Source of the DNA: Persephonella sp. IF05-L8
GTDB lineage: Bacteria > Aquificota > Aquificia > Aquificales > Hydrogenothermaceae
DNA: 64,000 nucleotides
NCBI RefSeq assembly: GCF_000703045.1
Contig: NZ_JNLJ01000001.1
Location: 496,001 to 560,000, forward strand
Direction of reading: 5' to 3'
Within the stretch, counting starts at the first letter, position 1, and each line of letters begins with the position of its first letter. Made by a program: the position numbers and the translations under genes. Shown here piece after piece: positions 1-64,000 of this stretch. The notes beneath the pieces were generated by a model. It had not been told where the DNA came from and did no database searches. It saw nothing but the letters and a program-made list of their open reading frames with translations.

Positions 1-390
1 ACAGCATTTTCTTGCGTGGGCTCCTATGAAAGCATAAATATTTTCCTTTTTTTCAAAGAATTCAATGCCTTTTTGGATTATTCCTGATAAAAGACCTTTC
101 CAGCCAGCATGTATCACAACCAGTCTATTAAAATCTGTCAAAACCACAGGCATACAGTCTGCTGTAAGAACACCTCCGGCTATATTCTTTTCCTCTATTA
201 CAATCCCATCAGCTTCTTGGTTTATATTTTCGGGGAATATTATGTTTGCTGTATGTTTCTGATTAGGGATTAGCAGACTTTTAATTGGGAATTTATTAAC
301 TAATTTTTCCCTATTGGAAGGCTCCCTCATATTCCCGTCTTTCTTTTCTGTAAAGACGATATTAAGATTTTTAATCTTTAAATGCTTCAT
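1..390 (-). CDS. pgeF: PgeF/YfiH-type polyphenol oxidase family protein (partial, C-terminus off the window)
   Basis: The complement reads in frame from the ATG at 388-390 to the window edge, 130 codons. It carries the family hallmarks TADCMPV and HAGWKGL and ends at IGAHARKCC, around the metal-ligand Cys of the YfiH/LACC1 family. Members are cytosolic zinc enzymes of about 240 residues that cleave purine nucleosides by phosphorolysis (and were earlier called laccase-like); E. coli PgeF also acts in peptidoglycan quality control. The C-terminal part is outside the window. It is divergent from hisD with a 50 bp gap, so both promoters lie in that gap. Confidence 0.88.
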   Translation of the reverse strand, partial: MKHLKIKNLNIVFTEKKDGNMREPSNREKLVNKFPIKSLLIPNQKHTANIIFPENINQEADGIVIEEKNIAGGVLTADCMPVVLTDFNRLVVIHAGWKGLLSGIIQKGIEFFEKKENIYAFIGAHARKCC

Positions 391-440
391 GTTAAAAATG
401 TTATCATATTTGAAATATTTTCTATAAATAGAGGGTAGCC

Positions 441-1733
441 ATGAAGATAGTAGATTTAAGAGGCAAAAGCTATCTACATAGTAAAGAGCTGGATAATCTT
501 ATAAAAAGAAGTGAGATGGAAGTTGAACAGTTTGAAGGTTCTGTAAAGGAAATACTGAAAAATGTAAAAGAAAGAAGAGATAAGGCAGTAATTGAATATA
601 CAGAAAAATTTGATGGTGTAAAACTTACCCCTGAGGAGTTAATTGTTCCTTTCTCAGAGCTGGAAAAGGCTTATGAAAGTATAGATGAGGATACAAGATG
701 GGCTCTTGAAGTAGCTTACGAGAGGGTAAGAAAGTTTCATGAAGCACAGAAGGAAAACTCGTTCTTTGTAGAAGAAGAGGGAATGCTCCTTGGTCAAAAG
801 GTTATCCCTATGGAAAGGGCAGGTTTATATGTTCCCGGTGGTAAGGCGGCATATCCTTCAACTGTAATTATGAATGCAGCTCCAGCTATTGTTGCAGGTG
901 TTAAGGAGATTGTAATGTGCTCTCCTAATCCTAATGTTTATACCCTTGCAGCTGCATATATATGTGGGATAGAAACAGTTTACAGAGTAGGTGGTGCACA
1001 GGCTATAGGGGCGATGGCTTACGGAACAGAAACTATAAAAAAAGTTGATAAAATTGTAGGTCCCGGAAATATATTTGTTGCCCTTGCCAAAAAAAATGTT
1101 TATGGATATGTGGATATAGATTCTATAGCAGGTCCCTCAGAAATTCTTGTTATAGCTGATGAAACAGCAAAACCTGAATGGGTTGCAGCAGACCTGCTAT
1201 CCCAGGCAGAGCATGATGAACTTGCTGCAGCGATACTAATTACAACATCAGAAAAACTGGCAAATGAAGTAAAAGATATTATCTACAACAAATATCTGGT
1301 GAACTTCTCCAGAGAGAGTATTGCCAGAAAATCTCTTGAAACTTATGGCCATGCTTTTATTGTTGATGACCTTGAAACAGCAACCGAGGTATCAAACTAT
1401 ATAGCGCCTGAACATCTTGAGATTATTACACAGGAACCATTCAGGCTTCTTGATAAAATTAAACATGCTGGTGCCATCTTCCTTGGTGAGTATGCAACAG
1501 AGCCACTTGGTGATTATATACTGGGACCTAATCATGTTCTACCAACAGGTAGAGCTGCAAGATTTTCTTCACCTCTGGGGGTTTATGATTTTGTAAAAAA
1601 ATCCTCTGTTATCTATGTTACAGAGGAAGGATTTAACAGAGTTGAAAAATATGCAAGACAGCTTGCAACTGCAGAAGGACTGGAAGCCCATAGACTTGGG
1701 GTGGAGGTAAGACTAAAAGATAAAAAATCATGA
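441..1733 (+). CDS. hisD: Histidinol dehydrogenase
   Basis: A 430-residue protein, normal length for HisD, which performs the last two NAD-dependent oxidations of histidine synthesis (L-histidinol to L-histidine) in the cytosol with bound zinc. Visible family segments are [44 protein letters not shown] and [14 protein letters not shown] (zinc and catalytic His/Gln region). A GAGGGTAG ribosome-binding site precedes the ATG at 441. Its stop overlaps the next start (ATGA at 1730), so the HEPN-like gene is probably translated from the same mRNA. No other his gene is nearby, which suggests dispersed his genes. Confidence 0.97.
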
Positions 1734-2071
1734 AAGAATTTTTGAAAATAGCAGAAGAACTATATCAGATAGGATTAACCCATAAAGGGAAAAAAAGAGA
1801 ATTTTATTTTCGTTCCGCGGTAAGTAGAGCTTACTATGGAGTCTTATGGCATATAAGGAGTTTTTATGGATTAAACACTACAGATTTACATGGAGCTACC
1901 AGAGCAGTTCTTGGGCAGAAAAATCCAGAATTAAAGAGACTTTTAGATATACTTGGAAGAGGAAGAAATTATGCAGATTATAATCCTAATCCACCTATAA
2001 AATTTGATGAGAATGTTACAAAAACCCATATTGATATAGCAAAGAAGGTAACCATGAGGTTAGAAAAATGA
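1730..2071 (+). CDS. HEPN-domain protein (UPF0332-like)
   Basis: A 113-residue, helix-rich protein with the HEPN signature FRSAVSRAYYGVLWHIR near residues 28-44 and a C-terminal RGRNYADYNPNPP segment. HEPN proteins are often RNases or toxins of two-gene modules. The usual catalytic Rx4-6H motif is not obvious: the RN is followed by YADY with no His, as in the ADY subfamily. It overlaps hisD (ATGA) and overlaps the following 74-aa gene in the same way. No MNT nucleotidyltransferase partner is adjacent. The HEPN call is firm; the toxin role is inference. Confidence 0.72.
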   Translation: MKEFLKIAEELYQIGLTHKGKKREFYFRSAVSRAYYGVLWHIRSFYGLNTTDLHGATRAVLGQKNPELKRLLDILGRGRNYADYNPNPPIKFDENVTKTHIDIAKKVTMRLEK

Positions 2072-2292
2072 CAACAACTACTAAAGGCCAGTTAGAGTTG
2101 ATTAAAAAATTTTTTGAAAATAAGGGTTTAAAAATTAAAGATATAAAGACTGATAAAGGAAACAAAGAGTATCCTGTTCCTTTTGTGGCAGTTTATATAA
2201 AAGATATAACTCCTGAAATTGCTGCGGATTTAACAGAGGAAGTATTAAATAAAGTAGAGGATACAGATATTCTGGTAATTCCAGCCAAATAG
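2068..2292 (+). CDS. Small protein paired with the HEPN gene, function unknown
   Basis: A 74-residue acidic/lysine-rich protein starting in an ATGA overlap with the HEPN gene, so almost certainly co-translated. It has an alternating alpha/beta look (a KGQLELIKKFFENKGLK helix, then a VPFVAVYIKDI strand) and ends DILVIPAK. I do not recognise the family. Its coupling to a HEPN gene would suit a cognate antitoxin or regulatory partner, but that rests only on context. Confidence 0.5.
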   Translation: MTTTTKGQLELIKKFFENKGLKIKDIKTDKGNKEYPVPFVAVYIKDITPEIAADLTEEVLNKVEDTDILVIPAK

Positions 2293-2294
2293 TC

Positions 2295-2365
2295 TCTCAA
2301 AATTTCCAAAAATCTAACTAACAACCATCTCAAAATTTGACAATACTTCACTAAAGTTATATATT
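2295..2365 (+). promoter_or_regulatory. Predicted promoter of dnaJ-hspR with an 11-bp direct repeat
   Basis: TTGACA at 2337-2342 and TATATT at 2360-2365 are separated by 17 bp, a good housekeeping-sigma promoter. TCTCAAAATTT occurs twice, at 2295-2305 and 2328-2338, the second copy running into the -35 box. This is where a repressor such as the HspR-like protein encoded downstream could bind. No classical HAIR palindrome (CTTGAGT-N7-ACTCAAG) is seen. Confidence 0.6.
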
Positions 2366-2401
2366 TAAACTGATAATAAAAATTATTCTGGGGAGAAATA
2401 A

Positions 2402-3538
2402 ATGGCAAAAAAAGACTACTATGAGATACTTGGTGTAAGCAGAAACGCAACCCAGGATGAAATAAAAAAGGCATACAGAAGACTGGCAAGGAAATACCAC
2501 CCAGACCTTAATCCAAACAACAAAGAAGCAGAGGAAAAATTTAAAGAGATAAGCGAGGCATATCAGGTTCTCTCTGACCCAGAAAAAAGAAAACTATATG
2601 ACCAGTTCGGCCATGCTGCATTTTCAGGTGCTTCTGGAGCTGGAGCTGAAGAAGGCTTCAGCGGTTTTGGCGGTTTTGGTATGAATATAGATGATATTCT
2701 GGAAGACCTATTTAACTTTACAGACTTTTTCGGTGGTGGCAGCAGAAAAAGGAGAACTCAAGAAGAAAGAAGAAGGGCATATAGAAGCGAAAGGGGAGAA
2801 GATATATACCAGACAGTAACTATCTCTCTGGAGGATGCATACAAAGGAACAACTCTGACTATAGAAGTTCCCAGATATGTAATATGTGAAAAATGTGCCG
2901 GAACAGGTAAAAAACCTGGAAGCCAGCCAGTTCCATGTCCTGAGTGTGGAGGAACAGGGCAAATAGTTTACTCCTCTGGATTTATGCATATAACCCAGAC
3001 ATGTCCAAGATGTCAGGGAGAAGGCTACATACAGGAGCCCTGTGATGTATGTAATGGCCGCGGTCTTGTAATGAAAACAGAAACAGTAAAAGTTAGAATT
3101 CCTCCAGGAGTTGATAATGGAACAAAGCTAAGAGTTCCAGGCAAAGGACATTCAGGCAGATTTGGAGGACCTCCAGGGGATTTATGGATAATAGTAAATG
3201 TTCAGCCACACTGGTTGTTTGAAAGAAAAGGAGACAATCTGTATGTAAAGGTTAATATAAATGTTGCCGAAGCAATTACTGGAACAGAACTTGAGATACC
3301 AACAATAGACGGTAAAACAGAAAAAATAAAAATACCTGAAGGAACACAAAGCGGACAGCAGATAAGAATTCATGGAAAGGGTATGCCACGCCTGAAATCC
3401 TCAGGATACGGGGATTTGGTAGTTGTTGTTAATGTGATTATCCCATCTAAAAAAGAGCTTTCCAGAAAAGCCAGAAAACTTGTTGAGGATTTAGCAAAAG
3501 AATTACCGACACCTTCAACAAGATTTGAAAAACCATAA
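2402..3538 (+). CDS. dnaJ: Chaperone protein DnaJ
   Basis: A 378-residue type I J-protein, the co-chaperone that stimulates DnaK ATPase and delivers substrates. Order: J-domain (residues 1-70, with HPD in the KYHPDLNP segment), Gly/Phe-rich linker (about 77-110), four zinc repeats [24 protein letters not shown] and CDVCNGRG (about 160-230), then the C-terminal substrate-binding domain. A GGGGAG ribosome site precedes the ATG. It is followed after 17 bp by a HspR-like MerR regulator, a pairing known from heat-shock operons. dnaK and grpE are not in the window. Confidence 0.97.
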
Positions 3539-3555
3539 TAGAGGGGTGGTAAGCC

Positions 3556-3990
3556 ATGAAAAAAAGCAAAAAAAGCAAAAAAGAACCTTTATATATGATA
3601 GGTGCAGTTTCAAGGATGTTTAACATCCATCCACAAACACTTAGACTGTATGAAAGGGAAGGTCTTTTAACACCTTCCAGAACAGAAGGTAAAACAAGGC
3701 TTTACTCACAGGAAGATATTGAGAAACTTGAGTTTATCCTGTTCTTAACCAGAGAACTGGGAGTTAACCTTGCAGGTGTTGATGCAATTTTGAGGATGAG
3801 AGAACAGATGATGCAAATGCAAAAGCAGATAGAATACCTGCTTGAGTTTATCCATGAAGAGATAAAAAGGAGATATGCAGAAAGCTCAGAAGAGCAGCAA
3901 AATGCCCTTATGAGAATACCTAAAGTAGAGATAACCAGAATTGACGATTATATTTATAATAGATACAGAAAAGAAGAGGAAGAGGAGTAA
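3556..3990 (+). CDS. hspR: MerR-family heat-shock regulator (HspR-like)
   Basis: A 144-residue DNA-binding protein with an N-terminal winged helix-turn-helix; YMIGAVSRMFNIHPQTLRLY followed by EREGLLTPSR is the classic MerR/HspR recognition-helix region. A Met/Gln-rich coiled-coil dimerisation helix follows (RMREQMMQMQKQIEYLLEF). HspR represses dnaK/dnaJ/clpB-type operons with DnaK as co-repressor. Its position directly after dnaJ supports this over other MerR types, and no metal-binding Cys are present. The Lys/Ser-rich N-terminus is longer than usual. Confidence 0.85.
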   Translation: MKKSKKSKKEPLYMIGAVSRMFNIHPQTLRLYEREGLLTPSRTEGKTRLYSQEDIEKLEFILFLTRELGVNLAGVDAILRMREQMMQMQKQIEYLLEFIHEEIKRRYAESSEEQQNALMRIPKVEITRIDDYIYNRYRKEEEEE

Positions 3991-3993
3991 ATT

Positions 3994-4413
3994 TTGGAAG
4001 AAGGTCTTCGGAAAGAGGTAGAAAATAATTTTAAAGAGATTTTCAGCTATATAAAAACCATTCTTGATGAAGAGCTTTCCGCTCTTCCTGTTGAAAAGAT
4101 AGAGGAAGGGGCAAAAATAGTTGTTGAGCAGGAAGATTTATATGAAGACTGGATAGACAAGATAGAAAATGCCCCCCTTCCTGAAATAGAGAAAATTGAA
4201 GAAATTCCCCATAATGATGGTATTCATTTGAAAATTATTTATTCCCTTACCGTTGATGAAGCAAAGCAGATTAGAAAAATAAAAATCAAAAGCAACGGCA
4301 AAGTAGAAATCTCAAACTACATAAAAACCTATAGACAGATAAACGGCAAGGAAGTAAAAATAAAAATAGAGTATGACACTTATGGAAATTTAATATTTAC
4401 AATAGAGAGCTAA
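3994..4413 (+). CDS. Uncharacterised 139-aa protein
   Basis: Starts with TTG at 3994, three bases after the hspR stop, with the AGAGGAG at the end of hspR serving as ribosome site. The protein is acidic and soluble, with a predicted N-terminal helix (residues 1-45) and a C-terminal beta-rich half containing repeated Lys/Ile strands. No Cys, signal peptide or membrane segment is seen. It sits between hspR and prmA in one operon. I do not recognise it. Confidence 0.6.
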   Translation: MEEGLRKEVENNFKEIFSYIKTILDEELSALPVEKIEEGAKIVVEQEDLYEDWIDKIENAPLPEIEKIEEIPHNDGIHLKIIYSLTVDEAKQIRKIKIKSNGKVEISNYIKTYRQINGKEVKIKIEYDTYGNLIFTIES

Positions 4414-4415
4414 AA

Positions 4416-5220
4416 ATGAAAAAACTAATTTACTCCCTACCAGCCCCTTTATTTGAAATATTTGCTGTTGAACTAAATGGATATGGAATAGAAATCCTTA
4501 ATAGAGATGAAAGGGAGGTAATTTTTGCTCTTTATGCACAGGAAGAAGAACTGGAAGGATTAAAAAATGCAGTTCAGGAAATATTTGAGGATTTAGGCAG
4601 TGGAACTTTGATACTGGAAGAGGATATTCCTGAGGAAAACTGGGAAGAAAAATGGAAAGAAAATTTTAAGCCTATTGAAATTCCACCATTTGTTATTATT
4701 CCTGAGTGGGAAATATATACAGGTTCTTTAATACCCATAAAACTCAAAATAGGAATGGCTTTTGGAACTGGTCTGCATCCTACAACTCAAATAATGCTCA
4801 GGCTTATTCCTGAATTTGTAAAAAAAGGAGATACAGTTCTTGATATAGGCACAGGTAGCGGAATTCTGGCCATAGCAGCAGCAAAATCAGGGGCGAAGGT
4901 AGTTGCTATTGATATACAGGATGAAGCAGTAAGGGAATGTAAAGATAATGCATGGGAAAATGAAGTTCAGGTAGAATGTAAGAAAGCCTCAGCCGATGAA
5001 ATAAAAGGCAAATACGACATAGTCCTTGCAAATCTCCAGATAGATATCTTCCGAAAATATTTTGACCATATATCAAAACTATTTAATAAATATTTACTTA
5101 TATCTGGCATTTATAAGGAAAAAGAAAAACAGGAATTACTTGAAATGGCCGAAAAGAATAATCTGAAGAAAATAAAAGAAATAACCCAGAGCGAACAAGG
5201 AAGAGTAGGAGATTTATGGT

Positions 5221-5246
<26 letters not shown>
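4416..5246 (+). CDS. prmA: Ribosomal protein L11 methyltransferase
   Basis: A 276-residue SAM-dependent methyltransferase that trimethylates ribosomal protein L11. It has the PrmA signatures GMAFGTGLHPTTQIMLRLI, the SAM motif I VLDIGTGSGILAIAAAKSG, and DIVLANLQIDIF in place of the usual NPPY/NIL motif IV. The length fits the family. The start is three bases after the previous stop and the end overlaps deoC by 26 bp, so the genes are translationally coupled. Confidence 0.95.
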
Positions 5247-8024
<2,778 letters not shown>

Positions 8025-8048
8025 AAAATATGAACTACCGTGAGGTAA

Positions 8049-9182
8049 TTACTTATTTTCAGATTTGGGTAAATCTACTATTTGTTCTATCAAGTTTCTC
8101 CACCTATTGACTGTTTTTTCTATGGAATATTTGTTTGCCGTTTCAATTGCCCTTTGGGACAGTTCCTTATATTCTTGTGTAGAAAGGGATAAAGCCTTCC
8201 CCATCTTCCTTGCTAAACAGTTAACATCACCAACTTCACAGGAAAAACCGTTATATCCATCTACTAAGTACTCACCTATTCCTCCTGCTAATGTTGATAT
8301 AACCACCTTTCCAGTTGACATTGCTTGCAAAACTGCACCTGCTATACCCTCAGAATTTGAGGTTAAAATGAAATAATCAGCACCGTTTAAAAGTTTATCA
8401 ACATCATATCTAAAGCCTAAAGGAATAACTTTATTTTCCAGAGAAAACTTTTTAATTAAAGCTCTTGCTTCTTCAGAGTTTGTATTATGACCAACTAAAA
8501 GTAGCTTACACCTTTCACAATTTAGTTTAGAAAAGGCTTCTAACAGAATATCCTGCCCTTTTCTCCATGGTTGAAAGTTTGCAACATTGATAAATATTTT
8601 TTCATCTTCTCTAAAATTAAATTTTTCTCTTATTTCTTTTCTGTAGTTAAGATTAGGTTTAAATCTTGATAAGTCTATTCCACTTTCTATAACAACAATT
8701 TTTTCAGGATAAAAATTTTTTTCCTTTAACAAGTCTGCCACATCTTTGGACACAACAACTATTTTATCGGCAAATCTGTATTTAAAATGTTTAGAGAAAA
8801 AAGAAGGTAAGAAGCCTGACCTTCTCATAGCTACAAGTTTAGGTTTTCTTTTAAGAAATGGGTAAACAGCTAAAATATAGTTAAAAGCCCAGGATGAGTT
8901 GGCTACAACAACATCGTAATTTCCAGTTTTTAAAATTCTATAAAGTCTTAAGTAATTTTTGATATTAAATCTTCTTTTGCTTCCGTTGTCATACTCATAA
9001 AATTTTAGATTAACCTTGTCTTTTAACTTTTCTATCATCTCATTATGATTGAAAGCCAATGCCAGCTCAACATCAAAATAGTCTGAAAGATATTTTGTTA
9101 TTAAATAAGTTTGTTCTTTTGTTCCACACCAACCTAAACTATCTATAACTTCTAAAACTTTTATATTTTTTTTATCTTTCAT
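8049..9182 (-). CDS. Glycosyltransferase family 4
   Basis: A 377-residue GT-B sugar transferase, cytosolic face. It has an N-terminal acceptor half (VIDSLGWCGTKEQTYLI) and a C-terminal donor half with NVANFQPWRKGQDILLEAF and the SNSEGIAGAVLQAM segment. The family EX7E motif appears as E-x7-Q, since the second Glu is Gln here, which may alter donor handling. Such enzymes build lipopolysaccharide core or other glycans; the acceptor cannot be told from sequence. It stands alone next to an IS element, so it may belong to an accessory patch. Confidence 0.85.
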   Translation of the reverse strand: MKDKKNIKVLEVIDSLGWCGTKEQTYLITKYLSDYFDVELALAFNHNEMIEKLKDKVNLKFYEYDNGSKRRFNIKNYLRLYRILKTGNYDVVVANSSWAFNYILAVYPFLKRKPKLVAMRRSGFLPSFFSKHFKYRFADKIVVVSKDVADLLKEKNFYPEKIVVIESGIDLSRFKPNLNYRKEIREKFNFREDEKIFINVANFQPWRKGQDILLEAFSKLNCERCKLLLVGHNTNSEEARALIKKFSLENKVIPLGFRYDVDKLLNGADYFILTSNSEGIAGAVLQAMSTGKVVISTLAGGIGEYLVDGYNGFSCEVGDVNCLARKMGKALSLSTQEYKELSQRAIETANKYSIEKTVNRWRNLIEQIVDLPKSENK

Positions 9183-9321
9183 TGTTCCAAAACAAACTGT
9201 CTCCTTAAAATTTAAATAGTCAATATAAAGTGCAAATATTGTAATCTAACTTATTATTAAAAAAAAGAAATAGTTTAGGAAGGTATTCAGTTCAATGAAA
9301 CATGAGTTAAAATAGATAACT

Positions 9322-9591
9322 ATGAGGTGCAAATATTGTAATTCAGAAAAGGTGGTAAAAAAAGGATTTAATCCAAACAGGAAACAAAGATATTTGTGTA
9401 AGAGTTGTAACAGAACCTTTGTAGAAAATGCAGAGAGAAATTACTATCCCCATAACTACAAAGAATTAGCAGTCAGAATGTTTTGTGAAGGAATGACTAT
9501 GATGGCAATAGCCAGAGTTTTAAAGGTTCCATACCAAACAGTAAGGACGTGGATAAGAAGGGAAGGAGAAAAAGCTTTAAAAAAAATATGA
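9322..9591 (+). CDS. IS1-family transposase N-terminal part (InsA-like)
   Basis: 89 residues with a zinc ribbon (CKYCNSEKVVKKG, then YLCKSCNRTF) and a helix-turn-helix (MTMMAIARVLKVPYQTVRTW), as in IS1 InsA. The frame ends at TGA 9589-9591 just after a run of eight A (9579-9586). The catalytic half continues in the +1 frame: with seven A instead of eight, the frame is continuous (ALKK then YEGRLKAF). Fusion could come from slippage on the A tract, or the tract may be a frameshift mutation. Confidence 0.8.
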   Translation: MRCKYCNSEKVVKKGFNPNRKQRYLCKSCNRTFVENAERNYYPHNYKELAVRMFCEGMTMMAIARVLKVPYQTVRTWIRREGEKALKKI

Positions 9592-10009
9592 AGGTAGATT
9601 AAAAGCTTTTAAAAAGAAACAAGTAAATAATTTAGCTATAGATGAGATGCGTAGTTATATAGGGAATAAGAATAATGATTTTTGGCTATGGACAGTAGTA
9701 GCTGATAGGAGAATAAAGTTTTTTGAGATAGGTAAACGAACAGAAGAAACGTTTTACGTTTTAGAGCAAAAGCTACCAAAATACAAACAGGTTCATACAG
9801 ATGGATATCATATTTACGAAAACCTCAGGAATAGGAAAAAGAAGAAGTTTGGTTTAACAAATTGGAATGAAGGGTTGCATTCTGTTATAAGGGACAAACT
9901 GGCAATGTTTAGGAGAAAAACAAAAGCCTATGCAAAGACTGTTAATTCAATGAAAAGAGCTTTAGCTTTATTGTTTATTTATTGGAATTTTTTACCTATG
10001 GACTTATGA
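9587..10009 (+). CDS. IS1-family transposase catalytic part (InsB-like)
   Basis: The open frame runs from 9587 and has an internal ATG at 9647. It holds the IS1 DDE features: AIDEMRSYIGNKNN (first Asp region), QVHTDGYHIYENL (second Asp) and the WNEGLHSVIRDKLAMFRRKT segment (catalytic Glu region), then a conserved C-terminus ending FIYWNFLPMDL. It would normally be made as a fusion with the upstream ORF. Apart from the frame change at the A8 tract the gene looks intact, so the element may be active. Confidence 0.8.
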   Translation, partial: YEGRLKAFKKKQVNNLAIDEMRSYIGNKNNDFWLWTVVADRRIKFFEIGKRTEETFYVLEQKLPKYKQVHTDGYHIYENLRNRKKKKFGLTNWNEGLHSVIRDKLAMFRRKTKAYAKTVNSMKRALALLFIYWNFLPMDL

Positions 10010-10021
10010 ACTAACTACCCC

Positions 10022-11005
10022 TTATTCTACCTCTGGAAATAATTCTTTAATTTCTCTTAAAATTTTATCCTTACTATTACCATATCGGCGGGAGAAGTGG
10101 AAAACGATTAATTTTTTGACATCTGCTTCTTTTGCTATGTAGGCTGTCTGGTCTGTTGTCAGATGATAAACTTTTTTTGCTTGCTCTTTGTCTTGTGATA
10201 GAAAAACCGCCTCACAGTATAAAATATCAGAATTCTTTACCAGTTGAACTATCTTCTCAACATTTTCCTCAGAAAAAACAACATCTGTTATGTATGAGAT
10301 TTTTATTCCTTTCTGGATATAGCCGTATTCTTGCCGTAGATATTCCCAGTCTAATTCTTTATCTCCAACCTTGAATTTTTTGCCTTTATTCTGAGGATTT
10401 TGCAAAAACTCTTTAAATTCTCCTATTTCTCTGCCTTTTAGCGGGAGCTCATTTATTTTTTCTTTTTTTAACAAAAATCTGTCTTTGTACTCAAAGCTGT
10501 ATCCCATAACAGGGATTTTATGGTCTAAGACAGCAAATCTAACACGATAATACTGATTTTCGTAAATTATATCTGTTTTTGCTTTTTCTTCATGTATAAA
10601 ATCTTTTGCAAATTTCCTTTTGATATCATACTGGAATGTTTCAAAAAGTCCGTCGTTATACTGCTTCAGCCTAAAAACAAGTCTTGGTTCTGTTTCTACT
10701 AAGTTCCATGTATATCCCTGTAGTTTGCAATAAATATTATCAGCAAGGGGAGCTATTCCAAATATTTCAACCGTCTGTTCTTTTCCAATTTTATTTCTCA
10801 TAAGGTTATCAAATCCAATAAAATGGTCTATATGGGTGTGGGTTATAAAAACTTTATTTATTTTTTTAATCAGATGTCTATCCAGTCTTCTGATATTTCC
10901 GACATCAAATAAGATATATTCTCCAAGGGAAACTATTTCTATTACTATTCCCGGGTCTTCATGTTTTTCATTTATTAGATAGTGCTTAATTCGAGGTTTA
11001 GCCAT
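10022..11005 (-). CDS. Metallo-beta-lactamase-fold hydrolase, RNase Z-like
   Basis: A 327-residue cytosolic zinc hydrolase. The metal-binding motif is FITHTHIDHFIGFDNL; later ligands are in VLDHKIPVMGYSF, the ITDVVFSE Asp region and the C-terminal VFHFSRRYG His. The C-terminal arrangement (AYIAKEADVKKLIVFHFSRR) is that of RNase Z/ElaC, which trims tRNA 3' ends, but the internal insertions differ from standard ElaC, so substrate identity is open. Its stop lies exactly at the edge of the IS element. Confidence 0.8.
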   Translation of the reverse strand: MAKPRIKHYLINEKHEDPGIVIEIVSLGEYILFDVGNIRRLDRHLIKKINKVFITHTHIDHFIGFDNLMRNKIGKEQTVEIFGIAPLADNIYCKLQGYTWNLVETEPRLVFRLKQYNDGLFETFQYDIKRKFAKDFIHEEKAKTDIIYENQYYRVRFAVLDHKIPVMGYSFEYKDRFLLKKEKINELPLKGREIGEFKEFLQNPQNKGKKFKVGDKELDWEYLRQEYGYIQKGIKISYITDVVFSEENVEKIVQLVKNSDILYCEAVFLSQDKEQAKKVYHLTTDQTAYIAKEADVKKLIVFHFSRRYGNSKDKILREIKELFPEVE

Positions 11006-11086
11006 TTTTTAGAGCATTAACTCATAAAATCTGATTTTTGTTTAATTACGGAAAAGATTTGCTGAGATATTCTTTTTATTAAATAT

Positions 11087-11878
11087 TTAAGTTTTATTTT
11101 CTTCCTTGATTATTTCCTCAACAAATTCTGTAGGAACCTTTAATACCTTTGCTATTTGTTCAACAGGCATTTTAAGTTCAAAATACATATTTTTAGCTAT
11201 TTCTTTTTTGGCTTCTTCCTTTCCTTTCTTATAGCCTAAATCATAAAAAGGGTCTTCTTTTGCCATCTCTTCTGTTATGGTTAAAGGCATTTTTCTTTCC
11301 TCCATAAGTGTCTTTAATTTCACTTTTAATTTAGGTCTATAGTTTAATGCTATCAATAGCTTTCTTATATAGTCTGCTCTCTGTTTCTCTGAAAGCTTTA
11401 ATAGCTCATCAATTAGTGAAAATATATATGTCTCAAAATCCTCAACTTTACATAAAACTGCAAGTATTTTATCCTCTAAACTATCACTTTCTAAAAGCTC
11501 TCTGCACTCTATATCTTTTATATCCCTTATCTCATAGCTGAATTTTAGTTTATCCGTTTCTAAATAATTTTGCATGTTTGGTTTACCATCTCCAACATAT
11601 AAAACCATCTGTTTTATAGTTTTATCGGGATACCTTTGTTTTAGAAGTAGATAATACTCAAGCATTCTAAAGGGCATATTTTTGTCGTTTTGTGTTTGCA
11701 GCTCAAGGTGAAAAACAGAGCCATCTTCAAGCTCTAAGACTAAATCTGCCAATCTTTCTTTGGTAGAAGGAAAAGTATTATCAAGAATTTTAGAGCCTTT
11801 TTTTCCTGTTAGAATGCTTATAAACTTTTGGGGGATATTTTGGATTATATCCCTTAAGGTCTTATCAAATTTTGCCAT
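11087..11878 (-). CDS. Rpn/PD-(D/E)XK-family nuclease (putative transposase-like)
   Basis: A 263-residue protein with the Rpn-family core: STKERLADLVLELEDGSVFHLELQTQND carries the D...E-x-Q catalytic signature in which the usual Lys is Gln, followed by MPFRMLEYYLLL. The C-terminus has a GYKKGKEEAKKEIAKNMYFE helix and a short HTH-like tail (MPVEQIAKVLKVPTEFVEEI), both typical. E. coli RpnA relatives are DNA endonucleases that promote RecA-independent recombination and now feature in defence discussions. Its neighbours are an IS element and a methyltransferase. Confidence 0.8.
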   Translation of the reverse strand: MAKFDKTLRDIIQNIPQKFISILTGKKGSKILDNTFPSTKERLADLVLELEDGSVFHLELQTQNDKNMPFRMLEYYLLLKQRYPDKTIKQMVLYVGDGKPNMQNYLETDKLKFSYEIRDIKDIECRELLESDSLEDKILAVLCKVEDFETYIFSLIDELLKLSEKQRADYIRKLLIALNYRPKLKVKLKTLMEERKMPLTITEEMAKEDPFYDLGYKKGKEEAKKEIAKNMYFELKMPVEQIAKVLKVPTEFVEEIIKEENKT

Positions 11879-11887
11879 TTATTTTTC

Positions 11888-12517
11888 CTAAATTTTTTTA
11901 GCATACCCTATTATATGGTAGTTTACTGGGATAAAAGGACTATTAAATCGGATGGTTTTGTATTGAACTTCTGGAAAATAAGCTTCTATTAACTTCCCTG
12001 TATTCCTCTGAACATCGCAACCTTCAAAAGTCCATTTCCAGACAGGCTGGACAAATTTCTGGACTTTACTGGTAATTGTGTTTTCAGGAGCTTTCACATG
12101 CTCAATAAAAATAAAATATCCATCTTTTTTGAGAACTCTTTTTATTTCTTCCATGGCTTTTTGGGGAGATTTAACGCTACACAAAACAAGTGTGGAAACC
12201 ACTGCATCAAAACTTTCATCCTCAAAGGGTAGTTCTTCTGCAAAACCTTGCTTTACATGTATATTCAAAGGGTAATTTTTTGCTTTTTCTAAAAAATATT
12301 CAAGCATTTCACGGGAAGGTTCTATTACTGTCAGATTTGTTCCAGGTCTGTAATACTTCAGATTTATACCTGTTCCTGCTCCAATTTCCAGAACATTTTT
12401 CCCTATTTTTGAAAATAAACCTTTTTTATACCCGTCATAAACATAGTCCAGATACCACTCCAGATTTTTCATAAAAACTGCATTGAATTTGCTTTTACAG
12501 CTGCAGGATTTATACAT
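11888..12517 (-). CDS. Class I SAM-dependent methyltransferase (UbiE/PMT-like)
   Basis: A 209-residue Rossmann methyltransferase: SAM motif I NVLEIGAGTGINLKYYRPG, acidic motif II LTVIEPSREML, and FDAVVSTLVLCSV as motif IV. The N-terminus MYKSCSCKSKFNAVFMKN and C-terminal EGCDVQRNTGKLIEAYF resemble small phospholipid/quinone-type methyltransferases. The substrate cannot be read from the sequence. It is transcribed divergently from the TDT transporter, with a palindromic operator candidate between them. Confidence 0.82.
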   Translation of the reverse strand: MYKSCSCKSKFNAVFMKNLEWYLDYVYDGYKKGLFSKIGKNVLEIGAGTGINLKYYRPGTNLTVIEPSREMLEYFLEKAKNYPLNIHVKQGFAEELPFEDESFDAVVSTLVLCSVKSPQKAMEEIKRVLKKDGYFIFIEHVKAPENTITSKVQKFVQPVWKWTFEGCDVQRNTGKLIEAYFPEVQYKTIRFNSPFIPVNYHIIGYAKKI

Positions 12518-12601
12518 GATAAACTCCTGTGGATAAAAAAATTTCTAAAATGATATATGTCATGTCCTTCATTTTCAAGTATTATTAGATTATCAATATG
12601 T

Positions 12602-12627
12602 TATAATTTGTGTTAGTATATACTAAC
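12602..12627 (+). promoter_or_regulatory. Predicted -10 box and 16-bp palindromic operator upstream of the TDT transporter
   Basis: TATAAT at 12602-12607 is followed by the perfect palindrome GTTAGTATATACTAAC at 12612-12627, which would cover the transcription start and lies just before the AGAGAGG ribosome site. The -35 region is weak. The layout fits repression by a dimeric regulator not encoded next door. Confidence 0.6.
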
Positions 12628-12641
12628 CAGAGAGGATAAAA

Positions 12642-13607
12642 ATGGAAAATAAAAGGGAACGGAGCTTAAGAGGTTTCCCTGTTCAACTTTTTGCTGTAAT
12701 AATGGGTATCTCTGGTCTGACCATAGCCTATGCAAAAGCCTTCCATTACTTTGGTATTCCAAGATTTATTTATGAAGCTCTACTTATTATAGATACTGCT
12801 TTGTTTTTCCTGATATTCACCACCTATATGATTAAATGGGTTAAATATCCTGATGCCATAAAAAAGGAATTTAACCACCCAATTAAAAGTTCTTTTGCTG
12901 CTGCAATATCCATCAGTTTTCTGCTGATTTCTATAAGTTTTTATGATTTTGCCCCGACTGTAGCAGTTTCTTACTGGTATATCGGTGCTCCTTTACATCT
13001 ATACTTTACATATAAAACATTAAAATTCTGGATTTTTAATGAATTTCAGATAAATCATATATCACCTGCATGGTTTATTCCTATTGTTGGTAATGTTCTT
13101 GTTCCAGTTGTTGGTGTTGATGTTATGCCAGAGGAATTGTCTATATTCTACTTTGCTCTGGGTATATTTTTCTGGATTGTGTTGTTTACTATTATTGTGT
13201 ATAGAATGATTTTTCACCATCCAATGCCTAAAAGACTTTTACCTACATTCTTTATACTGATTGCTCCTCCTGCTGTTGGATTTATCAGCTATTTTAGAAT
13301 AACCTTTGGAAGTATAGATATTTTTGGACTGTCTTTATATTTTGTTGCTCTTTTTACCTTTATTCTTATGCTTATTATGATGAATGTGTTTTTGAAACTT
13401 GAGTTCTTTATTTCATGGTGGGCTTATACATTCCCTATGGCTGCTATAACAATAGCTACCATGCTGCTGTATATGGCTTATAGAAATGAGCTTACCTATA
13501 TAAGTTCAATAATTTTCCTGATTATCACAACTATAATTGTAGGTATAGTCGCATATAAAACAATTGAAGCAGCTTTACAGGGAAAAATATGTGTAGAAGA
13601 GGAGTAA
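12642..13607 (+). CDS. TDT/SLAC1-family transporter (tellurite-resistance/dicarboxylate type)
   Basis: A 321-residue inner-membrane protein with about ten hydrophobic helices. The N-terminal FPVQLFAVIMGISGLTIAY and the HISPAWFIPIVGNVLVPVVG segment are typical of the TehA/Mae1/SLAC1 family. Members move anions or C4-dicarboxylates or confer tellurite resistance; in chemolithotrophs they may export sulfite. The start is two bases ahead of a co-transcribed DUF302 gene. The substrate is not deducible. Confidence 0.85.
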   Translation: MENKRERSLRGFPVQLFAVIMGISGLTIAYAKAFHYFGIPRFIYEALLIIDTALFFLIFTTYMIKWVKYPDAIKKEFNHPIKSSFAAAISISFLLISISFYDFAPTVAVSYWYIGAPLHLYFTYKTLKFWIFNEFQINHISPAWFIPIVGNVLVPVVGVDVMPEELSIFYFALGIFFWIVLFTIIVYRMIFHHPMPKRLLPTFFILIAPPAVGFISYFRITFGSIDIFGLSLYFVALFTFILMLIMMNVFLKLEFFISWWAYTFPMAAITIATMLLYMAYRNELTYISSIIFLIITTIIVGIVAYKTIEAALQGKICVEEE

Positions 13608-13608
13608 G

Positions 13609-14118
13609 ATGAGCAAAAGAAGTCTAATAGCAGGAGTTATAATTGGCTTTGTAATAGGTGTTTTTGTATTTCCTTTAATGGTTAAGTTTTCTTTTAAAGA
13701 GATGATGTTCAAACAGGTTGTCAGTCCATATCCATTTGAAAAGACAGTTCAGCTGATTGCAGACAGAATTAATAAACAGCCTGGATGGCATGTGGTTGAC
13801 ATAATTGACCAGAGGAAAGAGATAATCAAATACGGTGGGGAAGATGTAGGAAATGTAAAAATAATAAAGTTCTGTAATGCAAAGTATGCAGCAGAAATGC
13901 TGAAAGATGACGACAGGAAATATATGGCAGTAAAAATGCCTTTAAGTATTGCTGTTGTAGAAAAAAGTAATGGAAAGGTTGTTATAGCTCTGATGAATGG
14001 ATATCTGAACTCCAGAATGTTTGCAGGAACAAAAGAAGGCGAAATTATGGAAAAAGTTGTAAGGGATATTGAGCAGATTTTAGGATTTGTCCATTTCAGA
14101 TTTACAATATTTGATTAA
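13609..14118 (+). CDS. DUF302-domain membrane-anchored protein
   Basis: A 169-residue protein with one N-terminal transmembrane or signal-anchor segment (LIAGVIIGFVIGVFVFPLMV) and a DUF302 fold outside the membrane (SPYPFEKTVQLIADRINKQP; IIKFCNAKYAAEML; KMPLSIAVVEK; ALMNGYL). DUF302 domains are common in sulfur-oxidising and thermophilic bacteria; their function is poorly known. It is coupled to the TDT transporter, so it may assist or sense that transport. Confidence 0.82.
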   Translation: MSKRSLIAGVIIGFVIGVFVFPLMVKFSFKEMMFKQVVSPYPFEKTVQLIADRINKQPGWHVVDIIDQRKEIIKYGGEDVGNVKIIKFCNAKYAAEMLKDDDRKYMAVKMPLSIAVVEKSNGKVVIALMNGYLNSRMFAGTKEGEIMEKVVRDIEQILGFVHFRFTIFD

Positions 14119-14120
14119 TC

Positions 14121-14148
14121 AGGAGAGGTTAAACCTCTCCTTTATTTG
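14121..14148 (+). terminator. Rho-independent terminator after the DUF302 gene
   Basis: Inverted repeat AGGAGAGGTT / AAACCTCTCCT (14121-14141) followed by TTATTTG, four bases after the stop codon. Confidence 0.85.
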
Positions 14149-14177
14149 AGCCTGGAGAATTCTTCAACTCTTTAAAC

Positions 14178-14240
14178 ATCTTAAATATTAATAAACATAT
14201 TGCCTAAAGTTATAAATGTTCCCATCTTAATATTTAAGAT
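14178..14240. repeat. 14-bp inverted repeat upstream of a lipoprotein gene
   Basis: ATCTTAAATATTAA at 14178-14191 has its exact complement TTAATATTTAAGAT at 14227-14240, 35 bp apart. The right arm is itself within ATCTTAATATTTAAGAT (14224-14240), a 7-3-7 palindrome. It is all A/T except the end bases and lacks a T tract, so it is more likely a paired operator than a terminator. Confidence 0.5.
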
Positions 14241-14275
14241 ATCCCTCCAATTGTATATATCAGGAGGTGATAAAA

Positions 14276-15331
14276 ATGTTTATCAAATCTATTTTTAGAA
14301 CCTTTTGTTCCTTTGGTATAGCTTTCTTTTTCTCCTGTGGTAGTGGAAATGGCGTTTATTCAAGTATAAATGGTGTATGGGAAGGAAGTTATCAGATTTC
14401 TACTTATTCTGGAGTGATTAAATATCCTGTGTGTCTGGAGATAAATCAATCTGGTAATTCATTATCCGGTAAAGGCTGGATAGGAGGTAGTTTGTGGAAA
14501 GAAGATATTTCAGGTAGTATCTTCGGAAATTCGGTAGATATATCCCTTACTGGATATGATACATTTGATAATCCTGTAAATATCAGTATCAACACAAATG
14601 TAATAGCTAATAGGATGACAGGAACGCTTACAAAAAACAGCTCAAATTTCAATCTGGATATAAGAAAAACTTCCAAAAGTAGTTGCAACTGGGCTGACAA
14701 AAATCTGGTTGATGCTTTTGCCCGTAATCTAAGTAGAGCTATAGCTGATAACCCCGATGATATATCAGGGAAAATCTTATCCTCTTTTATTACGATGGTT
14801 CCTTCTATTAGCCTGAAAATTAATGGAACTATATATAGCAACTGGTGGATAGGTATCTGGGAAGTTAGAGACAATATCCACAATAACGAATATACTGTAG
14901 CAAGTATAATTAATATTACCTCAGGGGATAAAGGTGTTTATTGGTATGTGAATGATGACAATTTGACAGATACCACTTATTACATAGGTCTTAATACATC
15001 TTATAATAGTCGTCTGGTTAATATCACAGGTCTTACCGATTTTAGCACTAATCCAAATAAAGTTGCTGCTTATGGAGATTTTTCAACATCCACTATATTT
15101 TTTTCTGATGGTGGTTTTGAAGATATTTATCATAATAATGGAACTATTTTAACTGAAACAGCATTTTTAGAAACAGAATGTAACGCAGGCTCAAAAACGA
15201 AAGTATTTATGACAGAAATCCCATTTTATCTGTACTTTGATAATGGGAGTAATTCTGTGGCTGTCCCTCCTGAAGCTCCATTTGCTACAGAAACAGTACA
15301 GGCTCTTTACGTGGAAATTAACCCTTGTTAA
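14276..15331 (+). CDS. Uncharacterised lipoprotein-like secreted protein
   Basis: I choose ATG 14276, which has AGGAGGTGA 5-8 bases upstream; an in-frame GTG at 14267 lies inside that ribosome site. The 351-residue protein has a signal sequence (FCSFGIAFFFSC) ending in a likely lipobox Cys before GSGNG. The rest is rich in Ser, Asn, Thr and aromatic residues with repeated short strands (ISGSIFGNSVDISLTGYD; LTKNSSNFNLDIRKTSKS), suggesting a beta-rich domain that starts like extracytoplasmic lipocalin-like repeats. The function is unknown. Confidence 0.65.
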   Translation: MFIKSIFRTFCSFGIAFFFSCGSGNGVYSSINGVWEGSYQISTYSGVIKYPVCLEINQSGNSLSGKGWIGGSLWKEDISGSIFGNSVDISLTGYDTFDNPVNISINTNVIANRMTGTLTKNSSNFNLDIRKTSKSSCNWADKNLVDAFARNLSRAIADNPDDISGKILSSFITMVPSISLKINGTIYSNWWIGIWEVRDNIHNNEYTVASIINITSGDKGVYWYVNDDNLTDTTYYIGLNTSYNSRLVNITGLTDFSTNPNKVAAYGDFSTSTIFFSDGGFEDIYHNNGTILTETAFLETECNAGSKTKVFMTEIPFYLYFDNGSNSVAVPPEAPFATETVQALYVEINPC

Positions 15332-15332
15332 A

Positions 15333-15354
15333 AAAGGGGATATTACTCCCCTTT
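15333..15354 (-). terminator. Terminator of purL (minus), shared with the convergent lipoprotein gene
   Basis: AAAGGGGA (15333-15340) pairs perfectly with TCCCCTTT (15347-15354). On the minus strand the stem is followed by a T tract (A run at 15330-15335), and the stem overlaps the purL stop. On the plus strand the T run is only three bases. Confidence 0.75.
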
Positions 15355-17605
15355 AAAGAATTTCTGATAAACTGTTTTCCCATAAAGTTCTGAGATTGTT
15401 CATATTTTCTGTTATTGAAATATTTTCAACTTTCAAATTTAGCTCAGGCTCTTTTTTGACTTTACCGATAACTTTAAATCCTATACCTAATTCTTTTGCT
15501 TTGGCCTTTAGATGAGGAATATTCTCTTCAGCAGCAGATATCACAACAATGCTTCTCATCTCATCAAACAGCTCAAAATCAGGCCTATACTCTGTATCTA
15601 TATCAATATCAAGTCCAAATGTTTTTTCTTCTGTAAATGCAGGCTCTAAGATGGCAGTAATAAGCCCCCCATCTGATACATCATGGGCAGATTTTATCTT
15701 TTCCCTATTAGAATGGATAAATTCCATAAGTCTCTTTTCTGTTTCTATATCAACAGGTGGAATTGCCCCAGATACTATTCCGTGGACTTCTTTGAGATAT
15801 TCGCTACCGTTTACTGTAGGCTGTTTATTAACCTCTCCAATCAGAACAATAACATCTCCTTCTTCCTGATAAAAGGATGGAATTGCATCTTCAGGTTTAT
15901 CTAAAACACCAACAGCAACCACTGTTGGAGTAGGATAAACATTTATTCTTTTGTCTGGTAGAACGGTTTCGTTATACAGGGATACATTACCACTGATAAC
16001 AGGGGTATTTAGCTGTCTGCAGGCATCTGCCATTCCTTTCGTTGCCTGTTCAAACTGCCACATTATTTCTGGATTTTCAGGATTTCCCCAGTTTAAACAG
16101 TCTGTTATGGCAAGGGGTTTTGCTCCGGATATATAAACATTCCTGACAGCTTCAACCACAACCCTTTTGCCGCCTTCATAAGGGTCAAGATAAACCCATC
16201 TACCATTTCCATCTGAGGATATTGCTACTGCTTTTTCACTATTGATTTCAGGTTTTACAGCCCATTTTATTCTTAAAACAGCTGCATCACTTCCTGGTTT
16301 AACCACTGTGTTTATACCAACTTCATGGTCATACTGCCTGTAAACCCATTCCTTTTTGGCAATAGTTGGAGAGGATAAAACTTTTTCTATGGCTTCCTTT
16401 ATATCAACTTCTGGAAGGGTATTCTGGTCAAAAGCTCTTGTTTCTTTTAGATATTCAGGTTCTTTTCTTGGTCTGTTATAAACAGGTGCATCATCAACTA
16501 TTGCAGATATAGGCAGGTCTGCAACTTTTTCACCTTTATAGAAAACTTCCATTCTTTTTGTGTCTGTTGTTTCTCCTATTACTGCCGCTTCAAGTCCATA
16601 AGACTTAGCTATTCTCAATACTTCCTCAACGTTTTCTTCATCCACAGCATAAAGCATTCTTTCCTGTGATTCGGAAAGGAGTATCTCATAAGGGGTCATT
16701 CCTTCTTCCCTTAGAGGAACATTTTCAAGATATACTCTTACACCCATTCCTGATTTTGAGCCGAACTCTGAAGTTGAACCTGCAAAACCTGCAGCTCCAA
16801 AGTCCTGACAACCAACAATCAGACCTTTTTGCATTACTTCAAGGGTGCATTCTACAAGTCTTTTTCCAAAAAATGGGTCTCCTATCTGGACATTTGGCCT
16901 TTTACTTTCTGACCCTTCCGAAAATTCTGCAGATGCCATTGTGGCTCCATGTATTCCATCTCTACCTGTGGCAGAGCCTACCATAACCATTTTTTGACCA
17001 ACTTTTGTGGCTCTTGCTCTGAAAATTTTGTCTTTTTCCAGTATTCCAAGACAAAAGGCATTTACCAGAGGATTTCCTGCATAAACCTCATCAAAAACAA
17101 CCTCACCGCCAATGGTTGGAACACCTATACAATTTCCATAAAATCCAATTCCCTCAACAACTCCATGGACAATAGGCTTTGCATCTTTTATACTTTTTCT
17201 TGTTCCATCTTTTCTTGGGTCGCCAAATCTGAGGCTATCAAAGGCACAGACAGGTCTTGCACCCATTGAGAGAATATCTCTGATAATTCCACCAACACCT
17301 GTTGCAGCTCCATGGAAAGGCTCTATATAAGATGGGTGGTTATGACTTTCTATCTTAAAGGCTACAGCATATTTATCATCAATCTCAACAACTCCGGCGT
17401 TTTCACCGGGACCCTGTAGAACCCATGGTGCTTCTGTTGGGAAGACTTTTAAAAATGGTTTTGATGATTTATAAGAGCAGTGTTCACTCCATAAAGCTCC
17501 AAATATCCCAAGCTCAACCTCGTTAGGCTCTCTACCTATAAGCTCAACAATTCTTTTGTATTCCTCAACAGTTAATCCATGGGCAGAAAGGATTTTTTCG
17601 TCCAT
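15353..17605 (-). CDS. purL: Phosphoribosylformylglycinamidine synthase subunit PurL (small type)
   Basis: A 750-residue ATP-dependent enzyme of purine synthesis (FGAR to FGAM), the form that needs separate PurQ and PurS subunits. Recognisable segments: the N-terminal [17 protein letters not shown], the ATP site [35 protein letters not shown], and in the second half [23 protein letters not shown] and [13 protein letters not shown]. The Met follows a CGGGAGATATAA ribosome site. purQ and purS are not in the window. Confidence 0.97.
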
Positions 17606-17715
17606 TTATATCTCCCGTAATAAAAGTCTTTAACAAATATTTTATCTTATTATTACAGGACTTATCCCAGATTTGTCCTTTTTATAAAAATTTATAAAAG
17701 TTTCACTAAAATTAT

Positions 17716-17744
17716 TTGACAAAAATTTAATAAAGGATTATCTT
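17716..17744 (+). promoter_or_regulatory. Predicted promoter of the DUF505 gene
   Basis: TTGACA at 17716-17721 and TATCTT at 17739-17744, 17 bp spacer. An AAGGAGGG ribosome site follows near 17767. ATCTTAAATATT overlapping the -10 also occurs in the inverted repeat at 14178, which may be chance. Confidence 0.6.
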
Positions 17745-17778
17745 AAATATTGAAGAAAAAAATAAAAGGAGGGCTAAT

Positions 17779-19731
17779 ATGGTCATCAGAAAAGAACATG
17801 CACTTGCACTTTTAAACGCCAAATCACAGGAAGAAAAAGGTCTTGCCTGCCAGATTACAATTAAAGCAGAAGAAGACCCTTATGTTGAACTGGAGCTTCA
17901 AAACCTGCTGGAGCAGGGGAATTCCCCAATTGAATATACACTGACATACTGGGGAAGAAATCTTGTTTATATCCTTGAGGAAATGATTAAAAAAGGTCTT
18001 ATAAAACATCCTTCTGAATGGGACGACAGATTTAGATGGATAGGCTCAGAAGTTATTGCAATGATTGAGGCTGCCATTTTAAGTGGTGGATTAACAGGGG
18101 GAGAAACATTTGAACCTCTTAAACAGAGAGGATTTGCTCAGGAAGTTCATGAGGAGAAGAAAGGCTGGTTTAAAGAAATCAATGAATATGGAAAGGCTAT
18201 CTATGATATTTACACAAAAGCAAAACCAAGACTTGTGATTTCAAAAGAGCTTGGAAGTTATATTGCTTCAATGCCAACAGGTCCAGCAGAAACAAAGATG
18301 CTACCTGAACATGGCAGATTTCCACTTGTTCTTGAAAGTATGAGATTAATCTCATTCTCAGTTCCAAACTCTGATGTTTACACACTTTCAGGACTTGGAC
18401 AGGCAGTCCAGAAGGTAGTTCAAACAATGGCACCATCCCTTGAAACAATAATAAATGAGGATTATATGTATGCTCTGCTTAAAGTTCTTGATAGCGGAAT
18501 GGAAGCTCTAACACCCCAGGAAGCTGAGGTTCTGGAAGAGCTGGCATTTATTGACGCAGAAGGAAATATCCTTCCAGCAGGGGAAGCATTACTGGAAGTA
18601 TACAAACTCTGGAGTGAAAGGGAATACAGACCTGTAAAAACATTTAACCTTGAAACTTTAGATGAAGAGCTTTTAATAGGCATAGAAAAAGTTTGGGAAA
18701 AAAATAAAACTAATCCAGAGATTGTTCCAACAGCAGAAGAAATAGTTCACTACCTTATGGAAAAACCTCTTAAGGAATACAAACACCTGATTGAGTTCTA
18801 CGGCAGAATGATTAATCAGGCTATGGGATACCAGAAAAAAGAAGAGCTTAAGAAAAAATGGGCTGAGCTGTTTACAATAGAAGACCTGTTTAAACACTTC
18901 TGGGAAAAAGGAAACCAATGGTATGAAAAACTTTATGACACAGTAAAGGAAAGTCTTTACTCCCTTGAGGCATTTGAGCTTGTAAAATCCGAGATAGATG
19001 AAAAAACAGGAAAAACTGTTTATAAACTAACAAATCATGGAAAAAGAGTTCTTCAGGACATAAAAGAAAAAGGCGTTAGAGAAATAACATCAACAGGTGT
19101 AAAAGCAATATCCATCACCAAGACCGAGTTTGGAGCACCAAACTACCACTGGTATGAAGAGGCTGTCAATGAACATCTGGTAGGTGGTGGATATCCCACA
19201 AAATCCGGTCAACTTTATGAAGAACTTGCTTATACAGTAAGAAGACTGCCAAACCTTACAAGATTTGAACTTATGGTTCTTCATAAAATTCCTGAATACG
19301 GAATGTTCCTTGATGAGCTGTTCAAGGAATTTGATGAAACCCTCAAAGAAGAAATCCAATACGCAGTTAACAAATTAGAGGCAAGATATATACTGGATGT
19401 TCTTCCAAACAATGGTATTAGGCTTACAGAAGCAGGAAAACTGCTTAAGAAAGCACTTTCCGGTGTTCCAGAAGGAATAGCAAACCCGATAAACCCTGTT
19501 ATAGTCAGAATTCTGCAGGCTATAAAACAGGTTGGTAATCTTTACGTTAAAGAGAAAAGAGTAAGAATACTTCCTAAAAACTGGGAGGAAGCAATTAAGC
19601 TGTCTGGACTTGATAAAGAAACATTTGAAAAAGAGATAGCTGTTGCAAGACTTGCAGGATTTATCGGTAAAACTTCCATTCATGAGTCTGGACTTGAGGT
19701 TCTGGAAGCTGTTGAACTGATGAACAAATAA
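17779..19731 (+). CDS. DUF505-family protein
   Basis: A 650-residue soluble protein, MVIRKEHALALLNAKSQEEK at the N-terminus, built from repeated winged-helix-like segments (for example EVLEELAFIDAEGNILPAGE, FELVKSEIDEKTGKTVYKL, ARYILDVLPNNGIRLTEAGK). This matches what I know of DUF505, a family of archaea and Aquificota without a known role. The repeated 'LT/LPxG or xxGKxLL' hairpins suggest several HTH modules in one chain. It is monocistronic with a strong promoter, ribosome site and terminator, so probably well expressed. Confidence 0.7.
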   Translation: MVIRKEHALALLNAKSQEEKGLACQITIKAEEDPYVELELQNLLEQGNSPIEYTLTYWGRNLVYILEEMIKKGLIKHPSEWDDRFRWIGSEVIAMIEAAILSGGLTGGETFEPLKQRGFAQEVHEEKKGWFKEINEYGKAIYDIYTKAKPRLVISKELGSYIASMPTGPAETKMLPEHGRFPLVLESMRLISFSVPNSDVYTLSGLGQAVQKVVQTMAPSLETIINEDYMYALLKVLDSGMEALTPQEAEVLEELAFIDAEGNILPAGEALLEVYKLWSEREYRPVKTFNLETLDEELLIGIEKVWEKNKTNPEIVPTAEEIVHYLMEKPLKEYKHLIEFYGRMINQAMGYQKKEELKKKWAELFTIEDLFKHFWEKGNQWYEKLYDTVKESLYSLEAFELVKSEIDEKTGKTVYKLTNHGKRVLQDIKEKGVREITSTGVKAISITKTEFGAPNYHWYEEAVNEHLVGGGYPTKSGQLYEELAYTVRRLPNLTRFELMVLHKIPEYGMFLDELFKEFDETLKEEIQYAVNKLEARYILDVLPNNGIRLTEAGKLLKKALSGVPEGIANPINPVIVRILQAIKQVGNLYVKEKRVRILPKNWEEAIKLSGLDKETFEKEIAVARLAGFIGKTSIHESGLEVLEAVELMNK

Positions 19732-19736
19732 TTCTG

Positions 19737-19760
19737 AAGGGGCTTTTGCCCCTTTTTTGT
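19737..19760 (+). terminator. Rho-independent terminator after the DUF505 gene
   Basis: AAGGGGC-TTTT-GCCCCTT (19737-19754) followed by TTTTGTTG. Confidence 0.92.
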
Positions 19761-19814
19761 TGACATTATTTCTTTGATGTTGTGAAATAATTCTTAAAAC
19801 TGGAAACTTTCGGT

Positions 19815-20111
19815 ATGTTTAAAGCACAAAAAGTAAAAACTATTGAAGATTTACGGCAGTTTCTGGAAAAATTTTTTAAAGAAGAAGATGTAAAGATATA
19901 TCTTTTTGGTTCACGGGCAGAAGGAAAAAACACTCCATATTCAGATATAGATTTAGCCTTTGAGTCAGACAAAGACATAAGCAAAAAATTGTCTCAGCTC
20001 AGGTATATTCTGGAAGAAAGCAATTTACCTTATAAAGTTGATATAGTAGATTTAAAGAAAGCTCCATATCTAAAACAGGTAATAAAAGAAAAAGGAAAAA
20101 GATGGCTTTGA
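19815..20111 (+). CDS. MNT-type nucleotidyltransferase
   Basis: A 98-residue minimal nucleotidyltransferase with the catalytic signature YLFGSRAEGKNTPYSDIDLA (GSxAxG...DxD) and the third acidic residue in YKVDIVDLKK. In MNT/HEPN modules the MNT partner AMPylates or neutralises the HEPN toxin. It overlaps the next gene by 10 bp. The start at 19815 is the most plausible Met; no strong ribosome site is visible. Confidence 0.87.
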   Translation: MFKAQKVKTIEDLRQFLEKFFKEEDVKIYLFGSRAEGKNTPYSDIDLAFESDKDISKKLSQLRYILEESNLPYKVDIVDLKKAPYLKQVIKEKGKRWL

Positions 20112-20356
20112 AAAAAAGATTGGAAGATTTTGAAAAAGCTGTAAAAAGATTGAAAGATGCATATCAAGAAACTTTAAAGCATAAAGAGGATGATTATTAT
20201 ACTTTAAATCTGCTTGAGATGATAGATGATAGAAATATAACATCACACACTTACCATGAAGAAGTTGCAGAAAAAATATTTAATAATTTACATATTTATC
20301 TGCCTCTTGTAGAGAAGGTTAAAGAGGAAATAAAAGAAAGAACCAAATCTATTTAA
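20102..20356 (+). CDS. HI0074/HepT-like nucleotidyltransferase substrate-binding protein, internally shortened
   Basis: The 84-residue protein begins like HI0074 family members (LEDFEKAVKRLKDAYQETL) and ends like them (DDRNITSHTYHEEVAEKIFN, then YLPLVEKVKEEI). Full-length relatives have about 130 residues with a central RDAxIQRFEFTFELAWK region, which is absent: the chain jumps from HKEDD to YYTLNLLEMI. The RNxTSHTYH toxin-type motif is kept. It may be an internally deleted gene or a reduced form. It is the partner of the MNT gene just upstream. Confidence 0.75.
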   Translation: MALKKRLEDFEKAVKRLKDAYQETLKHKEDDYYTLNLLEMIDDRNITSHTYHEEVAEKIFNNLHIYLPLVEKVKEEIKERTKSI

Positions 20357-20756
20357 AACTAATGTCTTCTTTCATCTTTTCAATTAAATCCTTAATTCTG
20401 TCTTCTGAAAATTCACCTTTCCAGTCCATCTGGCATCTATAAATTAGTTTTCCTTTTTCCATAAGGTCAAATCTCATAAAGCCATCAAAATCAGCACCGA
20501 TGGATTTTGCCTGTGGTGATGTACATTGTGAGAGGAATTTAGCTTTGACATTTATTGTGTAAGGGCAATCATCCTGAACTTTTATTCCTTCTTCTTTAAA
20601 CGCTTTTATAATTTTAGATTTAATAAAGGGATTTTCATAAGAAATCTTTACACAATTAATATCTTTTTCTTTTATACTTTTGTCATAAACCTTTGTATAA
20701 AAGTTCTCACAACCGGTAATAAAAATAAAAAATCCAATCATCAGTAAAAATCTCAT
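20349..20756 (-). CDS. Small lipoprotein, function unknown
   Basis: A 135-residue protein with a short signal peptide and lipobox (MRFLLMIGFFIFITGCEN; Cys at residue 16). The mature part contains three more Cys (NCVKISY, DDCPYTINV, SQCTSPQ) and a RCQMDWKGEF strand near the end. It may resemble small periplasmic-facing lipoproteins of the Sbp/DUF4136 kind, but I do not recognise the family. It converges with the MNT module, overlapping by 8 bp. Confidence 0.6.
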   Translation of the reverse strand: MRFLLMIGFFIFITGCENFYTKVYDKSIKEKDINCVKISYENPFIKSKIIKAFKEEGIKVQDDCPYTINVKAKFLSQCTSPQAKSIGADFDGFMRFDLMEKGKLIYRCQMDWKGEFSEDRIKDLIEKMKEDISFK

Positions 20757-20811
20757 ACAGAATATCTTATGATAAAATTCTTTATCTGCAAATCAAACTA
20801 AGAGGGAAATA

Positions 20812-21552
20812 ATGCTTGTTTATTCTTTGCAGGTTAATCTGGAGCTGGGAAATATAGAAAAAAATCTGGAAAAAATATTTTCCTATATAGACAAAGTTGA
20901 AAAAAACTCCCTTGTGCTACTTCCTGAAATGTTCAGCTGTGGTTTTGATAATGAAAATCTTGAGCAGCATGCAAAGGAAACTCCTGCTATACACAAATAT
21001 TTGAAGGATTTTTCCCATAAAAAGCATCTGGTTATTGCAGGCACACTTCCAGAAAAATCCAGAAATGCCATTTATAACAAGGCATTTGTTATAGACAACG
21101 GAGAAATTGTTTACAAACAGGCAAAGGTAAAATTATTTAGACCAACAGGAGAACACAAATATTTTAAAGCTGGCAGAAACTTTGATGTAGCAGAAAGCTC
21201 AAATGGAAATCTTGGGATAATGATTTGCTTTGAGCTTAGATTTCCAAATATCTCATATACTCTCAGGAAAAAAGGAGCAGAGATAATCCTTGTTCCTGCC
21301 CAATGGGGAAAACCCAGAAAATATCATCTTGAAGTGCTTTCAAAAGCACGGGCAATTGAAGACCAGGCTTTCGTGATAGTCAGTAATACCACAGGCAAAA
21401 TTGGAAATATTGAGTATGCTGGAAGTTCAGGAATATATGACCCATGGGGAGAAACACTGGCATTTATAGACGAGGAAGAAGGTTTAATACAGGCAGACAT
21501 AAATCTAAATGATGTTTACAGAGTTAGGAAAAAAATAAAAATGGATATATAG
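20812..21552 (+). CDS. Carbon-nitrogen hydrolase (nitrilase superfamily, omega-amidase-like)
   Basis: A 246-residue cytosolic hydrolase with the Glu-Lys-Cys triad: Glu in LVLLPEMFSCGFDN, Lys in KQAKVKLFRPTGEH, Cys in LGIMICFELRFPNISY. The family hydrolyses C-N bonds of amides. The closest-looking group is the omega-amidase/NIT2 type (YtjP/YafV), which acts on alpha-ketoglutaramate, but the substrate is not certain. It is followed after 10 bp by pyrE, with an AGGAGGA ribosome site between. Confidence 0.85.
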   Translation: MLVYSLQVNLELGNIEKNLEKIFSYIDKVEKNSLVLLPEMFSCGFDNENLEQHAKETPAIHKYLKDFSHKKHLVIAGTLPEKSRNAIYNKAFVIDNGEIVYKQAKVKLFRPTGEHKYFKAGRNFDVAESSNGNLGIMICFELRFPNISYTLRKKGAEIILVPAQWGKPRKYHLEVLSKARAIEDQAFVIVSNTTGKIGNIEYAGSSGIYDPWGETLAFIDEEEGLIQADINLNDVYRVRKKIKMDI

Positions 21553-21562
21553 GAGGACAGCC

Positions 21563-22120
21563 TTGGATTACAGGGAAAAGCTTAAACAGATGATATCAGA
21601 AAGGGCTTTAAAAGTTGCAGACAAGCCAATATTCAAACTTTCTTCAGGTAAAATGAGCACATATTATATGGATTTAAGGACAATAACCCTTGACCCTGAG
21701 GGTGGATACATAATAGGAAATCTGATTTTTGAAATGATAAAGGATAAGTCCCCTGATGCAATAGGAGGACTGACACTTGGGGCTGACCCTATTTCCTATG
21801 CAACGGCACTTGTTTCTTATCTAAACAAACAACCAATAAAACCATTTGTTGTTAGAAAAGAACCTAAAGGACATGGAACAGGAAAGCAGATTGAGGGAAA
21901 TGTCCAGCCTGGGGAAAAAGTTTTCATAGTGGAGGATGTTGTTACAACAGCAGGTTCTTCACTAAAGGCAGCAAAAGTTGCAAGGGATTTTGGACTGGAG
22001 ATAATGGGAATTATAGCTATTGTTGATAGAGAAGAGGGAGGAGAAGAAAATATTAAAAAAGAAGGTTTTGATTTCTTCCCGATTTTCAAAATATCAGAAT
22101 TCTTAAAAATCAGTAGTTAG
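21563..22120 (+). CDS. pyrE: Orotate phosphoribosyltransferase
   Basis: A 185-residue enzyme making OMP from orotate and PRPP in pyrimidine synthesis. The PRPP-binding motif is VFIVEDVVTTAGSSLKAA and the upstream lysine-rich loop is RKEPKGHGTGKQIEG. It starts with TTG at 21563 behind AGGAGGA (21551-21557); no ATG is better placed. It overlaps the convergent CcsA-like gene by 11 bp. Confidence 0.95.
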   Translation: MDYREKLKQMISERALKVADKPIFKLSSGKMSTYYMDLRTITLDPEGGYIIGNLIFEMIKDKSPDAIGGLTLGADPISYATALVSYLNKQPIKPFVVRKEPKGHGTGKQIEGNVQPGEKVFIVEDVVTTAGSSLKAAKVARDFGLEIMGIIAIVDREEGGEENIKKEGFDFFPIFKISEFLKISS

Positions 22121-22910
22121 GATGTTTTATAAACCAGTAAACAATAAATGCCATAATGCCTCCTATAACAGTCAGGTAGGAGGCTTTTTTACCTTTTTCA
22201 TGTTTTATAACCATAATATGAATTAAAAATCCGTAATAAATCCACAGAAAAGATAAGGCTATCTGCTTAACATCCCAAATCCAGTGTTTTCCCAGATACA
22301 CACTTGACCAGACGGAAGAAGCGATTAAGGCAAGGGATAGCATTATAAATGCAGCAACATTTGTTTTATATTCAATATCCTGAAGTAAAACCAGCGATGA
22401 AGAAAATTTTGATACCAGAAATGAATCAAGTTTTTTCCTTTTTAAATCCCTCTGGGTAAGAATATAAACTGCAGCAACAACAGCCCCTGCTATTATCAGG
22501 GCATAAGCCATCATAGAGAAAATCACATGGGTATAAAACCATATATTTTTATATCCAGCTTCTATCTCTCCATAATATGGCAATGTAAGAGCAACCAGGA
22601 AAACATTTATAGGTGCAAATAATGAACCAAAATCCCTCAGCTGTGTTTTATATTTAAAAGATAGTCCCAGAAAAACAGCACCGATTAAAAATGCAAGAAA
22701 AAATGGAAGCTCCTGCTGGGTTGCCAGTGCAAAGCTTTTGGCCTGTATATCTTTTATTCCTATATATATCAACTGAAGTAAAAATGCTATCCCGTAAAAA
22801 CTAAATCCAAACTTCTTTCCTGCGTCTTTTTTGGTAAACAGATATACCCAGAAACCTATAGACGACACAAAATAAGACATCAAAATTACAATCAGTAATA
22901 TCTTCAGCAA
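22110..22910 (-). CDS. CcsA/HemX-like cytochrome c assembly protein
   Basis: A 266-residue integral membrane protein with about eight helices and the heme-handling segment GKHWIWDVKQIALSFLW, a variant of the tryptophan-rich WWD loop (CcsA usually has WGxxWxWDxKE). Conserved His residues flank it (FYTHVIFSM; FLIHIMVIKH). It probably handles heme for c-type cytochrome maturation (system II, with Ccs1/ResB elsewhere). HemX-like proteins are an alternative. There is no hem operon nearby. Confidence 0.82.
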   Translation of the reverse strand: MLKILLIVILMSYFVSSIGFWVYLFTKKDAGKKFGFSFYGIAFLLQLIYIGIKDIQAKSFALATQQELPFFLAFLIGAVFLGLSFKYKTQLRDFGSLFAPINVFLVALTLPYYGEIEAGYKNIWFYTHVIFSMMAYALIIAGAVVAAVYILTQRDLKRKKLDSFLVSKFSSSLVLLQDIEYKTNVAAFIMLSLALIASSVWSSVYLGKHWIWDVKQIALSFLWIYYGFLIHIMVIKHEKGKKASYLTVIGGIMAFIVYWFIKHPNY

Positions 22911-22968
22911 ATTTCCACCTGCAAATAGTTTTTATTTTTTTATTATAAGTCTTTATTAACCTGTTTAA

Positions 22969-25008
22969 CTACCCTAATTTTTCGTCTAATTGGGATATTT
23001 CTGTTATAGGCAGTCCACAGGTGAAATCCTCACATATATAAACAGCAGGATTTTCCTTTACTGGTAATTGTTTTAAGAATGGTATTTTTTCATCTAAAAT
23101 ATTTCCTTTTTTCACAAGGATTGTGCTGTAAGGCATAAATCTTTGATTTATTTTGTTTAAAGCCTTTTTGTAATCCTTTCCTGCAATAACGATATCCTTA
23201 CCTTTATTATTTCCAAAATCATATCCCAGTATCATCATACTGTATCCTGCCGGAATTGATTTTATCTTTGAGGAAAAGGCTTTTATAGTTTTGTCTGCAT
23301 AATCTCTGTATCTAAAATCCCCTGTCATTCTAAACAACCTATACAGGTTATAAACTGCAACTGAGTTTCCGGACGGAATTGCACCGTCATAGCTTTCTTT
23401 GGGTCTGACTATAAGATTTTCCCCAAAGTCTGGAGTATCAAAAAATCCTCCCTTTTCGTCCCAGAAATGCTTAATTATTATTTCTGTTAGATTTATAGCT
23501 TCTATTAAATATCTCTCTTCTGCCGTAGCCCGATAAAGCTCTGTTAATCCCCATACCAGAAAAGCATAATCAGATAAAAAACCGTCAATCTTAGCTTCGC
23601 CATCTTTGTATCTGTGAAGGAGTGTTCCATCTGATTTTTTCATTGTTTTTAAAACAAAATCTGCTGCATTTTTGGCCAGCTGTGCATATTCAGGGTCTAT
23701 AACAGATGCCTTTGAGAGTGCTGCAATAACAAGACCATTCCAGTCTGTCAGTATTTTTGTATCTTTTAACGGATGAACTCTGTTTTCTCTTTCTGTGAAT
23801 AATTTTTCTCTCCATATGTTAATTTTTTCTTTAAGCTGATTTTCAGATATCCCCAACTCCTCTGATAGTTCTAAAACTGTTTTTTTCAGATAAAGAATAT
23901 TTTTTCCTGTTAATCTTCCTGTGTGTTCCTCACGGTAGTTTCCTTGAGGGGTTATATTAAACACTTTTTCAAACAGCTTTATATTTTCTTTCCCGATTAT
24001 TTTTTCTATCTCTTCATAACTCCAGACGTAGAATTTTCCTTCCTCCCCTTCGCTGTCTGCATCCTCTGCTGAGTAAAAGCCTCCTTCCGGTGAAAGCATA
24101 TCCCTTTGGAGATATTCGGCTATCTGCTGGACAGTTTCTTTGTATAGATTTTCTCCTGTTATCTGGAAAGCTTCTGTATATGCCATCATAAGCATTGCCT
24201 GGTCGTATAACATCTTTTCAAAATGAGGTAGAAACCATCTTTCATCGGTTGAGTATCTATGAAAGCCATAACCGATATGGTCATAAATTCCTCCCAACCT
24301 CATCTGTGTAAGGGTATGCTTTACCATATCAATGGCATTCTGCCGTTTTGTTTTGTAGTAATATCTCATTAAAAACATAAGATTGTGGGGAACAGGAAAT
24401 TTAGGCCTTCTACCAAATCCACCGTAGTATTGGTCAAACATATCTTTTAATGTTTCATACAGATTTTCTGTTATATTTGGTGGAACTGTATCTTTAGAAG
24501 TCGTTTCAGAATACTCTTTTAGATGATTTAAGACTTTGTCTGCCCTTTCCAGTAATTTTGCCCTATCTTCCTTCCACAGTTTTGCAATATTAAGAAGTAA
24601 TTCTTTTAGTCCTATTCTTGTGTAAGAGCCTTCTTTTGGGAAATATGTCCCTGCATAAAAAGGCTTTTTATCAGGGGTCATAAAAATTGTTAAAGGCCAG
24701 CCACCTCTACCTGTCATCATCATACAGACATTCATATAGATACTATCAACATCTGGGCGTTCCTCTCTGTCAACCTTTATGGAAACAAAATATCTGTTTA
24801 GAATTTCTGCTATTTCTTCATCCTCGAAACTTTCCTTTTCCATAACATGACACCAGTGACATGTTGAGTATCCTATTGATAGGAATATTGGTTTATCCTC
24901 TTCTTTAGCCTTTTCGAAGGCCTCCTCTCCCCATGGATACCAGTCAACAGGATTATATGCATGCTGTTTGAGATATGGGCTTTTTTCATTTATTAATCTA
25001 TTTGGCAT
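22969..25008 (-). CDS. YyaL/SPATA20-type thioredoxin-domain protein
   Basis: A 679-residue protein. The N-terminal DUF255 thioredoxin-like domain carries [18 protein letters not shown] (CHWC active site) and [18 protein letters not shown]. An (alpha/alpha)6-barrel follows, resembling N-acyl-glucosamine epimerase/mannose isomerase ([51 protein letters not shown]). Family length is about 680. The physiological role is unknown. It is divergent from yifB with 112 bp between. Confidence 0.92.
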
Positions 25009-25120
25009 TGTTATCTCTCCTTTTGAGCTTTTTTGAAAGTTTATTCCATTTTAGCTTTGCCAATTAGAACCAAAATCATATCTGCTAAAATTTATGGGAA
25101 TATAAATTCAGGGGGAGATT

Positions 25121-26641
25121 ATGCTTACAAATATCATAAGTGGGGGAGTTATTGGTATTGATGGATTTAAGGTGGAAGTTGAGGTAAATATATCCCAGGG
25201 ACTTCCACAATTTATAATTGTAGGACTTCCTGACACAGCTGTTAAGGAAAGTAAAGAAAGGGTAAAATCAGCAATAGTAAATAGTGGATTTTCTTTTCCT
25301 TTAAGGAAAATAACGGTCAATCTGGCTCCTGCTGATATTCAAAAGCAAGGAACACTTTACGACCTGCCTGTTGCAATTGGAATATTAAATCTTGCAGGGA
25401 TTTTTCCTTTTGAAGCTATTGAAAATACTGCATTTATCGGGGAACTTGCCCTTGATGGTTCAATCAGAAAAATAAAAGGAGTTCTGCCTATAGCTTATGG
25501 GCTTAAACAGACAGGAATTAAAAAACTGATACTTCCTGAAGAAAATGCCCCTGAAGCATCACTGGTGTCGGAGCTTGAGGTTTACGGGTTTCAACATCTA
25601 AAGGAAATCATTGGATTTTTAACAGGAGATATAAGCAAAAAACCAGTAAAACCTGATATTGAAGGGACATTCACAGATTATTCAGGATATCCGGATTTTT
25701 CTGAAATCAAGGGTCAGTATACTGTAAAAAGAGCTCTGGAAATTGCAGCAGCAGGATTTCATAATCTTCTTATGATTGGTTCTCCCGGTTCTGGAAAATC
25801 CATGATGGCAAAGGCTTTCCCTTCTATACTGCCCCCTATGAGCTTTGAGGAGGCAATAGAAACAACAAAGATACACAGCGTAGCCGGAATACTTGATGGA
25901 TATATAGTCAAAAACAGACCCTATAGAAACCCCCACCACACAATTTCTGATGTGGCATTAATAGGTGGAGGAAGTATTCCAAAGCCTGGAGAAGTATCAC
26001 TTGCCCATAATGGTGTTTTATTTTTAGATGAATTTCCTGAGTTTAAACGTTCCTCCCTTGAAGTTCTCCGTCAACCTATGGAAGACAGAGAGGTTGTTAT
26101 ATCCCGTGCCAGCGGCAGATATAAATTCCCTGCAAAATTTCAACTCCTTGCAGCTGCAAACCCATGTCCATGTGGATATAAAAATGACCCTATTAGAGAA
26201 TGTAGATGCACACCTGCAGAGATAAGAAGATACAGGAACAAGCTATCAGGTCCCATTGTTGATAGGATTGATATGATAACATGGGTTAATTCTGTTCCAC
26301 CTGAAGAGCTATCTAAAATGTCGTCAGGAGAAAGCTCACAACAAATCAGGGAAAGGGTTTTGAAAGCTGTTAATATACAGAAAAAAAGATTTAAAGACCT
26401 GCCTGTAAACTTTAACAGTGAGATGAGCCCATCTATGATTGAAAAATTTGTTATTTTAGAAAATGAGGCAGAAAATACCCTCAGACTTGCTGCCAAAAAG
26501 TATGGAATAACTGCACGGGGATTTCACAGAATACTAAAAGTAAGCCGAACAATTGCAGACCTTGAGAATTCAGAAAAAGTTAAGACCAAACATATAATAG
26601 AAGCCTTAAACTACAGATTAACAGAAGAAATGCTATCCTGA
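25121..26641 (+). CDS. comM: YifB/ComM-family Mg-chelatase-like AAA+ ATPase
   Basis: A 506-residue protein: N-terminal Lon-protease-like S5 domain (VEVNISQGLPQFIIVGLPD), AAA+ core with Walker A MIGSPGSGKSMMAKA, Walker B GVLFLDEFPEF and sensor region RQPMEDREVVISRASG, a Cys cluster ANPCPCGYKNDPIRECRC, and a C-terminal Mg-chelatase domain (ARGFHRILKVSRTIADL). ComM is a hexameric branch-migration helicase used in natural transformation. It starts at ATG behind GGGGGAG. Confidence 0.93.
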   Translation: MLTNIISGGVIGIDGFKVEVEVNISQGLPQFIIVGLPDTAVKESKERVKSAIVNSGFSFPLRKITVNLAPADIQKQGTLYDLPVAIGILNLAGIFPFEAIENTAFIGELALDGSIRKIKGVLPIAYGLKQTGIKKLILPEENAPEASLVSELEVYGFQHLKEIIGFLTGDISKKPVKPDIEGTFTDYSGYPDFSEIKGQYTVKRALEIAAAGFHNLLMIGSPGSGKSMMAKAFPSILPPMSFEEAIETTKIHSVAGILDGYIVKNRPYRNPHHTISDVALIGGGSIPKPGEVSLAHNGVLFLDEFPEFKRSSLEVLRQPMEDREVVISRASGRYKFPAKFQLLAAANPCPCGYKNDPIRECRCTPAEIRRYRNKLSGPIVDRIDMITWVNSVPPEELSKMSSGESSQQIRERVLKAVNIQKKRFKDLPVNFNSEMSPSMIEKFVILENEAENTLRLAAKKYGITARGFHRILKVSRTIADLENSEKVKTKHIIEALNYRLTEEMLS

Positions 26642-26668
26642 TAAAATATTAGAAAAAAGGGGAATAGA

Positions 26669-27436
26669 TTGACTATTGTAGAAAGTATAATTCTGGGTAT
26701 TGTTGAAGGTCTCACAGAATTTTTGCCTATATCCTCAACAGGACATTTGATACTGGTATCCCATCTACTTGGAATAAAACAAACAGATGCCCACAAAACA
26801 TTTGAGGTAGCAATTCAGCTTGGTTCAATTCTTGCAGTAGTTTTTTTATATAAAGACAGGCTTTTTAAAGATATTCAGCTATGGAAGAAACTGATTGTTG
26901 CATTTATCCCAACAGGTGTTCTGGGATTTTTACTTTATAAACTAATCAAATCCCTTTTCAGTCCTTATATTGTTTCTATAATGCTTATCGTTGGAGGGAT
27001 TATATTCCTTGTCATTGAATATTTACATAGAAATAAGGAATACCCTATAAAATCCCTTGATGATGTATCATATCCAAAGGCATTTTTAATTGGAGTTTTT
27101 CAGTCATTTGCAATGGTTCCAGGAACATCCCGTTCAGGAGCTTCTATTATAGGTGGTTTGCTTTTAGGCTTAGACCGTAAAGTTGCAGCAGAATTTTCGT
27201 TTCTGCTGGCAGTTCCTACAATGTTTGTGGCAACAGGATATGATGTGTATAAAAATTATCAGGTTTTTCAGCTGGATAACTGGATAACACTTATAACAGG
27301 TTTTATAACAGCCTTTATATTTGCCCTTATCTCTATCAAACTTCTGCTTGGATTTATAAAAAATCACACATTTATTCCTTTTGGGATTTATAGAATAATA
27401 CTGGGAATAATTTTTCTGTTTGTCGTTCTAAATTAG
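26669..27436 (+). CDS. uppP: Undecaprenyl-diphosphatase
   Basis: A 255-residue, multi-helix membrane enzyme that recycles the lipid carrier for peptidoglycan and O-antigen synthesis. Active-site signatures: GIVEGLTEFLPISSTGHLIL (first motif) and QSFAMVPGTSRSGASIIGG (second motif). It starts with TTG at 26669 behind AAAAGGGGA; this gives the expected family N-terminus. Confidence 0.95.
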   Translation: MTIVESIILGIVEGLTEFLPISSTGHLILVSHLLGIKQTDAHKTFEVAIQLGSILAVVFLYKDRLFKDIQLWKKLIVAFIPTGVLGFLLYKLIKSLFSPYIVSIMLIVGGIIFLVIEYLHRNKEYPIKSLDDVSYPKAFLIGVFQSFAMVPGTSRSGASIIGGLLLGLDRKVAAEFSFLLAVPTMFVATGYDVYKNYQVFQLDNWITLITGFITAFIFALISIKLLLGFIKNHTFIPFGIYRIILGIIFLFVVLN

Positions 27437-27480
27437 TTGATTTAGGTCAATGACTTTTTACCAAATTCTATTTTTAGAAT
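27437..27480 (+). promoter_or_regulatory. FNR/DNR-type box and -10 element upstream of the heme-copper operon
   Basis: TTGATTTAGGTCAA at 27437-27450 matches the CRP/FNR-family consensus TTGAT-N4-ATCAA at 9 of 10 fixed positions. TAGAAT at 27475-27480 is a good -10 box; a start near 27487 places the box centre at about -43, the usual activating position. This implies anaerobic or NO-responsive activation of the operon that follows. Confidence 0.7.
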
Positions 27481-27554
27481 TGCTATCAAATATCAATATA
27501 TAACATATCCACCCATCTGCAGGTCTCACTACTTTCTTCTGGGGGAGGTTTGCT

Positions 27555-28145
27555 ATGACAACTTCAGCTGAGGTATTATTTGCCCTTAAAGTAGTCTATA
27601 CCATTTATGCTATTTCTATTATGTCTCTGGTCGGGTGGTTTGCCTATCGGGTAACTAAAAAACCCAATTCATACAAGACCTGGTTAACTCCAAAAGTATT
27701 TTATACTTACCTTGCAATACTTGTATTGATAGGAGTTGGTATTCACATCCTGACCTACAACAAGATACCCTGGGTAGCGTGGGAGTTAAAAAAGCATAAA
27801 ATTCCTGCTGACAGAGAAATTCATATTGTTATGAAAAATCAGAAGTTTATTTTTCCTGAAGAAACTCCTATCACTATTAAATGTGGTGAGGTAGTTAAAT
27901 TCAACGTTGTTAGCGAAGATTTAACTTATGGATTTGGACTTTTCAGACCTGACCATTCCATGGTTTTTCAAATGCAGGTTGTTCCTGGACATAATAATGA
28001 ACTTTTGTGGCAGTTTCATGAAGATGGAACTTTTTATGTGCTAAGCACAGAATACTCAGGACCAAAAGGAGCCAGAATGAAAGTTCCTAATGCGTTTAAA
28101 GTGGAGGGATGCAATAAAAAGCTTTCTATGGAGGGGAAAAAATGA
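27555..28145 (+). CDS. Heme-copper oxidoreductase subunit II lacking the CuA site
   Basis: A 196-residue protein with two N-terminal transmembrane helices (residues about 8-30 and 47-66) and a periplasmic cupredoxin domain of the ba3 subunit II type. The segment aligned to the CuA loop CNQYCGLGHQNM reads STEYSGPKGARM (residues 164-175): both Cys are Ser, the His is Gly, and only the Met remains. The upstream His ligand (DVIHGF in ba3) is Tyr125 (TYGFGLF). So no CuA centre can form; electrons must come from quinol or through another route. The start has GGGGGAGG upstream. It overlaps subunit I by 4 bp. Confidence 0.85.
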   Translation: MTTSAEVLFALKVVYTIYAISIMSLVGWFAYRVTKKPNSYKTWLTPKVFYTYLAILVLIGVGIHILTYNKIPWVAWELKKHKIPADREIHIVMKNQKFIFPEETPITIKCGEVVKFNVVSEDLTYGFGLFRPDHSMVFQMQVVPGHNNELLWQFHEDGTFYVLSTEYSGPKGARMKVPNAFKVEGCNKKLSMEGKK

Positions 28146-29803
28146 ACATAAAAGATATTCTGATTAATGGAAACAAGGGAGGTCTAGATTACGAAGGGCT
28201 TAGCCCACTACAAAAGATAACCCTAAGATTTGTAGTTGTAGGTCTTATTTTTTACGGAGTTGCTGCCATTGAAGGAATGCTGATGAGAGGACAGGAGATA
28301 ACACCCCTTCCTTTTATTGATGACAGCCACTTTTTTGCTATTATGACAGTTCATCCAATAGTGGGAATTTTTGGTTCTACTTATCTTCTTGTTTTTGGAG
28401 CATTTTTGTTTCTTGTTCCTTATCTAATGAAAAAACCCATTTTTAGTATTAAACTTGCCAATTTTACATGGATAATAATGGCGGTTGGAACCGTATTAGT
28501 CTGGCTATCTGGTTTTATATATCATTATGCACCTCTATATACAATATACTGGCCTCTACCTGTTGATTTTACACAGTTTAATGTTGTCGGTGCAGTTATG
28601 TTTGTTGTTGGTATCGCTTTTATTATGATAGGAACACTGGCATTTATAGTTAACATATACGGAACGGTGTTTTACACACCAAAAGGACAGAAAAAACAGC
28701 CTATAAAACCTCTGCTTATGAGTGCGTTCGGAATAGATGGTTTCCTTAATATAGTAAACAAAATTAGAGGGAAAGAGCCTTACGTAAAAGAGCCTCCACT
28801 CTCACTGCCTATTGTTGCCATTTTCAGGGGTACTGTTGATACATTTTTAGATGCTCTGGTGATACTGGGGGCAGGTCTTCTGATACTATTTTTTATTGGA
28901 AACCAAGTTTTTCAGTGGGGATTACACTACCACAGTGTAGACTCACTCCTTTATAAAAATATTTTCTGGTGGGGATTAGACCTTATAGCAGATGGACTTG
29001 TTCTGATATATGTTGCAGGGACATGGTATCTGCTTGCAATGCTCATAACAGGAAGAAACCTTTTTATGCAAAATATAGCCAGAGCTGCACTTCTTCTTGA
29101 ACTGATAGTTTCATGGGCTGTATGGAGCCACCATCTTCTTTCAGACCAACCTCAGCCTGAGATAATGAAACTGGCATCAGGCGAGATGATAACAGCCTTT
29201 GAGCTTATAACACAGGGTCTTGCATTTTTTATTACCCTAACAACACTATGGCTTGCAAGACCCCTTAAAATGACAAATGAACTGAAATTTTTACTTGGTG
29301 GACTTCTTGGATTTGCCCTTGCAGTTCCTGCAGGAATAATACAGGCTGACCTTGGAATGAACAGGATACTCCACAATACCCAGTGGGTAGCAGGAGCTCA
29401 CTTCCATGTTGCGATACTTGTAGGTCTAACAATGACCCTTTACAGCGCCATATACATATTATTCCCTATCCTGACAAATAACTCTGTAAAACTATTTAGT
29501 CAGAAGCTTGCAAACTGGCATTTCTGGCTTCACCTTCTTGGAGGAATAGGAATGGGAGCATTTATGGGAATGGCAGGGATTGATGGTATGCTCAGAAGAC
29601 ATGTTTACACTGAAGGTGAATTTTTAGGTTATATGATACTGGCAGGTATCTGTGGTGCTATGCTTGTAGCTGCATGGGTAATCTTCATGTTTAATATAAT
29701 CGCCACAATAGGACTAAAAGGCTTAATAGGTATATTCAAACCATCAAAACTTCAAAAAGATATTATTGTTCCAGAAACAGCAGCAGCAGTCCAAAAGGGG
29801 TAA
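28142..29803 (+). CDS. Heme-copper oxidoreductase subunit I, NO-reductase-like (B-family related)
   Basis: A 553-residue protein with about 13 membrane helices. Heme ligands are kept: His71 (TVHPIVGIFGS), and His420 and His422 (VAGAHFHVA). The CuB pair His330-His331 is present (AVWSHHLLS). The third CuB ligand, normally the His of HPxxY, is Asp280 in FWWGLDLIADG, and the cross-linked Tyr position is Asp284. Without that Tyr, normal O2 reduction is unlikely. This pattern points to a nitric oxide reductase-like member, possibly the group I recall being called gNOR. Automatic annotation would probably say cytochrome c oxidase. Confidence 0.82.
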   Translation: MNIKDILINGNKGGLDYEGLSPLQKITLRFVVVGLIFYGVAAIEGMLMRGQEITPLPFIDDSHFFAIMTVHPIVGIFGSTYLLVFGAFLFLVPYLMKKPIFSIKLANFTWIIMAVGTVLVWLSGFIYHYAPLYTIYWPLPVDFTQFNVVGAVMFVVGIAFIMIGTLAFIVNIYGTVFYTPKGQKKQPIKPLLMSAFGIDGFLNIVNKIRGKEPYVKEPPLSLPIVAIFRGTVDTFLDALVILGAGLLILFFIGNQVFQWGLHYHSVDSLLYKNIFWWGLDLIADGLVLIYVAGTWYLLAMLITGRNLFMQNIARAALLLELIVSWAVWSHHLLSDQPQPEIMKLASGEMITAFELITQGLAFFITLTTLWLARPLKMTNELKFLLGGLLGFALAVPAGIIQADLGMNRILHNTQWVAGAHFHVAILVGLTMTLYSAIYILFPILTNNSVKLFSQKLANWHFWLHLLGGIGMGAFMGMAGIDGMLRRHVYTEGEFLGYMILAGICGAMLVAAWVIFMFNIIATIGLKGLIGIFKPSKLQKDIIVPETAAAVQKG

Positions 29804-29805
29804 CA

Positions 29806-30393
29806 ATGTTAGATTTGAAAAAGGTTGCAAAACAGATAAAAGAAGATGGACTGTATACTTTTATTTACAATGAAATGAAAGAAATAACAGGAAAAGGAGA
29901 ACTATCCGAGGAGGAAGTTCTCCATCTTCTCACTAAAGAACCAAAATTTCTTCAAGACTACAAAACCCTGAACACCCAGAGTGAAATAAGTAATATTCAG
30001 ATTGCCTATCAGGAGATTTACGATGATGACCCTCCTGAATGTAAAAAATTAAAACAAAAAATAAATGAATACAGGGAAGAATTGATAAGATTGGAACCTT
30101 TTGAAAACAAACCTGATAACATGCTTTATGCTCTATGGATAGGTTCAGCTGTTATATTTCTCATATTTGTTATACATAACCTTGTGGTTCTCTATACATT
30201 CTGGTATGAAAAATACCCAGCAGCTGTATATGCATCTTACATTGTTGTAATTATCTTAGGTTATCTATATTACCGAAAACGAATACAACAACATTACCTT
30301 AATCATACTAAATTCAAAAATATTGAAGAAAAGGTAAAGCTTCTAATAGAAACAGGTAAAAAGACCAAATGCTTAAAAAAAATTTATATATAA
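29806..30393 (+). CDS. Membrane protein of the heme-copper operon, unknown family
   Basis: A 195-residue protein starting three bases after subunit I. The N-terminal 105 residues are charged and helical (ELSEEEVLHLLTKEPKFLQD), with a single Cys in DDPPECKKLK. Two transmembrane helices follow (ALWIGSAVIFLIFVIHNLVV and AAVYASYIVVIILGYLYY), then a basic tail ending KKTKCLKKIYI. There is no obvious heme- or copper-binding motif, though a His lies in the first helix. It is likely an accessory or third subunit. I do not recognise the family. Confidence 0.6.
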   Translation: MLDLKKVAKQIKEDGLYTFIYNEMKEITGKGELSEEEVLHLLTKEPKFLQDYKTLNTQSEISNIQIAYQEIYDDDPPECKKLKQKINEYREELIRLEPFENKPDNMLYALWIGSAVIFLIFVIHNLVVLYTFWYEKYPAAVYASYIVVIILGYLYYRKRIQQHYLNHTKFKNIEEKVKLLIETGKKTKCLKKIYI

Positions 30394-30437
30394 GGGTTGC
30401 TCAACTCCTTACCTACCACAGCTAAACCTGTTTAACG

Positions 30438-30467
30438 CTGCTCCACTTGTGTGGAGCAGTATTTTTA
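30438..30467 (+). terminator. Terminator of the heme-copper operon
   Basis: CTGCTCCACTT-GTGTGGAGCAG (30438-30459) followed by TATTTTTATTT. Confidence 0.92.
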
Positions 30468-30468
30468 T

Positions 30469-30496
30469 TTGAAAAAAAAAAGCATTGAGATATAAT
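30469..30496 (+). promoter_or_regulatory. Promoter of tRNA-Ser
   Basis: TTGAAA at 30469-30474 and TATAAT at 30491-30496, 16 bp apart, with the tRNA 5' end 15 bases beyond the -10. Confidence 0.7.
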
Positions 30497-30511
30497 ATAA
30501 TCTCCTCAAAA

Positions 30512-30604
30512 GGAGAGGTGGCCGAGCGGTCGAAGGCGGCTCCCTGCTAAGGAGTTGAGCGGGTTTTCCCCGCTCCGAGGGTTCAAATCCCTCCCTCTCC
30601 GCCA
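30512..30604 (+). tRNA. tRNA-Ser (anticodon GCU)
   Basis: 93 nt with acceptor GGAGAGG (30512-30518) pairing with CCTCTCC (30594-30600), discriminator G and an encoded CCA at 30602-30604. The anticodon loop CTGCTAA gives GCU (30546-30548), reading AGC/AGU. There is a long variable arm (GAGCGGGTTTTCCCCGCTC), as expected of class II tRNA-Ser, and a T loop GTTCAAATC. Confidence 0.96.
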
Positions 30605-30736
30605 TTGAATTTTTTTATATTTCTCACAAGCAGGCTTTTTCTCCCTTCCCTCCGAAAAAAAGTATTGCACTAATTGAAAAAACAAAATAAACTGGAAGTG
30701 AACTCATTTCTATCTATAAAGGAGGAAATTTATTTT

Positions 30737-31426
30737 ATGACATTAAAAATCTGTCCACAATGTAAAACAGAAAACCCTGAAAATGCCAAATTCTGTCAGA
30801 ACTGTGGTTTCAACTTAGAAGAGGTTCAAACCTTTCAAGATATTTCCACAGAAGAAACAGGGCAATTACAGCAGCAATTTTCACAAACAGATTACAAAGA
30901 ACCTACCAAAACGCAAAGTTCCGCTACCAACAGTAACGATTTTAAGCAAAATTATACGGAAAATCTGGTGGAAACAAATCCACAACTTGAAAAGGATATA
31001 GATTTATGGAGTGCTTACGTTCAAACAAAATTGGACTATTACATACCTAAATTTGTCAAATTTAAAACTCAGGATAAAAAAGTTAGCTGGAACTGGCCTG
31101 CTTTTTTCTTCAGCCCCTTATGGTTTGCATATAGAAAAATGCTATGGTACGGAGTTCTTGTAATGATTTTAAGCATTATTCCACTGGTTGGTCTAATTGT
31201 ATCTATTTTATCGGGAATATTTGGGAATTATCTTTATTACAGGAAAACAAATGAGGAAGTTCAAAAAGCTTTAATCCAGAGTAAATATCTGAATACTGAC
31301 CCGAAAATTATATTAGCCGGTAAGGGAGGTACAAGTGTAGCTAACCTATTTATTTTATTCGGTATAGCATTAATTCTTAGTATTGTTTATACAATATTCA
31401 TAGCTGCTCTTGGGGGTGGTTATTAA
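30737..31426 (+). CDS. Zinc-ribbon DUF2628 membrane protein
   Basis: The start is ATG 30737, preceded by AAAGGAGGAAATT; an upstream in-frame ATG (30674) lacks a ribosome site. The 229-residue protein has an N-terminal zinc ribbon (CPQCKTENPENAKFCQNCGF), a Gln/Thr/Ser-rich linker (about residues 30-85), then a DUF2628 membrane part (WNWPAFFFSPLWFAYRKMLW) with three or four helices, ending GGGY. The role is unknown; such proteins are often envelope-associated. Confidence 0.8.
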   Translation: MTLKICPQCKTENPENAKFCQNCGFNLEEVQTFQDISTEETGQLQQQFSQTDYKEPTKTQSSATNSNDFKQNYTENLVETNPQLEKDIDLWSAYVQTKLDYYIPKFVKFKTQDKKVSWNWPAFFFSPLWFAYRKMLWYGVLVMILSIIPLVGLIVSILSGIFGNYLYYRKTNEEVQKALIQSKYLNTDPKIILAGKGGTSVANLFILFGIALILSIVYTIFIAALGGGY

Positions 31427-31449
31427 ACTTTCAACAGGGAAAGGTTTCT

Positions 31450-32472
31450 ATGGAGAAGTTTAAAATACCTGTTGCTTTAGTATCCCTCGCTTCCGTTGTT
31501 ATTATAATAGCTGGACTAAAAGCTGCTCAGGATATGGTGGTTCAGCTTCTTCTTGCCCTTTTCTTTGCAATAATGTTTCTCCCTCTTTTCAAATTCTTTA
31601 ACAAAAGATTTCCTAAATGGCTATCACTTACTATTGTTCTTATGATAAATCTATTTTTTATTTACATTCTTGCTTTAACAGTGGTTAGCTCTGTAAATGA
31701 ATTTAGAGAAAATCTTGGTGAATACCAGCAAAAAATGAGTTATTACATGGAATACGGCAGTATTATTCTTGAGAAAGCTGGAATTCCAAGTCCACCCTCC
31801 ATACAACTTAAATTTGTAAATCCGTCTTTTATATTCCAGTTTATCTCTAATTCCTTATTAAGTTTTGGTAACATTCTGGCAAATGCAGCCTTTATTCTTA
31901 TTTTGGCAGCATTTATTCTGCTTGAAAGTGATATTTTTTCAAAGAAACTAAAAGTAATAGCAAAAGGTAAAGATGCCCATAAACTTGTTGACCAGTTTTT
32001 TGATAGTGTCATTGAGTATATGAAAATAAAAACAATAATGTCTTTTCTAACAGGATTTTTTGCGTGGATTGTCCTGGCTATTTTAGGTGTTGATTTTGCT
32101 CTTTTATGGGGAATTCTTACATTTTTGCTAAATTTTATACCCACAATAGGCTCAATTATTGCTGCAATTCCCCCTGTTATTATCGCTCTTATAGACTGTG
32201 GTGTGTGGCAGGCTGTGGTAGTAGCTGTTTGGTATGTCATTATAAACATGATTATAGGAAATATTATAGAGCCTAAGTTAATGGGTAAAGGTGTAGGATT
32301 ATCTCCTCTCATAGTTCTTCTTTCTCTTGTATTCTGGGGGTGGGTTCTTGGAACAGTTGGAATGTTTCTATCAATTCCCCTTACCATAATAGCAAAAATG
32401 GCATTTGAACTGAAAGAAGAAACCAGATGGATTGCTATTCTGATGGATAGCGATGTCAGAGAAAAAGCCTAA
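31450..32472 (+). CDS. AI-2E family transporter (PerM/YdiK type)
   Basis: A 340-residue, eight-helix inner-membrane protein of the PerM/TqsA family: FMPLFKFFNKRFPKWLSL-like N-terminal region (here AIMFLPLFKFFNKRFPKWLS), ALLWGILTFLLNFIPTIGSI, IEPKLMGKGVGLSPLIVLL and FWGWVLGTVGMFLSIPLTI are the conserved C-terminal segments. Members include AI-2 exporters, Na+/H+ antiporters and permeases of unknown substrate; nothing here fixes the substrate. Confidence 0.88.
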   Translation: MEKFKIPVALVSLASVVIIIAGLKAAQDMVVQLLLALFFAIMFLPLFKFFNKRFPKWLSLTIVLMINLFFIYILALTVVSSVNEFRENLGEYQQKMSYYMEYGSIILEKAGIPSPPSIQLKFVNPSFIFQFISNSLLSFGNILANAAFILILAAFILLESDIFSKKLKVIAKGKDAHKLVDQFFDSVIEYMKIKTIMSFLTGFFAWIVLAILGVDFALLWGILTFLLNFIPTIGSIIAAIPPVIIALIDCGVWQAVVVAVWYVIINMIIGNIIEPKLMGKGVGLSPLIVLLSLVFWGWVLGTVGMFLSIPLTIIAKMAFELKEETRWIAILMDSDVREKA

Positions 32473-33138
32473 TCACCTCGCAATTACATAGCCATAAATT
32501 TTTTGTGGACCGCCTTTTTTAATGGTTTTATACATGTTCAGCATTGTTGCTCCTGTGGTTAAAATATCATCAAAGATAAGGATGTTTTTGTCTTTTATAT
32601 TATGATTTTTTAATATGAATACATCTTTTAGATTTTCCCATCTTTCTTCTGCAGTAAGTTCCATCTGTAGTGGTGTTTTTTTGACCTTTTCAACAAGAGG
32701 AACAATCAGATATTCTGGAAATATGCATTTCAATATTTCCTCAAGATGATTAAATTCCCTTTCCTTTAGTGTTTTTTTGTCAACAGGCACGTAAGTAATA
32801 ATATCTATTTTGTTTGTTTTGCTATAAGCAGTAATGTCTTCTTTTATTATTTCTGCCAGCTGTGAGGCCAAATTCCTGTAGCCATTTATTTTCAGCTGGT
32901 AAATGATTTCGGTTATTGCCTTATCCTTTGATTTGAAAACCTGAATATCATCAAACTTTCTTTGTTTGAAGCATTCCTGACAGTTCTCTGTCTGTTTACC
33001 ACAACTGTGGCAATACTTTAGGGTTTCTTTTTTTATATTTTCTAAACAAATTTGACAAAACAGGTTTTGTTTTTTATAAACAAACAATTCATTACACAAA
33101 ATACATTTTGCAGGGAATAGAGCATTTAATATATTCAC
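32473..33138 (-). CDS. comF: ComF-family phosphoribosyltransferase-like protein
   Basis: A 221-residue protein with an N-terminal four-plus-Cys zinc site (CILC, CQIC, CHSCGKQTENCQEC) and a C-terminal PRPP-binding loop ILIFDDILTTGATMLNMYK. ComF/GntX proteins take part in DNA uptake in competent bacteria, which is noteworthy with the ComM homologue at 25.1 kb. It overlaps thiD by 4 bp. Confidence 0.9.
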   Translation of the reverse strand: MNILNALFPAKCILCNELFVYKKQNLFCQICLENIKKETLKYCHSCGKQTENCQECFKQRKFDDIQVFKSKDKAITEIIYQLKINGYRNLASQLAEIIKEDITAYSKTNKIDIITYVPVDKKTLKEREFNHLEEILKCIFPEYLIVPLVEKVKKTPLQMELTAEERWENLKDVFILKNHNIKDKNILIFDDILTTGATMLNMYKTIKKGGPQKIYGYVIAR

Positions 33139-33920
33139 ATCACTGTCCAGAAATGATTTAAACTGCCGATACCTTTACCTGTTTTCAGGGAGTTTTCTAT
33201 TGCTCCCTGGACATAGGCTCTGGCTATCCGTATAGCTTTTAAAGGTTCTACACCCTTTGCTATTAAAGCCGTTATTGCTGCCGAAAAAGTACAACCTGTT
33301 CCATGGGTGTTTTTGGTATCAACAAATGGGTATGTAAGAAAAATAAATTCATCATTGTATAAAACAACATCTGTAACTGTCCTATTCTGAGGAAGATGAC
33401 CACCTTTTATTATGACTGTTTCTGCACCTATTTTTTTTATCTCTCTTGCAGCTTTTTTCATATCTTCTATTGATGATATTTCTATACCTGTTATCACTTC
33501 TGCTTCATCTTTGTTAGGTGTGATTATGTAGCTTACAGGTATTATTTTTTGGATAAATATTTCTATTGCCTCTTCTTCAAGGAGAAATCTGCCATTTTTG
33601 GATTTTATTACAGTGTCAACAATTAGAGGAAATTTATATTTTTGCTGGATTTTGTAAACAACATCAATATTTTCCCTGTTCATTAACATTCCTGTTTTGG
33701 CAGCATCAATTCCGATATCTTCAGCTACAGATGATATCTGGGAATATAGGATTTCAGGTTCAACAGGATGGGTACTAATCACACCAAGACTGTTTTGAAC
33801 AGTTATAGCTGTTATAGCTGACATTCCATAAACACCAAAGGCAGAAAATACCTTCAAATCTGCCTGAATTCCTGCTCCACCACTATTATCAGAACCTGCT
33901 ATAGTTAAAGTTTTTTTCAT
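33135..33920 (-). CDS. thiD: Hydroxymethylpyrimidine/phosphomethylpyrimidine kinase
   Basis: A 261-residue ribokinase-fold enzyme phosphorylating HMP and HMP-P for thiamine synthesis. It starts TIAGSDNSGGAGIQADLK and carries the anion-hole motif DTKNTHGTGCTFSAAITALI near the C-terminus. Length and ends are normal. It is the first gene of the thiD-comF pair; no THI-box riboswitch is seen upstream. Confidence 0.95.
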   Translation of the reverse strand: MKKTLTIAGSDNSGGAGIQADLKVFSAFGVYGMSAITAITVQNSLGVISTHPVEPEILYSQISSVAEDIGIDAAKTGMLMNRENIDVVYKIQQKYKFPLIVDTVIKSKNGRFLLEEEAIEIFIQKIIPVSYIITPNKDEAEVITGIEISSIEDMKKAAREIKKIGAETVIIKGGHLPQNRTVTDVVLYNDEFIFLTYPFVDTKNTHGTGCTFSAAITALIAKGVEPLKAIRIARAYVQGAIENSLKTGKGIGSLNHFWTVM

Positions 33921-33979
33921 AACCTAACCTAAATTATCCGAGTATATAATTTTATGATATTACTACAAATGGAGATTAA

Positions 33980-36517
33980 ATGAGGAAAGTTCTTATATTT
34001 TTCCTTTTAACTTTTTTATATGCCTACGGAGAAAAACTCAAGATAGTTTCAGATTATCCTCTTCCTTATAACAATATTCAAGAAATATACAATAAAACAA
34101 AAGATATAAACCTGATAATTGAGCTTTTAAAGAAAACGGATGATTTCTTAAAAATATACGCAAAAGATAATACGCTTTATCTGAAAAGAAAACTTTATGT
34201 TAAAGATGTAAAAATCCATGGAAATAAATCATTTTGGCGAAGAGAAATACTTGCAATTACAGGTATAGTTGAAGGTTATTCAATTGATTTTAATATCTTA
34301 CACAATATATATACCAGATTAAAAAAGTTTTATATGGATAATGGATTTCCTTTTGCCCAAATAACTGTTAAAGCAAATATAGATAAAACAGGAAATATTT
34401 ACATTATTCTTGATATATATGAAGGTGGTGAAAAGGAAATAAATGACTTCCTTATTTACACATCTTTTCCTGTTTCTGAGCATTTCAAAAAAGAAATGAT
34501 TAATACTCTTGGCGTAAAAAAGGGGGATATATTTAATTTATCTGCTATTACTACAGGTTTAGATAAACTCCAGAATTTTCTTTATGAAAAAGATTATTAC
34601 GATTCCTTTGTAAACCTTGTGAGCTTTAAACCTGCAAATAAATCTAAAGTGGACGTTATCTTATTTGTTGACCTTGGTATGAAATATAATATCCATTTTA
34701 CAGGGAACAGGTTTTTCTCCCAACAACAGCTAAAAAAGGTACTTACATTTGCTAAGAACGGTTTTAATTATTACCAGATAGTTCAGTCCACCGAAAACAT
34801 AGAAAATCTCTACAAAAAAAATGGATTTTTAGAGGTTACAGTCATTCCTTCCTATAAGGAATATTTTAAAGAGAATAAGACAGAAATATTTTTTCTAATC
34901 CATGAAGGTGAAAGATATAAAATCAGCAACATCAATATACAAACAGATATCCCAGAGATAAATAATTTTTTAAAAAAATTTCATGGAAAATTTTATAAAA
35001 AAGAAAAAATTTTAAATGTTTTAAAACAACTAAGAGAAAAATATTATAGAGAAGGATATCTGAACGTAAATTATTCTCTGGAGGAAAAAATAAATAAAAC
35101 AAACAAAACTGTATCACTATACCTGACCTTTCACAAAGGTAAAAAGTTTGTGATAAAAGATATTCAAATAAAAAATTTCTCCTACAAACCGGATATAAAA
35201 CTTCCTATACCTTATAACCCAAATAAAATTCTGGCATTACTTGATAAAACCAAAAGTAGGCTCAAGGATGAAGGCTATTTTGATGGTGATGCATTTCTTG
35301 ATGTAAAAATAAAACCAGCCGATGGAATTATTGAAACAGTAGTAATAATAGATGTAAAAAAAGGAGAAAGATACAAACAAGGAATAACCTTTATATATGG
35401 AACTCGCCATCTTTCTCCAAAAATGATTATAAATAACCTCTCCAAAGATAAATACTATTCCAAAAAAGAATTTGATAACGAACTTGATTTTATGTATTAT
35501 ACCTCCTTGTTTGATGCTATAAATCCTTATCTAAAGATAGACAAAAAAAGAAAAGAAGTTGAAAAAGCATATATACTCCACGAAGACAAAAGAGGCTCTT
35601 TCCAGGGCAGTTTTGGTTATAATACAGAGCAAAAGCTCAAACTATCAGCTGCAATTAATCTAAAAAACTTATTTAAATATGGATTTGAAACCTCCTCCTA
35701 TATTGAGAAAAATGATTTAGGCTGGTATTACAGATTTACATTCGGAAACAGACTATTACCTAAAAGAACAGGCTTATTTCTATCATATATCCGAAATTAT
35801 GAGTATCATCGTATATTTGACCTTGAAACCCAAGGATTTGAACTTAAAGTTCAAAGAAAGCCTAATAAGTGGGTTGAACAGACAATTTCCCTCCAGTATA
35901 TGAGAAACTCACTAAAAAACCAGAATATATACCCAGACAACTTCTTCAAAACATTAAAACTACGCTTATCCTTTATAGATAACCATAGAGAACCAAGAGT
36001 AAATCCTCGTCATGGATATATTATTACAGGAGCCTTAACAAAGGAATTTCAGGATATAAACTATTTTAAATTATATACAACAGGTAGATATTATCTGTCT
36101 TATGCATTTTTAACCTGGACCCAAAAATTAAGCTTTGGGCATATATTCAAAAAAAATGAGCAGCTACCTCCTTCTGAAAGATTTTTTCTGGGAGGAGTTT
36201 CCAGTTTTAGAGGTTTTGGATACGAAAATGTAGCAGGGAAAAAAGGACAAGGAGGAAACACTCTTTTACTTATAAACAATGAAATTAGATACCCTCTCTT
36301 CCCTTCCGTAAATCTTTTTGGATTTGTATTCATGGATATAGGAAATGTTTATGAAAAATTTAATCAGATAGGCGGCACCCTCAGGAAAACAGCTGGTACC
36401 GGTGCATACATACCAACTCCTGTAGGCTCATTTCTAATAGATATTGCATTCAAGCTTGATAGACAACCTGGTGAAGACCTTTACAGATTGGAATTTAGTA
36501 TTAATACTCTATTTTAG
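33980..36517 (+). CDS. Omp85/BamA-like outer-membrane assembly protein
   Basis: An 845-residue protein with a signal peptide (MRKVLIFFLLTFLYAYG), several POTRA repeats (for example VKDVKIHGNKSFWRREILAI; YNIHFTGNRFFSQQQLKKVL; YKISNINIQ) and a C-terminal 16-strand barrel with the Omp85 motif FLGGVSSFRGFGYENV and a terminal Phe (EFSINTLF). BamA inserts outer-membrane beta-barrels. The POTRA part is unusually long and divergent, so a TamA-like or second BamA paralogue is possible. Confidence 0.85.
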   Translation: MRKVLIFFLLTFLYAYGEKLKIVSDYPLPYNNIQEIYNKTKDINLIIELLKKTDDFLKIYAKDNTLYLKRKLYVKDVKIHGNKSFWRREILAITGIVEGYSIDFNILHNIYTRLKKFYMDNGFPFAQITVKANIDKTGNIYIILDIYEGGEKEINDFLIYTSFPVSEHFKKEMINTLGVKKGDIFNLSAITTGLDKLQNFLYEKDYYDSFVNLVSFKPANKSKVDVILFVDLGMKYNIHFTGNRFFSQQQLKKVLTFAKNGFNYYQIVQSTENIENLYKKNGFLEVTVIPSYKEYFKENKTEIFFLIHEGERYKISNINIQTDIPEINNFLKKFHGKFYKKEKILNVLKQLREKYYREGYLNVNYSLEEKINKTNKTVSLYLTFHKGKKFVIKDIQIKNFSYKPDIKLPIPYNPNKILALLDKTKSRLKDEGYFDGDAFLDVKIKPADGIIETVVIIDVKKGERYKQGITFIYGTRHLSPKMIINNLSKDKYYSKKEFDNELDFMYYTSLFDAINPYLKIDKKRKEVEKAYILHEDKRGSFQGSFGYNTEQKLKLSAAINLKNLFKYGFETSSYIEKNDLGWYYRFTFGNRLLPKRTGLFLSYIRNYEYHRIFDLETQGFELKVQRKPNKWVEQTISLQYMRNSLKNQNIYPDNFFKTLKLRLSFIDNHREPRVNPRHGYIITGALTKEFQDINYFKLYTTGRYYLSYAFLTWTQKLSFGHIFKKNEQLPPSERFFLGGVSSFRGFGYENVAGKKGQGGNTLLLINNEIRYPLFPSVNLFGFVFMDIGNVYEKFNQIGGTLRKTAGTGAYIPTPVGSFLIDIAFKLDRQPGEDLYRLEFSINTLF

Positions 36518-36554
36518 GATATAATTGAATTTATTTAACAATATGGAGTTTACT

Positions 36555-36893
36555 ATGTTTGGTGGTATAGGATTATCTGAAATATTATTAATTTTTGTAG
36601 TTGCCTTACTGGTTCTGGGTCCCAAAAGACTTCCTGAACTTGCAAAAACATTAGGCAGATTTTACCGAGAAATCCGGTCTACAGTAGATGAAGTAAAAGA
36701 AGTTATAGTGGAAGAACCCCAAAAGCAAAAACACACCCAGCAGTATATTCCACCAAATTTAGATGATGAAATTGAAACAGAAATTAATGAGGACAACAAA
36801 GAAAAACTCAAAAAGAACCTACAAGGAGAAAAAATATCCTTTAAGAAAAAACAGGAGAATGAAATAAATGAGCGAGAAGATAAAAAGTCCTGA
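36555..36893 (+). CDS. tatA: Sec-independent translocase protein TatA/TatB
   Basis: ATG 36555 is chosen: it has GGAG about seven bases upstream and gives the typical start MFGGIGLSEILLIFVVALLV. 112 residues: one membrane helix, hinge LGPKRLPELAKTLGRFYREI (the conserved G-P), amphipathic helix, and a charged tail. With one such gene beside tatC, it may serve both TatA and TatB roles. It overlaps tatC by 26 bp. Confidence 0.92.
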   Translation: MFGGIGLSEILLIFVVALLVLGPKRLPELAKTLGRFYREIRSTVDEVKEVIVEEPQKQKHTQQYIPPNLDDEIETEINEDNKEKLKKNLQGEKISFKKKQENEINEREDKKS

Positions 36894-37635
36894 AGAATTT
36901 GAAGCACCTATTACAGAACATCTGGCAGAACTTAGAATAAGACTTTTTAGAAGTTTAGTAGCTATTATAGCAGGCACACTGCTTGTATTTGTAAAGGTTG
37001 ATATTTTCTTTGAAATTTTTAAAGAGCCTTTAAAAAAGGCTTTTCCTGACTTAAAACTGGTAGCACTTACACCGACGGAATCATTTTTTACTGCATTTAA
37101 AATAGCCCTTTTGGTAGGTTTTGTGGTTGCCTCACCTTTTGTTTTTTATCAGATATGGAAATTTATAGAACCTGCCCTTTATGAAGAAGAGAAAAAACTT
37201 GTTGTTCCTTTTGTATTCTTCACTACAGTTTTTTTCATTTCAGGAGCATTGTTTGCCTATTTTGGAGTTTTGCCACTGGCAATTAAATTTTTATTAACCT
37301 TTGGTTATACCCAGCTTGATGTTGAAGCAATGATATCGGTTAGCTCATATATATCTTTTGTTGTAAGACTTATTCTGGCTTTCGGGATTACATTTGAACT
37401 TCCCGTTATTCTTTCACTACTTGCACGACTTGGTCTTGTTACACCAGAAGCCTTATCCCGATTTCGTCCCTATTTTGTTATTGCTGCTTTTACACTTGCT
37501 GCTTTCCTGACACCACCAGATATCGTAAGTCAGGTATTTCTGGCAATGCCTTTAATCGTATTTTATGAGATATCTATCATTATGGCAAAAATTCTTTATC
37601 CTCGCAGCGAAAGGAGTAGAGAAAATCAGGTATAA
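36868..37635 (+). CDS. tatC: Sec-independent translocase protein TatC
   Basis: A 255-residue, six-helix receptor for twin-arginine signal peptides. Signatures: ITEHLAELRIRLFRSLVAII at the N-terminus, TPTESFFTAFKIALLVG, and the SPFVFYQIWKFIEPALYEEE loop with the functional Glu. The ATG is preceded by AGGAGAATGA. Together with tatA it forms a minimal Tat operon for exporting folded redox proteins. Confidence 0.96.
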   Translation: MSEKIKSPEEFEAPITEHLAELRIRLFRSLVAIIAGTLLVFVKVDIFFEIFKEPLKKAFPDLKLVALTPTESFFTAFKIALLVGFVVASPFVFYQIWKFIEPALYEEEKKLVVPFVFFTTVFFISGALFAYFGVLPLAIKFLLTFGYTQLDVEAMISVSSYISFVVRLILAFGITFELPVILSLLARLGLVTPEALSRFRPYFVIAAFTLAAFLTPPDIVSQVFLAMPLIVFYEISIIMAKILYPRSERSRENQV

Positions 37636-37708
37636 CACTGGCTTTATCCTTAAAGTAAGTGTATATTATTTTCCAAAATATAATTAAGAATAGTTATAAA
37701 TATTAAAA

Positions 37709-37727
37709 AAATATAAATTTTATATTT
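37709..37727. promoter_or_regulatory. Possible Fur/PerR-type 9-1-9 palindrome
   Basis: AAATATAAA-T-TTTATATTT (37709-37727) is a perfect 9-1-9 inverted repeat about 40 bp before the flavin reductase-fur operon. The geometry equals that of a Fur box, but the sequence is pure A/T, so chance is possible. Confidence 0.4.
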
Positions 37728-37767
37728 ATAGGGATATTGGGAGTACTGACCTGTATAGGAGGGAAAA

Positions 37768-38376
37768 GTGGAAATAGATTTAAAAAATTTAGACGCAAAA
37801 CAGATATACAAATTAATGACAAGTATAATAGTACCCCGTCCAATAGCCTGGGTATCCACTATAAGCAAAGATGGAGTTTATAACCTGGCTCCCTTTAGTT
37901 ATTTTGCCGGCATATCATCTGACCCCCCTCTTTTATTAATATCAGTAGGTAGGAAGGACACCAAAGAAAAAAAAGATACCTGGCAAAATATAGAAGAAAC
38001 TGGGGAATTTGTTGTAAATATGGTTACCAAAGAAATACTTGAAAAAATGAATATAACAGCATTACCTTTTGATAGAGAGATTGATGAATTTGAAAAAGCA
38101 GGTCTTACCCCTGTTCCTTCCTCAGTAGTCAGAGCACCCAGAGTTAAAGAAGCACCTGTAAATATTGAGTGTAAGAGTTTTGAGATTATCCAGATAGGCA
38201 AAATGGGAATAATTCTGGGGGAAATATTAAAAGTTCATGTAAAAGAGGATATACTAAATGAGAAAGGTTATGTAGATACAACTAAACTGCAAATAATAGG
38301 AAGACTTGGAGGTGCAAATTACTGTATTATCACAGAAGAAAACACTATTGAACTTAAAAGGCCAGATAAGAGGTAA
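37768..38376 (+). CDS. Flavin reductase-like FMN-binding protein
   Basis: A 202-residue split-barrel flavoprotein of the flavin reductase (DIM6/NTAB) family: SIIVPRPIAWVSTISKDGVY, NLAPFSYFAGISSDPPLLL and the VVNMVTKEILEKMN region. It starts with GTG 37768 behind AGGAGGG. It is the first gene of an operon with fur and mobA, so it may supply reduced flavin (for example for ferric reduction), but this is inference. Confidence 0.88.
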   Translation: MEIDLKNLDAKQIYKLMTSIIVPRPIAWVSTISKDGVYNLAPFSYFAGISSDPPLLLISVGRKDTKEKKDTWQNIEETGEFVVNMVTKEILEKMNITALPFDREIDEFEKAGLTPVPSSVVRAPRVKEAPVNIECKSFEIIQIGKMGIILGEILKVHVKEDILNEKGYVDTTKLQIIGRLGGANYCIITEENTIELKRPDKR

Positions 38377-38379
38377 GCA

Positions 38380-38820
38380 ATGAATAGAAGACAGGCTTTA
38401 AAAGAATTTAAGCAAACAATTAAAAATTTAGGTCTAAAATACACTCCACAACGGGAAAAAGTCTTCAAAGCAATACTAAATATTAGGGGACATTTTGAAA
38501 TTGAACAACTGGTTCATAAAATACAATCCAAAAATATAAATGTATCAAGGGCAACAGTTTACAGAACCTTAGAAATATTAAAAGAACTTGGATACGTAAG
38601 GGAAGTTATAAAATTTAAAAACAAAACCATTTATGAAATAAATTTAAAAGAACACCATAACCACCTAATATGTACCAAATGTGGAAAAATTATAGAATTC
38701 CATTCAGACAAAATAGAAGAATTACAAGAAAAAATCTGTCAAAAATATAACTTTAAGCCAGAATTCCATAGATTAGAAATATTCGGTCTATGCGAAAAAT
38801 GTCAGAAAAAAAAGAAATAA
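38380..38820 (+). CDS. Fur-family metalloregulator
   Basis: A 146-residue winged-helix repressor: LGLKYTPQREKVFKAILNIR, recognition helix region VSRATVYRTLEILKELGYV, the regulatory His-rich site HHNHLICTKCGKIIEF and a second CxxC (LCEKCQ). The CxxC pairs indicate the structural zinc site. It could be Fur (iron) or PerR (peroxide). The operon with a TonB receptor favours metal control. It overlaps mobA by 31 bp. Confidence 0.92.
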   Translation: MNRRQALKEFKQTIKNLGLKYTPQREKVFKAILNIRGHFEIEQLVHKIQSKNINVSRATVYRTLEILKELGYVREVIKFKNKTIYEINLKEHHNHLICTKCGKIIEFHSDKIEELQEKICQKYNFKPEFHRLEIFGLCEKCQKKKK

Positions 38821-39425
38821 CAACCATACTGCTTGCAGGTGGACAAAGCAAGCGTATGGGAAAAGACAAGGCATTTTTGAAGCTAAACGGAAAAACATTC
38901 TTTCGGATAATTATAGAAAAAATCTCAAAATACTCTAATCAGATAATTATTTCTACAAACAAAGACAAGAATTTGTATTTACCTGATATAAGCGACTTAA
39001 CAATACACCCTTTATTTGTAAAAGATAAAAACCCCTATTCAGGACCTTTAAACGGTATTATAAGTTGCATTCCATATGTAAAAAATAAATTTATTTTCAT
39101 AGCAACTTGCGATACACCATTATTAAACCCTGATTTAATTCCTTTTCTTTCGGATAAAATAAACAACTATGATGCAGTAATTCCTGTAATAAATGAAAAA
39201 AAACAATTTCTAAACACCATTTATACTAAAAATGCCCTTAATATTGCTAATAACCTGTATAGCGCAGGAAAACGTTCTCTTTATGCCTGGACAAACCTAC
39301 TAAATGTAAAGGAAATCCACCAAAAAGAATTAGAAGCAGTGAAGAACTCTTTACTTTCATACTGGAGCATTAACACACCGGAAGACTACACGAGGTTGCT
39401 GGATATATGGCACAAATATTACTAA
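38790..39425 (+). CDS. mobA: Molybdenum cofactor guanylyltransferase
   Basis: A 211-residue nucleotidyltransferase that adds GMP to molybdopterin. It has the GTP loop TILLAGGQSKRMGKDKAFLK and the metal-binding Asp in FIFIATCDTPLLNPDLI. ATG 38790 or 38799 could be the start; both lie within fur. It overlaps the TonB receptor by 19 bp. Bis-MGD enzymes are typical Tat clients. Confidence 0.93.
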   Translation: MRKMSEKKEITTILLAGGQSKRMGKDKAFLKLNGKTFFRIIIEKISKYSNQIIISTNKDKNLYLPDISDLTIHPLFVKDKNPYSGPLNGIISCIPYVKNKFIFIATCDTPLLNPDLIPFLSDKINNYDAVIPVINEKKQFLNTIYTKNALNIANNLYSAGKRSLYAWTNLLNVKEIHQKELEAVKNSLLSYWSINTPEDYTRLLDIWHKYY

Positions 39426-41260
39426 CAGTCTTTTTAGTTCTAAGTTTTATTTCTTATGGGCAAAGTTTGGAAAAGTTATTAGATAAATATGCAGAACTTA
39501 ATAAACTTTATAAAAAAACCATTCAAGAAACAGAAGGTCATCTTATCCTATTTACCAGAGAAGATATACAAAAACTTCAAGCTTACAAGTTATCTGACAT
39601 ACTTAAATACATAAGATACTTTACTCTGATAAGAAACCAGTATGGAGAAAACGTCCTCTCCTATGCTTCTGTATATCCTTTAGAAAACTCAACAATAAGA
39701 CTGTTTATAAATGACCATGAAATCAGCGGTATTTATAAAAAAACTCCACTCTCCTTATGGGCAGATATGCCGCTGGACAATGTAGACCATATAGAGATTT
39801 ATCAGGGGGAAAGTGCCCTGAAATTTAATAATGAAGCTGCAGGGATGATTATAAAAGTATATACAAAAAGACCAGAAACAGAAAATACGAAAACTATAAG
39901 AGTATCTACATCCACACGCAAAGATTATTCTTTTTCAGTATATATTGCAGGAGAAACTTCTGCTGAAAGTTCAGCATTTTTGCTGATAAATAGAGAAACT
40001 TATAAGTCCAAAAAGTATCTCTCTGACCTACAAATTAATAATCGCTACTATTATATAAGTGGGGGATTTTATCTCCCAAGGCTATCTATAGAAACAGGCA
40101 TAGCTATAAAAGGCTCAAATAACTTTCGTGGAGATACCCTAATAAGCAAGCCAGAATACTCCGACAGTCAGTCGTCCCACGGATACATTTCCATATCCAG
40201 ATTATTATCCACTGAACTAAAGTTAAAATTAAGATTTTATGCTGACAAAATAAACACATCTGAATATGAAAAGGGAGATTTATCAAATCCCGTTTTTATA
40301 CGATATCCCCCTTTATTAGTCTCTTCCTACTCTAAACAAATAAACTCAACAAAAATTGGGACAGAAATTGTCGGAGAATATCAAAAAAATAAAACAAAAC
40401 TCTTTTATGGAACAAAAATCCAATACTCCCGATACAGACTAATCCAGCAAATACCATTTACCAACTTAACAGATAGGAACTGGGAAAACTATCGTTCTTT
40501 TTATATAGAAAATGTCTATAATTTAAAACCTAAACTTGGCCTGGTAGCAGGTATAAAATACGAAAACACAGAAAGAGGATATGGACAAGACATAGAAGGA
40601 ATAATATGGCGAATTGGCTTAGTTTATCTAATAAATAAATTAGACTATTTCAAATTATTCTTATCCAGGTATTACACTCCCCCTTCTTTTATTGAAACAC
40701 ACTCCAACCACAACTTAAAAAAGCAAGAAAACAAAAGTCTAACATTAGAATATTCTGCAATCTATCCTATAGGCAAATTAACAATAACAGCTGGAACATT
40801 CATCATTAAAGACAGTATTCTTATTTCCCCTTCTACATATAACTATATAAACACACCAGAAAAACTAAAATACTACTTCTGGTCTGTTGAATACCACAAA
40901 AATTTTCTTCAAGGAAACTATATAACTACTATGTACTTCAAAGTTTATCCTACAGAAGAAAAATACAAAACCATCTCCTCAGAAGGAGGATTAATAAGAT
41001 TAGGGAAACAACATAAAAATTACTCAGTTTTTATAGAAAACATATACAGAAAAGGCTATAGCTTTTATGGAATATGGATTAAATCAGGAGCTGAATTAAA
41101 TGCAGGTATAAAAATAAACCTAACGGAGAACACAAAAATTGCGATAAAAGGCTCTAACCTCTTAACAAAGGCCATTAAAACACCCTTGCTAATTGATAAA
41201 AATATACAGGTTTCCCAGGAAGATAAAAGAGTATTAATTACACTGGAAAAGGATTTTTAG
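39407..41260 (+). CDS. TonB-dependent outer-membrane receptor
   Basis: A 617-residue protein with a signal peptide (ILLTVFLVLSFISYGQS), a plug domain (LSDILKYIRYFTLIRNQYGE; DNVDHIEIYQGESALKFNNE) and a beta-barrel of aromatic-alternating strands ending VLITLEKDF with a terminal Phe. No clear TonB box is seen. It is shorter than classical siderophore receptors. Operon position after fur and mobA suggests uptake of a metal or oxyanion; the ligand is unknown. Confidence 0.85.
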   Translation: MAQILLTVFLVLSFISYGQSLEKLLDKYAELNKLYKKTIQETEGHLILFTREDIQKLQAYKLSDILKYIRYFTLIRNQYGENVLSYASVYPLENSTIRLFINDHEISGIYKKTPLSLWADMPLDNVDHIEIYQGESALKFNNEAAGMIIKVYTKRPETENTKTIRVSTSTRKDYSFSVYIAGETSAESSAFLLINRETYKSKKYLSDLQINNRYYYISGGFYLPRLSIETGIAIKGSNNFRGDTLISKPEYSDSQSSHGYISISRLLSTELKLKLRFYADKINTSEYEKGDLSNPVFIRYPPLLVSSYSKQINSTKIGTEIVGEYQKNKTKLFYGTKIQYSRYRLIQQIPFTNLTDRNWENYRSFYIENVYNLKPKLGLVAGIKYENTERGYGQDIEGIIWRIGLVYLINKLDYFKLFLSRYYTPPSFIETHSNHNLKKQENKSLTLEYSAIYPIGKLTITAGTFIIKDSILISPSTYNYINTPEKLKYYFWSVEYHKNFLQGNYITTMYFKVYPTEEKYKTISSEGGLIRLGKQHKNYSVFIENIYRKGYSFYGIWIKSGAELNAGIKINLTENTKIAIKGSNLLTKAIKTPLLIDKNIQVSQEDKRVLITLEKDF

Positions 41261-41263
41261 TAG

Positions 41264-41701
41264 ATGCTGAGGAATATACTAATCTGGATTTTTATTATTT
41301 GCTCTGCAGCTTTTGGATACGAAAAGGAAATCCATAAGATAGAAGCTGAAATAATTTCTAAAATGGTTAATATCCTTATCAAAAAAAACAAAAAGGTTAG
41401 AGTATCAGTCTCTACAGATTTAAAATATATCCTGAAATATTCTAAAATACTATCTCATCAGCGTGATTGTACAAAAGCTGAAATACTAATTACAGGAGAT
41501 GAAAATCTATTGAAGAGGTGCAAGAAACCTGCAATAGTTACAAAATATTACCTTTTGAAGAAGTACAAAAATGCAATAGGAGCTATTTACTGGAAGAAAG
41601 GAAGACCTAATGTGGTTTTTGTAAAAGACAGACTGAAATTGTTTAATATTCAGCTACCAGACCGGTATAAAAAATATTTAGAAAGGGAAAAAAACCTGTG
41701 A
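41264..41701 (+). CDS. Small periplasmic protein (YfiR-like by context)
   Basis: A 145-residue protein with a cleavable signal peptide (MLRNILIWIFIICSAAFGYE). The mature part has paired Cys (HQRDCTKAEILITG and LLKRCKKPAIVTKYY) and a GAIYWKKGRPNVVFVKDRLKL strand region. Layout (Cys-marked strand, then a 'sets its own ligand residue then Phe-Val-Lys' end) recalls YfiR/DUF4154 periplasmic inhibitors of diguanylate cyclases. Its stop overlaps the GTG start of the GGDEF-EAL gene, supporting a partner role. The family call is tentative. Confidence 0.6.
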   Translation: MLRNILIWIFIICSAAFGYEKEIHKIEAEIISKMVNILIKKNKKVRVSVSTDLKYILKYSKILSHQRDCTKAEILITGDENLLKRCKKPAIVTKYYLLKKYKNAIGAIYWKKGRPNVVFVKDRLKLFNIQLPDRYKKYLEREKNL

Positions 41702-43590
41702 TACAAAACAACAGAAGATTACTACTTGATTATATGCCCTTCTTTATAATACTACTTGGGTTACTTGTATCTGTTTATATCATGGCACCTAAAATCAAAA
41801 AAACCATAGAAAATAGCATCATAAGAGATGCAATCATCCCAGGAGTTGTGCAGAGTTTAAACAAAATAATAAAAACTATACAGACTGAAGCTAATAACAG
41901 AGATGTAGAGGATGTCTTTTCAGACCCAAATTTCAGAAAAAAAATAAAAGAATTATTCTCGATAATTGTTACAGACGATGTAAAATACGCTTATATTCTC
42001 TATAAAGATAAAGAAGGAAAACTTAGATATCTAATAGATTTATCCAAAGAAGACAGAGCTAATTTTAAAGAGGGCTTTAACATATATGGAGATTACTGGG
42101 ATGAAGTCCTAAATAAAGGTAAAAGTATCGTTATAAAACAGTCAGACTATACAGGATTATGGATAACTTTACTGAAACCTATAAAAATAAACAATCAAGT
42201 TATTGGAATTGCTGTTGTAGAATTCTCAATGAATAAACTAAAAGATATACAATCCATAATAAACAAAATTCAGGAATTTGTCCTTATAATATCCATACTT
42301 ATCATTGTTTCTATCATAATCTCCCTTATACAGTTCCTAAAATACAGAGATGACATCCAGAAAATGTATATAGACCCCTTGACCGGTGCTTATAACAGAC
42401 TATTTCTCTATGAGAACATAGAAAAACTAAAAAAAGGATTTTTTACCACCTTTGTTATAGATATAGACCATTTCAAAAAAATCAACGACAGCTTTGGACA
42501 TGAAGCAGGAGATTATGTATTAAAAGAGGTAACAGAAAGAATAAGAAACTGCATCAAAGAAGATGACATACTTATTAGATACGGAGGCGAAGAATTTCTT
42601 TTATTTGTTAAAAGCAATCCCTATTCAGAAAACTATAGATACGAAATTCTAACCCTTGCAACAAAAATAAAGACAGAAATATGCAAAAAGATTATTACTT
42701 ACAATAATATAAGCATGAAAGTTACTGTATCCATTGGAATTGCCCCTTACACTGAGAAATCTATAGAAGAAGCAATCAAAATGGCAGATATAGCTTTATA
42801 CAGAGCCAAGAAAAACGGTAGGAACAAGATAGAAATTTATTCAGGTCCCATGGATGTAAGCAATGAAGAAATCTACACCATAAAAGAAGCCATAGAAAAT
42901 AACAACATAGTATGCTGGTATCAACCTATTATAAATCTGGAAACAGGAGAAGTTCTAAAATATGAAGCACTTGTAAGGCTCATTTCCAAAAATGGAAAAA
43001 TTATATATCCATATCAATTTCTAAACACAATACGAAGAACCTATGTACATATTGATTTAACTAAAAAAGTCATAGAATATAACATTAAAGTCCTAAGGGA
43101 AAATCCATGGATGCATATATCCTTAAACCTCTCTGCTCTGGATGTATATGATGATAATATAATAGAGTATTTGGATAACACCTTAAATAAAGAACTTGCC
43201 AGCAGATTGACTATCGAATTACTGGAATCAGAAGATATAGACGATTACCCATCATTCAAAGCAAAAATAGAACATATTAAAGAAATAGGATGCAAAATAT
43301 CAATTGATGACTTTGGTAGTGGTTATTCAAACTTTTCACATCTGGTAGAACTGGCTCCTGATTATCTAAAGATAGATGGTAGTATCATTAAGGATATAGA
43401 CACAAATTACCGTTCCCGTGCAATAGTAAAAGCGATAAAATCCTTTGCTGATGATATCGGTATTAAAGTAATAGCTGAATATATACATTCTGAAACTGTA
43501 CTCAAAAAAGTTCTTGAGCTTGGTATAATTTATGGACAAGGATATTACCTGAAAAAGCCACAACCTATAAAAATAAAAAAGATAGCCTAA
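41698..43590 (+). CDS. GGDEF-EAL cyclic di-GMP protein with periplasmic sensor
   Basis: A 630-residue inner-membrane protein. Two transmembrane helices (about residues 13-30 and 195-215) flank a periplasmic sensor of about 165 residues. The GGDEF domain has YGGEEFLLF (active A-site form GGEEF) and DPLTGAYNRLFL; the EAL domain has KYEALVRL and the catalytic SIDDFGSGYSNFSHL. Both domains look active, so direction may be set by the sensor. It starts GTG 41698 in a GTGA overlap with the periplasmic protein. It links uptake through the receptor to c-di-GMP. Confidence 0.93.
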   Translation: MIQNNRRLLLDYMPFFIILLGLLVSVYIMAPKIKKTIENSIIRDAIIPGVVQSLNKIIKTIQTEANNRDVEDVFSDPNFRKKIKELFSIIVTDDVKYAYILYKDKEGKLRYLIDLSKEDRANFKEGFNIYGDYWDEVLNKGKSIVIKQSDYTGLWITLLKPIKINNQVIGIAVVEFSMNKLKDIQSIINKIQEFVLIISILIIVSIIISLIQFLKYRDDIQKMYIDPLTGAYNRLFLYENIEKLKKGFFTTFVIDIDHFKKINDSFGHEAGDYVLKEVTERIRNCIKEDDILIRYGGEEFLLFVKSNPYSENYRYEILTLATKIKTEICKKIITYNNISMKVTVSIGIAPYTEKSIEEAIKMADIALYRAKKNGRNKIEIYSGPMDVSNEEIYTIKEAIENNNIVCWYQPIINLETGEVLKYEALVRLISKNGKIIYPYQFLNTIRRTYVHIDLTKKVIEYNIKVLRENPWMHISLNLSALDVYDDNIIEYLDNTLNKELASRLTIELLESEDIDDYPSFKAKIEHIKEIGCKISIDDFGSGYSNFSHLVELAPDYLKIDGSIIKDIDTNYRSRAIVKAIKSFADDIGIKVIAEYIHSETVLKKVLELGIIYGQGYYLKKPQPIKIKKIA

Positions 43591-43610
43591 TAATATAAGA
43601 GGTAAAAGCA

Positions 43611-44576
43611 ATGAAGATTGTTATATTAGACGCAAAAACACTGGGGAATGACATAAACCTTGAGATATTTTCCCAGTTTGGAGATTTAGAAGTATATCCT
43701 ACAACCTCACCTGCAGAACTACCCGACAGAATTAAAGATGCAGATATCATAATAACAAACAAAGTAGTTATTGATAAGGATGCAATAGATACTGCCAGAA
43801 ATCTAAAGCTAATATGTGAAGCTGCAACTGGATATAACAATATAGATGTTTTATATGCTAAGGAAAAAGGAATTGCCGTTACAAATGTTGCTGGATACTC
43901 CACAGAGAGCGTAGTTCAAACCACCTTTGGAATGCTTTTTTATCTACTAATGCACCTAAGATACTATGATGATTATGTAAAATCAGGAGAGTATGCAAAA
44001 AGCGATATATTCACCCATTTAGGCAGACCTTTCTGGGAAATCCATGGAAAAAGATGGGGTATTATAGGTCTTGGCACAATTGGAAAAAGAGTTGCTGAAG
44101 TTGCTGAGAGTTTTGGGTGCGATGTTATATACTCCTCAACCTCTGGGGTTGAAAGACCGGAAAAATATCCCAGATACCCCCTTGATGAGCTTTTAAAAAC
44201 CTCTGATATAGTTTCTATACATGCACCCCTTAATGAAAAAACAAAAAATCTTATAACAATTAATGAACTTCAACTTATGAAAGAAAATGCAATACTTCTT
44301 AATCTTGGTAGAGGTGGTATTGTAAATGAAAAAGATTTAGCAATAGCTTTAGATAGCAATATGATAGGAGCTGCAGGTCTTGATGTCCTTGAAAAAGAAC
44401 CTATAGACCCTGAAAATCCACTTCTCAAAATAAAAAATAAAGAGAAACTTCTCATAACTCCCCATATTGCCTGGACCAGCATAGAAGCCAGAAAAAGACT
44501 TGTTAATGAAATAGTTGAAAATATAAGAGCGTTTCTAAACGGAGAAATTAGAAATAGGGTGGACTTGAAAGTTTAG
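43611..44576 (+). CDS. D-2-hydroxyacid dehydrogenase
   Basis: A 321-residue NAD-dependent dehydrogenase: WGIIGLGTIGKRVAEVAESFG (Rossmann GxGxxG), TSDIVSIHAPLNEKTKNLI, ILLNLGRGGIVNEKDLAIAL (catalytic Arg region) and TPHIAWTSIEARKRL (catalytic His). It resembles glycerate/hydroxypyruvate or D-lactate-type enzymes; the substrate is open. The stop overlaps the convergent PP2C stop by 4 bp. Confidence 0.9.
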   Translation: MKIVILDAKTLGNDINLEIFSQFGDLEVYPTTSPAELPDRIKDADIIITNKVVIDKDAIDTARNLKLICEAATGYNNIDVLYAKEKGIAVTNVAGYSTESVVQTTFGMLFYLLMHLRYYDDYVKSGEYAKSDIFTHLGRPFWEIHGKRWGIIGLGTIGKRVAEVAESFGCDVIYSSTSGVERPEKYPRYPLDELLKTSDIVSIHAPLNEKTKNLITINELQLMKENAILLNLGRGGIVNEKDLAIALDSNMIGAAGLDVLEKEPIDPENPLLKIKNKEKLLITPHIAWTSIEARKRLVNEIVENIRAFLNGEIRNRVDLKV

Positions 44577-45325
44577 TTTCCTGGTTTAACAAGAATTATT
44601 GAGTAGTTATCACTTTTGACCTTTTCAAGCATTTCTATCAGTATAGGAAAATTTTCAAAAGGCTCAGGATACAGATGGTAGTATATCTCCTCATCTGTTA
44701 AATAATCTGACAGACCATCTGAACATATTATATAAAGTTCATTTTCTTTTAACTCATCTTCTACAATATATGGTCTATTACCACTTTTCCACTCTTCAGA
44801 AAACACATCACCAATCCCAAAAGTAACAACATATCTTTCCGGATGATAAAAAGCATCTTTATAAGAGATAATTCCACTATCCACAAGCTCCTGCACATAG
44901 CTATGGTCATGGGACAAATAAACAAGCCTTTCAGAAGTATACTTATAAACCCTGCTATCCCCTGCATTAAAAATAATTGCTTTTCTACCCTTGAGATAAA
45001 CACCGGCTATGGTTGTCCCACTCCATTTTATATCTGTTTTTTCAAACTCTTTCTGTATCTGGTATAAAGCTTTTTCAACGGCATTAATGGAAAAATCTAT
45101 ATCCATATCTTTTAGCTTTTCACATACAAATTTGCTTGCCTTATCTCCTTCAGCAAGTCCTCCCATACCATCGCACACAGCAAAAATTCCTGTGTTTTTA
45201 TCTAGAAATTTTTCCTGAGGACATTTCATAAAATCAAGCTGATAAATCTCCCCATCTATATAAATACAATCCTGCTGATATCCTCTTAATCCCCTGTTCA
45301 TACAGAAAGCCACCTTTATCATCAA
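44573..45325 (-). CDS. PP2C-family serine/threonine phosphatase
   Basis: A 250-residue metal-dependent phosphatase of the Stp/PrpC type: IFAVCDGMGGLAEGDKAS (metal-binding Asp), GTTIAGVYLKG, IIFNAGDSRVYKY and LYIICSDGLSDYLTDE. The N-terminus has RGLRGYQQDCIYID in place of RxxNQD. No partner kinase is nearby. It overlaps the upstream GH114 gene by 4 bp, so the two are co-transcribed. Confidence 0.92.
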   Translation of the reverse strand: MMIKVAFCMNRGLRGYQQDCIYIDGEIYQLDFMKCPQEKFLDKNTGIFAVCDGMGGLAEGDKASKFVCEKLKDMDIDFSINAVEKALYQIQKEFEKTDIKWSGTTIAGVYLKGRKAIIFNAGDSRVYKYTSERLVYLSHDHSYVQELVDSGIISYKDAFYHPERYVVTFGIGDVFSEEWKSGNRPYIVEDELKENELYIICSDGLSDYLTDEEIYYHLYPEPFENFPILIEMLEKVKSDNYSIILVKPGN

Positions 45326-46152
45326 TACTCTCCATAATCACAACTTCTTACAAAACTACCATCCAGCTCAATAGGATAAACATTTGTCCTGAAATTTCTA
45401 TTTTTAGCATCATTACATAGATTTCTGAAAGTATTCTCGTCATAAACATATATATCATCATATTCAGCATTAAATACAGGTTTTCCCTGTTTTATGAAGG
45501 GTTGTAATAAATCACATTCGTCATATTTGTGGCATTCCTCATTTATGGCAAAATCAAAATAATCAACAAGGTCAGGTATCTGCTCAAGGTCATTTTTTAG
45601 ACCAATTAATAGACCTCTACTTTTAGCCTCATCTGCAAGAAATCTGTTGTATCTTAACTGGTCATTGTAATTTAAATCAAACCCTGTATCATTTGTATAT
45701 CCATCCACATTGTCAGGCTCAACACCATCGCATCCTTTTGCAACTGCAAGGTCAAGCCTGTCTCTCATTATATTCCAGATTTCAGGATTTCTTATATCCA
45801 GCCAGTATTCACCAGACCAATTATCAAGTGGATTACCTATAGCTTCTGATGGAAACTTATATGCATCAGGTCGCCATTCCTCATAACTACCTGCACTGAA
45901 ATAACAGATAACTATTTTCCCTTGTTTTTTTAGCTGAGATATGGTCTCGGAAGATGTATCAAACAGGTCAACATCGTATAGCTCAGCTGGTATGTCTGTT
46001 CTGAGACTACCATTTAACTGCCAGTACCATGTAGTTTGGACAGTTAACACCCTTGGTGTTGAGCTTTCATCATCAGTATTATCACCTACAGTTATCTGCA
46101 GGCAAGAAGTTATTACCAACGCAAATCCCATTAAAACAAGTAATTTTTTCAT
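45322..46152 (-). CDS. GH114-type glycosidase-like lipoprotein
   Basis: A 276-residue lipoprotein (lipobox ALVITSCLQI; Cys 17) with the GH114 TIM-barrel: TTWYWQLNGSL, IVICYFSAGSYEEWRPD, CDGVEPDNVDGYTN (conserved Asp cluster) and FAINEECHKYDECDLL. Relatives include endo-alpha-1,4-polygalactosaminidase and the TM1410/PelA hydrolase domain, which cut amino-sugar polymers. Its role may be in processing a surface polysaccharide. It is co-transcribed with PP2C. Confidence 0.87.
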   Translation of the reverse strand: MKKLLVLMGFALVITSCLQITVGDNTDDESSTPRVLTVQTTWYWQLNGSLRTDIPAELYDVDLFDTSSETISQLKKQGKIVICYFSAGSYEEWRPDAYKFPSEAIGNPLDNWSGEYWLDIRNPEIWNIMRDRLDLAVAKGCDGVEPDNVDGYTNDTGFDLNYNDQLRYNRFLADEAKSRGLLIGLKNDLEQIPDLVDYFDFAINEECHKYDECDLLQPFIKQGKPVFNAEYDDIYVYDENTFRNLCNDAKNRNFRTNVYPIELDGSFVRSCDYGEY

Positions 46153-46209
46153 AATTCAACCTTGATATTTTTTCTTTTTACACTTAAATTATAATTGGAG
46201 GTTATTAAA

Positions 46210-46398
46210 ATGGAAGTAGGAAATGTTTCTGGAGTGTCAACTTATAAAGATGCACTTGAACTGCAAAAAAAATTGGTAGAAATGCTTTTACAGCAAAATC
46301 TACAGCAAAATATGGCTTCTCAGCCTCAAAATGAGGAAGCCACAAAATCTTCTCGCCAAAATATTATAGAAGGAACAAAAGTTTCTATTTACGTCTGA
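46210..46398 (+). CDS. Small protein, possibly YjfB-like motility-associated
   Basis: A 62-residue protein from ATG 46210, with GGAGG at 46197-46201. It is a Gln-rich helix (LQKKLVEMLLQQNLQQNM) with a short C-terminal GTKVSIYV. The helix plus final hydrophobic strand resembles the YjfB family of putative motility proteins, but similarity is slight. It overlaps the convergent neighbour by 10 bp. Low certainty of function; the ribosome site supports that it is real. Confidence 0.5.
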   Translation: MEVGNVSGVSTYKDALELQKKLVEMLLQQNLQQNMASQPQNEEATKSSRQNIIEGTKVSIYV

Positions 46399-46730
46399 CC
46401 TATTGCTTTAAGGACTATTGATAGCCTGTTTTTCATTTTGTCTTTTTCTTTTTCTTCCTTAAAAAAGTTTAGTATTTCTTGAGGGTCAATTTCTATATTT
46501 TTTATATTTTGCCCTTTCAACTTTTCTGCAACTAAGTCTGCTATAGCCATCAGCTTTTTACATCTTTTTGATGAATTAAATTTCACATCAACTATCTTAT
46601 CCCCATCTGTCTTTATATAAAACTCAACTCTATGAGCTCCTTCTTTTGCAGACCCTAAGACTTCATACCCTTCAGATTTATTATCCACAAAATTTTTTAA
46701 ACCCTGTTTATGATACTCTGATACCTTCAT
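46389..46730 (-). CDS. NifU/IscU-like scaffold protein with lost cysteines
   Basis: A 113-residue protein whose middle resembles an iron-sulfur scaffold: HRVEFYIKTDGDKIVDVKFN, then SKRCKKLMAIADLVAEKLKG matches the GC...A...L..xIKGK helix of NifU. Only one of the three scaffold Cys is present (KRC), so it cannot be a standard scaffold. It overlaps the birA stop by 4 bp. The functional call is tentative. Confidence 0.5.
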   Translation of the reverse strand: MKVSEYHKQGLKNFVDNKSEGYEVLGSAKEGAHRVEFYIKTDGDKIVDVKFNSSKRCKKLMAIADLVAEKLKGQNIKNIEIDPQEILNFFKEEKEKDKMKNRLSIVLKAIGQT

Positions 46731-47665
46731 TCTATCCTCCTTACTGTGATATCACCTGAATAAAAATCCTTTAATCCTTTATCGGTAAGAATACGAATTC
46801 CCCCAAACTCATTTAGACCAATCAATCTGCCTTCAATATCTTCATCTATCAGTTTTATTTTTTCCCCTTTCCATAACAGATTTTCTTCTACCTCTTTAAC
46901 AACCCTACTTTTATCAAAATTATCAATCTCTTTTTCAATACTCTGGAGTATATCTGCAAAAATTTCCTTTCTGTTAATCTTTTTACCATACTCCAGTCTT
47001 AATGAAGTGGCTATATTTCTTACCTCCTCCAAGTCTTCTTCTGTCTGGTTGATATTTATACCTATTCCTGCTATCAGTTTTGTAACAGAATTACCCTCTA
47101 TCTCTGTTTCAATTAAAAATCCTGCAAGTTTTTTATTATTTATATACAGGTCATTAGGCCATTTTATTCTTACAGGCAGGTTTGTTTTCTGAACTATTGC
47201 TTTTCTGACAGCTACTGGAAATAACAGGGAATAAACTAACAAATCTGTTGGTGAAATATCCCTTTTTAAAACGATTGAAAAATACAACCCTTTTCCTTCT
47301 GTGGAAATCCATTTTCTCCCTTTTCTACCTTTGCCTGCTGTTTGATTTTCTGCCAGAATTACCGTGCCATCAGGTAATTCATTTTCTTTTGCGTATATAT
47401 TGGTTGAATTTATAGTATGAAAAAATATATAGTTTTGTCCCAGCCATTGTGTTTTTAGATTAAGTTCATAAGGTAGTAAAAACTCTGTTCTTTCCTCAAG
47501 CAGATATCCTTTTTTATCATGGGATATTTTGTATCCGAGGTTTTCAAGTTTTTTTATTCTTTTCCAGACAGCCGTTCTGGAAATGTTGAGATTTTTAGAA
47601 AGCTCTTCTCCAGAAATTCTCCTTTTGCCAATATTCTCCAAGATGTATTTATCTATTTCATTCAT
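46727..47665 (-). CDS. birA: Biotin-protein ligase / biotin operon repressor
   Basis: A 312-residue bifunctional protein: N-terminal winged HTH (ISGEELSKNLNISRTAVWKR), the biotinyl-AMP loop ENQTAGKGRKGRKWISTEGK, KWPNDLYINNKKLAGFLIET and a C-terminal SH3-like domain. It attaches biotin to carboxylase carriers and, with the HTH, represses biotin genes. It is of normal length. Confidence 0.95.
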   Translation of the reverse strand: MNEIDKYILENIGKRRISGEELSKNLNISRTAVWKRIKKLENLGYKISHDKKGYLLEERTEFLLPYELNLKTQWLGQNYIFFHTINSTNIYAKENELPDGTVILAENQTAGKGRKGRKWISTEGKGLYFSIVLKRDISPTDLLVYSLLFPVAVRKAIVQKTNLPVRIKWPNDLYINNKKLAGFLIETEIEGNSVTKLIAGIGININQTEEDLEEVRNIATSLRLEYGKKINRKEIFADILQSIEKEIDNFDKSRVVKEVEENLLWKGEKIKLIDEDIEGRLIGLNEFGGIRILTDKGLKDFYSGDITVRRIE

Positions 47666-47772
47666 AAATTTAATTTTATAGAAAACAGTAATGTATATCT
47701 ACAGGTTTAAAATTTATCGTAGGATTTACTTTTTTCGAAAAGTAGGAAACAAAAGGTAGTTGGGGGTAAATT

Positions 47773-48474
47773 ATGAGAATACATTATTTGCAACATGTTC
47801 CTTATGAAACACCTGCAAATATATTCAGATGGGCAAAAGACAGAAACATAACCCAAATAAAAGGAACTCATTTATATAAAAATGAACCATTCCCAGATTT
47901 TTCATCCTTTGATGCCCTTCTGATAATGGGTGGTCCTATGGGGGTTTATGATGAAGATAAATACTCATTTCTAAAAAAAGAAAAAGTTTTTATAGAAAAT
48001 GCAATAAAACTTGGTAAAAAAGTTCTGGGAGTGTGTCTTGGAGCTCAACTGATTGCAGAAGTTATGGGAAGCAAAATTTATAAATGTGAAAATAAAGAGA
48101 TTGGATGGTTTCCTGTTTTCAAAACAGATAAAGCTGAGCAATCTAAATATTTTTACGATTTCCCACAGGAATTAGAAGTTTTTCACTGGCATGGGGATAC
48201 GTTTGATATTCCAGCCGGAACTATTCATACATTTTATAGTGAAGGATGTCCTAATCAGGCTTTTGAAACTGAAGATGGAAAAGTGGTTGCACTGCAGTTT
48301 CATTTTGAGGTTGATTTAGAAAGTGTAAAAAACTGGATTAAAGAGGGTGAAAATGAACTTAAACAGGAAGGAAAGTACATCCAGAAACCTGAAGATATGG
48401 TATCTAACTATCAGAAATTTGTCCAACTGGAAAAATACCTTTACCGATTTTTAGATAGATTTTTTTCTTTTTAA
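47773..48474 (+). CDS. Class I glutamine amidotransferase (GMP synthase-like)
   Basis: A 233-residue hydrolase with the nucleophile elbow KKVLGVCLGAQLIAEVMGS (Cys), the oxyanion strand LLIMGGPMGVYDED and catalytic His in ALQFHFEVDLESV followed by Glu. Standalone proteins of this kind are of unknown substrate (annotated type 1 GATase or GuaA-like). Its stop lies just left of the DnaA-box block. Confidence 0.88.
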   Translation: MRIHYLQHVPYETPANIFRWAKDRNITQIKGTHLYKNEPFPDFSSFDALLIMGGPMGVYDEDKYSFLKKEKVFIENAIKLGKKVLGVCLGAQLIAEVMGSKIYKCENKEIGWFPVFKTDKAEQSKYFYDFPQELEVFHWHGDTFDIPAGTIHTFYSEGCPNQAFETEDGKVVALQFHFEVDLESVKNWIKEGENELKQEGKYIQKPEDMVSNYQKFVQLEKYLYRFLDRFFSF

Positions 48475-48478
48475 TTTT

Positions 48479-48942
48479 TATTTTTTAAAAGATAAATAAT
48501 AATAAAAATAATAATAGCCTGTGGATATGTGGATAACTCAAATTTTTATAAGTTTATCAATAACTTACAGCGGAAGAAAAATGTGGATAACTTGTGGATA
48601 ACCTGTGGATAACTCAAATTTTAAAAAATCATTTTATTACAACAACTTACAGGTTAGCAGTTGCTAACTTTCTTTATTTTTCAAATACTTAACCCTGTGG
48701 ATAACTTTGTGGATAAGTTGAAGTTATCCACAATTTCAGGCTAAGTTATCCACAACTTTTGCTTAGTTATCCACAATTTTTTGTGAGTTATCCACAACCC
48801 CTGTGGATAACTTGTGGATAACTTTTGGATTTTGTATATTTATCAATAATTTACATTATTTTCTTGTTGTGGATAACCTGTGGATAACTCATTTTAAAGA
48901 AAATTTTTTTATAATAACTAAAAATTTTTGGAGAGATAAATC
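48479..48942. other. oriC: Candidate chromosomal replication origin (DnaA-box cluster)
   Basis: A 464-bp non-coding block with 14 perfect 9-mers TGTGGATAA/TTATCCACA. Plus orientation starts: 48528, 48582, 48593, 48604, 48696, 48708, 48802, 48813, 48868, 48879; minus orientation: 48724, 48746, 48767, 48788; one TGTGGATAT at 48520. Boxes come in tandem arrays with 11-12 or 21-22 bp spacing, one or two helical turns. An A/T-only stretch at 48479-48517 is a possible unwinding element with TAA/TAG trinucleotide runs. dnaA, dnaN and gidA are not adjacent, so it may be an orphan oriC. Confidence 0.82.
48553..48855 (+). repeat. Duplicated IHF-consensus motif in the origin
   Basis: TTTATCAATAACTTACA (48553-48569) and TTTATCAATAATTTACA (48839-48855) differ at one base. 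Each contains a perfect IHF consensus WATCAANNNNTTR (48555-48567 and 48841-48853). Each ends 12 bp before an 11-bp-phased array of DnaA boxes, so the whole module is duplicated. Confidence 0.75.
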
Positions 48943-50460
48943 GTGACGATAGATATCAAAACACTTGAAAACTGGCTTTGGGAAGCTGCTTGTAAAATAA
49001 GAGGAGAGATTGATGCATCCAAATATAAAGAGTATATACTTCCACTTATCTTCATTAAAAGATTATCAGATGTTTTTGAGGATGAAGTTGAAAAACTATC
49101 AGAAGAGTTTGGAGATAAAGAAACTGTTTTTCAGCTTATAGAAGCAGACCATTCTTATGTGAAGTTTTACATTCCAGAAATAGCCAGATGGGAAAAGATA
49201 AAAAAACACCCTGTTCATGGTCTTGGTATGTATCTTACTGATGTGGTCAGGGCAATAGCAAAAGAAAATCCTAAATTACAAGGAGTTATTGATATCGTAG
49301 ATTTCAACGCAACACAGGCAGGAAAAAGAATTATCAGCGATGACAGACTTCATGCATTAATTAATGTTCTTAGCAGGTACAGACTTGGGATAAAAGATGT
49401 TCCTCCTGATATTATAGGACATGCTTATGAGTACCTACTCAGGAAGTTTGCAGAAGGTTCAGGACAGTCTGCAGGAGAGTTTTACACACCTAAAGAAGTT
49501 GGAATTTTAATAGCGAAGCTTTTAGACCCAAAGCCAGGACAATCTATTTACGACCCATGTGTTGGTTCTGCTGGTCTTTTAATAAAAAATCAGCTTTATT
49601 TTAAGGAAAAATATAAAAACCAAAAAGTTGCAGACCTAAAATTTTACGGTCAAGAGATACTCCATTTCAGTTTTGCAATGGCAAAGATGAACATATTTAT
49701 TCACGACATGGATGCAGAGATAGCCCTTGGGGATACTATGAACCATCCAGCTTTTAAGAAAGAAGACGGTTCATTAATGGAGTTTGATTTGATTGCTACA
49801 AATCCAATGTGGAACCAGGATTTTCCTCAATCTGTTTATGAAAATGACCCTTTTAACAGATTTACTTTTGGCTTTCCTCCCTCTTCATCTGCCGACTGGG
49901 GATGGATACAGCACATAAATGCTTCTCTAAAAGAAAACGGAAAAGCAGCAATAGTCTTAGACACAGGAAGCGTATCACGAGGAAGTGGAGCAGAAGGAAG
50001 TAACAGAGAAAGAGATATAAGGAAAAAGTTTGTTGAACAAGATTTGATTGAAGCTGTTGTTTTGCTTCCAGAGAACCTCTTTTATAACACAACAGCACCA
50101 GGAGTAATAATTATTTTAAACAAAAACAAAAAACATAAAAATCAAATCCTTTTAATAAACGCTTCGGAAAAATTTGAAAAAGGAAGACCTAAAAATGTGC
50201 TTGCTGGAATTGATGAAATTGCAGAGGTATATCATAACTGGAAAGAAATTGAGAAATTCAGCCGTGTTATAACAAAAGAGGAAGCCCAAAAGAATGATTA
50301 CAATCTAAGTCCATCAAGATATATAACCATAGCACAAGAAGAGGAAGTACTTTCTGTTGATGATGCTGTTGTTTTGGTTAAAGAAGCAGAAGAGGAAAGA
50401 AAAAGAGCAGAAAAAGAGCTGAAAGAGATATTAGAGGAAGCCTTAGGGATAGAAATTTAG
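48943..50460 (+). CDS. hsdM: Type I restriction-modification DNA methylase subunit
   Basis: A 505-residue N6-adenine methyltransferase of a type I system: N-terminal KYKEYILPLIFIKRLSDVFE, SAM motif GEFYTPKEVGILIAKLLDPK with YDPCVGSAGLLI, and the catalytic NPPF-type motif as ATNPMWNQDF. A VLLPENLFYNTTAPGVIIIL segment follows as usual. It starts GTG 48943 behind TTGGAGAG. The M subunit works with HsdS as M2S1. It directly flanks the DnaA-box block. Confidence 0.95.
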   Translation: MTIDIKTLENWLWEAACKIRGEIDASKYKEYILPLIFIKRLSDVFEDEVEKLSEEFGDKETVFQLIEADHSYVKFYIPEIARWEKIKKHPVHGLGMYLTDVVRAIAKENPKLQGVIDIVDFNATQAGKRIISDDRLHALINVLSRYRLGIKDVPPDIIGHAYEYLLRKFAEGSGQSAGEFYTPKEVGILIAKLLDPKPGQSIYDPCVGSAGLLIKNQLYFKEKYKNQKVADLKFYGQEILHFSFAMAKMNIFIHDMDAEIALGDTMNHPAFKKEDGSLMEFDLIATNPMWNQDFPQSVYENDPFNRFTFGFPPSSSADWGWIQHINASLKENGKAAIVLDTGSVSRGSGAEGSNRERDIRKKFVEQDLIEAVVLLPENLFYNTTAPGVIIILNKNKKHKNQILLINASEKFEKGRPKNVLAGIDEIAEVYHNWKEIEKFSRVITKEEAQKNDYNLSPSRYITIAQEEEVLSVDDAVVLVKEAEEERKRAEKELKEILEEALGIEI

Positions 50461-50517
50461 TAAGTTACTTGACAGTATGGTTATTTTATCCTACCTTTTG
50501 GTAGGAGGTGATAATTT

Positions 50518-50772
50518 ATGAGTGTTGTGAAAAAAACAGTATCAATTCCAGAAGAAATTTATAAAGAAGCAAGAGAGATTTCAAACAACTTTAGCCAGAT
50601 AGTAAAAGAAGCCCTGGAAGATTATTTAAAGAAAAAAAGAAAAGAAAAGGTTTTATCAATGGCAGGGGCTTTGAAAGATTGGGAAATAAAAGATGGTATT
50701 GAATATGAAAAAAAGATGAGAGAAGAAGATATTGAAACTCAAGAAAAAAGGGAGAAAAGTTGGGATATATAA
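50518..50772 (+). CDS. CcdA/VapB-type antitoxin (ribbon-helix-helix)
   Basis: An 84-residue protein with a likely RHH N-terminus (KKTVSIPEEIYKEAREIS then SQIVKEALEDYLKKKRKEK) and an acidic C-terminal neutralising tail. It starts ATG 50518 behind GTAGGAGGTGA. It overlaps the PIN toxin gene by 13 bp. Inserted between hsdM and hsdS, on the same strand. Confidence 0.83.
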   Translation: MSVVKKTVSIPEEIYKEAREISNNFSQIVKEALEDYLKKKRKEKVLSMAGALKDWEIKDGIEYEKKMREEDIETQEKREKSWDI

Positions 50773-51152
50773 TAGATACTGATGTCTGCATAGATTTTCT
50801 AAAAAACAAAAATTACGCATTAAATCTTTTTTCAGAAATTTTAAATGAAGATTGTTATATAAGTATTTTAACCCAATATGAACTATTAAAAGGAGCTTTT
50901 ACACCAAAACAACAAAAGATAATCCAAGATTTTGTAAAGCTAATAGAAATGATAAATTTAGATGAAAACATTATAAAAACTGGAGCTGAGTTTTATAGAA
51001 AATATAGGAAAAAAGGTATTACGCTTTCTAATATTGATTGTTTAATTATGGCAACTGCAAAAGAAAAAAATTTAAAAATCATAACAAGAAATGTTAAACA
51101 TTATCCTGAAATTGAGCTTTTATCAGAATTTTCAAAAAAGTTATTAAAATAA
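50760..51152 (+). CDS. vapC: VapC-type PIN-domain toxin
   Basis: A 130-residue PIN ribonuclease with the four acidic positions: IIDTDVCIDFLKN, TQYELLKGAF, and LSNIDCLIMATAKEKNLKIITRN. It starts with TTG 50760, inside the antitoxin gene, behind GGGAGAAAA. VapC toxins cut tRNA or rRNA. The module is intact, unlike the second one at 52.7-53.2 kb. Confidence 0.88.
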   Translation: MGYIIDTDVCIDFLKNKNYALNLFSEILNEDCYISILTQYELLKGAFTPKQQKIIQDFVKLIEMINLDENIIKTGAEFYRKYRKKGITLSNIDCLIMATAKEKNLKIITRNVKHYPEIELLSEFSKKLLK

Positions 51153-51169
51153 AACCATTTGAGGCAGTT

Positions 51170-52561
51170 ATGGAAAACATACAAAACACAAACTATAAAA
51201 AAACAGAAATCGGACTTATCCCAGAAGATTGGGAAGTTGTGAGGCTGGGGAATTATATTGAATTATCAAAAGAAAAAAATGAAAACAATGCTCAATATCC
51301 AGTTTACACTGTTTCTAATAAATATGGTTTTATTTTATCTAATGAGTTCTTTGATAAAAAAGTTTATAGTAAAAACTTAAGCACATATAAAATAGTTAAG
51401 GAAAATTATATTGCTTATAATCCTTACCGTATTAATGTAGGTTCTATAGCTCTATTCAGAAAAGATATAGGACTTGTAAGTCCTGCATATATAGTTTTCA
51501 AAGCTAATAGTAATAAGATTTATCCAGAATTTCTATTATTATTAATGAAAACAGATAAATATACACATGAAATAAAAAGATTTTCTATGTCAAGGGGTAG
51601 CGTAAGAAGAAGTTTAAGTTTTAAAGATTTATCTGACTTTAAAATCCCCCTCCCACTACTCCCAGAACAAAAAGCAATTGCTACTGTTTTAGACAAGGTG
51701 AGGCAGGTGATAGAACAAACAGAAGAAGTAATACAGGCAAATAAGGAACTGAAAAAATCCTTAATGAAACATCTTTTTACTTACGGCGTTGTCCCACCTG
51801 AAGAAACAGACAAAGTAAAACTTAAAGAAACAGAAATCGGATTAATTCCGGAATATTGGGAGATTGAGAAATTAGAAGATTTAATATCTTTAATTCAATA
51901 TGGTTTATCTATTAGAAGCTCAAAGGAAGGAAAATATCCTATTTTGAAGATGAATAATTTAATTGATGGGAAGGTAAAGATTTATAACGACAAATTACAA
52001 TTCGTAGATTTAGATGATGAAGTTTTTAAGAAATTTAAATTGAAGAAAAACGATATTTTATTTAATAGAACAAATAGTTTTGAATTAGTTGGAAAAGCAG
52101 CAATTTATCAATTAAAAGGTGATTATGTATTTGCCTCTTACTTAATAAGGATTAGAACGATAGAAAATAAAATATATCCTGAATTTCTCAATTTTTATTT
52201 AAATTGGGAGAAAACACAACATAGATTAAAATCTTTGGCTTCAAGGGGAGTTAGTCAATCAAATATTAGCGCATCTAAATTAAAACAATTTAAAATCCCC
52301 CTTCCCCCCATAGACGAACAAAAACAAATAGCAGAAATTTTAAGCAAAATAGACCAAAAAATTGAAGCAGAAGAAAACAAAAAAGAAGCACTTGAAAAGC
52401 TATTTAAATCACTTCTAAACAACCTTATGACAGGAAAAATAAGAATAAATAAAAGCTTTACAGGAAAGTTTGAAAGAAAAGAAATTCATCAAAAGATGGA
52501 AGAACTTTCAAAAAAATTAAGTGAAGATAAAGAATATTTAGAAGAAATTAAAGAGTTTTAG
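51170..52561 (+). CDS. hsdS: Type I restriction-modification specificity subunit
   Basis: A 463-residue protein with two target-recognition domains, each introduced by TEIGLIPEDWEVVRLGNY or TEIGLIPEYWEIEKLEDL and each ending in a conserved coiled helix (PLPLLPEQKAIATVLDKVRQ; PLPPIDEQKQIAEILSKIDQ). The C-terminal LFKSLLNNLMTGKIRI is typical. This is a full-length, two-domain HsdS, so the target is bipartite. It comes 17 bp after the vapC stop. Confidence 0.95.
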   Translation: MENIQNTNYKKTEIGLIPEDWEVVRLGNYIELSKEKNENNAQYPVYTVSNKYGFILSNEFFDKKVYSKNLSTYKIVKENYIAYNPYRINVGSIALFRKDIGLVSPAYIVFKANSNKIYPEFLLLLMKTDKYTHEIKRFSMSRGSVRRSLSFKDLSDFKIPLPLLPEQKAIATVLDKVRQVIEQTEEVIQANKELKKSLMKHLFTYGVVPPEETDKVKLKETEIGLIPEYWEIEKLEDLISLIQYGLSIRSSKEGKYPILKMNNLIDGKVKIYNDKLQFVDLDDEVFKKFKLKKNDILFNRTNSFELVGKAAIYQLKGDYVFASYLIRIRTIENKIYPEFLNFYLNWEKTQHRLKSLASRGVSQSNISASKLKQFKIPLPPIDEQKQIAEILSKIDQKIEAEENKKEALEKLFKSLLNNLMTGKIRINKSFTGKFERKEIHQKMEELSKKLSEDKEYLEEIKEF

Positions 52562-52664
52562 GCGTTTAGCCATGAATTTATAGAGGAAAATTAAAATAAA
52601 CTTTGGAGATGAAAAATTTAAAAGCTAAACTAAATTATTATTTAAAAAAACAAGGAGAGTAAAA

Positions 52665-52838
52665 ATGGGGATAGTAATTATAGAAGTAGATGAAGATATA
52701 AACTTAAAAATAAAAGCTAAAACTTTAGAAGAAGCCATTAATAATATAAAAAAAACGATTAAAAAAAAGGAGTTTAAAGCTTTAAGATTAAAAACAAAAG
52801 ATTTTAAATTTGACAGAGAAGAAGCTAATGCAAGATAA
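52665..52838 (+). CDS. Small antitoxin-like protein
   Basis: A 57-residue protein (starts MGIVIIEVDEDINLKIKAK, ends FDREEANAR) too short to appear as a long ORF, with AAGGAGAG about five bases upstream. It overlaps the PIN frame by 11 bp (ATGCAAGATAA at 52828-52838), the same arrangement as VapB-VapC. I do not recognise the family, but position makes it the antitoxin candidate of the broken PIN gene. A tiny 17-codon ORF (52609-52662) precedes it. Confidence 0.6.
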   Translation: MGIVIIEVDEDINLKIKAKTLEEAINNIKKTIKKKEFKALRLKTKDFKFDREEANAR

Positions 52839-53216
52839 AATTTTTTTTGATACTAACATGATAGTTTATCTATATTCAGAAGATGAAATTGAAAAAAGAG
52901 AAAAAATAATTAGTATTGCTTCAAAGAATGATGTCTTTATTTCAACACAAGTTGTAAATGAATTTTCAAATGTGCTATATAAAATGAAATATTACCAGTA
53001 ATAGAAGAATTACAGGAGAACTTTAAGATAGTAAATATAAACATGGATACAATTAAATTAGCTCATCGCATAAAAGATAAGTATAAATATGGCTATTTTG
53101 ATAGTTTAATTATATCTTCAGCTTTAGAAAATGATTGCAGTATATTGTTTACAGAAGATTTACATAGTAATCAAAAAATAGAAGAAAAATTAAAAATAAT
53201 AAATCCCTTTAAATAA
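52828..53216 (+). pseudogene. PIN-domain toxin, frameshifted/deleted
   Basis: The N-terminal half reads DKIFFDTNMIVYLYSEDEI and STQVVNEFSNVLYK (PIN acidic positions), then hits TAA after KMKYYQ near 53001. The C-terminal half continues in another frame from 52983 to the stop at 53214-53216: VIEELQENFKIVNIN, YFDSLIISSALENDCSILFT, ending KIINPFK, which holds the last PIN acidic motif. The total length fits a PIN protein minus a small loop, so a short deletion with frameshift is likely. The toxin should be inactive. Confidence 0.82.
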
Positions 53217-53231
53217 AAGGTATGTATAAAA

Positions 53232-56126
53232 ATGTCCTTTGGTAGTGAAAGAAAAGCAGTTCAAGAAAAGATAATAAAATATGCTCAAGATATAGGCTGG
53301 GAGTATTTAAGCCCAGAAGAAGCCTTGATTAGAAGAAACGGAGAAAACAACATAATCCTAAAAGAAATATTTATAGACCAGCTTCTAAAACTAAACCCAA
53401 AAATAGACCACCAGCATGCAGAAGAAATAATCAGAAAATTAGAGCGTATTCCTGCAAATATTGAAGGAAACCTGACAGCATGGGAATATCTAAAAGGATT
53501 AAAGCAAATTTTTATATCAGATGAAAATAGAGATATAAATGTAAAGCTATTAGATACAGAAAATATAAGTAATAACACCTTCCATGTTACAGATGAGCTT
53601 AAATTTATAAGTGGAAATAATACAAACAGATACGATTTAGTTTTTTATATAAATGGCTTTCCAGTTTTGATGACAGAAACAAAAGCAACCCACAAGATAG
53701 ATGGGCTTATTAAAGCACTTGAGCAGGTAAAAAGATACCACAATGAAACACCTGAAGCTTTCGCTCTTTTGCAAATATTTTCAATTACTCATTTGATACA
53801 TTTTCTATATTCTGCGACATGGAACTTCTCATCAAAAGACTTAAATAGATGGAAACATCAAGGAAAATATAATTTTGAAGACCTGATAAAAACATTCTTT
53901 GATAAGAAAAATATTATAAAACTAATCACAGATTATATTCTTTTTACAAAAAAAGATGACAGATTAAACAAAGTAGTATTAAAACCCCATCAGCTTAGGG
54001 CTGTTGACAAAGTAATAAAAAGAGCAAAAGACAAAAAGAAAAAAAGAGGTCTTATCTGGCACACTCAAGGAAGCGGTAAAACATACACAATGATAACAGC
54101 AGCAAAATTAATTTTAGAAAATCCCCAGTTTGAAAACCCAACAGTTATAATGCTTGTTGATAGAAATGAGTTAGAACAGCAGTTGTTTAATAATCTTTCC
54201 TCTGTTGGAGTTGAAAATCTCAGGGTTGCACTCTCTAAAAAAGACCTCCAAAAACTGCTGATTGATGATTATAGAGGTTTAATAGTTTCAACAATTCATA
54301 AGTTTCATCTTATGCCCTCGGGCATAAATAAAAGAAAAAATATTTTTATTTTTATAGATGAAGCACACAGAACAACAGAAGGAGACTTGGGAACTTATCT
54401 AATGTCAGCCCTTCCAAATGCGACAATAATAGGATTTACAGGAACACCAAGAGACAAAACAAAACACGGAAAAGGAACTTTTATAATATTTGGAAAAGAT
54501 GACCCACCTTATGGATATTTAGACAAATACAGTATTTTAGAGTCCATAGAAGACGGAACAACTTTAAAAATAAATTATGCCCTTGCAGAAAACTCTTTAC
54601 TTCCTGATAAAGAAACTCTTGAAAAAGAGTTTTTAAACCTTAAAGAGATTGAAGGTGTTAGCGATATAGAAATTCTAAACAGGGCATTACAAAAATCAGC
54701 AACACTAAGAAATTTTCTAAAGAATAAAGATAGAATAGACAAAATAACCCAATATATAGCAAAGCATTTCAAAGAAAATGTTGAGCCTATGGGATATAAG
54801 GCATTTATAGTCGCAGTTGACAGAGAAGCATGTGCCATATATAAAGAGGCTTTAGACCAGTACCTGCCTCCTGAATACTCAGAGGTTATTATAAGTAAAT
54901 CACACAACGACCCACCACAGCTGAAAAAATACCATTACACAGAGGAAGAAGAAAAACAAATAAGGAAAAAATTTAAAGAAGAAAAGAACCCAAAAATCTT
55001 GATAGTTACAGAAAAGCTTTTAACAGGATTTGATGCCCCCATTTTATACGCAATGTATCTTGACAAACCAATGAGAGACCATGTCTTGCTTCAGGCAATA
55101 GCAAGGGTAAATAGACCGTATGAAGACGAAAACGGAAGAAAAAAACCGTCAGGATTAATAATTGATTTTGTTGGGATATTAGATAACCTTGAAAAGGCTC
55201 TGGCATTTGACAGTAGTGATATAGAAGGGGTCTTAACAGATTTAGAGGTTTTAAAAGGGTATCTAAAAGACCTGATAGAAGAAGGAAGAATAAAATATTT
55301 ATCAATTCTAAAAGGTAAAACAGAAGATAAAGCTGTTGAAGAAGTATTAAACCATTTTAAAGATGAGGAAAAAAGACATAACTTTTATCAGTTTTATGAA
55401 GAATTAAAATCAATATACGAAATACTCACACCAGACCCTTTTCTAAGACCATATATTCAAGATTTTGCAATTTATACGAGAATTTACAATATAGTAAAAC
55501 AGGCTTACGAAGATATAGACATAGGAAAAAGATTATTAGAAAAAGAACTAAGCGAAAAGATAAAAAATATTATAAAAGAAACTAAGGTTGATACAGTAAT
55601 AAAAGAAGAGCTTGAAATAGTTCAGATAGATGAGAATACCTTGAAAACAATTTTAAACAGTAAATCATCAGAAACAGAAAAAGTGTTTAATCTACTAAAA
55701 AGTATAGAGCTTACAATAAAAGAAAATATACAAAAAGAGCCATATCTTATATCTTTGGCTGAAAGAGTGGAAAATCTGGCAAAAGAGTACCAGAATAATC
55801 AAAAAACCACCAAAGAAATGATTGAAGAATTAAAAAAATTATCAGAAGAAATCATAAAAATGAGAAAAGAACTAAAATCTTTAGGATTATCCCTTGAAAC
55901 ATTTACAGTTTACTGGATTTTAAAACAGGAAGGAGCTACCGAAGCATTAAAAGTAAAAGATGAAATACAAAAAATATTTGATGAACACAAACCATGGAAA
56001 ACAAACAGTAAAGAAAATAATAGGCTCAAAATAGAGCTTACAAAACTTTTTATAAAACTTCTGGGAAAAGAAAGAATAAAAGAAATTCCCCAAATAATAA
56101 ATAAAATTTTAAACATTCTAAGGTAG
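53232..56126 (+). CDS. hsdR: Type I restriction endonuclease subunit R
   Basis: A 964-residue translocase-nuclease. The N-terminal PD-(D/E)XK nuclease includes NRYDLVFYINGFPVLMTETK (D...ExK). Superfamily 2 helicase motifs follow: GLIWHTQGSGKTYTMITAAK (Walker A), IFIFIDEAHRTTEGDLG, ATIIGFTGTPRDKTK, and LIVTEKLLTGFDAPILYAMY with RVNRPYEDE. A C-terminal coiled domain binds the methylase. It is complete, so the system is probably active. Subunits M, S and R lie in that order on one strand. Confidence 0.95.
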   Translation: MSFGSERKAVQEKIIKYAQDIGWEYLSPEEALIRRNGENNIILKEIFIDQLLKLNPKIDHQHAEEIIRKLERIPANIEGNLTAWEYLKGLKQIFISDENRDINVKLLDTENISNNTFHVTDELKFISGNNTNRYDLVFYINGFPVLMTETKATHKIDGLIKALEQVKRYHNETPEAFALLQIFSITHLIHFLYSATWNFSSKDLNRWKHQGKYNFEDLIKTFFDKKNIIKLITDYILFTKKDDRLNKVVLKPHQLRAVDKVIKRAKDKKKKRGLIWHTQGSGKTYTMITAAKLILENPQFENPTVIMLVDRNELEQQLFNNLSSVGVENLRVALSKKDLQKLLIDDYRGLIVSTIHKFHLMPSGINKRKNIFIFIDEAHRTTEGDLGTYLMSALPNATIIGFTGTPRDKTKHGKGTFIIFGKDDPPYGYLDKYSILESIEDGTTLKINYALAENSLLPDKETLEKEFLNLKEIEGVSDIEILNRALQKSATLRNFLKNKDRIDKITQYIAKHFKENVEPMGYKAFIVAVDREACAIYKEALDQYLPPEYSEVIISKSHNDPPQLKKYHYTEEEEKQIRKKFKEEKNPKILIVTEKLLTGFDAPILYAMYLDKPMRDHVLLQAIARVNRPYEDENGRKKPSGLIIDFVGILDNLEKALAFDSSDIEGVLTDLEVLKGYLKDLIEEGRIKYLSILKGKTEDKAVEEVLNHFKDEEKRHNFYQFYEELKSIYEILTPDPFLRPYIQDFAIYTRIYNIVKQAYEDIDIGKRLLEKELSEKIKNIIKETKVDTVIKEELEIVQIDENTLKTILNSKSSETEKVFNLLKSIELTIKENIQKEPYLISLAERVENLAKEYQNNQKTTKEMIEELKKLSEEIIKMRKELKSLGLSLETFTVYWILKQEGATEALKVKDEIQKIFDEHKPWKTNSKENNRLKIELTKLFIKLLGKERIKEIPQIINKILNILR

Positions 56127-56395
56127 TGATGATATCAAAAGAAGAGTTTAGAAAACAGGTTATAAAATGGGCTGATAAAATAGGGGTAGAACCAAAAGAA
56201 ATTCAAATTAGAAAAATGAAAAACAAATGGGCAAGCTGCTCATCAAAAGGAAGGCTTACATTTTCACATGATTTATTATTTCAACCGGAAGATTTTAGAA
56301 ATGAAGTCATAGTTCACGAATTACTCCATCTAAAATATCCAACCCATAACAAGATGTTCAAAATACTGTTAAATATATATCTTAATCAGAAATAA
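56126..56395 (+). CDS. YgjP/SprT-like zinc metallopeptidase
   Basis: An 89-residue, short M48-type protein with the zinc motif VIVHELLHLKYPTHNKMF (HExxH...H) and the family's upstream KMKNKWASCSSKGRLTFS. YgjP-like proteins commonly sit beside type I restriction genes. It starts GTG 56126 (or ATG 56129) directly on the hsdR stop. It is shorter than YgjP (about 160 aa), lacking the N-terminal part. Confidence 0.86.
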   Translation: MMISKEEFRKQVIKWADKIGVEPKEIQIRKMKNKWASCSSKGRLTFSHDLLFQPEDFRNEVIVHELLHLKYPTHNKMFKILLNIYLNQK

Positions 56396-56862
56396 GTAAT
56401 GATTGACTTCTCTTTCAGGTTATTGAGAAGTTCTTTTAGGGGTTTCTTTAAAACAGGATGTATAAATTCAGGTTCTAAGTCGCAAAGGGGTTTCAGGACA
56501 AAATCCCTTTCATGAATACGGGGATGAGGGATAATCAGGTTTTCTTTTTCTAAAACAAGATTTCCATAAAACAGTATGTCAATATCTATCTCTCTGGGAC
56601 CCCATCTAAATCTCTTTTTTCTGCCTATTTGTTTTTCTATATGTTTTACAAAACCTAACAGTTCTTCAGGAGATAAATCTGTATATCCAGATATGGCTGT
56701 ATTTAAAAAGTCAGGTTGGTTTTCATAGCCTACAGCCTTTGATTTGTAAATGTGTGCCTGTTTTATATCTTTAATTTCTTTAGATAAAAATTCTATTGCT
56801 TGATTTATATTTTTCTGTCTATTGCCGATATTTGAACCTAAAGCAAGGAATATTTTTTCCAA
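56386..56862 (-). CDS. folK: Hydroxymethyldihydropterin pyrophosphokinase
   Basis: A 158-residue enzyme of folate synthesis: FLALGSNIGNRQKNINQAI, IEKQIGRKKRFRWGPREIDI and IDILFYGNLVLEKENLIIPH (metal-binding Asp pair), HPRIHERDFVLKPLCDL. Length is typical. Convergent overlap of 10 bp with the YgjP-like gene. Confidence 0.96.
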   Translation of the reverse strand: MEKIFLALGSNIGNRQKNINQAIEFLSKEIKDIKQAHIYKSKAVGYENQPDFLNTAISGYTDLSPEELLGFVKHIEKQIGRKKRFRWGPREIDIDILFYGNLVLEKENLIIPHPRIHERDFVLKPLCDLEPEFIHPVLKKPLKELLNNLKEKSIITYF

Positions 56863-56875
56863 ATAACCACCTTAA

Positions 56876-58174
56876 ATGATAAAATCTTTAGTTATGTATT
56901 TTATTTTAGCAGTTTTATTACTTATACAGACGGCTTTCACAGATGATTTTGATGCTCTTCTGAATGATGCACTTACACAGGCTGAGCAGGAGAGCTTGGA
57001 CAGGGATTATGTTATTGCCTTAAGGTCTTTTAATGATGGATTATATCAGATGGCTATACACCACGGTATTAAAGCTTTAAAAAATATCAGTTCAGACATC
57101 CATAAGAAAGAAGACCTTGTTTATATGCTTACAATTGCCTATGCAAAGACAAAGCAGAAAAAGAGATTGCTTAATATATTTGACAGATATATAAACTCTC
57201 GGTTTTCCACAGATACAAAAATGAGGATTTTTGTTGTAGTAAATAACTACTTTATAGATAAAGGTTCATATAAAGTTAGCCGGTATTTAAAGAAAAAAGC
57301 AGCAAAGCTACTTAAGATACAAAAACCTGTTTACGATATTACCACTCCAGAGTATCAGAGATTTGACCCTGGAATTAATATTTTCAAATTACAGGATGAT
57401 AATCTTATAGGATGGAATGAGCTTTACATTTCAAAGGAAAATACAACACTTATAGAAATTGCTAAAAAACTTGACCTTGGATATGATGAACTAAGAATTG
57501 CCAATCCTCATATTGACCCCTTTGATGTTCAAAAGGGAATGGCAGTTTTTATCCCAAGAAGGAGACTGCTACCTGAACAAAATTTTGAATTTGGAACAAT
57601 TTATATAAATCTTTCAGAAAAAAGGCTTTATTATCCTCTCATAATAGATGGTGATGCTTATGTTATAACATTTCCTGTTGGAATTGGAGTTGATGATAAA
57701 AAATCTCCTGTTGGGGAATTCAAAATCACTCAGAAAAAAGAACATCCAGAATGGGTTGTTCCAAAATCTATTAGAGAAGAAAATCCTGATTTACCTCCTG
57801 TGGTTCCTCCAGGACCCAATAATCCTCTTGGTGTAAGGGCTATGAGATTGGGTCATACAGATTACTTGCTCCATGGAACAAGTAAAAAGTTTGGTATAGG
57901 AATGAAGGTAAGTCATGGATGTATAAGAATGTATAATAGCGATGTAATAAGGCTATTTGATATTGTTCCAAAAGGAACAAAAGTTGTTATAACTGAAAAA
58001 AATTACAAAATTTATAAAAATAACAATGTTTATGTTGAAATATTTGATATAAACAATGACGACAAAGACCAGATATTGAGAATATTAAGAGAAAAAGGTG
58101 CTATTATATCAGCCCACCTTATAGAATTTTATGGAAAAGAAAAAAGGGGATATGCAATCCCCCTTTTACCTTGA
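56876..58174 (+). CDS. L,D-transpeptidase (YkuD/ErfK family) with LysM
   Basis: A 432-residue periplasmic enzyme: signal peptide (MIKSLVMYFILAVLLLIQTA), a helical repeat region, a LysM peptidoglycan-binding motif (TTLIEIAKKLDLGYDELRIA) and the YkuD catalytic domain with YLLHGTSKKFGIGMKVSHGC followed by IRMYN (catalytic Cys-His). Such enzymes form 3-3 peptidoglycan cross-links or attach Lpp to peptidoglycan. It lies tail to tail with an Lpp-like lipoprotein gene. Confidence 0.9.
   Translation: MIKSLVMYFILAVLLLIQTAFTDDFDALLNDALTQAEQESLDRDYVIALRSFNDGLYQMAIHHGIKALKNISSDIHKKEDLVYMLTIAYAKTKQKKRLLNIFDRYINSRFSTDTKMRIFVVVNNYFIDKGSYKVSRYLKKKAAKLLKIQKPVYDITTPEYQRFDPGINIFKLQDDNLIGWNELYISKENTTLIEIAKKLDLGYDELRIANPHIDPFDVQKGMAVFIPRRRLLPEQNFEFGTIYINLSEKRLYYPLIIDGDAYVITFPVGIGVDDKKSPVGEFKITQKKEHPEWVVPKSIREENPDLPPVVPPGPNNPLGVRAMRLGHTDYLLHGTSKKFGIGMKVSHGCIRMYNSDVIRLFDIVPKGTKVVITEKNYKIYKNNNVYVEIFDINNDDKDQILRILREKGAIISAHLIEFYGKEKRGYAIPLLP
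58142..58167. terminator. Shared terminator of the transpeptidase and lipoprotein genes
   Basis: AAAAGGGGA (58142-58150) and TCCCCCTTTT (58158-58167) form a hairpin with T runs on both strands; it lies within the end of the transpeptidase frame. Confidence 0.7.
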
Positions 58175-58175
58175 A

Positions 58176-58535
58176 TTATTTAGAAAGAGATTTTCTCATT
58201 ACTCTTTCAATGTTTTCAGAAATTCTGTCTAATTTACCCTCAAGTGCATCAACTCTCTGGCTGAGATTTTGGATAGCAGAAGAGTTCTCTTGAATTTGGC
58301 TTTTCATAGTTGCATGTTCTTCTGCTATAGAGTTAACTTTTCCTTCAAGGTCTCCAAGTTTAGCCTTGATATCTGCATCTCCTTGCTCAAGGCTGTTAAC
58401 TTTTCCTTCCAGAGCTTGAAGTTTTTCCAGAATTTTTGCATCTTGCTCATCCACATAAGATTTAGATGCACAACCAGTAAGAACTGCAGCAGAAAGACCT
58501 AAAACAGCACCTACTTTTAAAGCTTTTCCAAACAT
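58176..58535 (-). CDS. Lpp-like alanine/heptad-zipper lipoprotein
   Basis: A 119-residue lipoprotein: signal and lipobox GLSAAVLTGCASKSYVDEQD, then a continuous coiled coil with repeated heptads (KVNSLEQGDADIKAKLGDLE; QNLSQRVDALEGKLDRISEN) and a basic end RVMRKSLSK terminating in Lys. E. coli Lpp (58 mature residues) is linked to peptidoglycan through its C-terminal Lys by L,D-transpeptidases; here the coil is about twice as long. The adjoining gene encodes such an enzyme. Confidence 0.82.
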   Translation of the reverse strand: MFGKALKVGAVLGLSAAVLTGCASKSYVDEQDAKILEKLQALEGKVNSLEQGDADIKAKLGDLEGKVNSIAEEHATMKSQIQENSSAIQNLSQRVDALEGKLDRISENIERVMRKSLSK

Positions 58536-58623
58536 AATCTAACCTCCCTGAATATGTATTTTAGAATTATCTTAATAGTTAATTGTTTAAAGGTCAAATC
58601 AATTACAACCTAATTATTTTTAT

Positions 58624-58652
58624 TTGCTAATATTCAGATATTACTATATAAT
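58624..58652 (+). promoter_or_regulatory. Predicted promoter upstream of kdsC
   Basis: TTGCTA at 58624-58629 and TATAAT at 58647-58652, 17 bp spacer; start would be near 58659, giving a leader of about 80 nt before kdsC. Confidence 0.65.
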
Positions 58653-58695
58653 TAAAACAATAACCCTCCTCATAATCTTTACCGAACCTGCTACC

Positions 58696-58727
58696 TGAGG
58701 TACCATTATGGTACCTCATTTTTATTT
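58696..58727 (+). terminator. Terminator-like hairpin in the kdsC leader
   Basis: TGAGGTACCA (58696-58705) and TGGTACCTCA (58709-58718) form a perfect 10-bp stem with a 3-base loop, followed by TTTTTATTT. It lies about 35 bp after the predicted start and before the kdsC ribosome site, so it would stop transcription of a short RNA or act as an attenuator. Confidence 0.75.
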
Positions 58728-58737
58728 CGGAGAAAAA

Positions 58738-59262
58738 ATGGAAAATCTTAGAGATAAAGCACTAAAAATAAAATGGTTTATTTTAGACGTTGATGGTGTT
58801 TTGACAGATGGCAAGATAATATACGATACTCAAGGAAAGGAATTAAAGCAATTTAATGTAAAAGATGGTCTTGGAATAAATCTTCTCCATAGGGCTGGTA
58901 TTAAAACTGCAATTATAACCAGTCGTAATTCATCAATAGTAGAAAAAAGAGCCTCAGAACTGGGAATAACAGAGGTTATCCAGAATGCAAAAAATAAGCT
59001 GGAGGCATACATATATCTAAAAGAAAAATTTAATATTACAGATGAAGAAATTCTTTATGTTGGGGATGATTTAGTTGATATTCCTATTTTAAAAAGGGTA
59101 GGTTTTCCTGTCTGCGTAAAAGATGCAGTAAATGAGCTTAAGGATTTGGTTGTTTATGTAACCAGAAAAAAAGGCGGAGAGGGAGCTGTAAGAGAAATAG
59201 CAGAGCTGATTTTAAAATTACAGGGAAAATATGAAGAGGTAATAAAGGATTATTACAGGTAA
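58738..59262 (+). CDS. kdsC: 3-deoxy-D-manno-octulosonate-8-phosphate phosphatase
   Basis: A 174-residue HAD phosphatase (start ATG 58738 behind CGGAG; an upstream ATG at 58708 lies within the hairpin). Signatures: WFILDVDGVLTDGKIIYDTQ (nucleophile Asp), KTAIITSRNSSIVEKRA and ILYVGDDLVDIPILKRVG. It makes KDO from KDO-8-phosphate for lipid A-core synthesis, marking a Gram-negative envelope. No other kds gene is adjacent. Confidence 0.93.
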   Translation: MENLRDKALKIKWFILDVDGVLTDGKIIYDTQGKELKQFNVKDGLGINLLHRAGIKTAIITSRNSSIVEKRASELGITEVIQNAKNKLEAYIYLKEKFNITDEEILYVGDDLVDIPILKRVGFPVCVKDAVNELKDLVVYVTRKKGGEGAVREIAELILKLQGKYEEVIKDYYR

Positions 59263-59266
59263 GAAT

Positions 59267-59839
59267 ATGGAAAAAGATAGAGAAAAATGGAATAAAAAAT
59301 ATGAAACTGAAGAATATCCGTGGGAAAAACCCTCTGAAATAGTGGAAAAGTTTTATACTCTTGCTAAAAATAAAGGAAAAGTCCTTGATTTAGCCTGTGG
59401 ATTAGGAAGAAATTCCATTTTCCTTGCTAAAAAAGGTTTTAAAGTAGATGCAGTTGATATATCTGATGTGGCTTTACAAAAACTAAAAGAAAAAGAACCA
59501 CAAGTAAATACTATAAATGCTGACCTTGATACATATAATATTCCTGAAAATACCTATGACCTTATTATAAATATTAATTATTTAAACAGAAGACTTGTTC
59601 CACAGATAAAAGAAGGTTTAAAAAAAGATGGTCTTATAATTTTTGAAACATTTACTTTATCTGAAGATAAGGACATTATGCAGCCTAAAAACAAAGATTA
59701 TCTTCTTAGACCTAATGAGCTTTTAAGACTTTTTTCTGACCTTTATATAATTTTTTATCAGGAAAGGAAAATTACCAAACCAAACGGTGAAAAAGCTTTT
59801 GTATCTTCCCTTGTTGCAGTCAAAAAATGCCTTTTATGA
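59267..59839 (+). CDS. Class I SAM-dependent methyltransferase (TehB-like)
   Basis: A 190-residue methyltransferase: EKWNKKYETEEYPWEKPSEI at the N-terminus, VLDLACGLGRNSIFLAKKGF (motif I), DAVDISDVALQKLKE (motif II) and YDLIININYLNRRLVPQIKE (motif IV). The arrangement is that of TehB/thiopurine-type small methyltransferases that act on tellurite, thiols or similar. It is 4 bp after kdsC. Confidence 0.86.
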   Translation: MEKDREKWNKKYETEEYPWEKPSEIVEKFYTLAKNKGKVLDLACGLGRNSIFLAKKGFKVDAVDISDVALQKLKEKEPQVNTINADLDTYNIPENTYDLIININYLNRRLVPQIKEGLKKDGLIIFETFTLSEDKDIMQPKNKDYLLRPNELLRLFSDLYIIFYQERKITKPNGEKAFVSSLVAVKKCLL

Positions 59840-59880
59840 AAAATCTTTGTGGGCTTGCCAGAAATGATAATGAAATTTCT

Positions 59881-60156
59881 TTACTTAAGTTGAGGGGAAA
59901 GGTTGGATTTTACCAGTTTAACAGTTTCCCTTAACCAATCAACGGCTTCAGTTTTAAGATTTTTATACTTTTCGTAAAGTTCTAAAGCTCTAATATCATA
60001 TTTATAAAGTTCATCTAATTGGGAAGGAGTTAATATTTGCTTATGTTTTTCTATTTCGGAACGGTAAACAAAAAGTAAATCAGCTTCAGGGTCATCTTCA
60101 TTAAAATAACTTAACCCTATTCCATAAGCTTTTAATAGCTTTTCTAAATTCTTCAT
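59881..60156 (-). CDS. Uncharacterised small protein of a two-gene pair
   Basis: A 91-residue protein from ATG at 60154-60156, with AGGGGAT upstream on the minus strand; a longer in-frame start is at 60180. It is helical and charged, MKNLEKLLKAYGIGLSYF at the N-terminus, then DDPEADLLFVYRSEI and EAVDWLRETVKLVKSNLSPQ. No family recognised. Its start lies within the upstream gene, so the two are coupled. An antitoxin role is possible but only by context. Confidence 0.6.
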   Translation of the reverse strand: MKNLEKLLKAYGIGLSYFNEDDPEADLLFVYRSEIEKHKQILTPSQLDELYKYDIRALELYEKYKNLKTEAVDWLRETVKLVKSNLSPQLK

Positions 60157-60616
60157 TAAAATATCCCCTTTGTATTTCATATTTAATTTTATGGCTTTCT
60201 AAAAGAGTTTGCAAATTTATTTCTAACTTATAGGCTGTTTCTATCTTTCCTTTTTTCCCGAGAATTACAATCCAATCTTTTGATTTCACGTAATCAACTT
60301 TGTGTTCAGCTTCTCCAAATTCGACATAAATATCTTCTGCTGTTGCCAACACTTCTATGATTTTTTTGGCGTAAAACAACTCAGAGTTTTCAAGAGAAAT
60401 ATGCCCCATTTCAATTCTCTTTCTAACATGTTCTTCAAACTTTCTTTTTTTCTTCCAAAGGTTAGGGAAAGTTTCCAAAAATCTTTCTTTTGAGGATAAA
60501 TCAAGCTTTTCCAGATTTTTTATAAACTTTTCTTCTATAGATTTTTGAATTTCTTCAAATCTTTTTGGTTTCAAAACCACCTCAAGTTTTTCTGGAATAG
60601 AATATCTTTTTGTCAA
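60101..60616 (-). CDS. Uncharacterised protein, possible RNase-fold toxin
   Basis: A 171-residue protein. The N-terminal half is helical and basic (FEEIQKSIEEKFIKNLEK; FEEHVRKRIEMGHIS); the C-terminal half reads EDIYVEFGEAEHKVDYVKSK, then DWIVILGKKGKIETAYKLEI, a His/Lys strand with the 'K..W.V......I.T.Y' spacing of barnase-EndoU-colicin/RelE-like phage nucleases. It is followed, overlapping, by a small acidic gene. The toxin reading is inference; I recognise no family with confidence. Confidence 0.55.
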   Translation of the reverse strand: MTKRYSIPEKLEVVLKPKRFEEIQKSIEEKFIKNLEKLDLSSKERFLETFPNLWKKKRKFEEHVRKRIEMGHISLENSELFYAKKIIEVLATAEDIYVEFGEAEHKVDYVKSKDWIVILGKKGKIETAYKLEINLQTLLESHKIKYEIQRGYFNEEFRKAIKSLWNRVKLF

Positions 60617-60634
60617 AAAAGTTATTAAATTGGC

Positions 60635-61537
60635 TTACATTTTCCCAAAATAAAACTCAAAGAATACCTTTATAAAAGGTATTCCTTTGAAGCCTCTATC
60701 TTTTTCCCAGTTTGAACCTATATAAATATTGAAAAATGTCCATTTTTTCCAGAAATTAAGTCTGTATGCACCTTGAATGATATAACTGTTTACATATCCT
60801 TTTATTAGCTTATGCTGGTTTATTCCACCGTAAAGTTCAATTGCATTTGGCTTTTTATGTATCTTTTGTAAAGGATTATAAATTCTTATAGCTGTTGAAT
60901 AAGTTAGTAATTGATATGGAATATTAGAAACTTTTCGTCTTCCAATATATATTCTCCATATAGTATTTTTCCTTATGAGCCTGTCTATATAAATTTCTGT
61001 TTTCTCTTCAACTCTATAATTGTTGAGTTTTCTCTCTACTCTAAACCGTTGATATGCTGTAAGTTCCCATCTTTTGTAAATAATGGGTTTATTATAAATC
61101 TGGTATTTTGCGTAAATTTTTGGGGAACCTGTTAGACCAATAGAAAATCTATGTTTTAAAAAATTTGTTTTAGTTTTATTCTTTTCTTTAGTGTGTTTAT
61201 TAAGTTTATTACCAGATAAATTTTGGCTCAGGTTTTCAATATGTAAATCAAGATTTTTTTCCAGCCGAGCAAGTCTTAATTTAAAGTCTGATTTTAGTAT
61301 GTTTGTAAATTGCGGAGAAGTATTATATTCAAAGCCTGCCCTAAGTCGTATATATGCTCTTGTTTCTTCTTTTATTTTGGGGTCGGCAAAGAAGGTATCT
61401 AATTTTTCCACTGTTGAATAAACCAATATGGATACTTCTCTGTGTAATATATCAATAAAACTTTCTTGAGAAAAAGCAGTAGTATAAAGGACAAGGAAAA
61501 ATAAGATAGCCCCCTGTCCTTTTTGTTTTAAAAACAT
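60635..61537 (-). CDS. Putative outer-membrane beta-barrel protein
   Basis: A 300-residue protein with a signal peptide (AILFFLVLYTTAFSQ) and, after a helical N-terminal part, alternating-aromatic strands typical of a barrel (KHRFSIGLTGSPKIYAKYQI; KRWELTAYQRFRVERKLNNY; TIWRIYIGRRKVSNIPYQLL; FFNIYIGSNWEK) ending PFIKVFFEFYFGKM. No family recognised. It starts 3 bp from the alaS end, so it follows alaS in one transcript. Confidence 0.6.
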   Translation of the reverse strand: MFLKQKGQGAILFFLVLYTTAFSQESFIDILHREVSILVYSTVEKLDTFFADPKIKEETRAYIRLRAGFEYNTSPQFTNILKSDFKLRLARLEKNLDLHIENLSQNLSGNKLNKHTKEKNKTKTNFLKHRFSIGLTGSPKIYAKYQIYNKPIIYKRWELTAYQRFRVERKLNNYRVEEKTEIYIDRLIRKNTIWRIYIGRRKVSNIPYQLLTYSTAIRIYNPLQKIHKKPNAIELYGGINQHKLIKGYVNSYIIQGAYRLNFWKKWTFFNIYIGSNWEKDRGFKGIPFIKVFFEFYFGKM

Positions 61538-61539
61538 AA

Positions 61540-64000
<2,461 letters not shown>

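Follow-up and report, generated by a model that had tools for sequence, protein, structure and literature searches.

A predicted DNR/Nss-type operator at the class II position upstream of a gNOR operon in Persephonella

Among the closest described counterparts of the site analysed here is the Nss regulon of the Campylobacterota, represented by NssA, NssB and NssC of Wolinella succinogenes and by the sites of Nitrosophilus labii, in which TTGA-N6-TCAA lies at nap, nor and nos promoters, as it does in the present genome. The Nss regulators of Wolinella respond to nitrate, NO and N2O (review PMC6682613), and in N. labii the sequence begins 48–49 bp before the starts of napA, nor and nosB that were predicted from RNA-seq (PMC11539149). 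The DNR and HcpR motifs belong to the same class (PMC1274295). In the DNR regulon of Pseudomonas and the beta-proteobacteria a box near TTGATnnnnATCAA serves nir, nor and nos targets and is read by a regulator without Fe-S cysteines, while HcpR1 of the delta-proteobacteria has the motif TTGACnnnnGTCAA and hcp as its known core target (PMC1274295). On the enzyme side, an aspartate at the position of the cross-linked tyrosine is the mark of gNOR, listed in a published table for Sulfurimonas, Sulfurovum and Persephonella (PMC8756737). A search of the open-access literature found no paper on gNOR regulation in Aquificota and none on Persephonella together with FNR and a transcriptional regulator.

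The window analysed, a 64-kb stretch (64,000 nucleotides) of the Persephonella sp. IF05-L8 genome, contains the sequence TTGATTTAGGTCAA at positions 27437..27450 (no strand assigned), directly after the uppP stop codon (27434–27436). It agrees with TTGAT-N4-ATCAA in 9 of 10 half-site positions, exactly as the original prediction had read it, and is annotated as a putative CRP/FNR operator of the DNR/Nss type from its sequence, its conservation and the presence of the same box at other promoters. One-mismatch matches to the pattern were fewer in the window than expected from shuffled sequence (3 against 8.35), so that the box is not credible on sequence alone and owes its significance to its position, its regulon membership and its conservation across species. 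Such numbers would suit a chance palindrome, a 9/10 intergenic match being meaningless in an AT-rich genome (33% GC), but the box was kept at one place in 11/11 Aquificota copies of the operon, with all 8 core bases (TTGA/TCAA) invariant and the 4-base spacer free to vary (48% identity to the majority base, compared with 49% for the flank). It was retained with uppP as the upstream gene in 2 of these 11 genomes and with a different gene in the other 9, and it is also present at most Campylobacterota gNOR loci. This conservation rules out a chance match with virtually no residual doubt, and the box is almost certainly a real operator, which a nitrogen-oxide-responsive regulator of the CRP/FNR family would bind; as a short site it is open to testing in vitro.

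The same conservation was seen at other loci of the relatives for which the 5' flank was covered, a perfect box lying upstream of 12/12 nosZ and 11/11 napA loci. In nearly all relatives the perfect nosZ box is accompanied by a second, one-mismatch box, TTAAY-N4-RTCAA, exactly 17 bp upstream (for example L106:951-981), a pairing that suggests tandem dimers.

The operator of class II CRP/FNR promoters is centred at approximately −41.5, the position that results from 22 bp between the box and the −10 element. Exactly 22 bp after the box, 9 of the 11 Aquificota orthologues carry a good −10 hexamer (TATART, TATAAT, TATACT or TAAACT), and with a −10 matrix this distance scored highest in four sets of promoters (gNOR of Aquificota, gNOR of Campylobacterota, nosZ and nap), each of which consists of related orthologous sequences, making the shuffle p values optimistic. 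For the 12 promoters of the window's genome alone the 22-bp spacing was second best and only suggestive (shuffle p 0.07). In the window itself this canonical position is occupied by TTTAGA (27473..27478, + strand), a poor hexamer that aligns with the TATART of relatives, and a better hexamer, TAGAAT (27475..27480, + strand), starts 2 bp further on, 24 bp after the box. At 24 bp the sister genome, which is the closest relative that also has uppP upstream, reads TAAAAT; in this uppP-upstream group the predicted promoter would be either a weak one at the canonical spacing or one displaced by 2 bp. TAGAAT had been the −10 of the original prediction, and the box is indeed centred about 43 bp upstream of the start derived from it. 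The accompanying assignment of class II geometry is upheld by the best spacing in the four sets, with the amendment that the canonical −10 of the relatives lies 2 bp nearer to the box than TAGAAT, which moves the centre from about −43 to −41.5.

The geometry also bears on the sign of regulation. A regulator that blocks the promoter instead of activating it would have a precedent in N. labii, where a Crp/Fnr gene correlates negatively with nosZ and repression was inferred (PMC11539149); the spacing observed here is, however, that of a class II activator, and in the gNOR promoters the box takes the place of the −35 element, which leaves repression very unlikely.

The first gene of the downstream operon is preceded by the ribosome-binding site GGGGGAGG (27541..27548, + strand), which is similarly G-rich in orthologues, and encodes gNOR subunit II (27555..28145, + strand), a CoxB-like cupredoxin identified through a partial, weak CoxB match. 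Where CuA proteins carry two cysteines and a histidine, this subunit has the conserved motif STEYSGPKGARM; it therefore lacks CuA, and electrons must enter gNOR by another way. The same loss (STEYSGPKGxxM) was observed in every gNOR relative examined that has subunit II. Subunit I (28142..29803, + strand) is a member of the heme-copper oxidase family with a COX1 Pfam match. Alignment with the ba3 oxidase places Asp280 at the CuB-ligand histidine of helix VI and Asp284 at the cross-linked tyrosine, with HH330/331 and the helix X histidines retained, and both aspartates are invariant in every gNOR relative whose sequence includes the site. The third gene (29806..30393, + strand) encodes a membrane protein of 195 aa that matched no Pfam family and follows gNOR only in Aquificota and a Persephonella-like group of Nitratiruptor. 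The operon, first described as NOR-like, appears to encode a NO reductase of the gNOR type, the enzyme described for Sulfurimonas, Sulfurovum and Persephonella (PMC8756737); the aspartate and the genera are the same and the parts tested showed no difference.

The genome contains 17 exact matches to TTGAY-N4-RTCAA (TTGAYNNNNRTCAA), of which 14 lie outside open reading frames, compared with 2 of 12 for a reversed-pattern control (Fisher p 0.0007). The boxes lie at gNOR, at napA, at nosZ with its cytochrome c (divergent from the CRP/FNR regulator R3), at a DUF2249/COX1-like operon (divergent from the regulator R2) and at a NorB-like gene beside nirS. Further targets are multihaem cytochromes, a rhodanese, nrdD-nrdG and a gene with a Rieske/cytochrome b (bc1-type) operon downstream of it, the last two named from their sequences. 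The original prediction had singled out nap, nir and nos as places to look for the same box, and it was present upstream of nap, nos, the NorB-like gene of the nir cluster and a regulator gene, as occurrences of the site. Since the nap-nir cluster also encodes NirS-type proteins, the cell can be expected to produce NO. While gNOR is assigned as a NO reductase from its sequence, the operator that it has in common with nap, nos and the NorB-like gene of the nir cluster is independent evidence, favouring a role of this divergent heme-copper enzyme in denitrification over oxygen respiration and supporting the anaerobic or NO-linked use first proposed for it. The TTGA-N6-TCAA class at nap, nor and nos was already known; the site in Aquificota, before gNOR, is new and would carry the Nss-type regulon beyond the Campylobacterota into a deep-branching phylum. 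The HcpR1 motif also fits several of the boxes, but these differ from the hcp site of that regulator in standing at denitrification genes.

Three box-bearing loci of this genome can be described in more detail. The DUF2249 operon divergent from R2 (L041:6070-7924; G000:C1:924069-925923) continues with a 419-aa COX1-like protein and a DUF59-like gene, and the 419-aa protein is a candidate for a further heme-copper-like member of the denitrification regulon. Near nos, a single intergenic region contains three boxes (L039:11727-11804; G000:C1:329226-329303) between a SCO1-like/copper-chaperone-like pair and a gene for a 684-aa outer-membrane receptor-like protein, possibly for copper uptake for NosZ. 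A V4R-domain protein with an MsvR-like C-terminus has a box approximately 60 bp upstream (L036:3537-4031; G000:C1:61536-62030) and is a possible additional sensor.

Three CRP/FNR proteins were found in the genome. R2 (G000:C1:923255-923884), beside the nap cluster, and R3 (C1:320742-321371), next to nosZ, have ETxSR recognition helices (ITPETFSRILKK and VSPETLSRTLKE) and contain no cysteine and two cysteines, respectively; R1 (C1:1164436) has the helix ETAIR and one cysteine. R1 is disfavoured as the cognate regulator by its helix and by its presence in relatives without nosZ or nirS (G016, G018 and G023), where R2 was not seen. A fourth helix-turn-helix match (C1:313081) was DeoR-like rather than CRP/FNR and had no box nearby. 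The genome thus encodes CRP/FNR proteins with an E-x-x-S-R helix of the FNR/DNR type, and R2 and R3 combine this helix with the lack of Fe-S cysteines that characterises DNR and Nss regulators. Of the earlier label, the DNR half agrees with both helix and box, whereas the FNR half is unlikely, since the four-cysteine 4Fe-4S signature occurs in none of the three proteins. An oxygen-sensing FNR that activates gNOR simply on anaerobiosis would fit the box and the boxes at nrdD and the bc1-type operon, since such genes are commonly regulated by anaerobiosis or redox state; it is highly improbable because all three candidates are devoid of the cysteine set.

R2 is the best candidate regulator of the box. 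Its matches in a library of solved structures include DNR, and its divergent promoter carries a box in most relatives. Nss regulators have the same DNR-type DNA-binding domain, and R2 has orthologues in Campylobacterota, through which it is linked to that regulon, rather than through identity to NssA, NssB or NssC; the host phylum and the gNOR target also differ. Compared with the DNR regulon, the half-site is TTGAY with frequent C, the overall identity is low and the phylum is another one. The site may instead be read by R3, or by both proteins in response to different signals. R3 shares the ETxSR helix with R2 and has a box in its own divergent region, the denitrifying relatives examined encode both proteins, and NssA, NssB and NssC of Wolinella have targets in common. 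Against R3 alone, the box-bearing Campylobacterota have R2 orthologues (37–52%), and their best matches to R3 are the same proteins at only 33–37%. This leaves R3, or both, a sizeable though lesser chance, and the choice of R2 is one that we infer.

Taken together, the sequence comparisons above make it highly probable that a DNR/Nss-type activator of the CRP/FNR superfamily uses the box as its operator and acts in class II fashion on the three-gene gNOR operon. A regulator dimer would bind TTGAT-TTAG-GTCAA, overlapping the −35 region (centre near −41.5, or −43.5 for a −10 at TAGAAT), and recruit RNA polymerase to switch the operon on. Further sites of action of this regulator, or of the R2/R3 pair, would be nap, nos, the NorB-like operon in the nir cluster and probably the promoter region of the regulator itself, so that NO reductase would be produced together with the enzymes that generate NO. 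The signal would be an N-oxide such as nitrate or NO, sensed probably when oxygen is low.

When genome contigs were scanned, the best-matching named record was a Persephonella MAG (100% over subunit I), and relatives of gNOR were located in Campylobacterota, Bacteroidota and Ignavibacteriota as well as in a single MAG of the Woeseiaceae. In Campylobacterota a perfect box lies approximately 660 bp before subunit I at 10 of 15 loci, and 3 more have a one-mismatch box in the corresponding position. Among the Bacteroidota and Ignavibacteriota loci scanned, none had a perfect box before gNOR. Of the 11 Campylobacterota genomes tested, 8 encode an R2 orthologue (37–52%); matches to R2 in Bacteroidota and Ignavibacteriota reached only 32%. 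Three Campylobacterota MAGs (G062, G063 and G068) have a box or near-box with no close R2 orthologue seen, which may reflect MAG incompleteness. In the subunit I tree one group of Nitratiruptor joins the Persephonella proteins (approximately 82% identity) and is only 62–70% identical to the other Campylobacterota. The simplest reading is that the gNOR operon was transferred between the phyla, in either direction, with its operator kept. That operon and operator moved between Campylobacterota and Aquificota as a ready-wired unit, readable by orthologous Nss-type regulators in both, is an evenly balanced proposition; if true, regulation would have moved between phyla, and not only the enzyme.

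Follow-up and report, generated by a model that had tools for sequence, protein, structure and literature searches.

A candidate third component of the Asp-type nitric oxide reductase gNOR, encoded directly downstream of its catalytic subunit

We found that the gene following the catalytic subunit gene of a gNOR operon in Persephonella sp. IF05-L8 (ORF3) is inherited together with the enzyme in Aquificota and Campylobacteria, and we propose that its product serves gNOR as a dedicated third component, in all likelihood as an accessory subunit that stays bound, with its membrane hairpin beside subunit I and its soluble domain on a loop of that subunit. Judged from sequence, we give this reading a probability of about one half. 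The NO reductase gNOR has been little studied; the organisms in which it was found here are vent and sulfur bacteria from two phyla, and expressing norG and norH alone would miss such a third part.

Gene order and identity of the oxidoreductase

The analyzed DNA, referred to as the window, is a stretch of 64,000 nucleotides, and the positions below are those of the window. The operon comprises the following features, where long-form operons are those with ORF3 and short-form operons those with a two-helix miniprotein in its place.

27555..28145, + strand: gNOR subunit II, a cupredoxin-type domain on a membrane anchor, CuA ligands absent (weak CoxB match, Ser for the CuA Cys)
28142..29803, + strand: gNOR subunit I, 553 aa (PF00115, E = 1.6e-51; D280 and D284)
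28979-28981 and 28991-28993, + strand: codons of D280 and D284 in subunit I, kept in 54/54 rows
28769..28810, + strand: subunit I residues 210-223, GKEPYVKEPPLSLP, TM4-TM5 loop and proposed docking site (in long-form operons, deleted in seven short-form operons)
29806..30393, + strand: ORF3, proposed third gNOR component, 195 aa (ATG start, 48 relatives, selection)
29806..30117, + strand: ORF3 residues 1-104, acidic all-helical domain, predicted to be cytoplasmic (Y52, N87, L93, and E97 invariant)
30118..30276, + strand: ORF3 residues 105-157, two-helix membrane hairpin, then a basic stretch (hydropathy, model helices, 48 rows)
30437..30460, + strand: intrinsic terminator of the operon (stem and T-rich tail)

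The subunit I stop codon at 29803 is followed after 2 nt by the ORF3 ATG at 29806, in agreement with the 195-aa protein tightly coupled to subunit I that a sequence-only reading of this DNA had described, and ORF3 is present as a single copy in its own genome. The terminator, which that reading had also placed behind ORF3, was found at 30437-30460 with a 10-bp stem followed by a T-rich tail (z = −5.1 relative to shuffled sequences, −19 kcal/mol), and a scan of positions 26000-32000 overall gave 3 terminator-like sites against 3.7 expected, i.e., no excess. A tRNA-Ser gene (30512-30604) lies downstream of the terminator. Just 3' of this tRNA, a 250-aa protein is encoded (30674-31426), in which an N-terminal zinc-ribbon-like CPQC/CQNC motif and hydrophobic stretches were seen by eye.

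Subunit II matched CoxB weakly (E = 3.4e-7, under the curated cut-off). When the sequence was read against the CuA motif, both CuA Cys were found to be Ser and the His to be replaced (STEYSGPKGARM, 28044-28079), and the CuA ligands are likewise lost in the aligned subunit II sequences of relatives, so that the earlier description of a CuA-less oxidoreductase stands. In subunit I, the Asp-containing nature of which had also been recognized, D280 and D284 align with the CuB His of helix VI and the active-site Tyr of the Thermus thermophilus ba3 oxidase. Both Asp are invariant in 54/54 tree rows (42 genomes, 12 of which were entered twice), as are the other His of the active site. An Asp (D284) where oxygen reductases have Tyr and a cupredoxin-type second subunit, the CoxB-like match of which is weak and below the cut-off, are features of gNOR. 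Table A4 of PMC8756737 characterizes gNOR by the active-site D and lists it for Sulfurimonas, Sulfurovum, and Persephonella. On its sequence, the window operon is that of gNOR, the Asp-type nitric oxide reductase, and since the type is listed in this table, the CuA-less oxidoreductase of the earlier reading is an enzyme already known. The gNOR passages of PMC8906906 describe a quinone-oxidizing enzyme, for which norGH are given as the genes in another organism.

The window enzyme would reduce NO, and the genomic support for this activity is the co-occurrence of NosZ, which was found in 36/46 Campylobacteria gNOR genomes compared to 127/397 Campylobacteria genomes overall and is in line with denitrification. 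The Persephonella genome itself also encodes a qNOR-type reductase (C1:942619-943932, L133) and a cbb3-type oxidase (C1:1051486-1052742, L134). With a qNOR-type gene besides gNOR, NO reductases of two kinds seem to be present in this genome. The qNOR-type reductase (767 aa) combines PF00115 with a NorB cytochrome c-like domain, and its neighbor is a fused siroheme decarboxylase-like gene.

Anatomy and conservation of ORF3

Hydropathy and model helices divide ORF3 into a charged, non-membrane part (residues 1-104) and two hydrophobic stretches near residues 105-129 and 138-157, which bears out the charged N-terminal domain and the two membrane helices noted previously. The AlphaFold model of the protein is all-helical (pLDDT 91.3, pTM 0.75). 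ORF3 is a real gene under purifying selection, with relatives of 51-86% identity found down to Nitratiruptor and a dN of ∼5-11% of dS in five of the six pairs with estimable dS (three near saturation). In 48/48 rows, the residues that follow the second helix carry a net positive charge and, by the positive-inside rule, both ends of the protein are predicted to be cytoplasmic.

Four residues (Y52, N87, L93, and E97) are invariant over the 48 rows. No fully conserved Cys, His, or Met was observed in these rows apart from the start Met, the most common Cys being C79 and C189 in 33 and 32 of them, respectively. As there is no Cys or His among the invariant residues, ORF3 probably does not act as the subunit for electron entry. 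The known qNOR accepts quinol with no additional subunit, which argues against the idea, raised in the sequence-only reading, that ORF3 supplies the electron-entry or quinol site in place of CuA. A site of this kind would suit gNOR as an enzyme without CuA, described as quinone-oxidizing in the gNOR passages of PMC8906906. However, such a role is very improbable, since besides the lack of invariant Cys, His, or Met in the 48 relatives, the soluble domain is predicted to be cytoplasmic and seven gNOR operons do without such a domain; no positive evidence was found for the quinol function, and in one branch a two-helix miniprotein is all that stands in this place.

No match above a curated cut-off was obtained in Pfam or NCBIfam for ORF3, nor for the sets of 13 and 48 relatives. 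The matches were weak and scattered, the best family match listed for the window ORF3 scoring 21.7 bits against a cut-off of 93, and the earlier remark that no family was known for the protein is thus upheld for these collections. PDB sequence searches with ORF3 and two profiles gave a best E of 0.096, Foldseek searches of the PDB with two ORF3 models yielded no match at E ≤ 0.001, and the best VIA-align match of the ORF3 model, a coiled coil of PI3K p85 (Z = 8.9), is within the range of common helical arrangements. A search of open-licence PMC papers for gNOR, its operon, or a third subunit gave no description of ORF3.

ORF3 co-occurs with gNOR in the genomes searched

Relatives of ORF3 were detected in 11/136 Aquificota genomes (48-row profile) and in 39/397 Campylobacteria genomes; a single-protein query matched 12/112 genomes of the order, one of them spuriously. 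All 11 ORF3-bearing Aquificota genomes contain gNOR subunit I, and in a twelfth Aquificota genome (G091, among the 112 genomes of the order searched) subunit I runs off the contig end. In the 397 Campylobacteria genomes, subunit I was found in 46 and ORF3 in 39, all of which are within the 46. ORF3 without gNOR was never observed among the 397 Campylobacteria and 136 Aquificota genomes. In all 50 ORF3 genomes the gene is located downstream of subunit I on the same strand, in the 39 Campylobacteria 12-204 nt past the end of the subunit I match. Homologues lying mainly away from such oxidoreductases, an outcome that the sequence-only reading had set in advance as speaking against it, were not seen, because every ORF3 genome (50/50) has the Asp-containing subunit I with the gene after it.

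The gap between the subunit I stop and the ORF3 start ranges from −8 to 137 nt in 45/47 distinct cases, the two others being the second tandem copy in G417 and a locus with an internal stop in the subunit I match (L025). Subunit genes are usually packed more tightly than in those Campylobacteria where the gap reaches up to 137 nt. When 29 neighborhoods were compared with a simple gene caller, which missed ORF3 in some loci in which the profile finds it, the gNOR triad stayed together and most of the flanking genes differed. Moreover, the distances between ORF3 sequences correlate with those between subunit I sequences (r = 0.956, 34 pairs), as co-inheritance predicts.

The wide gaps in some Campylobacteria, together with a cytoplasmic domain on a hairpin, would also suit a regulator or NO sensor in the membrane, encoded in the same operon but not binding the enzyme. 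We consider this improbable, as ORF3 is never found without gNOR in the genomes searched of either phylum, stays by gNOR while the flanks change, and is linked to a loop of subunit I (see below).

Two further matches were discarded. The one in G001 (L020, E = 4e-4) lies within a 708-aa frame of another protein and was gone with the wider profile, while a second match in G080 (E = 8e-6) lies within a 601-aa frame and was taken as chance. G488 contains a second ORF3 fragment on another contig. In G417, ORF3 is duplicated in tandem (L063:220-810 and 818-1411, − strand), the second copy being more divergent. Neither ORF3 nor subunit I was matched on plasmids. In five Campylobacteria neighborhoods (L101-L105), a membrane protein of ∼162-171 aa is encoded 3' of the gNOR genes on the same strand.

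Genomes without ORF3 encode a two-helix miniprotein

Seven of the 46 Campylobacteria gNOR genomes do not contain ORF3. The six of these with a full-length subunit I make up one side of a branch in an unrooted tree (100/100, stem 0.50). G454 was considered as a contig-edge case, but this was rejected since its contig runs on for 12 kb and ORF3 is absent; it shares 80-85% identity with the short-form branch and at most 68% with the others. In G166 (without ORF3) and G170 (with ORF3), the same genes are found on both sides, so that ORF3 was cleanly lost or gained.

In 7/7 genomes without ORF3, subunit I is followed, at −4 to +2 nt from its stop, by an ORF of 50-66 aa with two hydrophobic helices. 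These unannotated miniproteins are encoded at the following positions.

L071:3126-3275
L070:3129-3281
L072:3138-3290
L064:3114-3302
L073:3115-3291
L152:1126-1296
L062:1289-1486, − strand

A coupled hydrophobic follower of this kind was seen for 2/242 control ORFs, both of which are subunit I genes of the short-form branch. The miniproteins resemble one another, and the closest pair differs by 29.5 silent changes versus 7.5 replacements. Homology between the miniproteins and the ORF3 hairpin was not supported (hhalign probability 1%). With the long and the short form taken together, a third gene follows subunit I in 46/46 Campylobacteria and 11/12 Aquificota gNOR genomes, the twelfth being cut by the contig end. 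The presence of a mini-version in the same place in the ORF3-less branch suggests that the "two-part" enzyme is really a three-part one.

A loop of subunit I varies with the form of the third gene

The short-form subunit I has lost six residues from its TM4-TM5 loop. The motif G[KR]xPYxKEP is present in 46/48 long-form rows and in 0/6 short-form rows, and the two long-form rows without the exact KEP represent one genome with KDP instead. Of 16 further loci, 15 contain the loop and one, G454, does not; in the combined count, GKxPYxK[ED]P was found in 39/39 long-form and 0/7 short-form Campylobacteria genomes. The neighboring FRGT[VI]DTFLDA is likewise present in 48/48 long-form versus 0/6 short-form rows. 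At 266 conserved positions, 25 branch-specific changes were identified, 12 of which are inside 46 residues at the loop (scan p = 5e-5); the same scan without gap columns gave 9/22 changes (p = 0.01), and no similar clustering at the loop was observed in three other clades. The link between the loop and the form of the third gene represents one evolutionary event and was noticed after the fact.

The usual topology of the superfamily puts the TM4-TM5 loop of subunit I in the cytoplasm. Since this loop is also rich in Lys and Arg, it is predicted to face the cytoplasm, on the side of the ORF3 domain.

Proposed role of ORF3

In the mechanism that we propose, the membrane hairpin of ORF3 would adjoin the catalytic subunit I, and its acidic helical N-terminal domain would dock from the cytoplasmic side on the TM4-TM5 loop (residues 210-223). 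Docked in this way, ORF3 would stabilize or tune gNOR and would not carry electrons. In one branch of the Campylobacteria, the minimal two-helix protein would fill the place, with the docking loop of subunit I lost. Tentatively, this could be extended to a gNOR of three subunits throughout Aquificota and Campylobacteria, with an interchangeable long form, in which a cytoplasmic domain for regulation or metal delivery is docked on the loop, and a two-helix form with the loop deletion. If this three-subunit reading is true, the swap amounts to a natural experiment in which a structural role of the hairpin can be told apart from a cytoplasmic role of the domain. The long/short swap, together with the loop, also offers a direct mutational test of the function and the binding place of this part.

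The gNOR (norGH) of the literature shares with the window operon the active-site Asp, the CuA-less cupredoxin-type subunit II, and its reported occurrence in Persephonella. In the gNOR passages of PMC8756737 and PMC8906906, however, it is described with two subunits or genes and ORF3 is not mentioned, whereas the window operon has a third gene. As PMC8906906 in these passages names only norGH, in another organism, and our survey of ORF3 covered Aquificota and Campylobacteria, the third gene of gNOR may not be universal.

A third part is described for the Thermus cNOR, which PMC5015936 treats as a heterotrimer with NorH as its third subunit. We found the Thermus norC-norB-norH operon on pTHTHE1601; NorH was not found on Thermus oshimai plasmids. 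Like ORF3, NorH is a small protein of the membrane, and its gene comes immediately after that of the catalytic subunit, but NorH comprises 98 aa without a large soluble domain, while ORF3 has 195 aa and includes one. No similarity between the two sequences was detected (hhalign probability 0.2%, BLASTP E = 3.4). ORF3 may thus work, by analogy, like a NorH-type third part, and by sequence it is not a NorH.

According to the NorQ/NorD passages of PMC9976466, these proteins engage the catalytic subunit of cNOR at its cytoplasmic face, the side on which the ORF3 domain is predicted, and require cytoplasmic carboxylates of NorB. In a similar manner, ORF3 could be a gNOR-specific assembly or metal-insertion factor that acts transiently on the cytoplasmic face of subunit I, a possibility that we regard as less likely than a stable subunit. 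It would fit the finding that NorQ (PF08406) is missing from 27/28 gNOR genomes examined, and non-heme iron would seem to suit a site made up of two His and two Asp. However, the six short-form genomes examined also have no NorQ and their miniprotein lacks such a domain, and qNOR needs no factor of this kind (PMC9976466, same passages). NorQ belongs to the AAA+ ATPases and NorD to the VWA proteins, whereas ORF3, a membrane protein made of helices, matched neither. Between an assembly factor and a stable accessory subunit, we favor the latter, since the place after subunit I is occupied even where there is only a miniprotein, and a bare hairpin is more in keeping with a structural part. The sole CbbQ/NorQ-type match among the 28 gNOR genomes was located in L132 (G242:C1:396804-397055).
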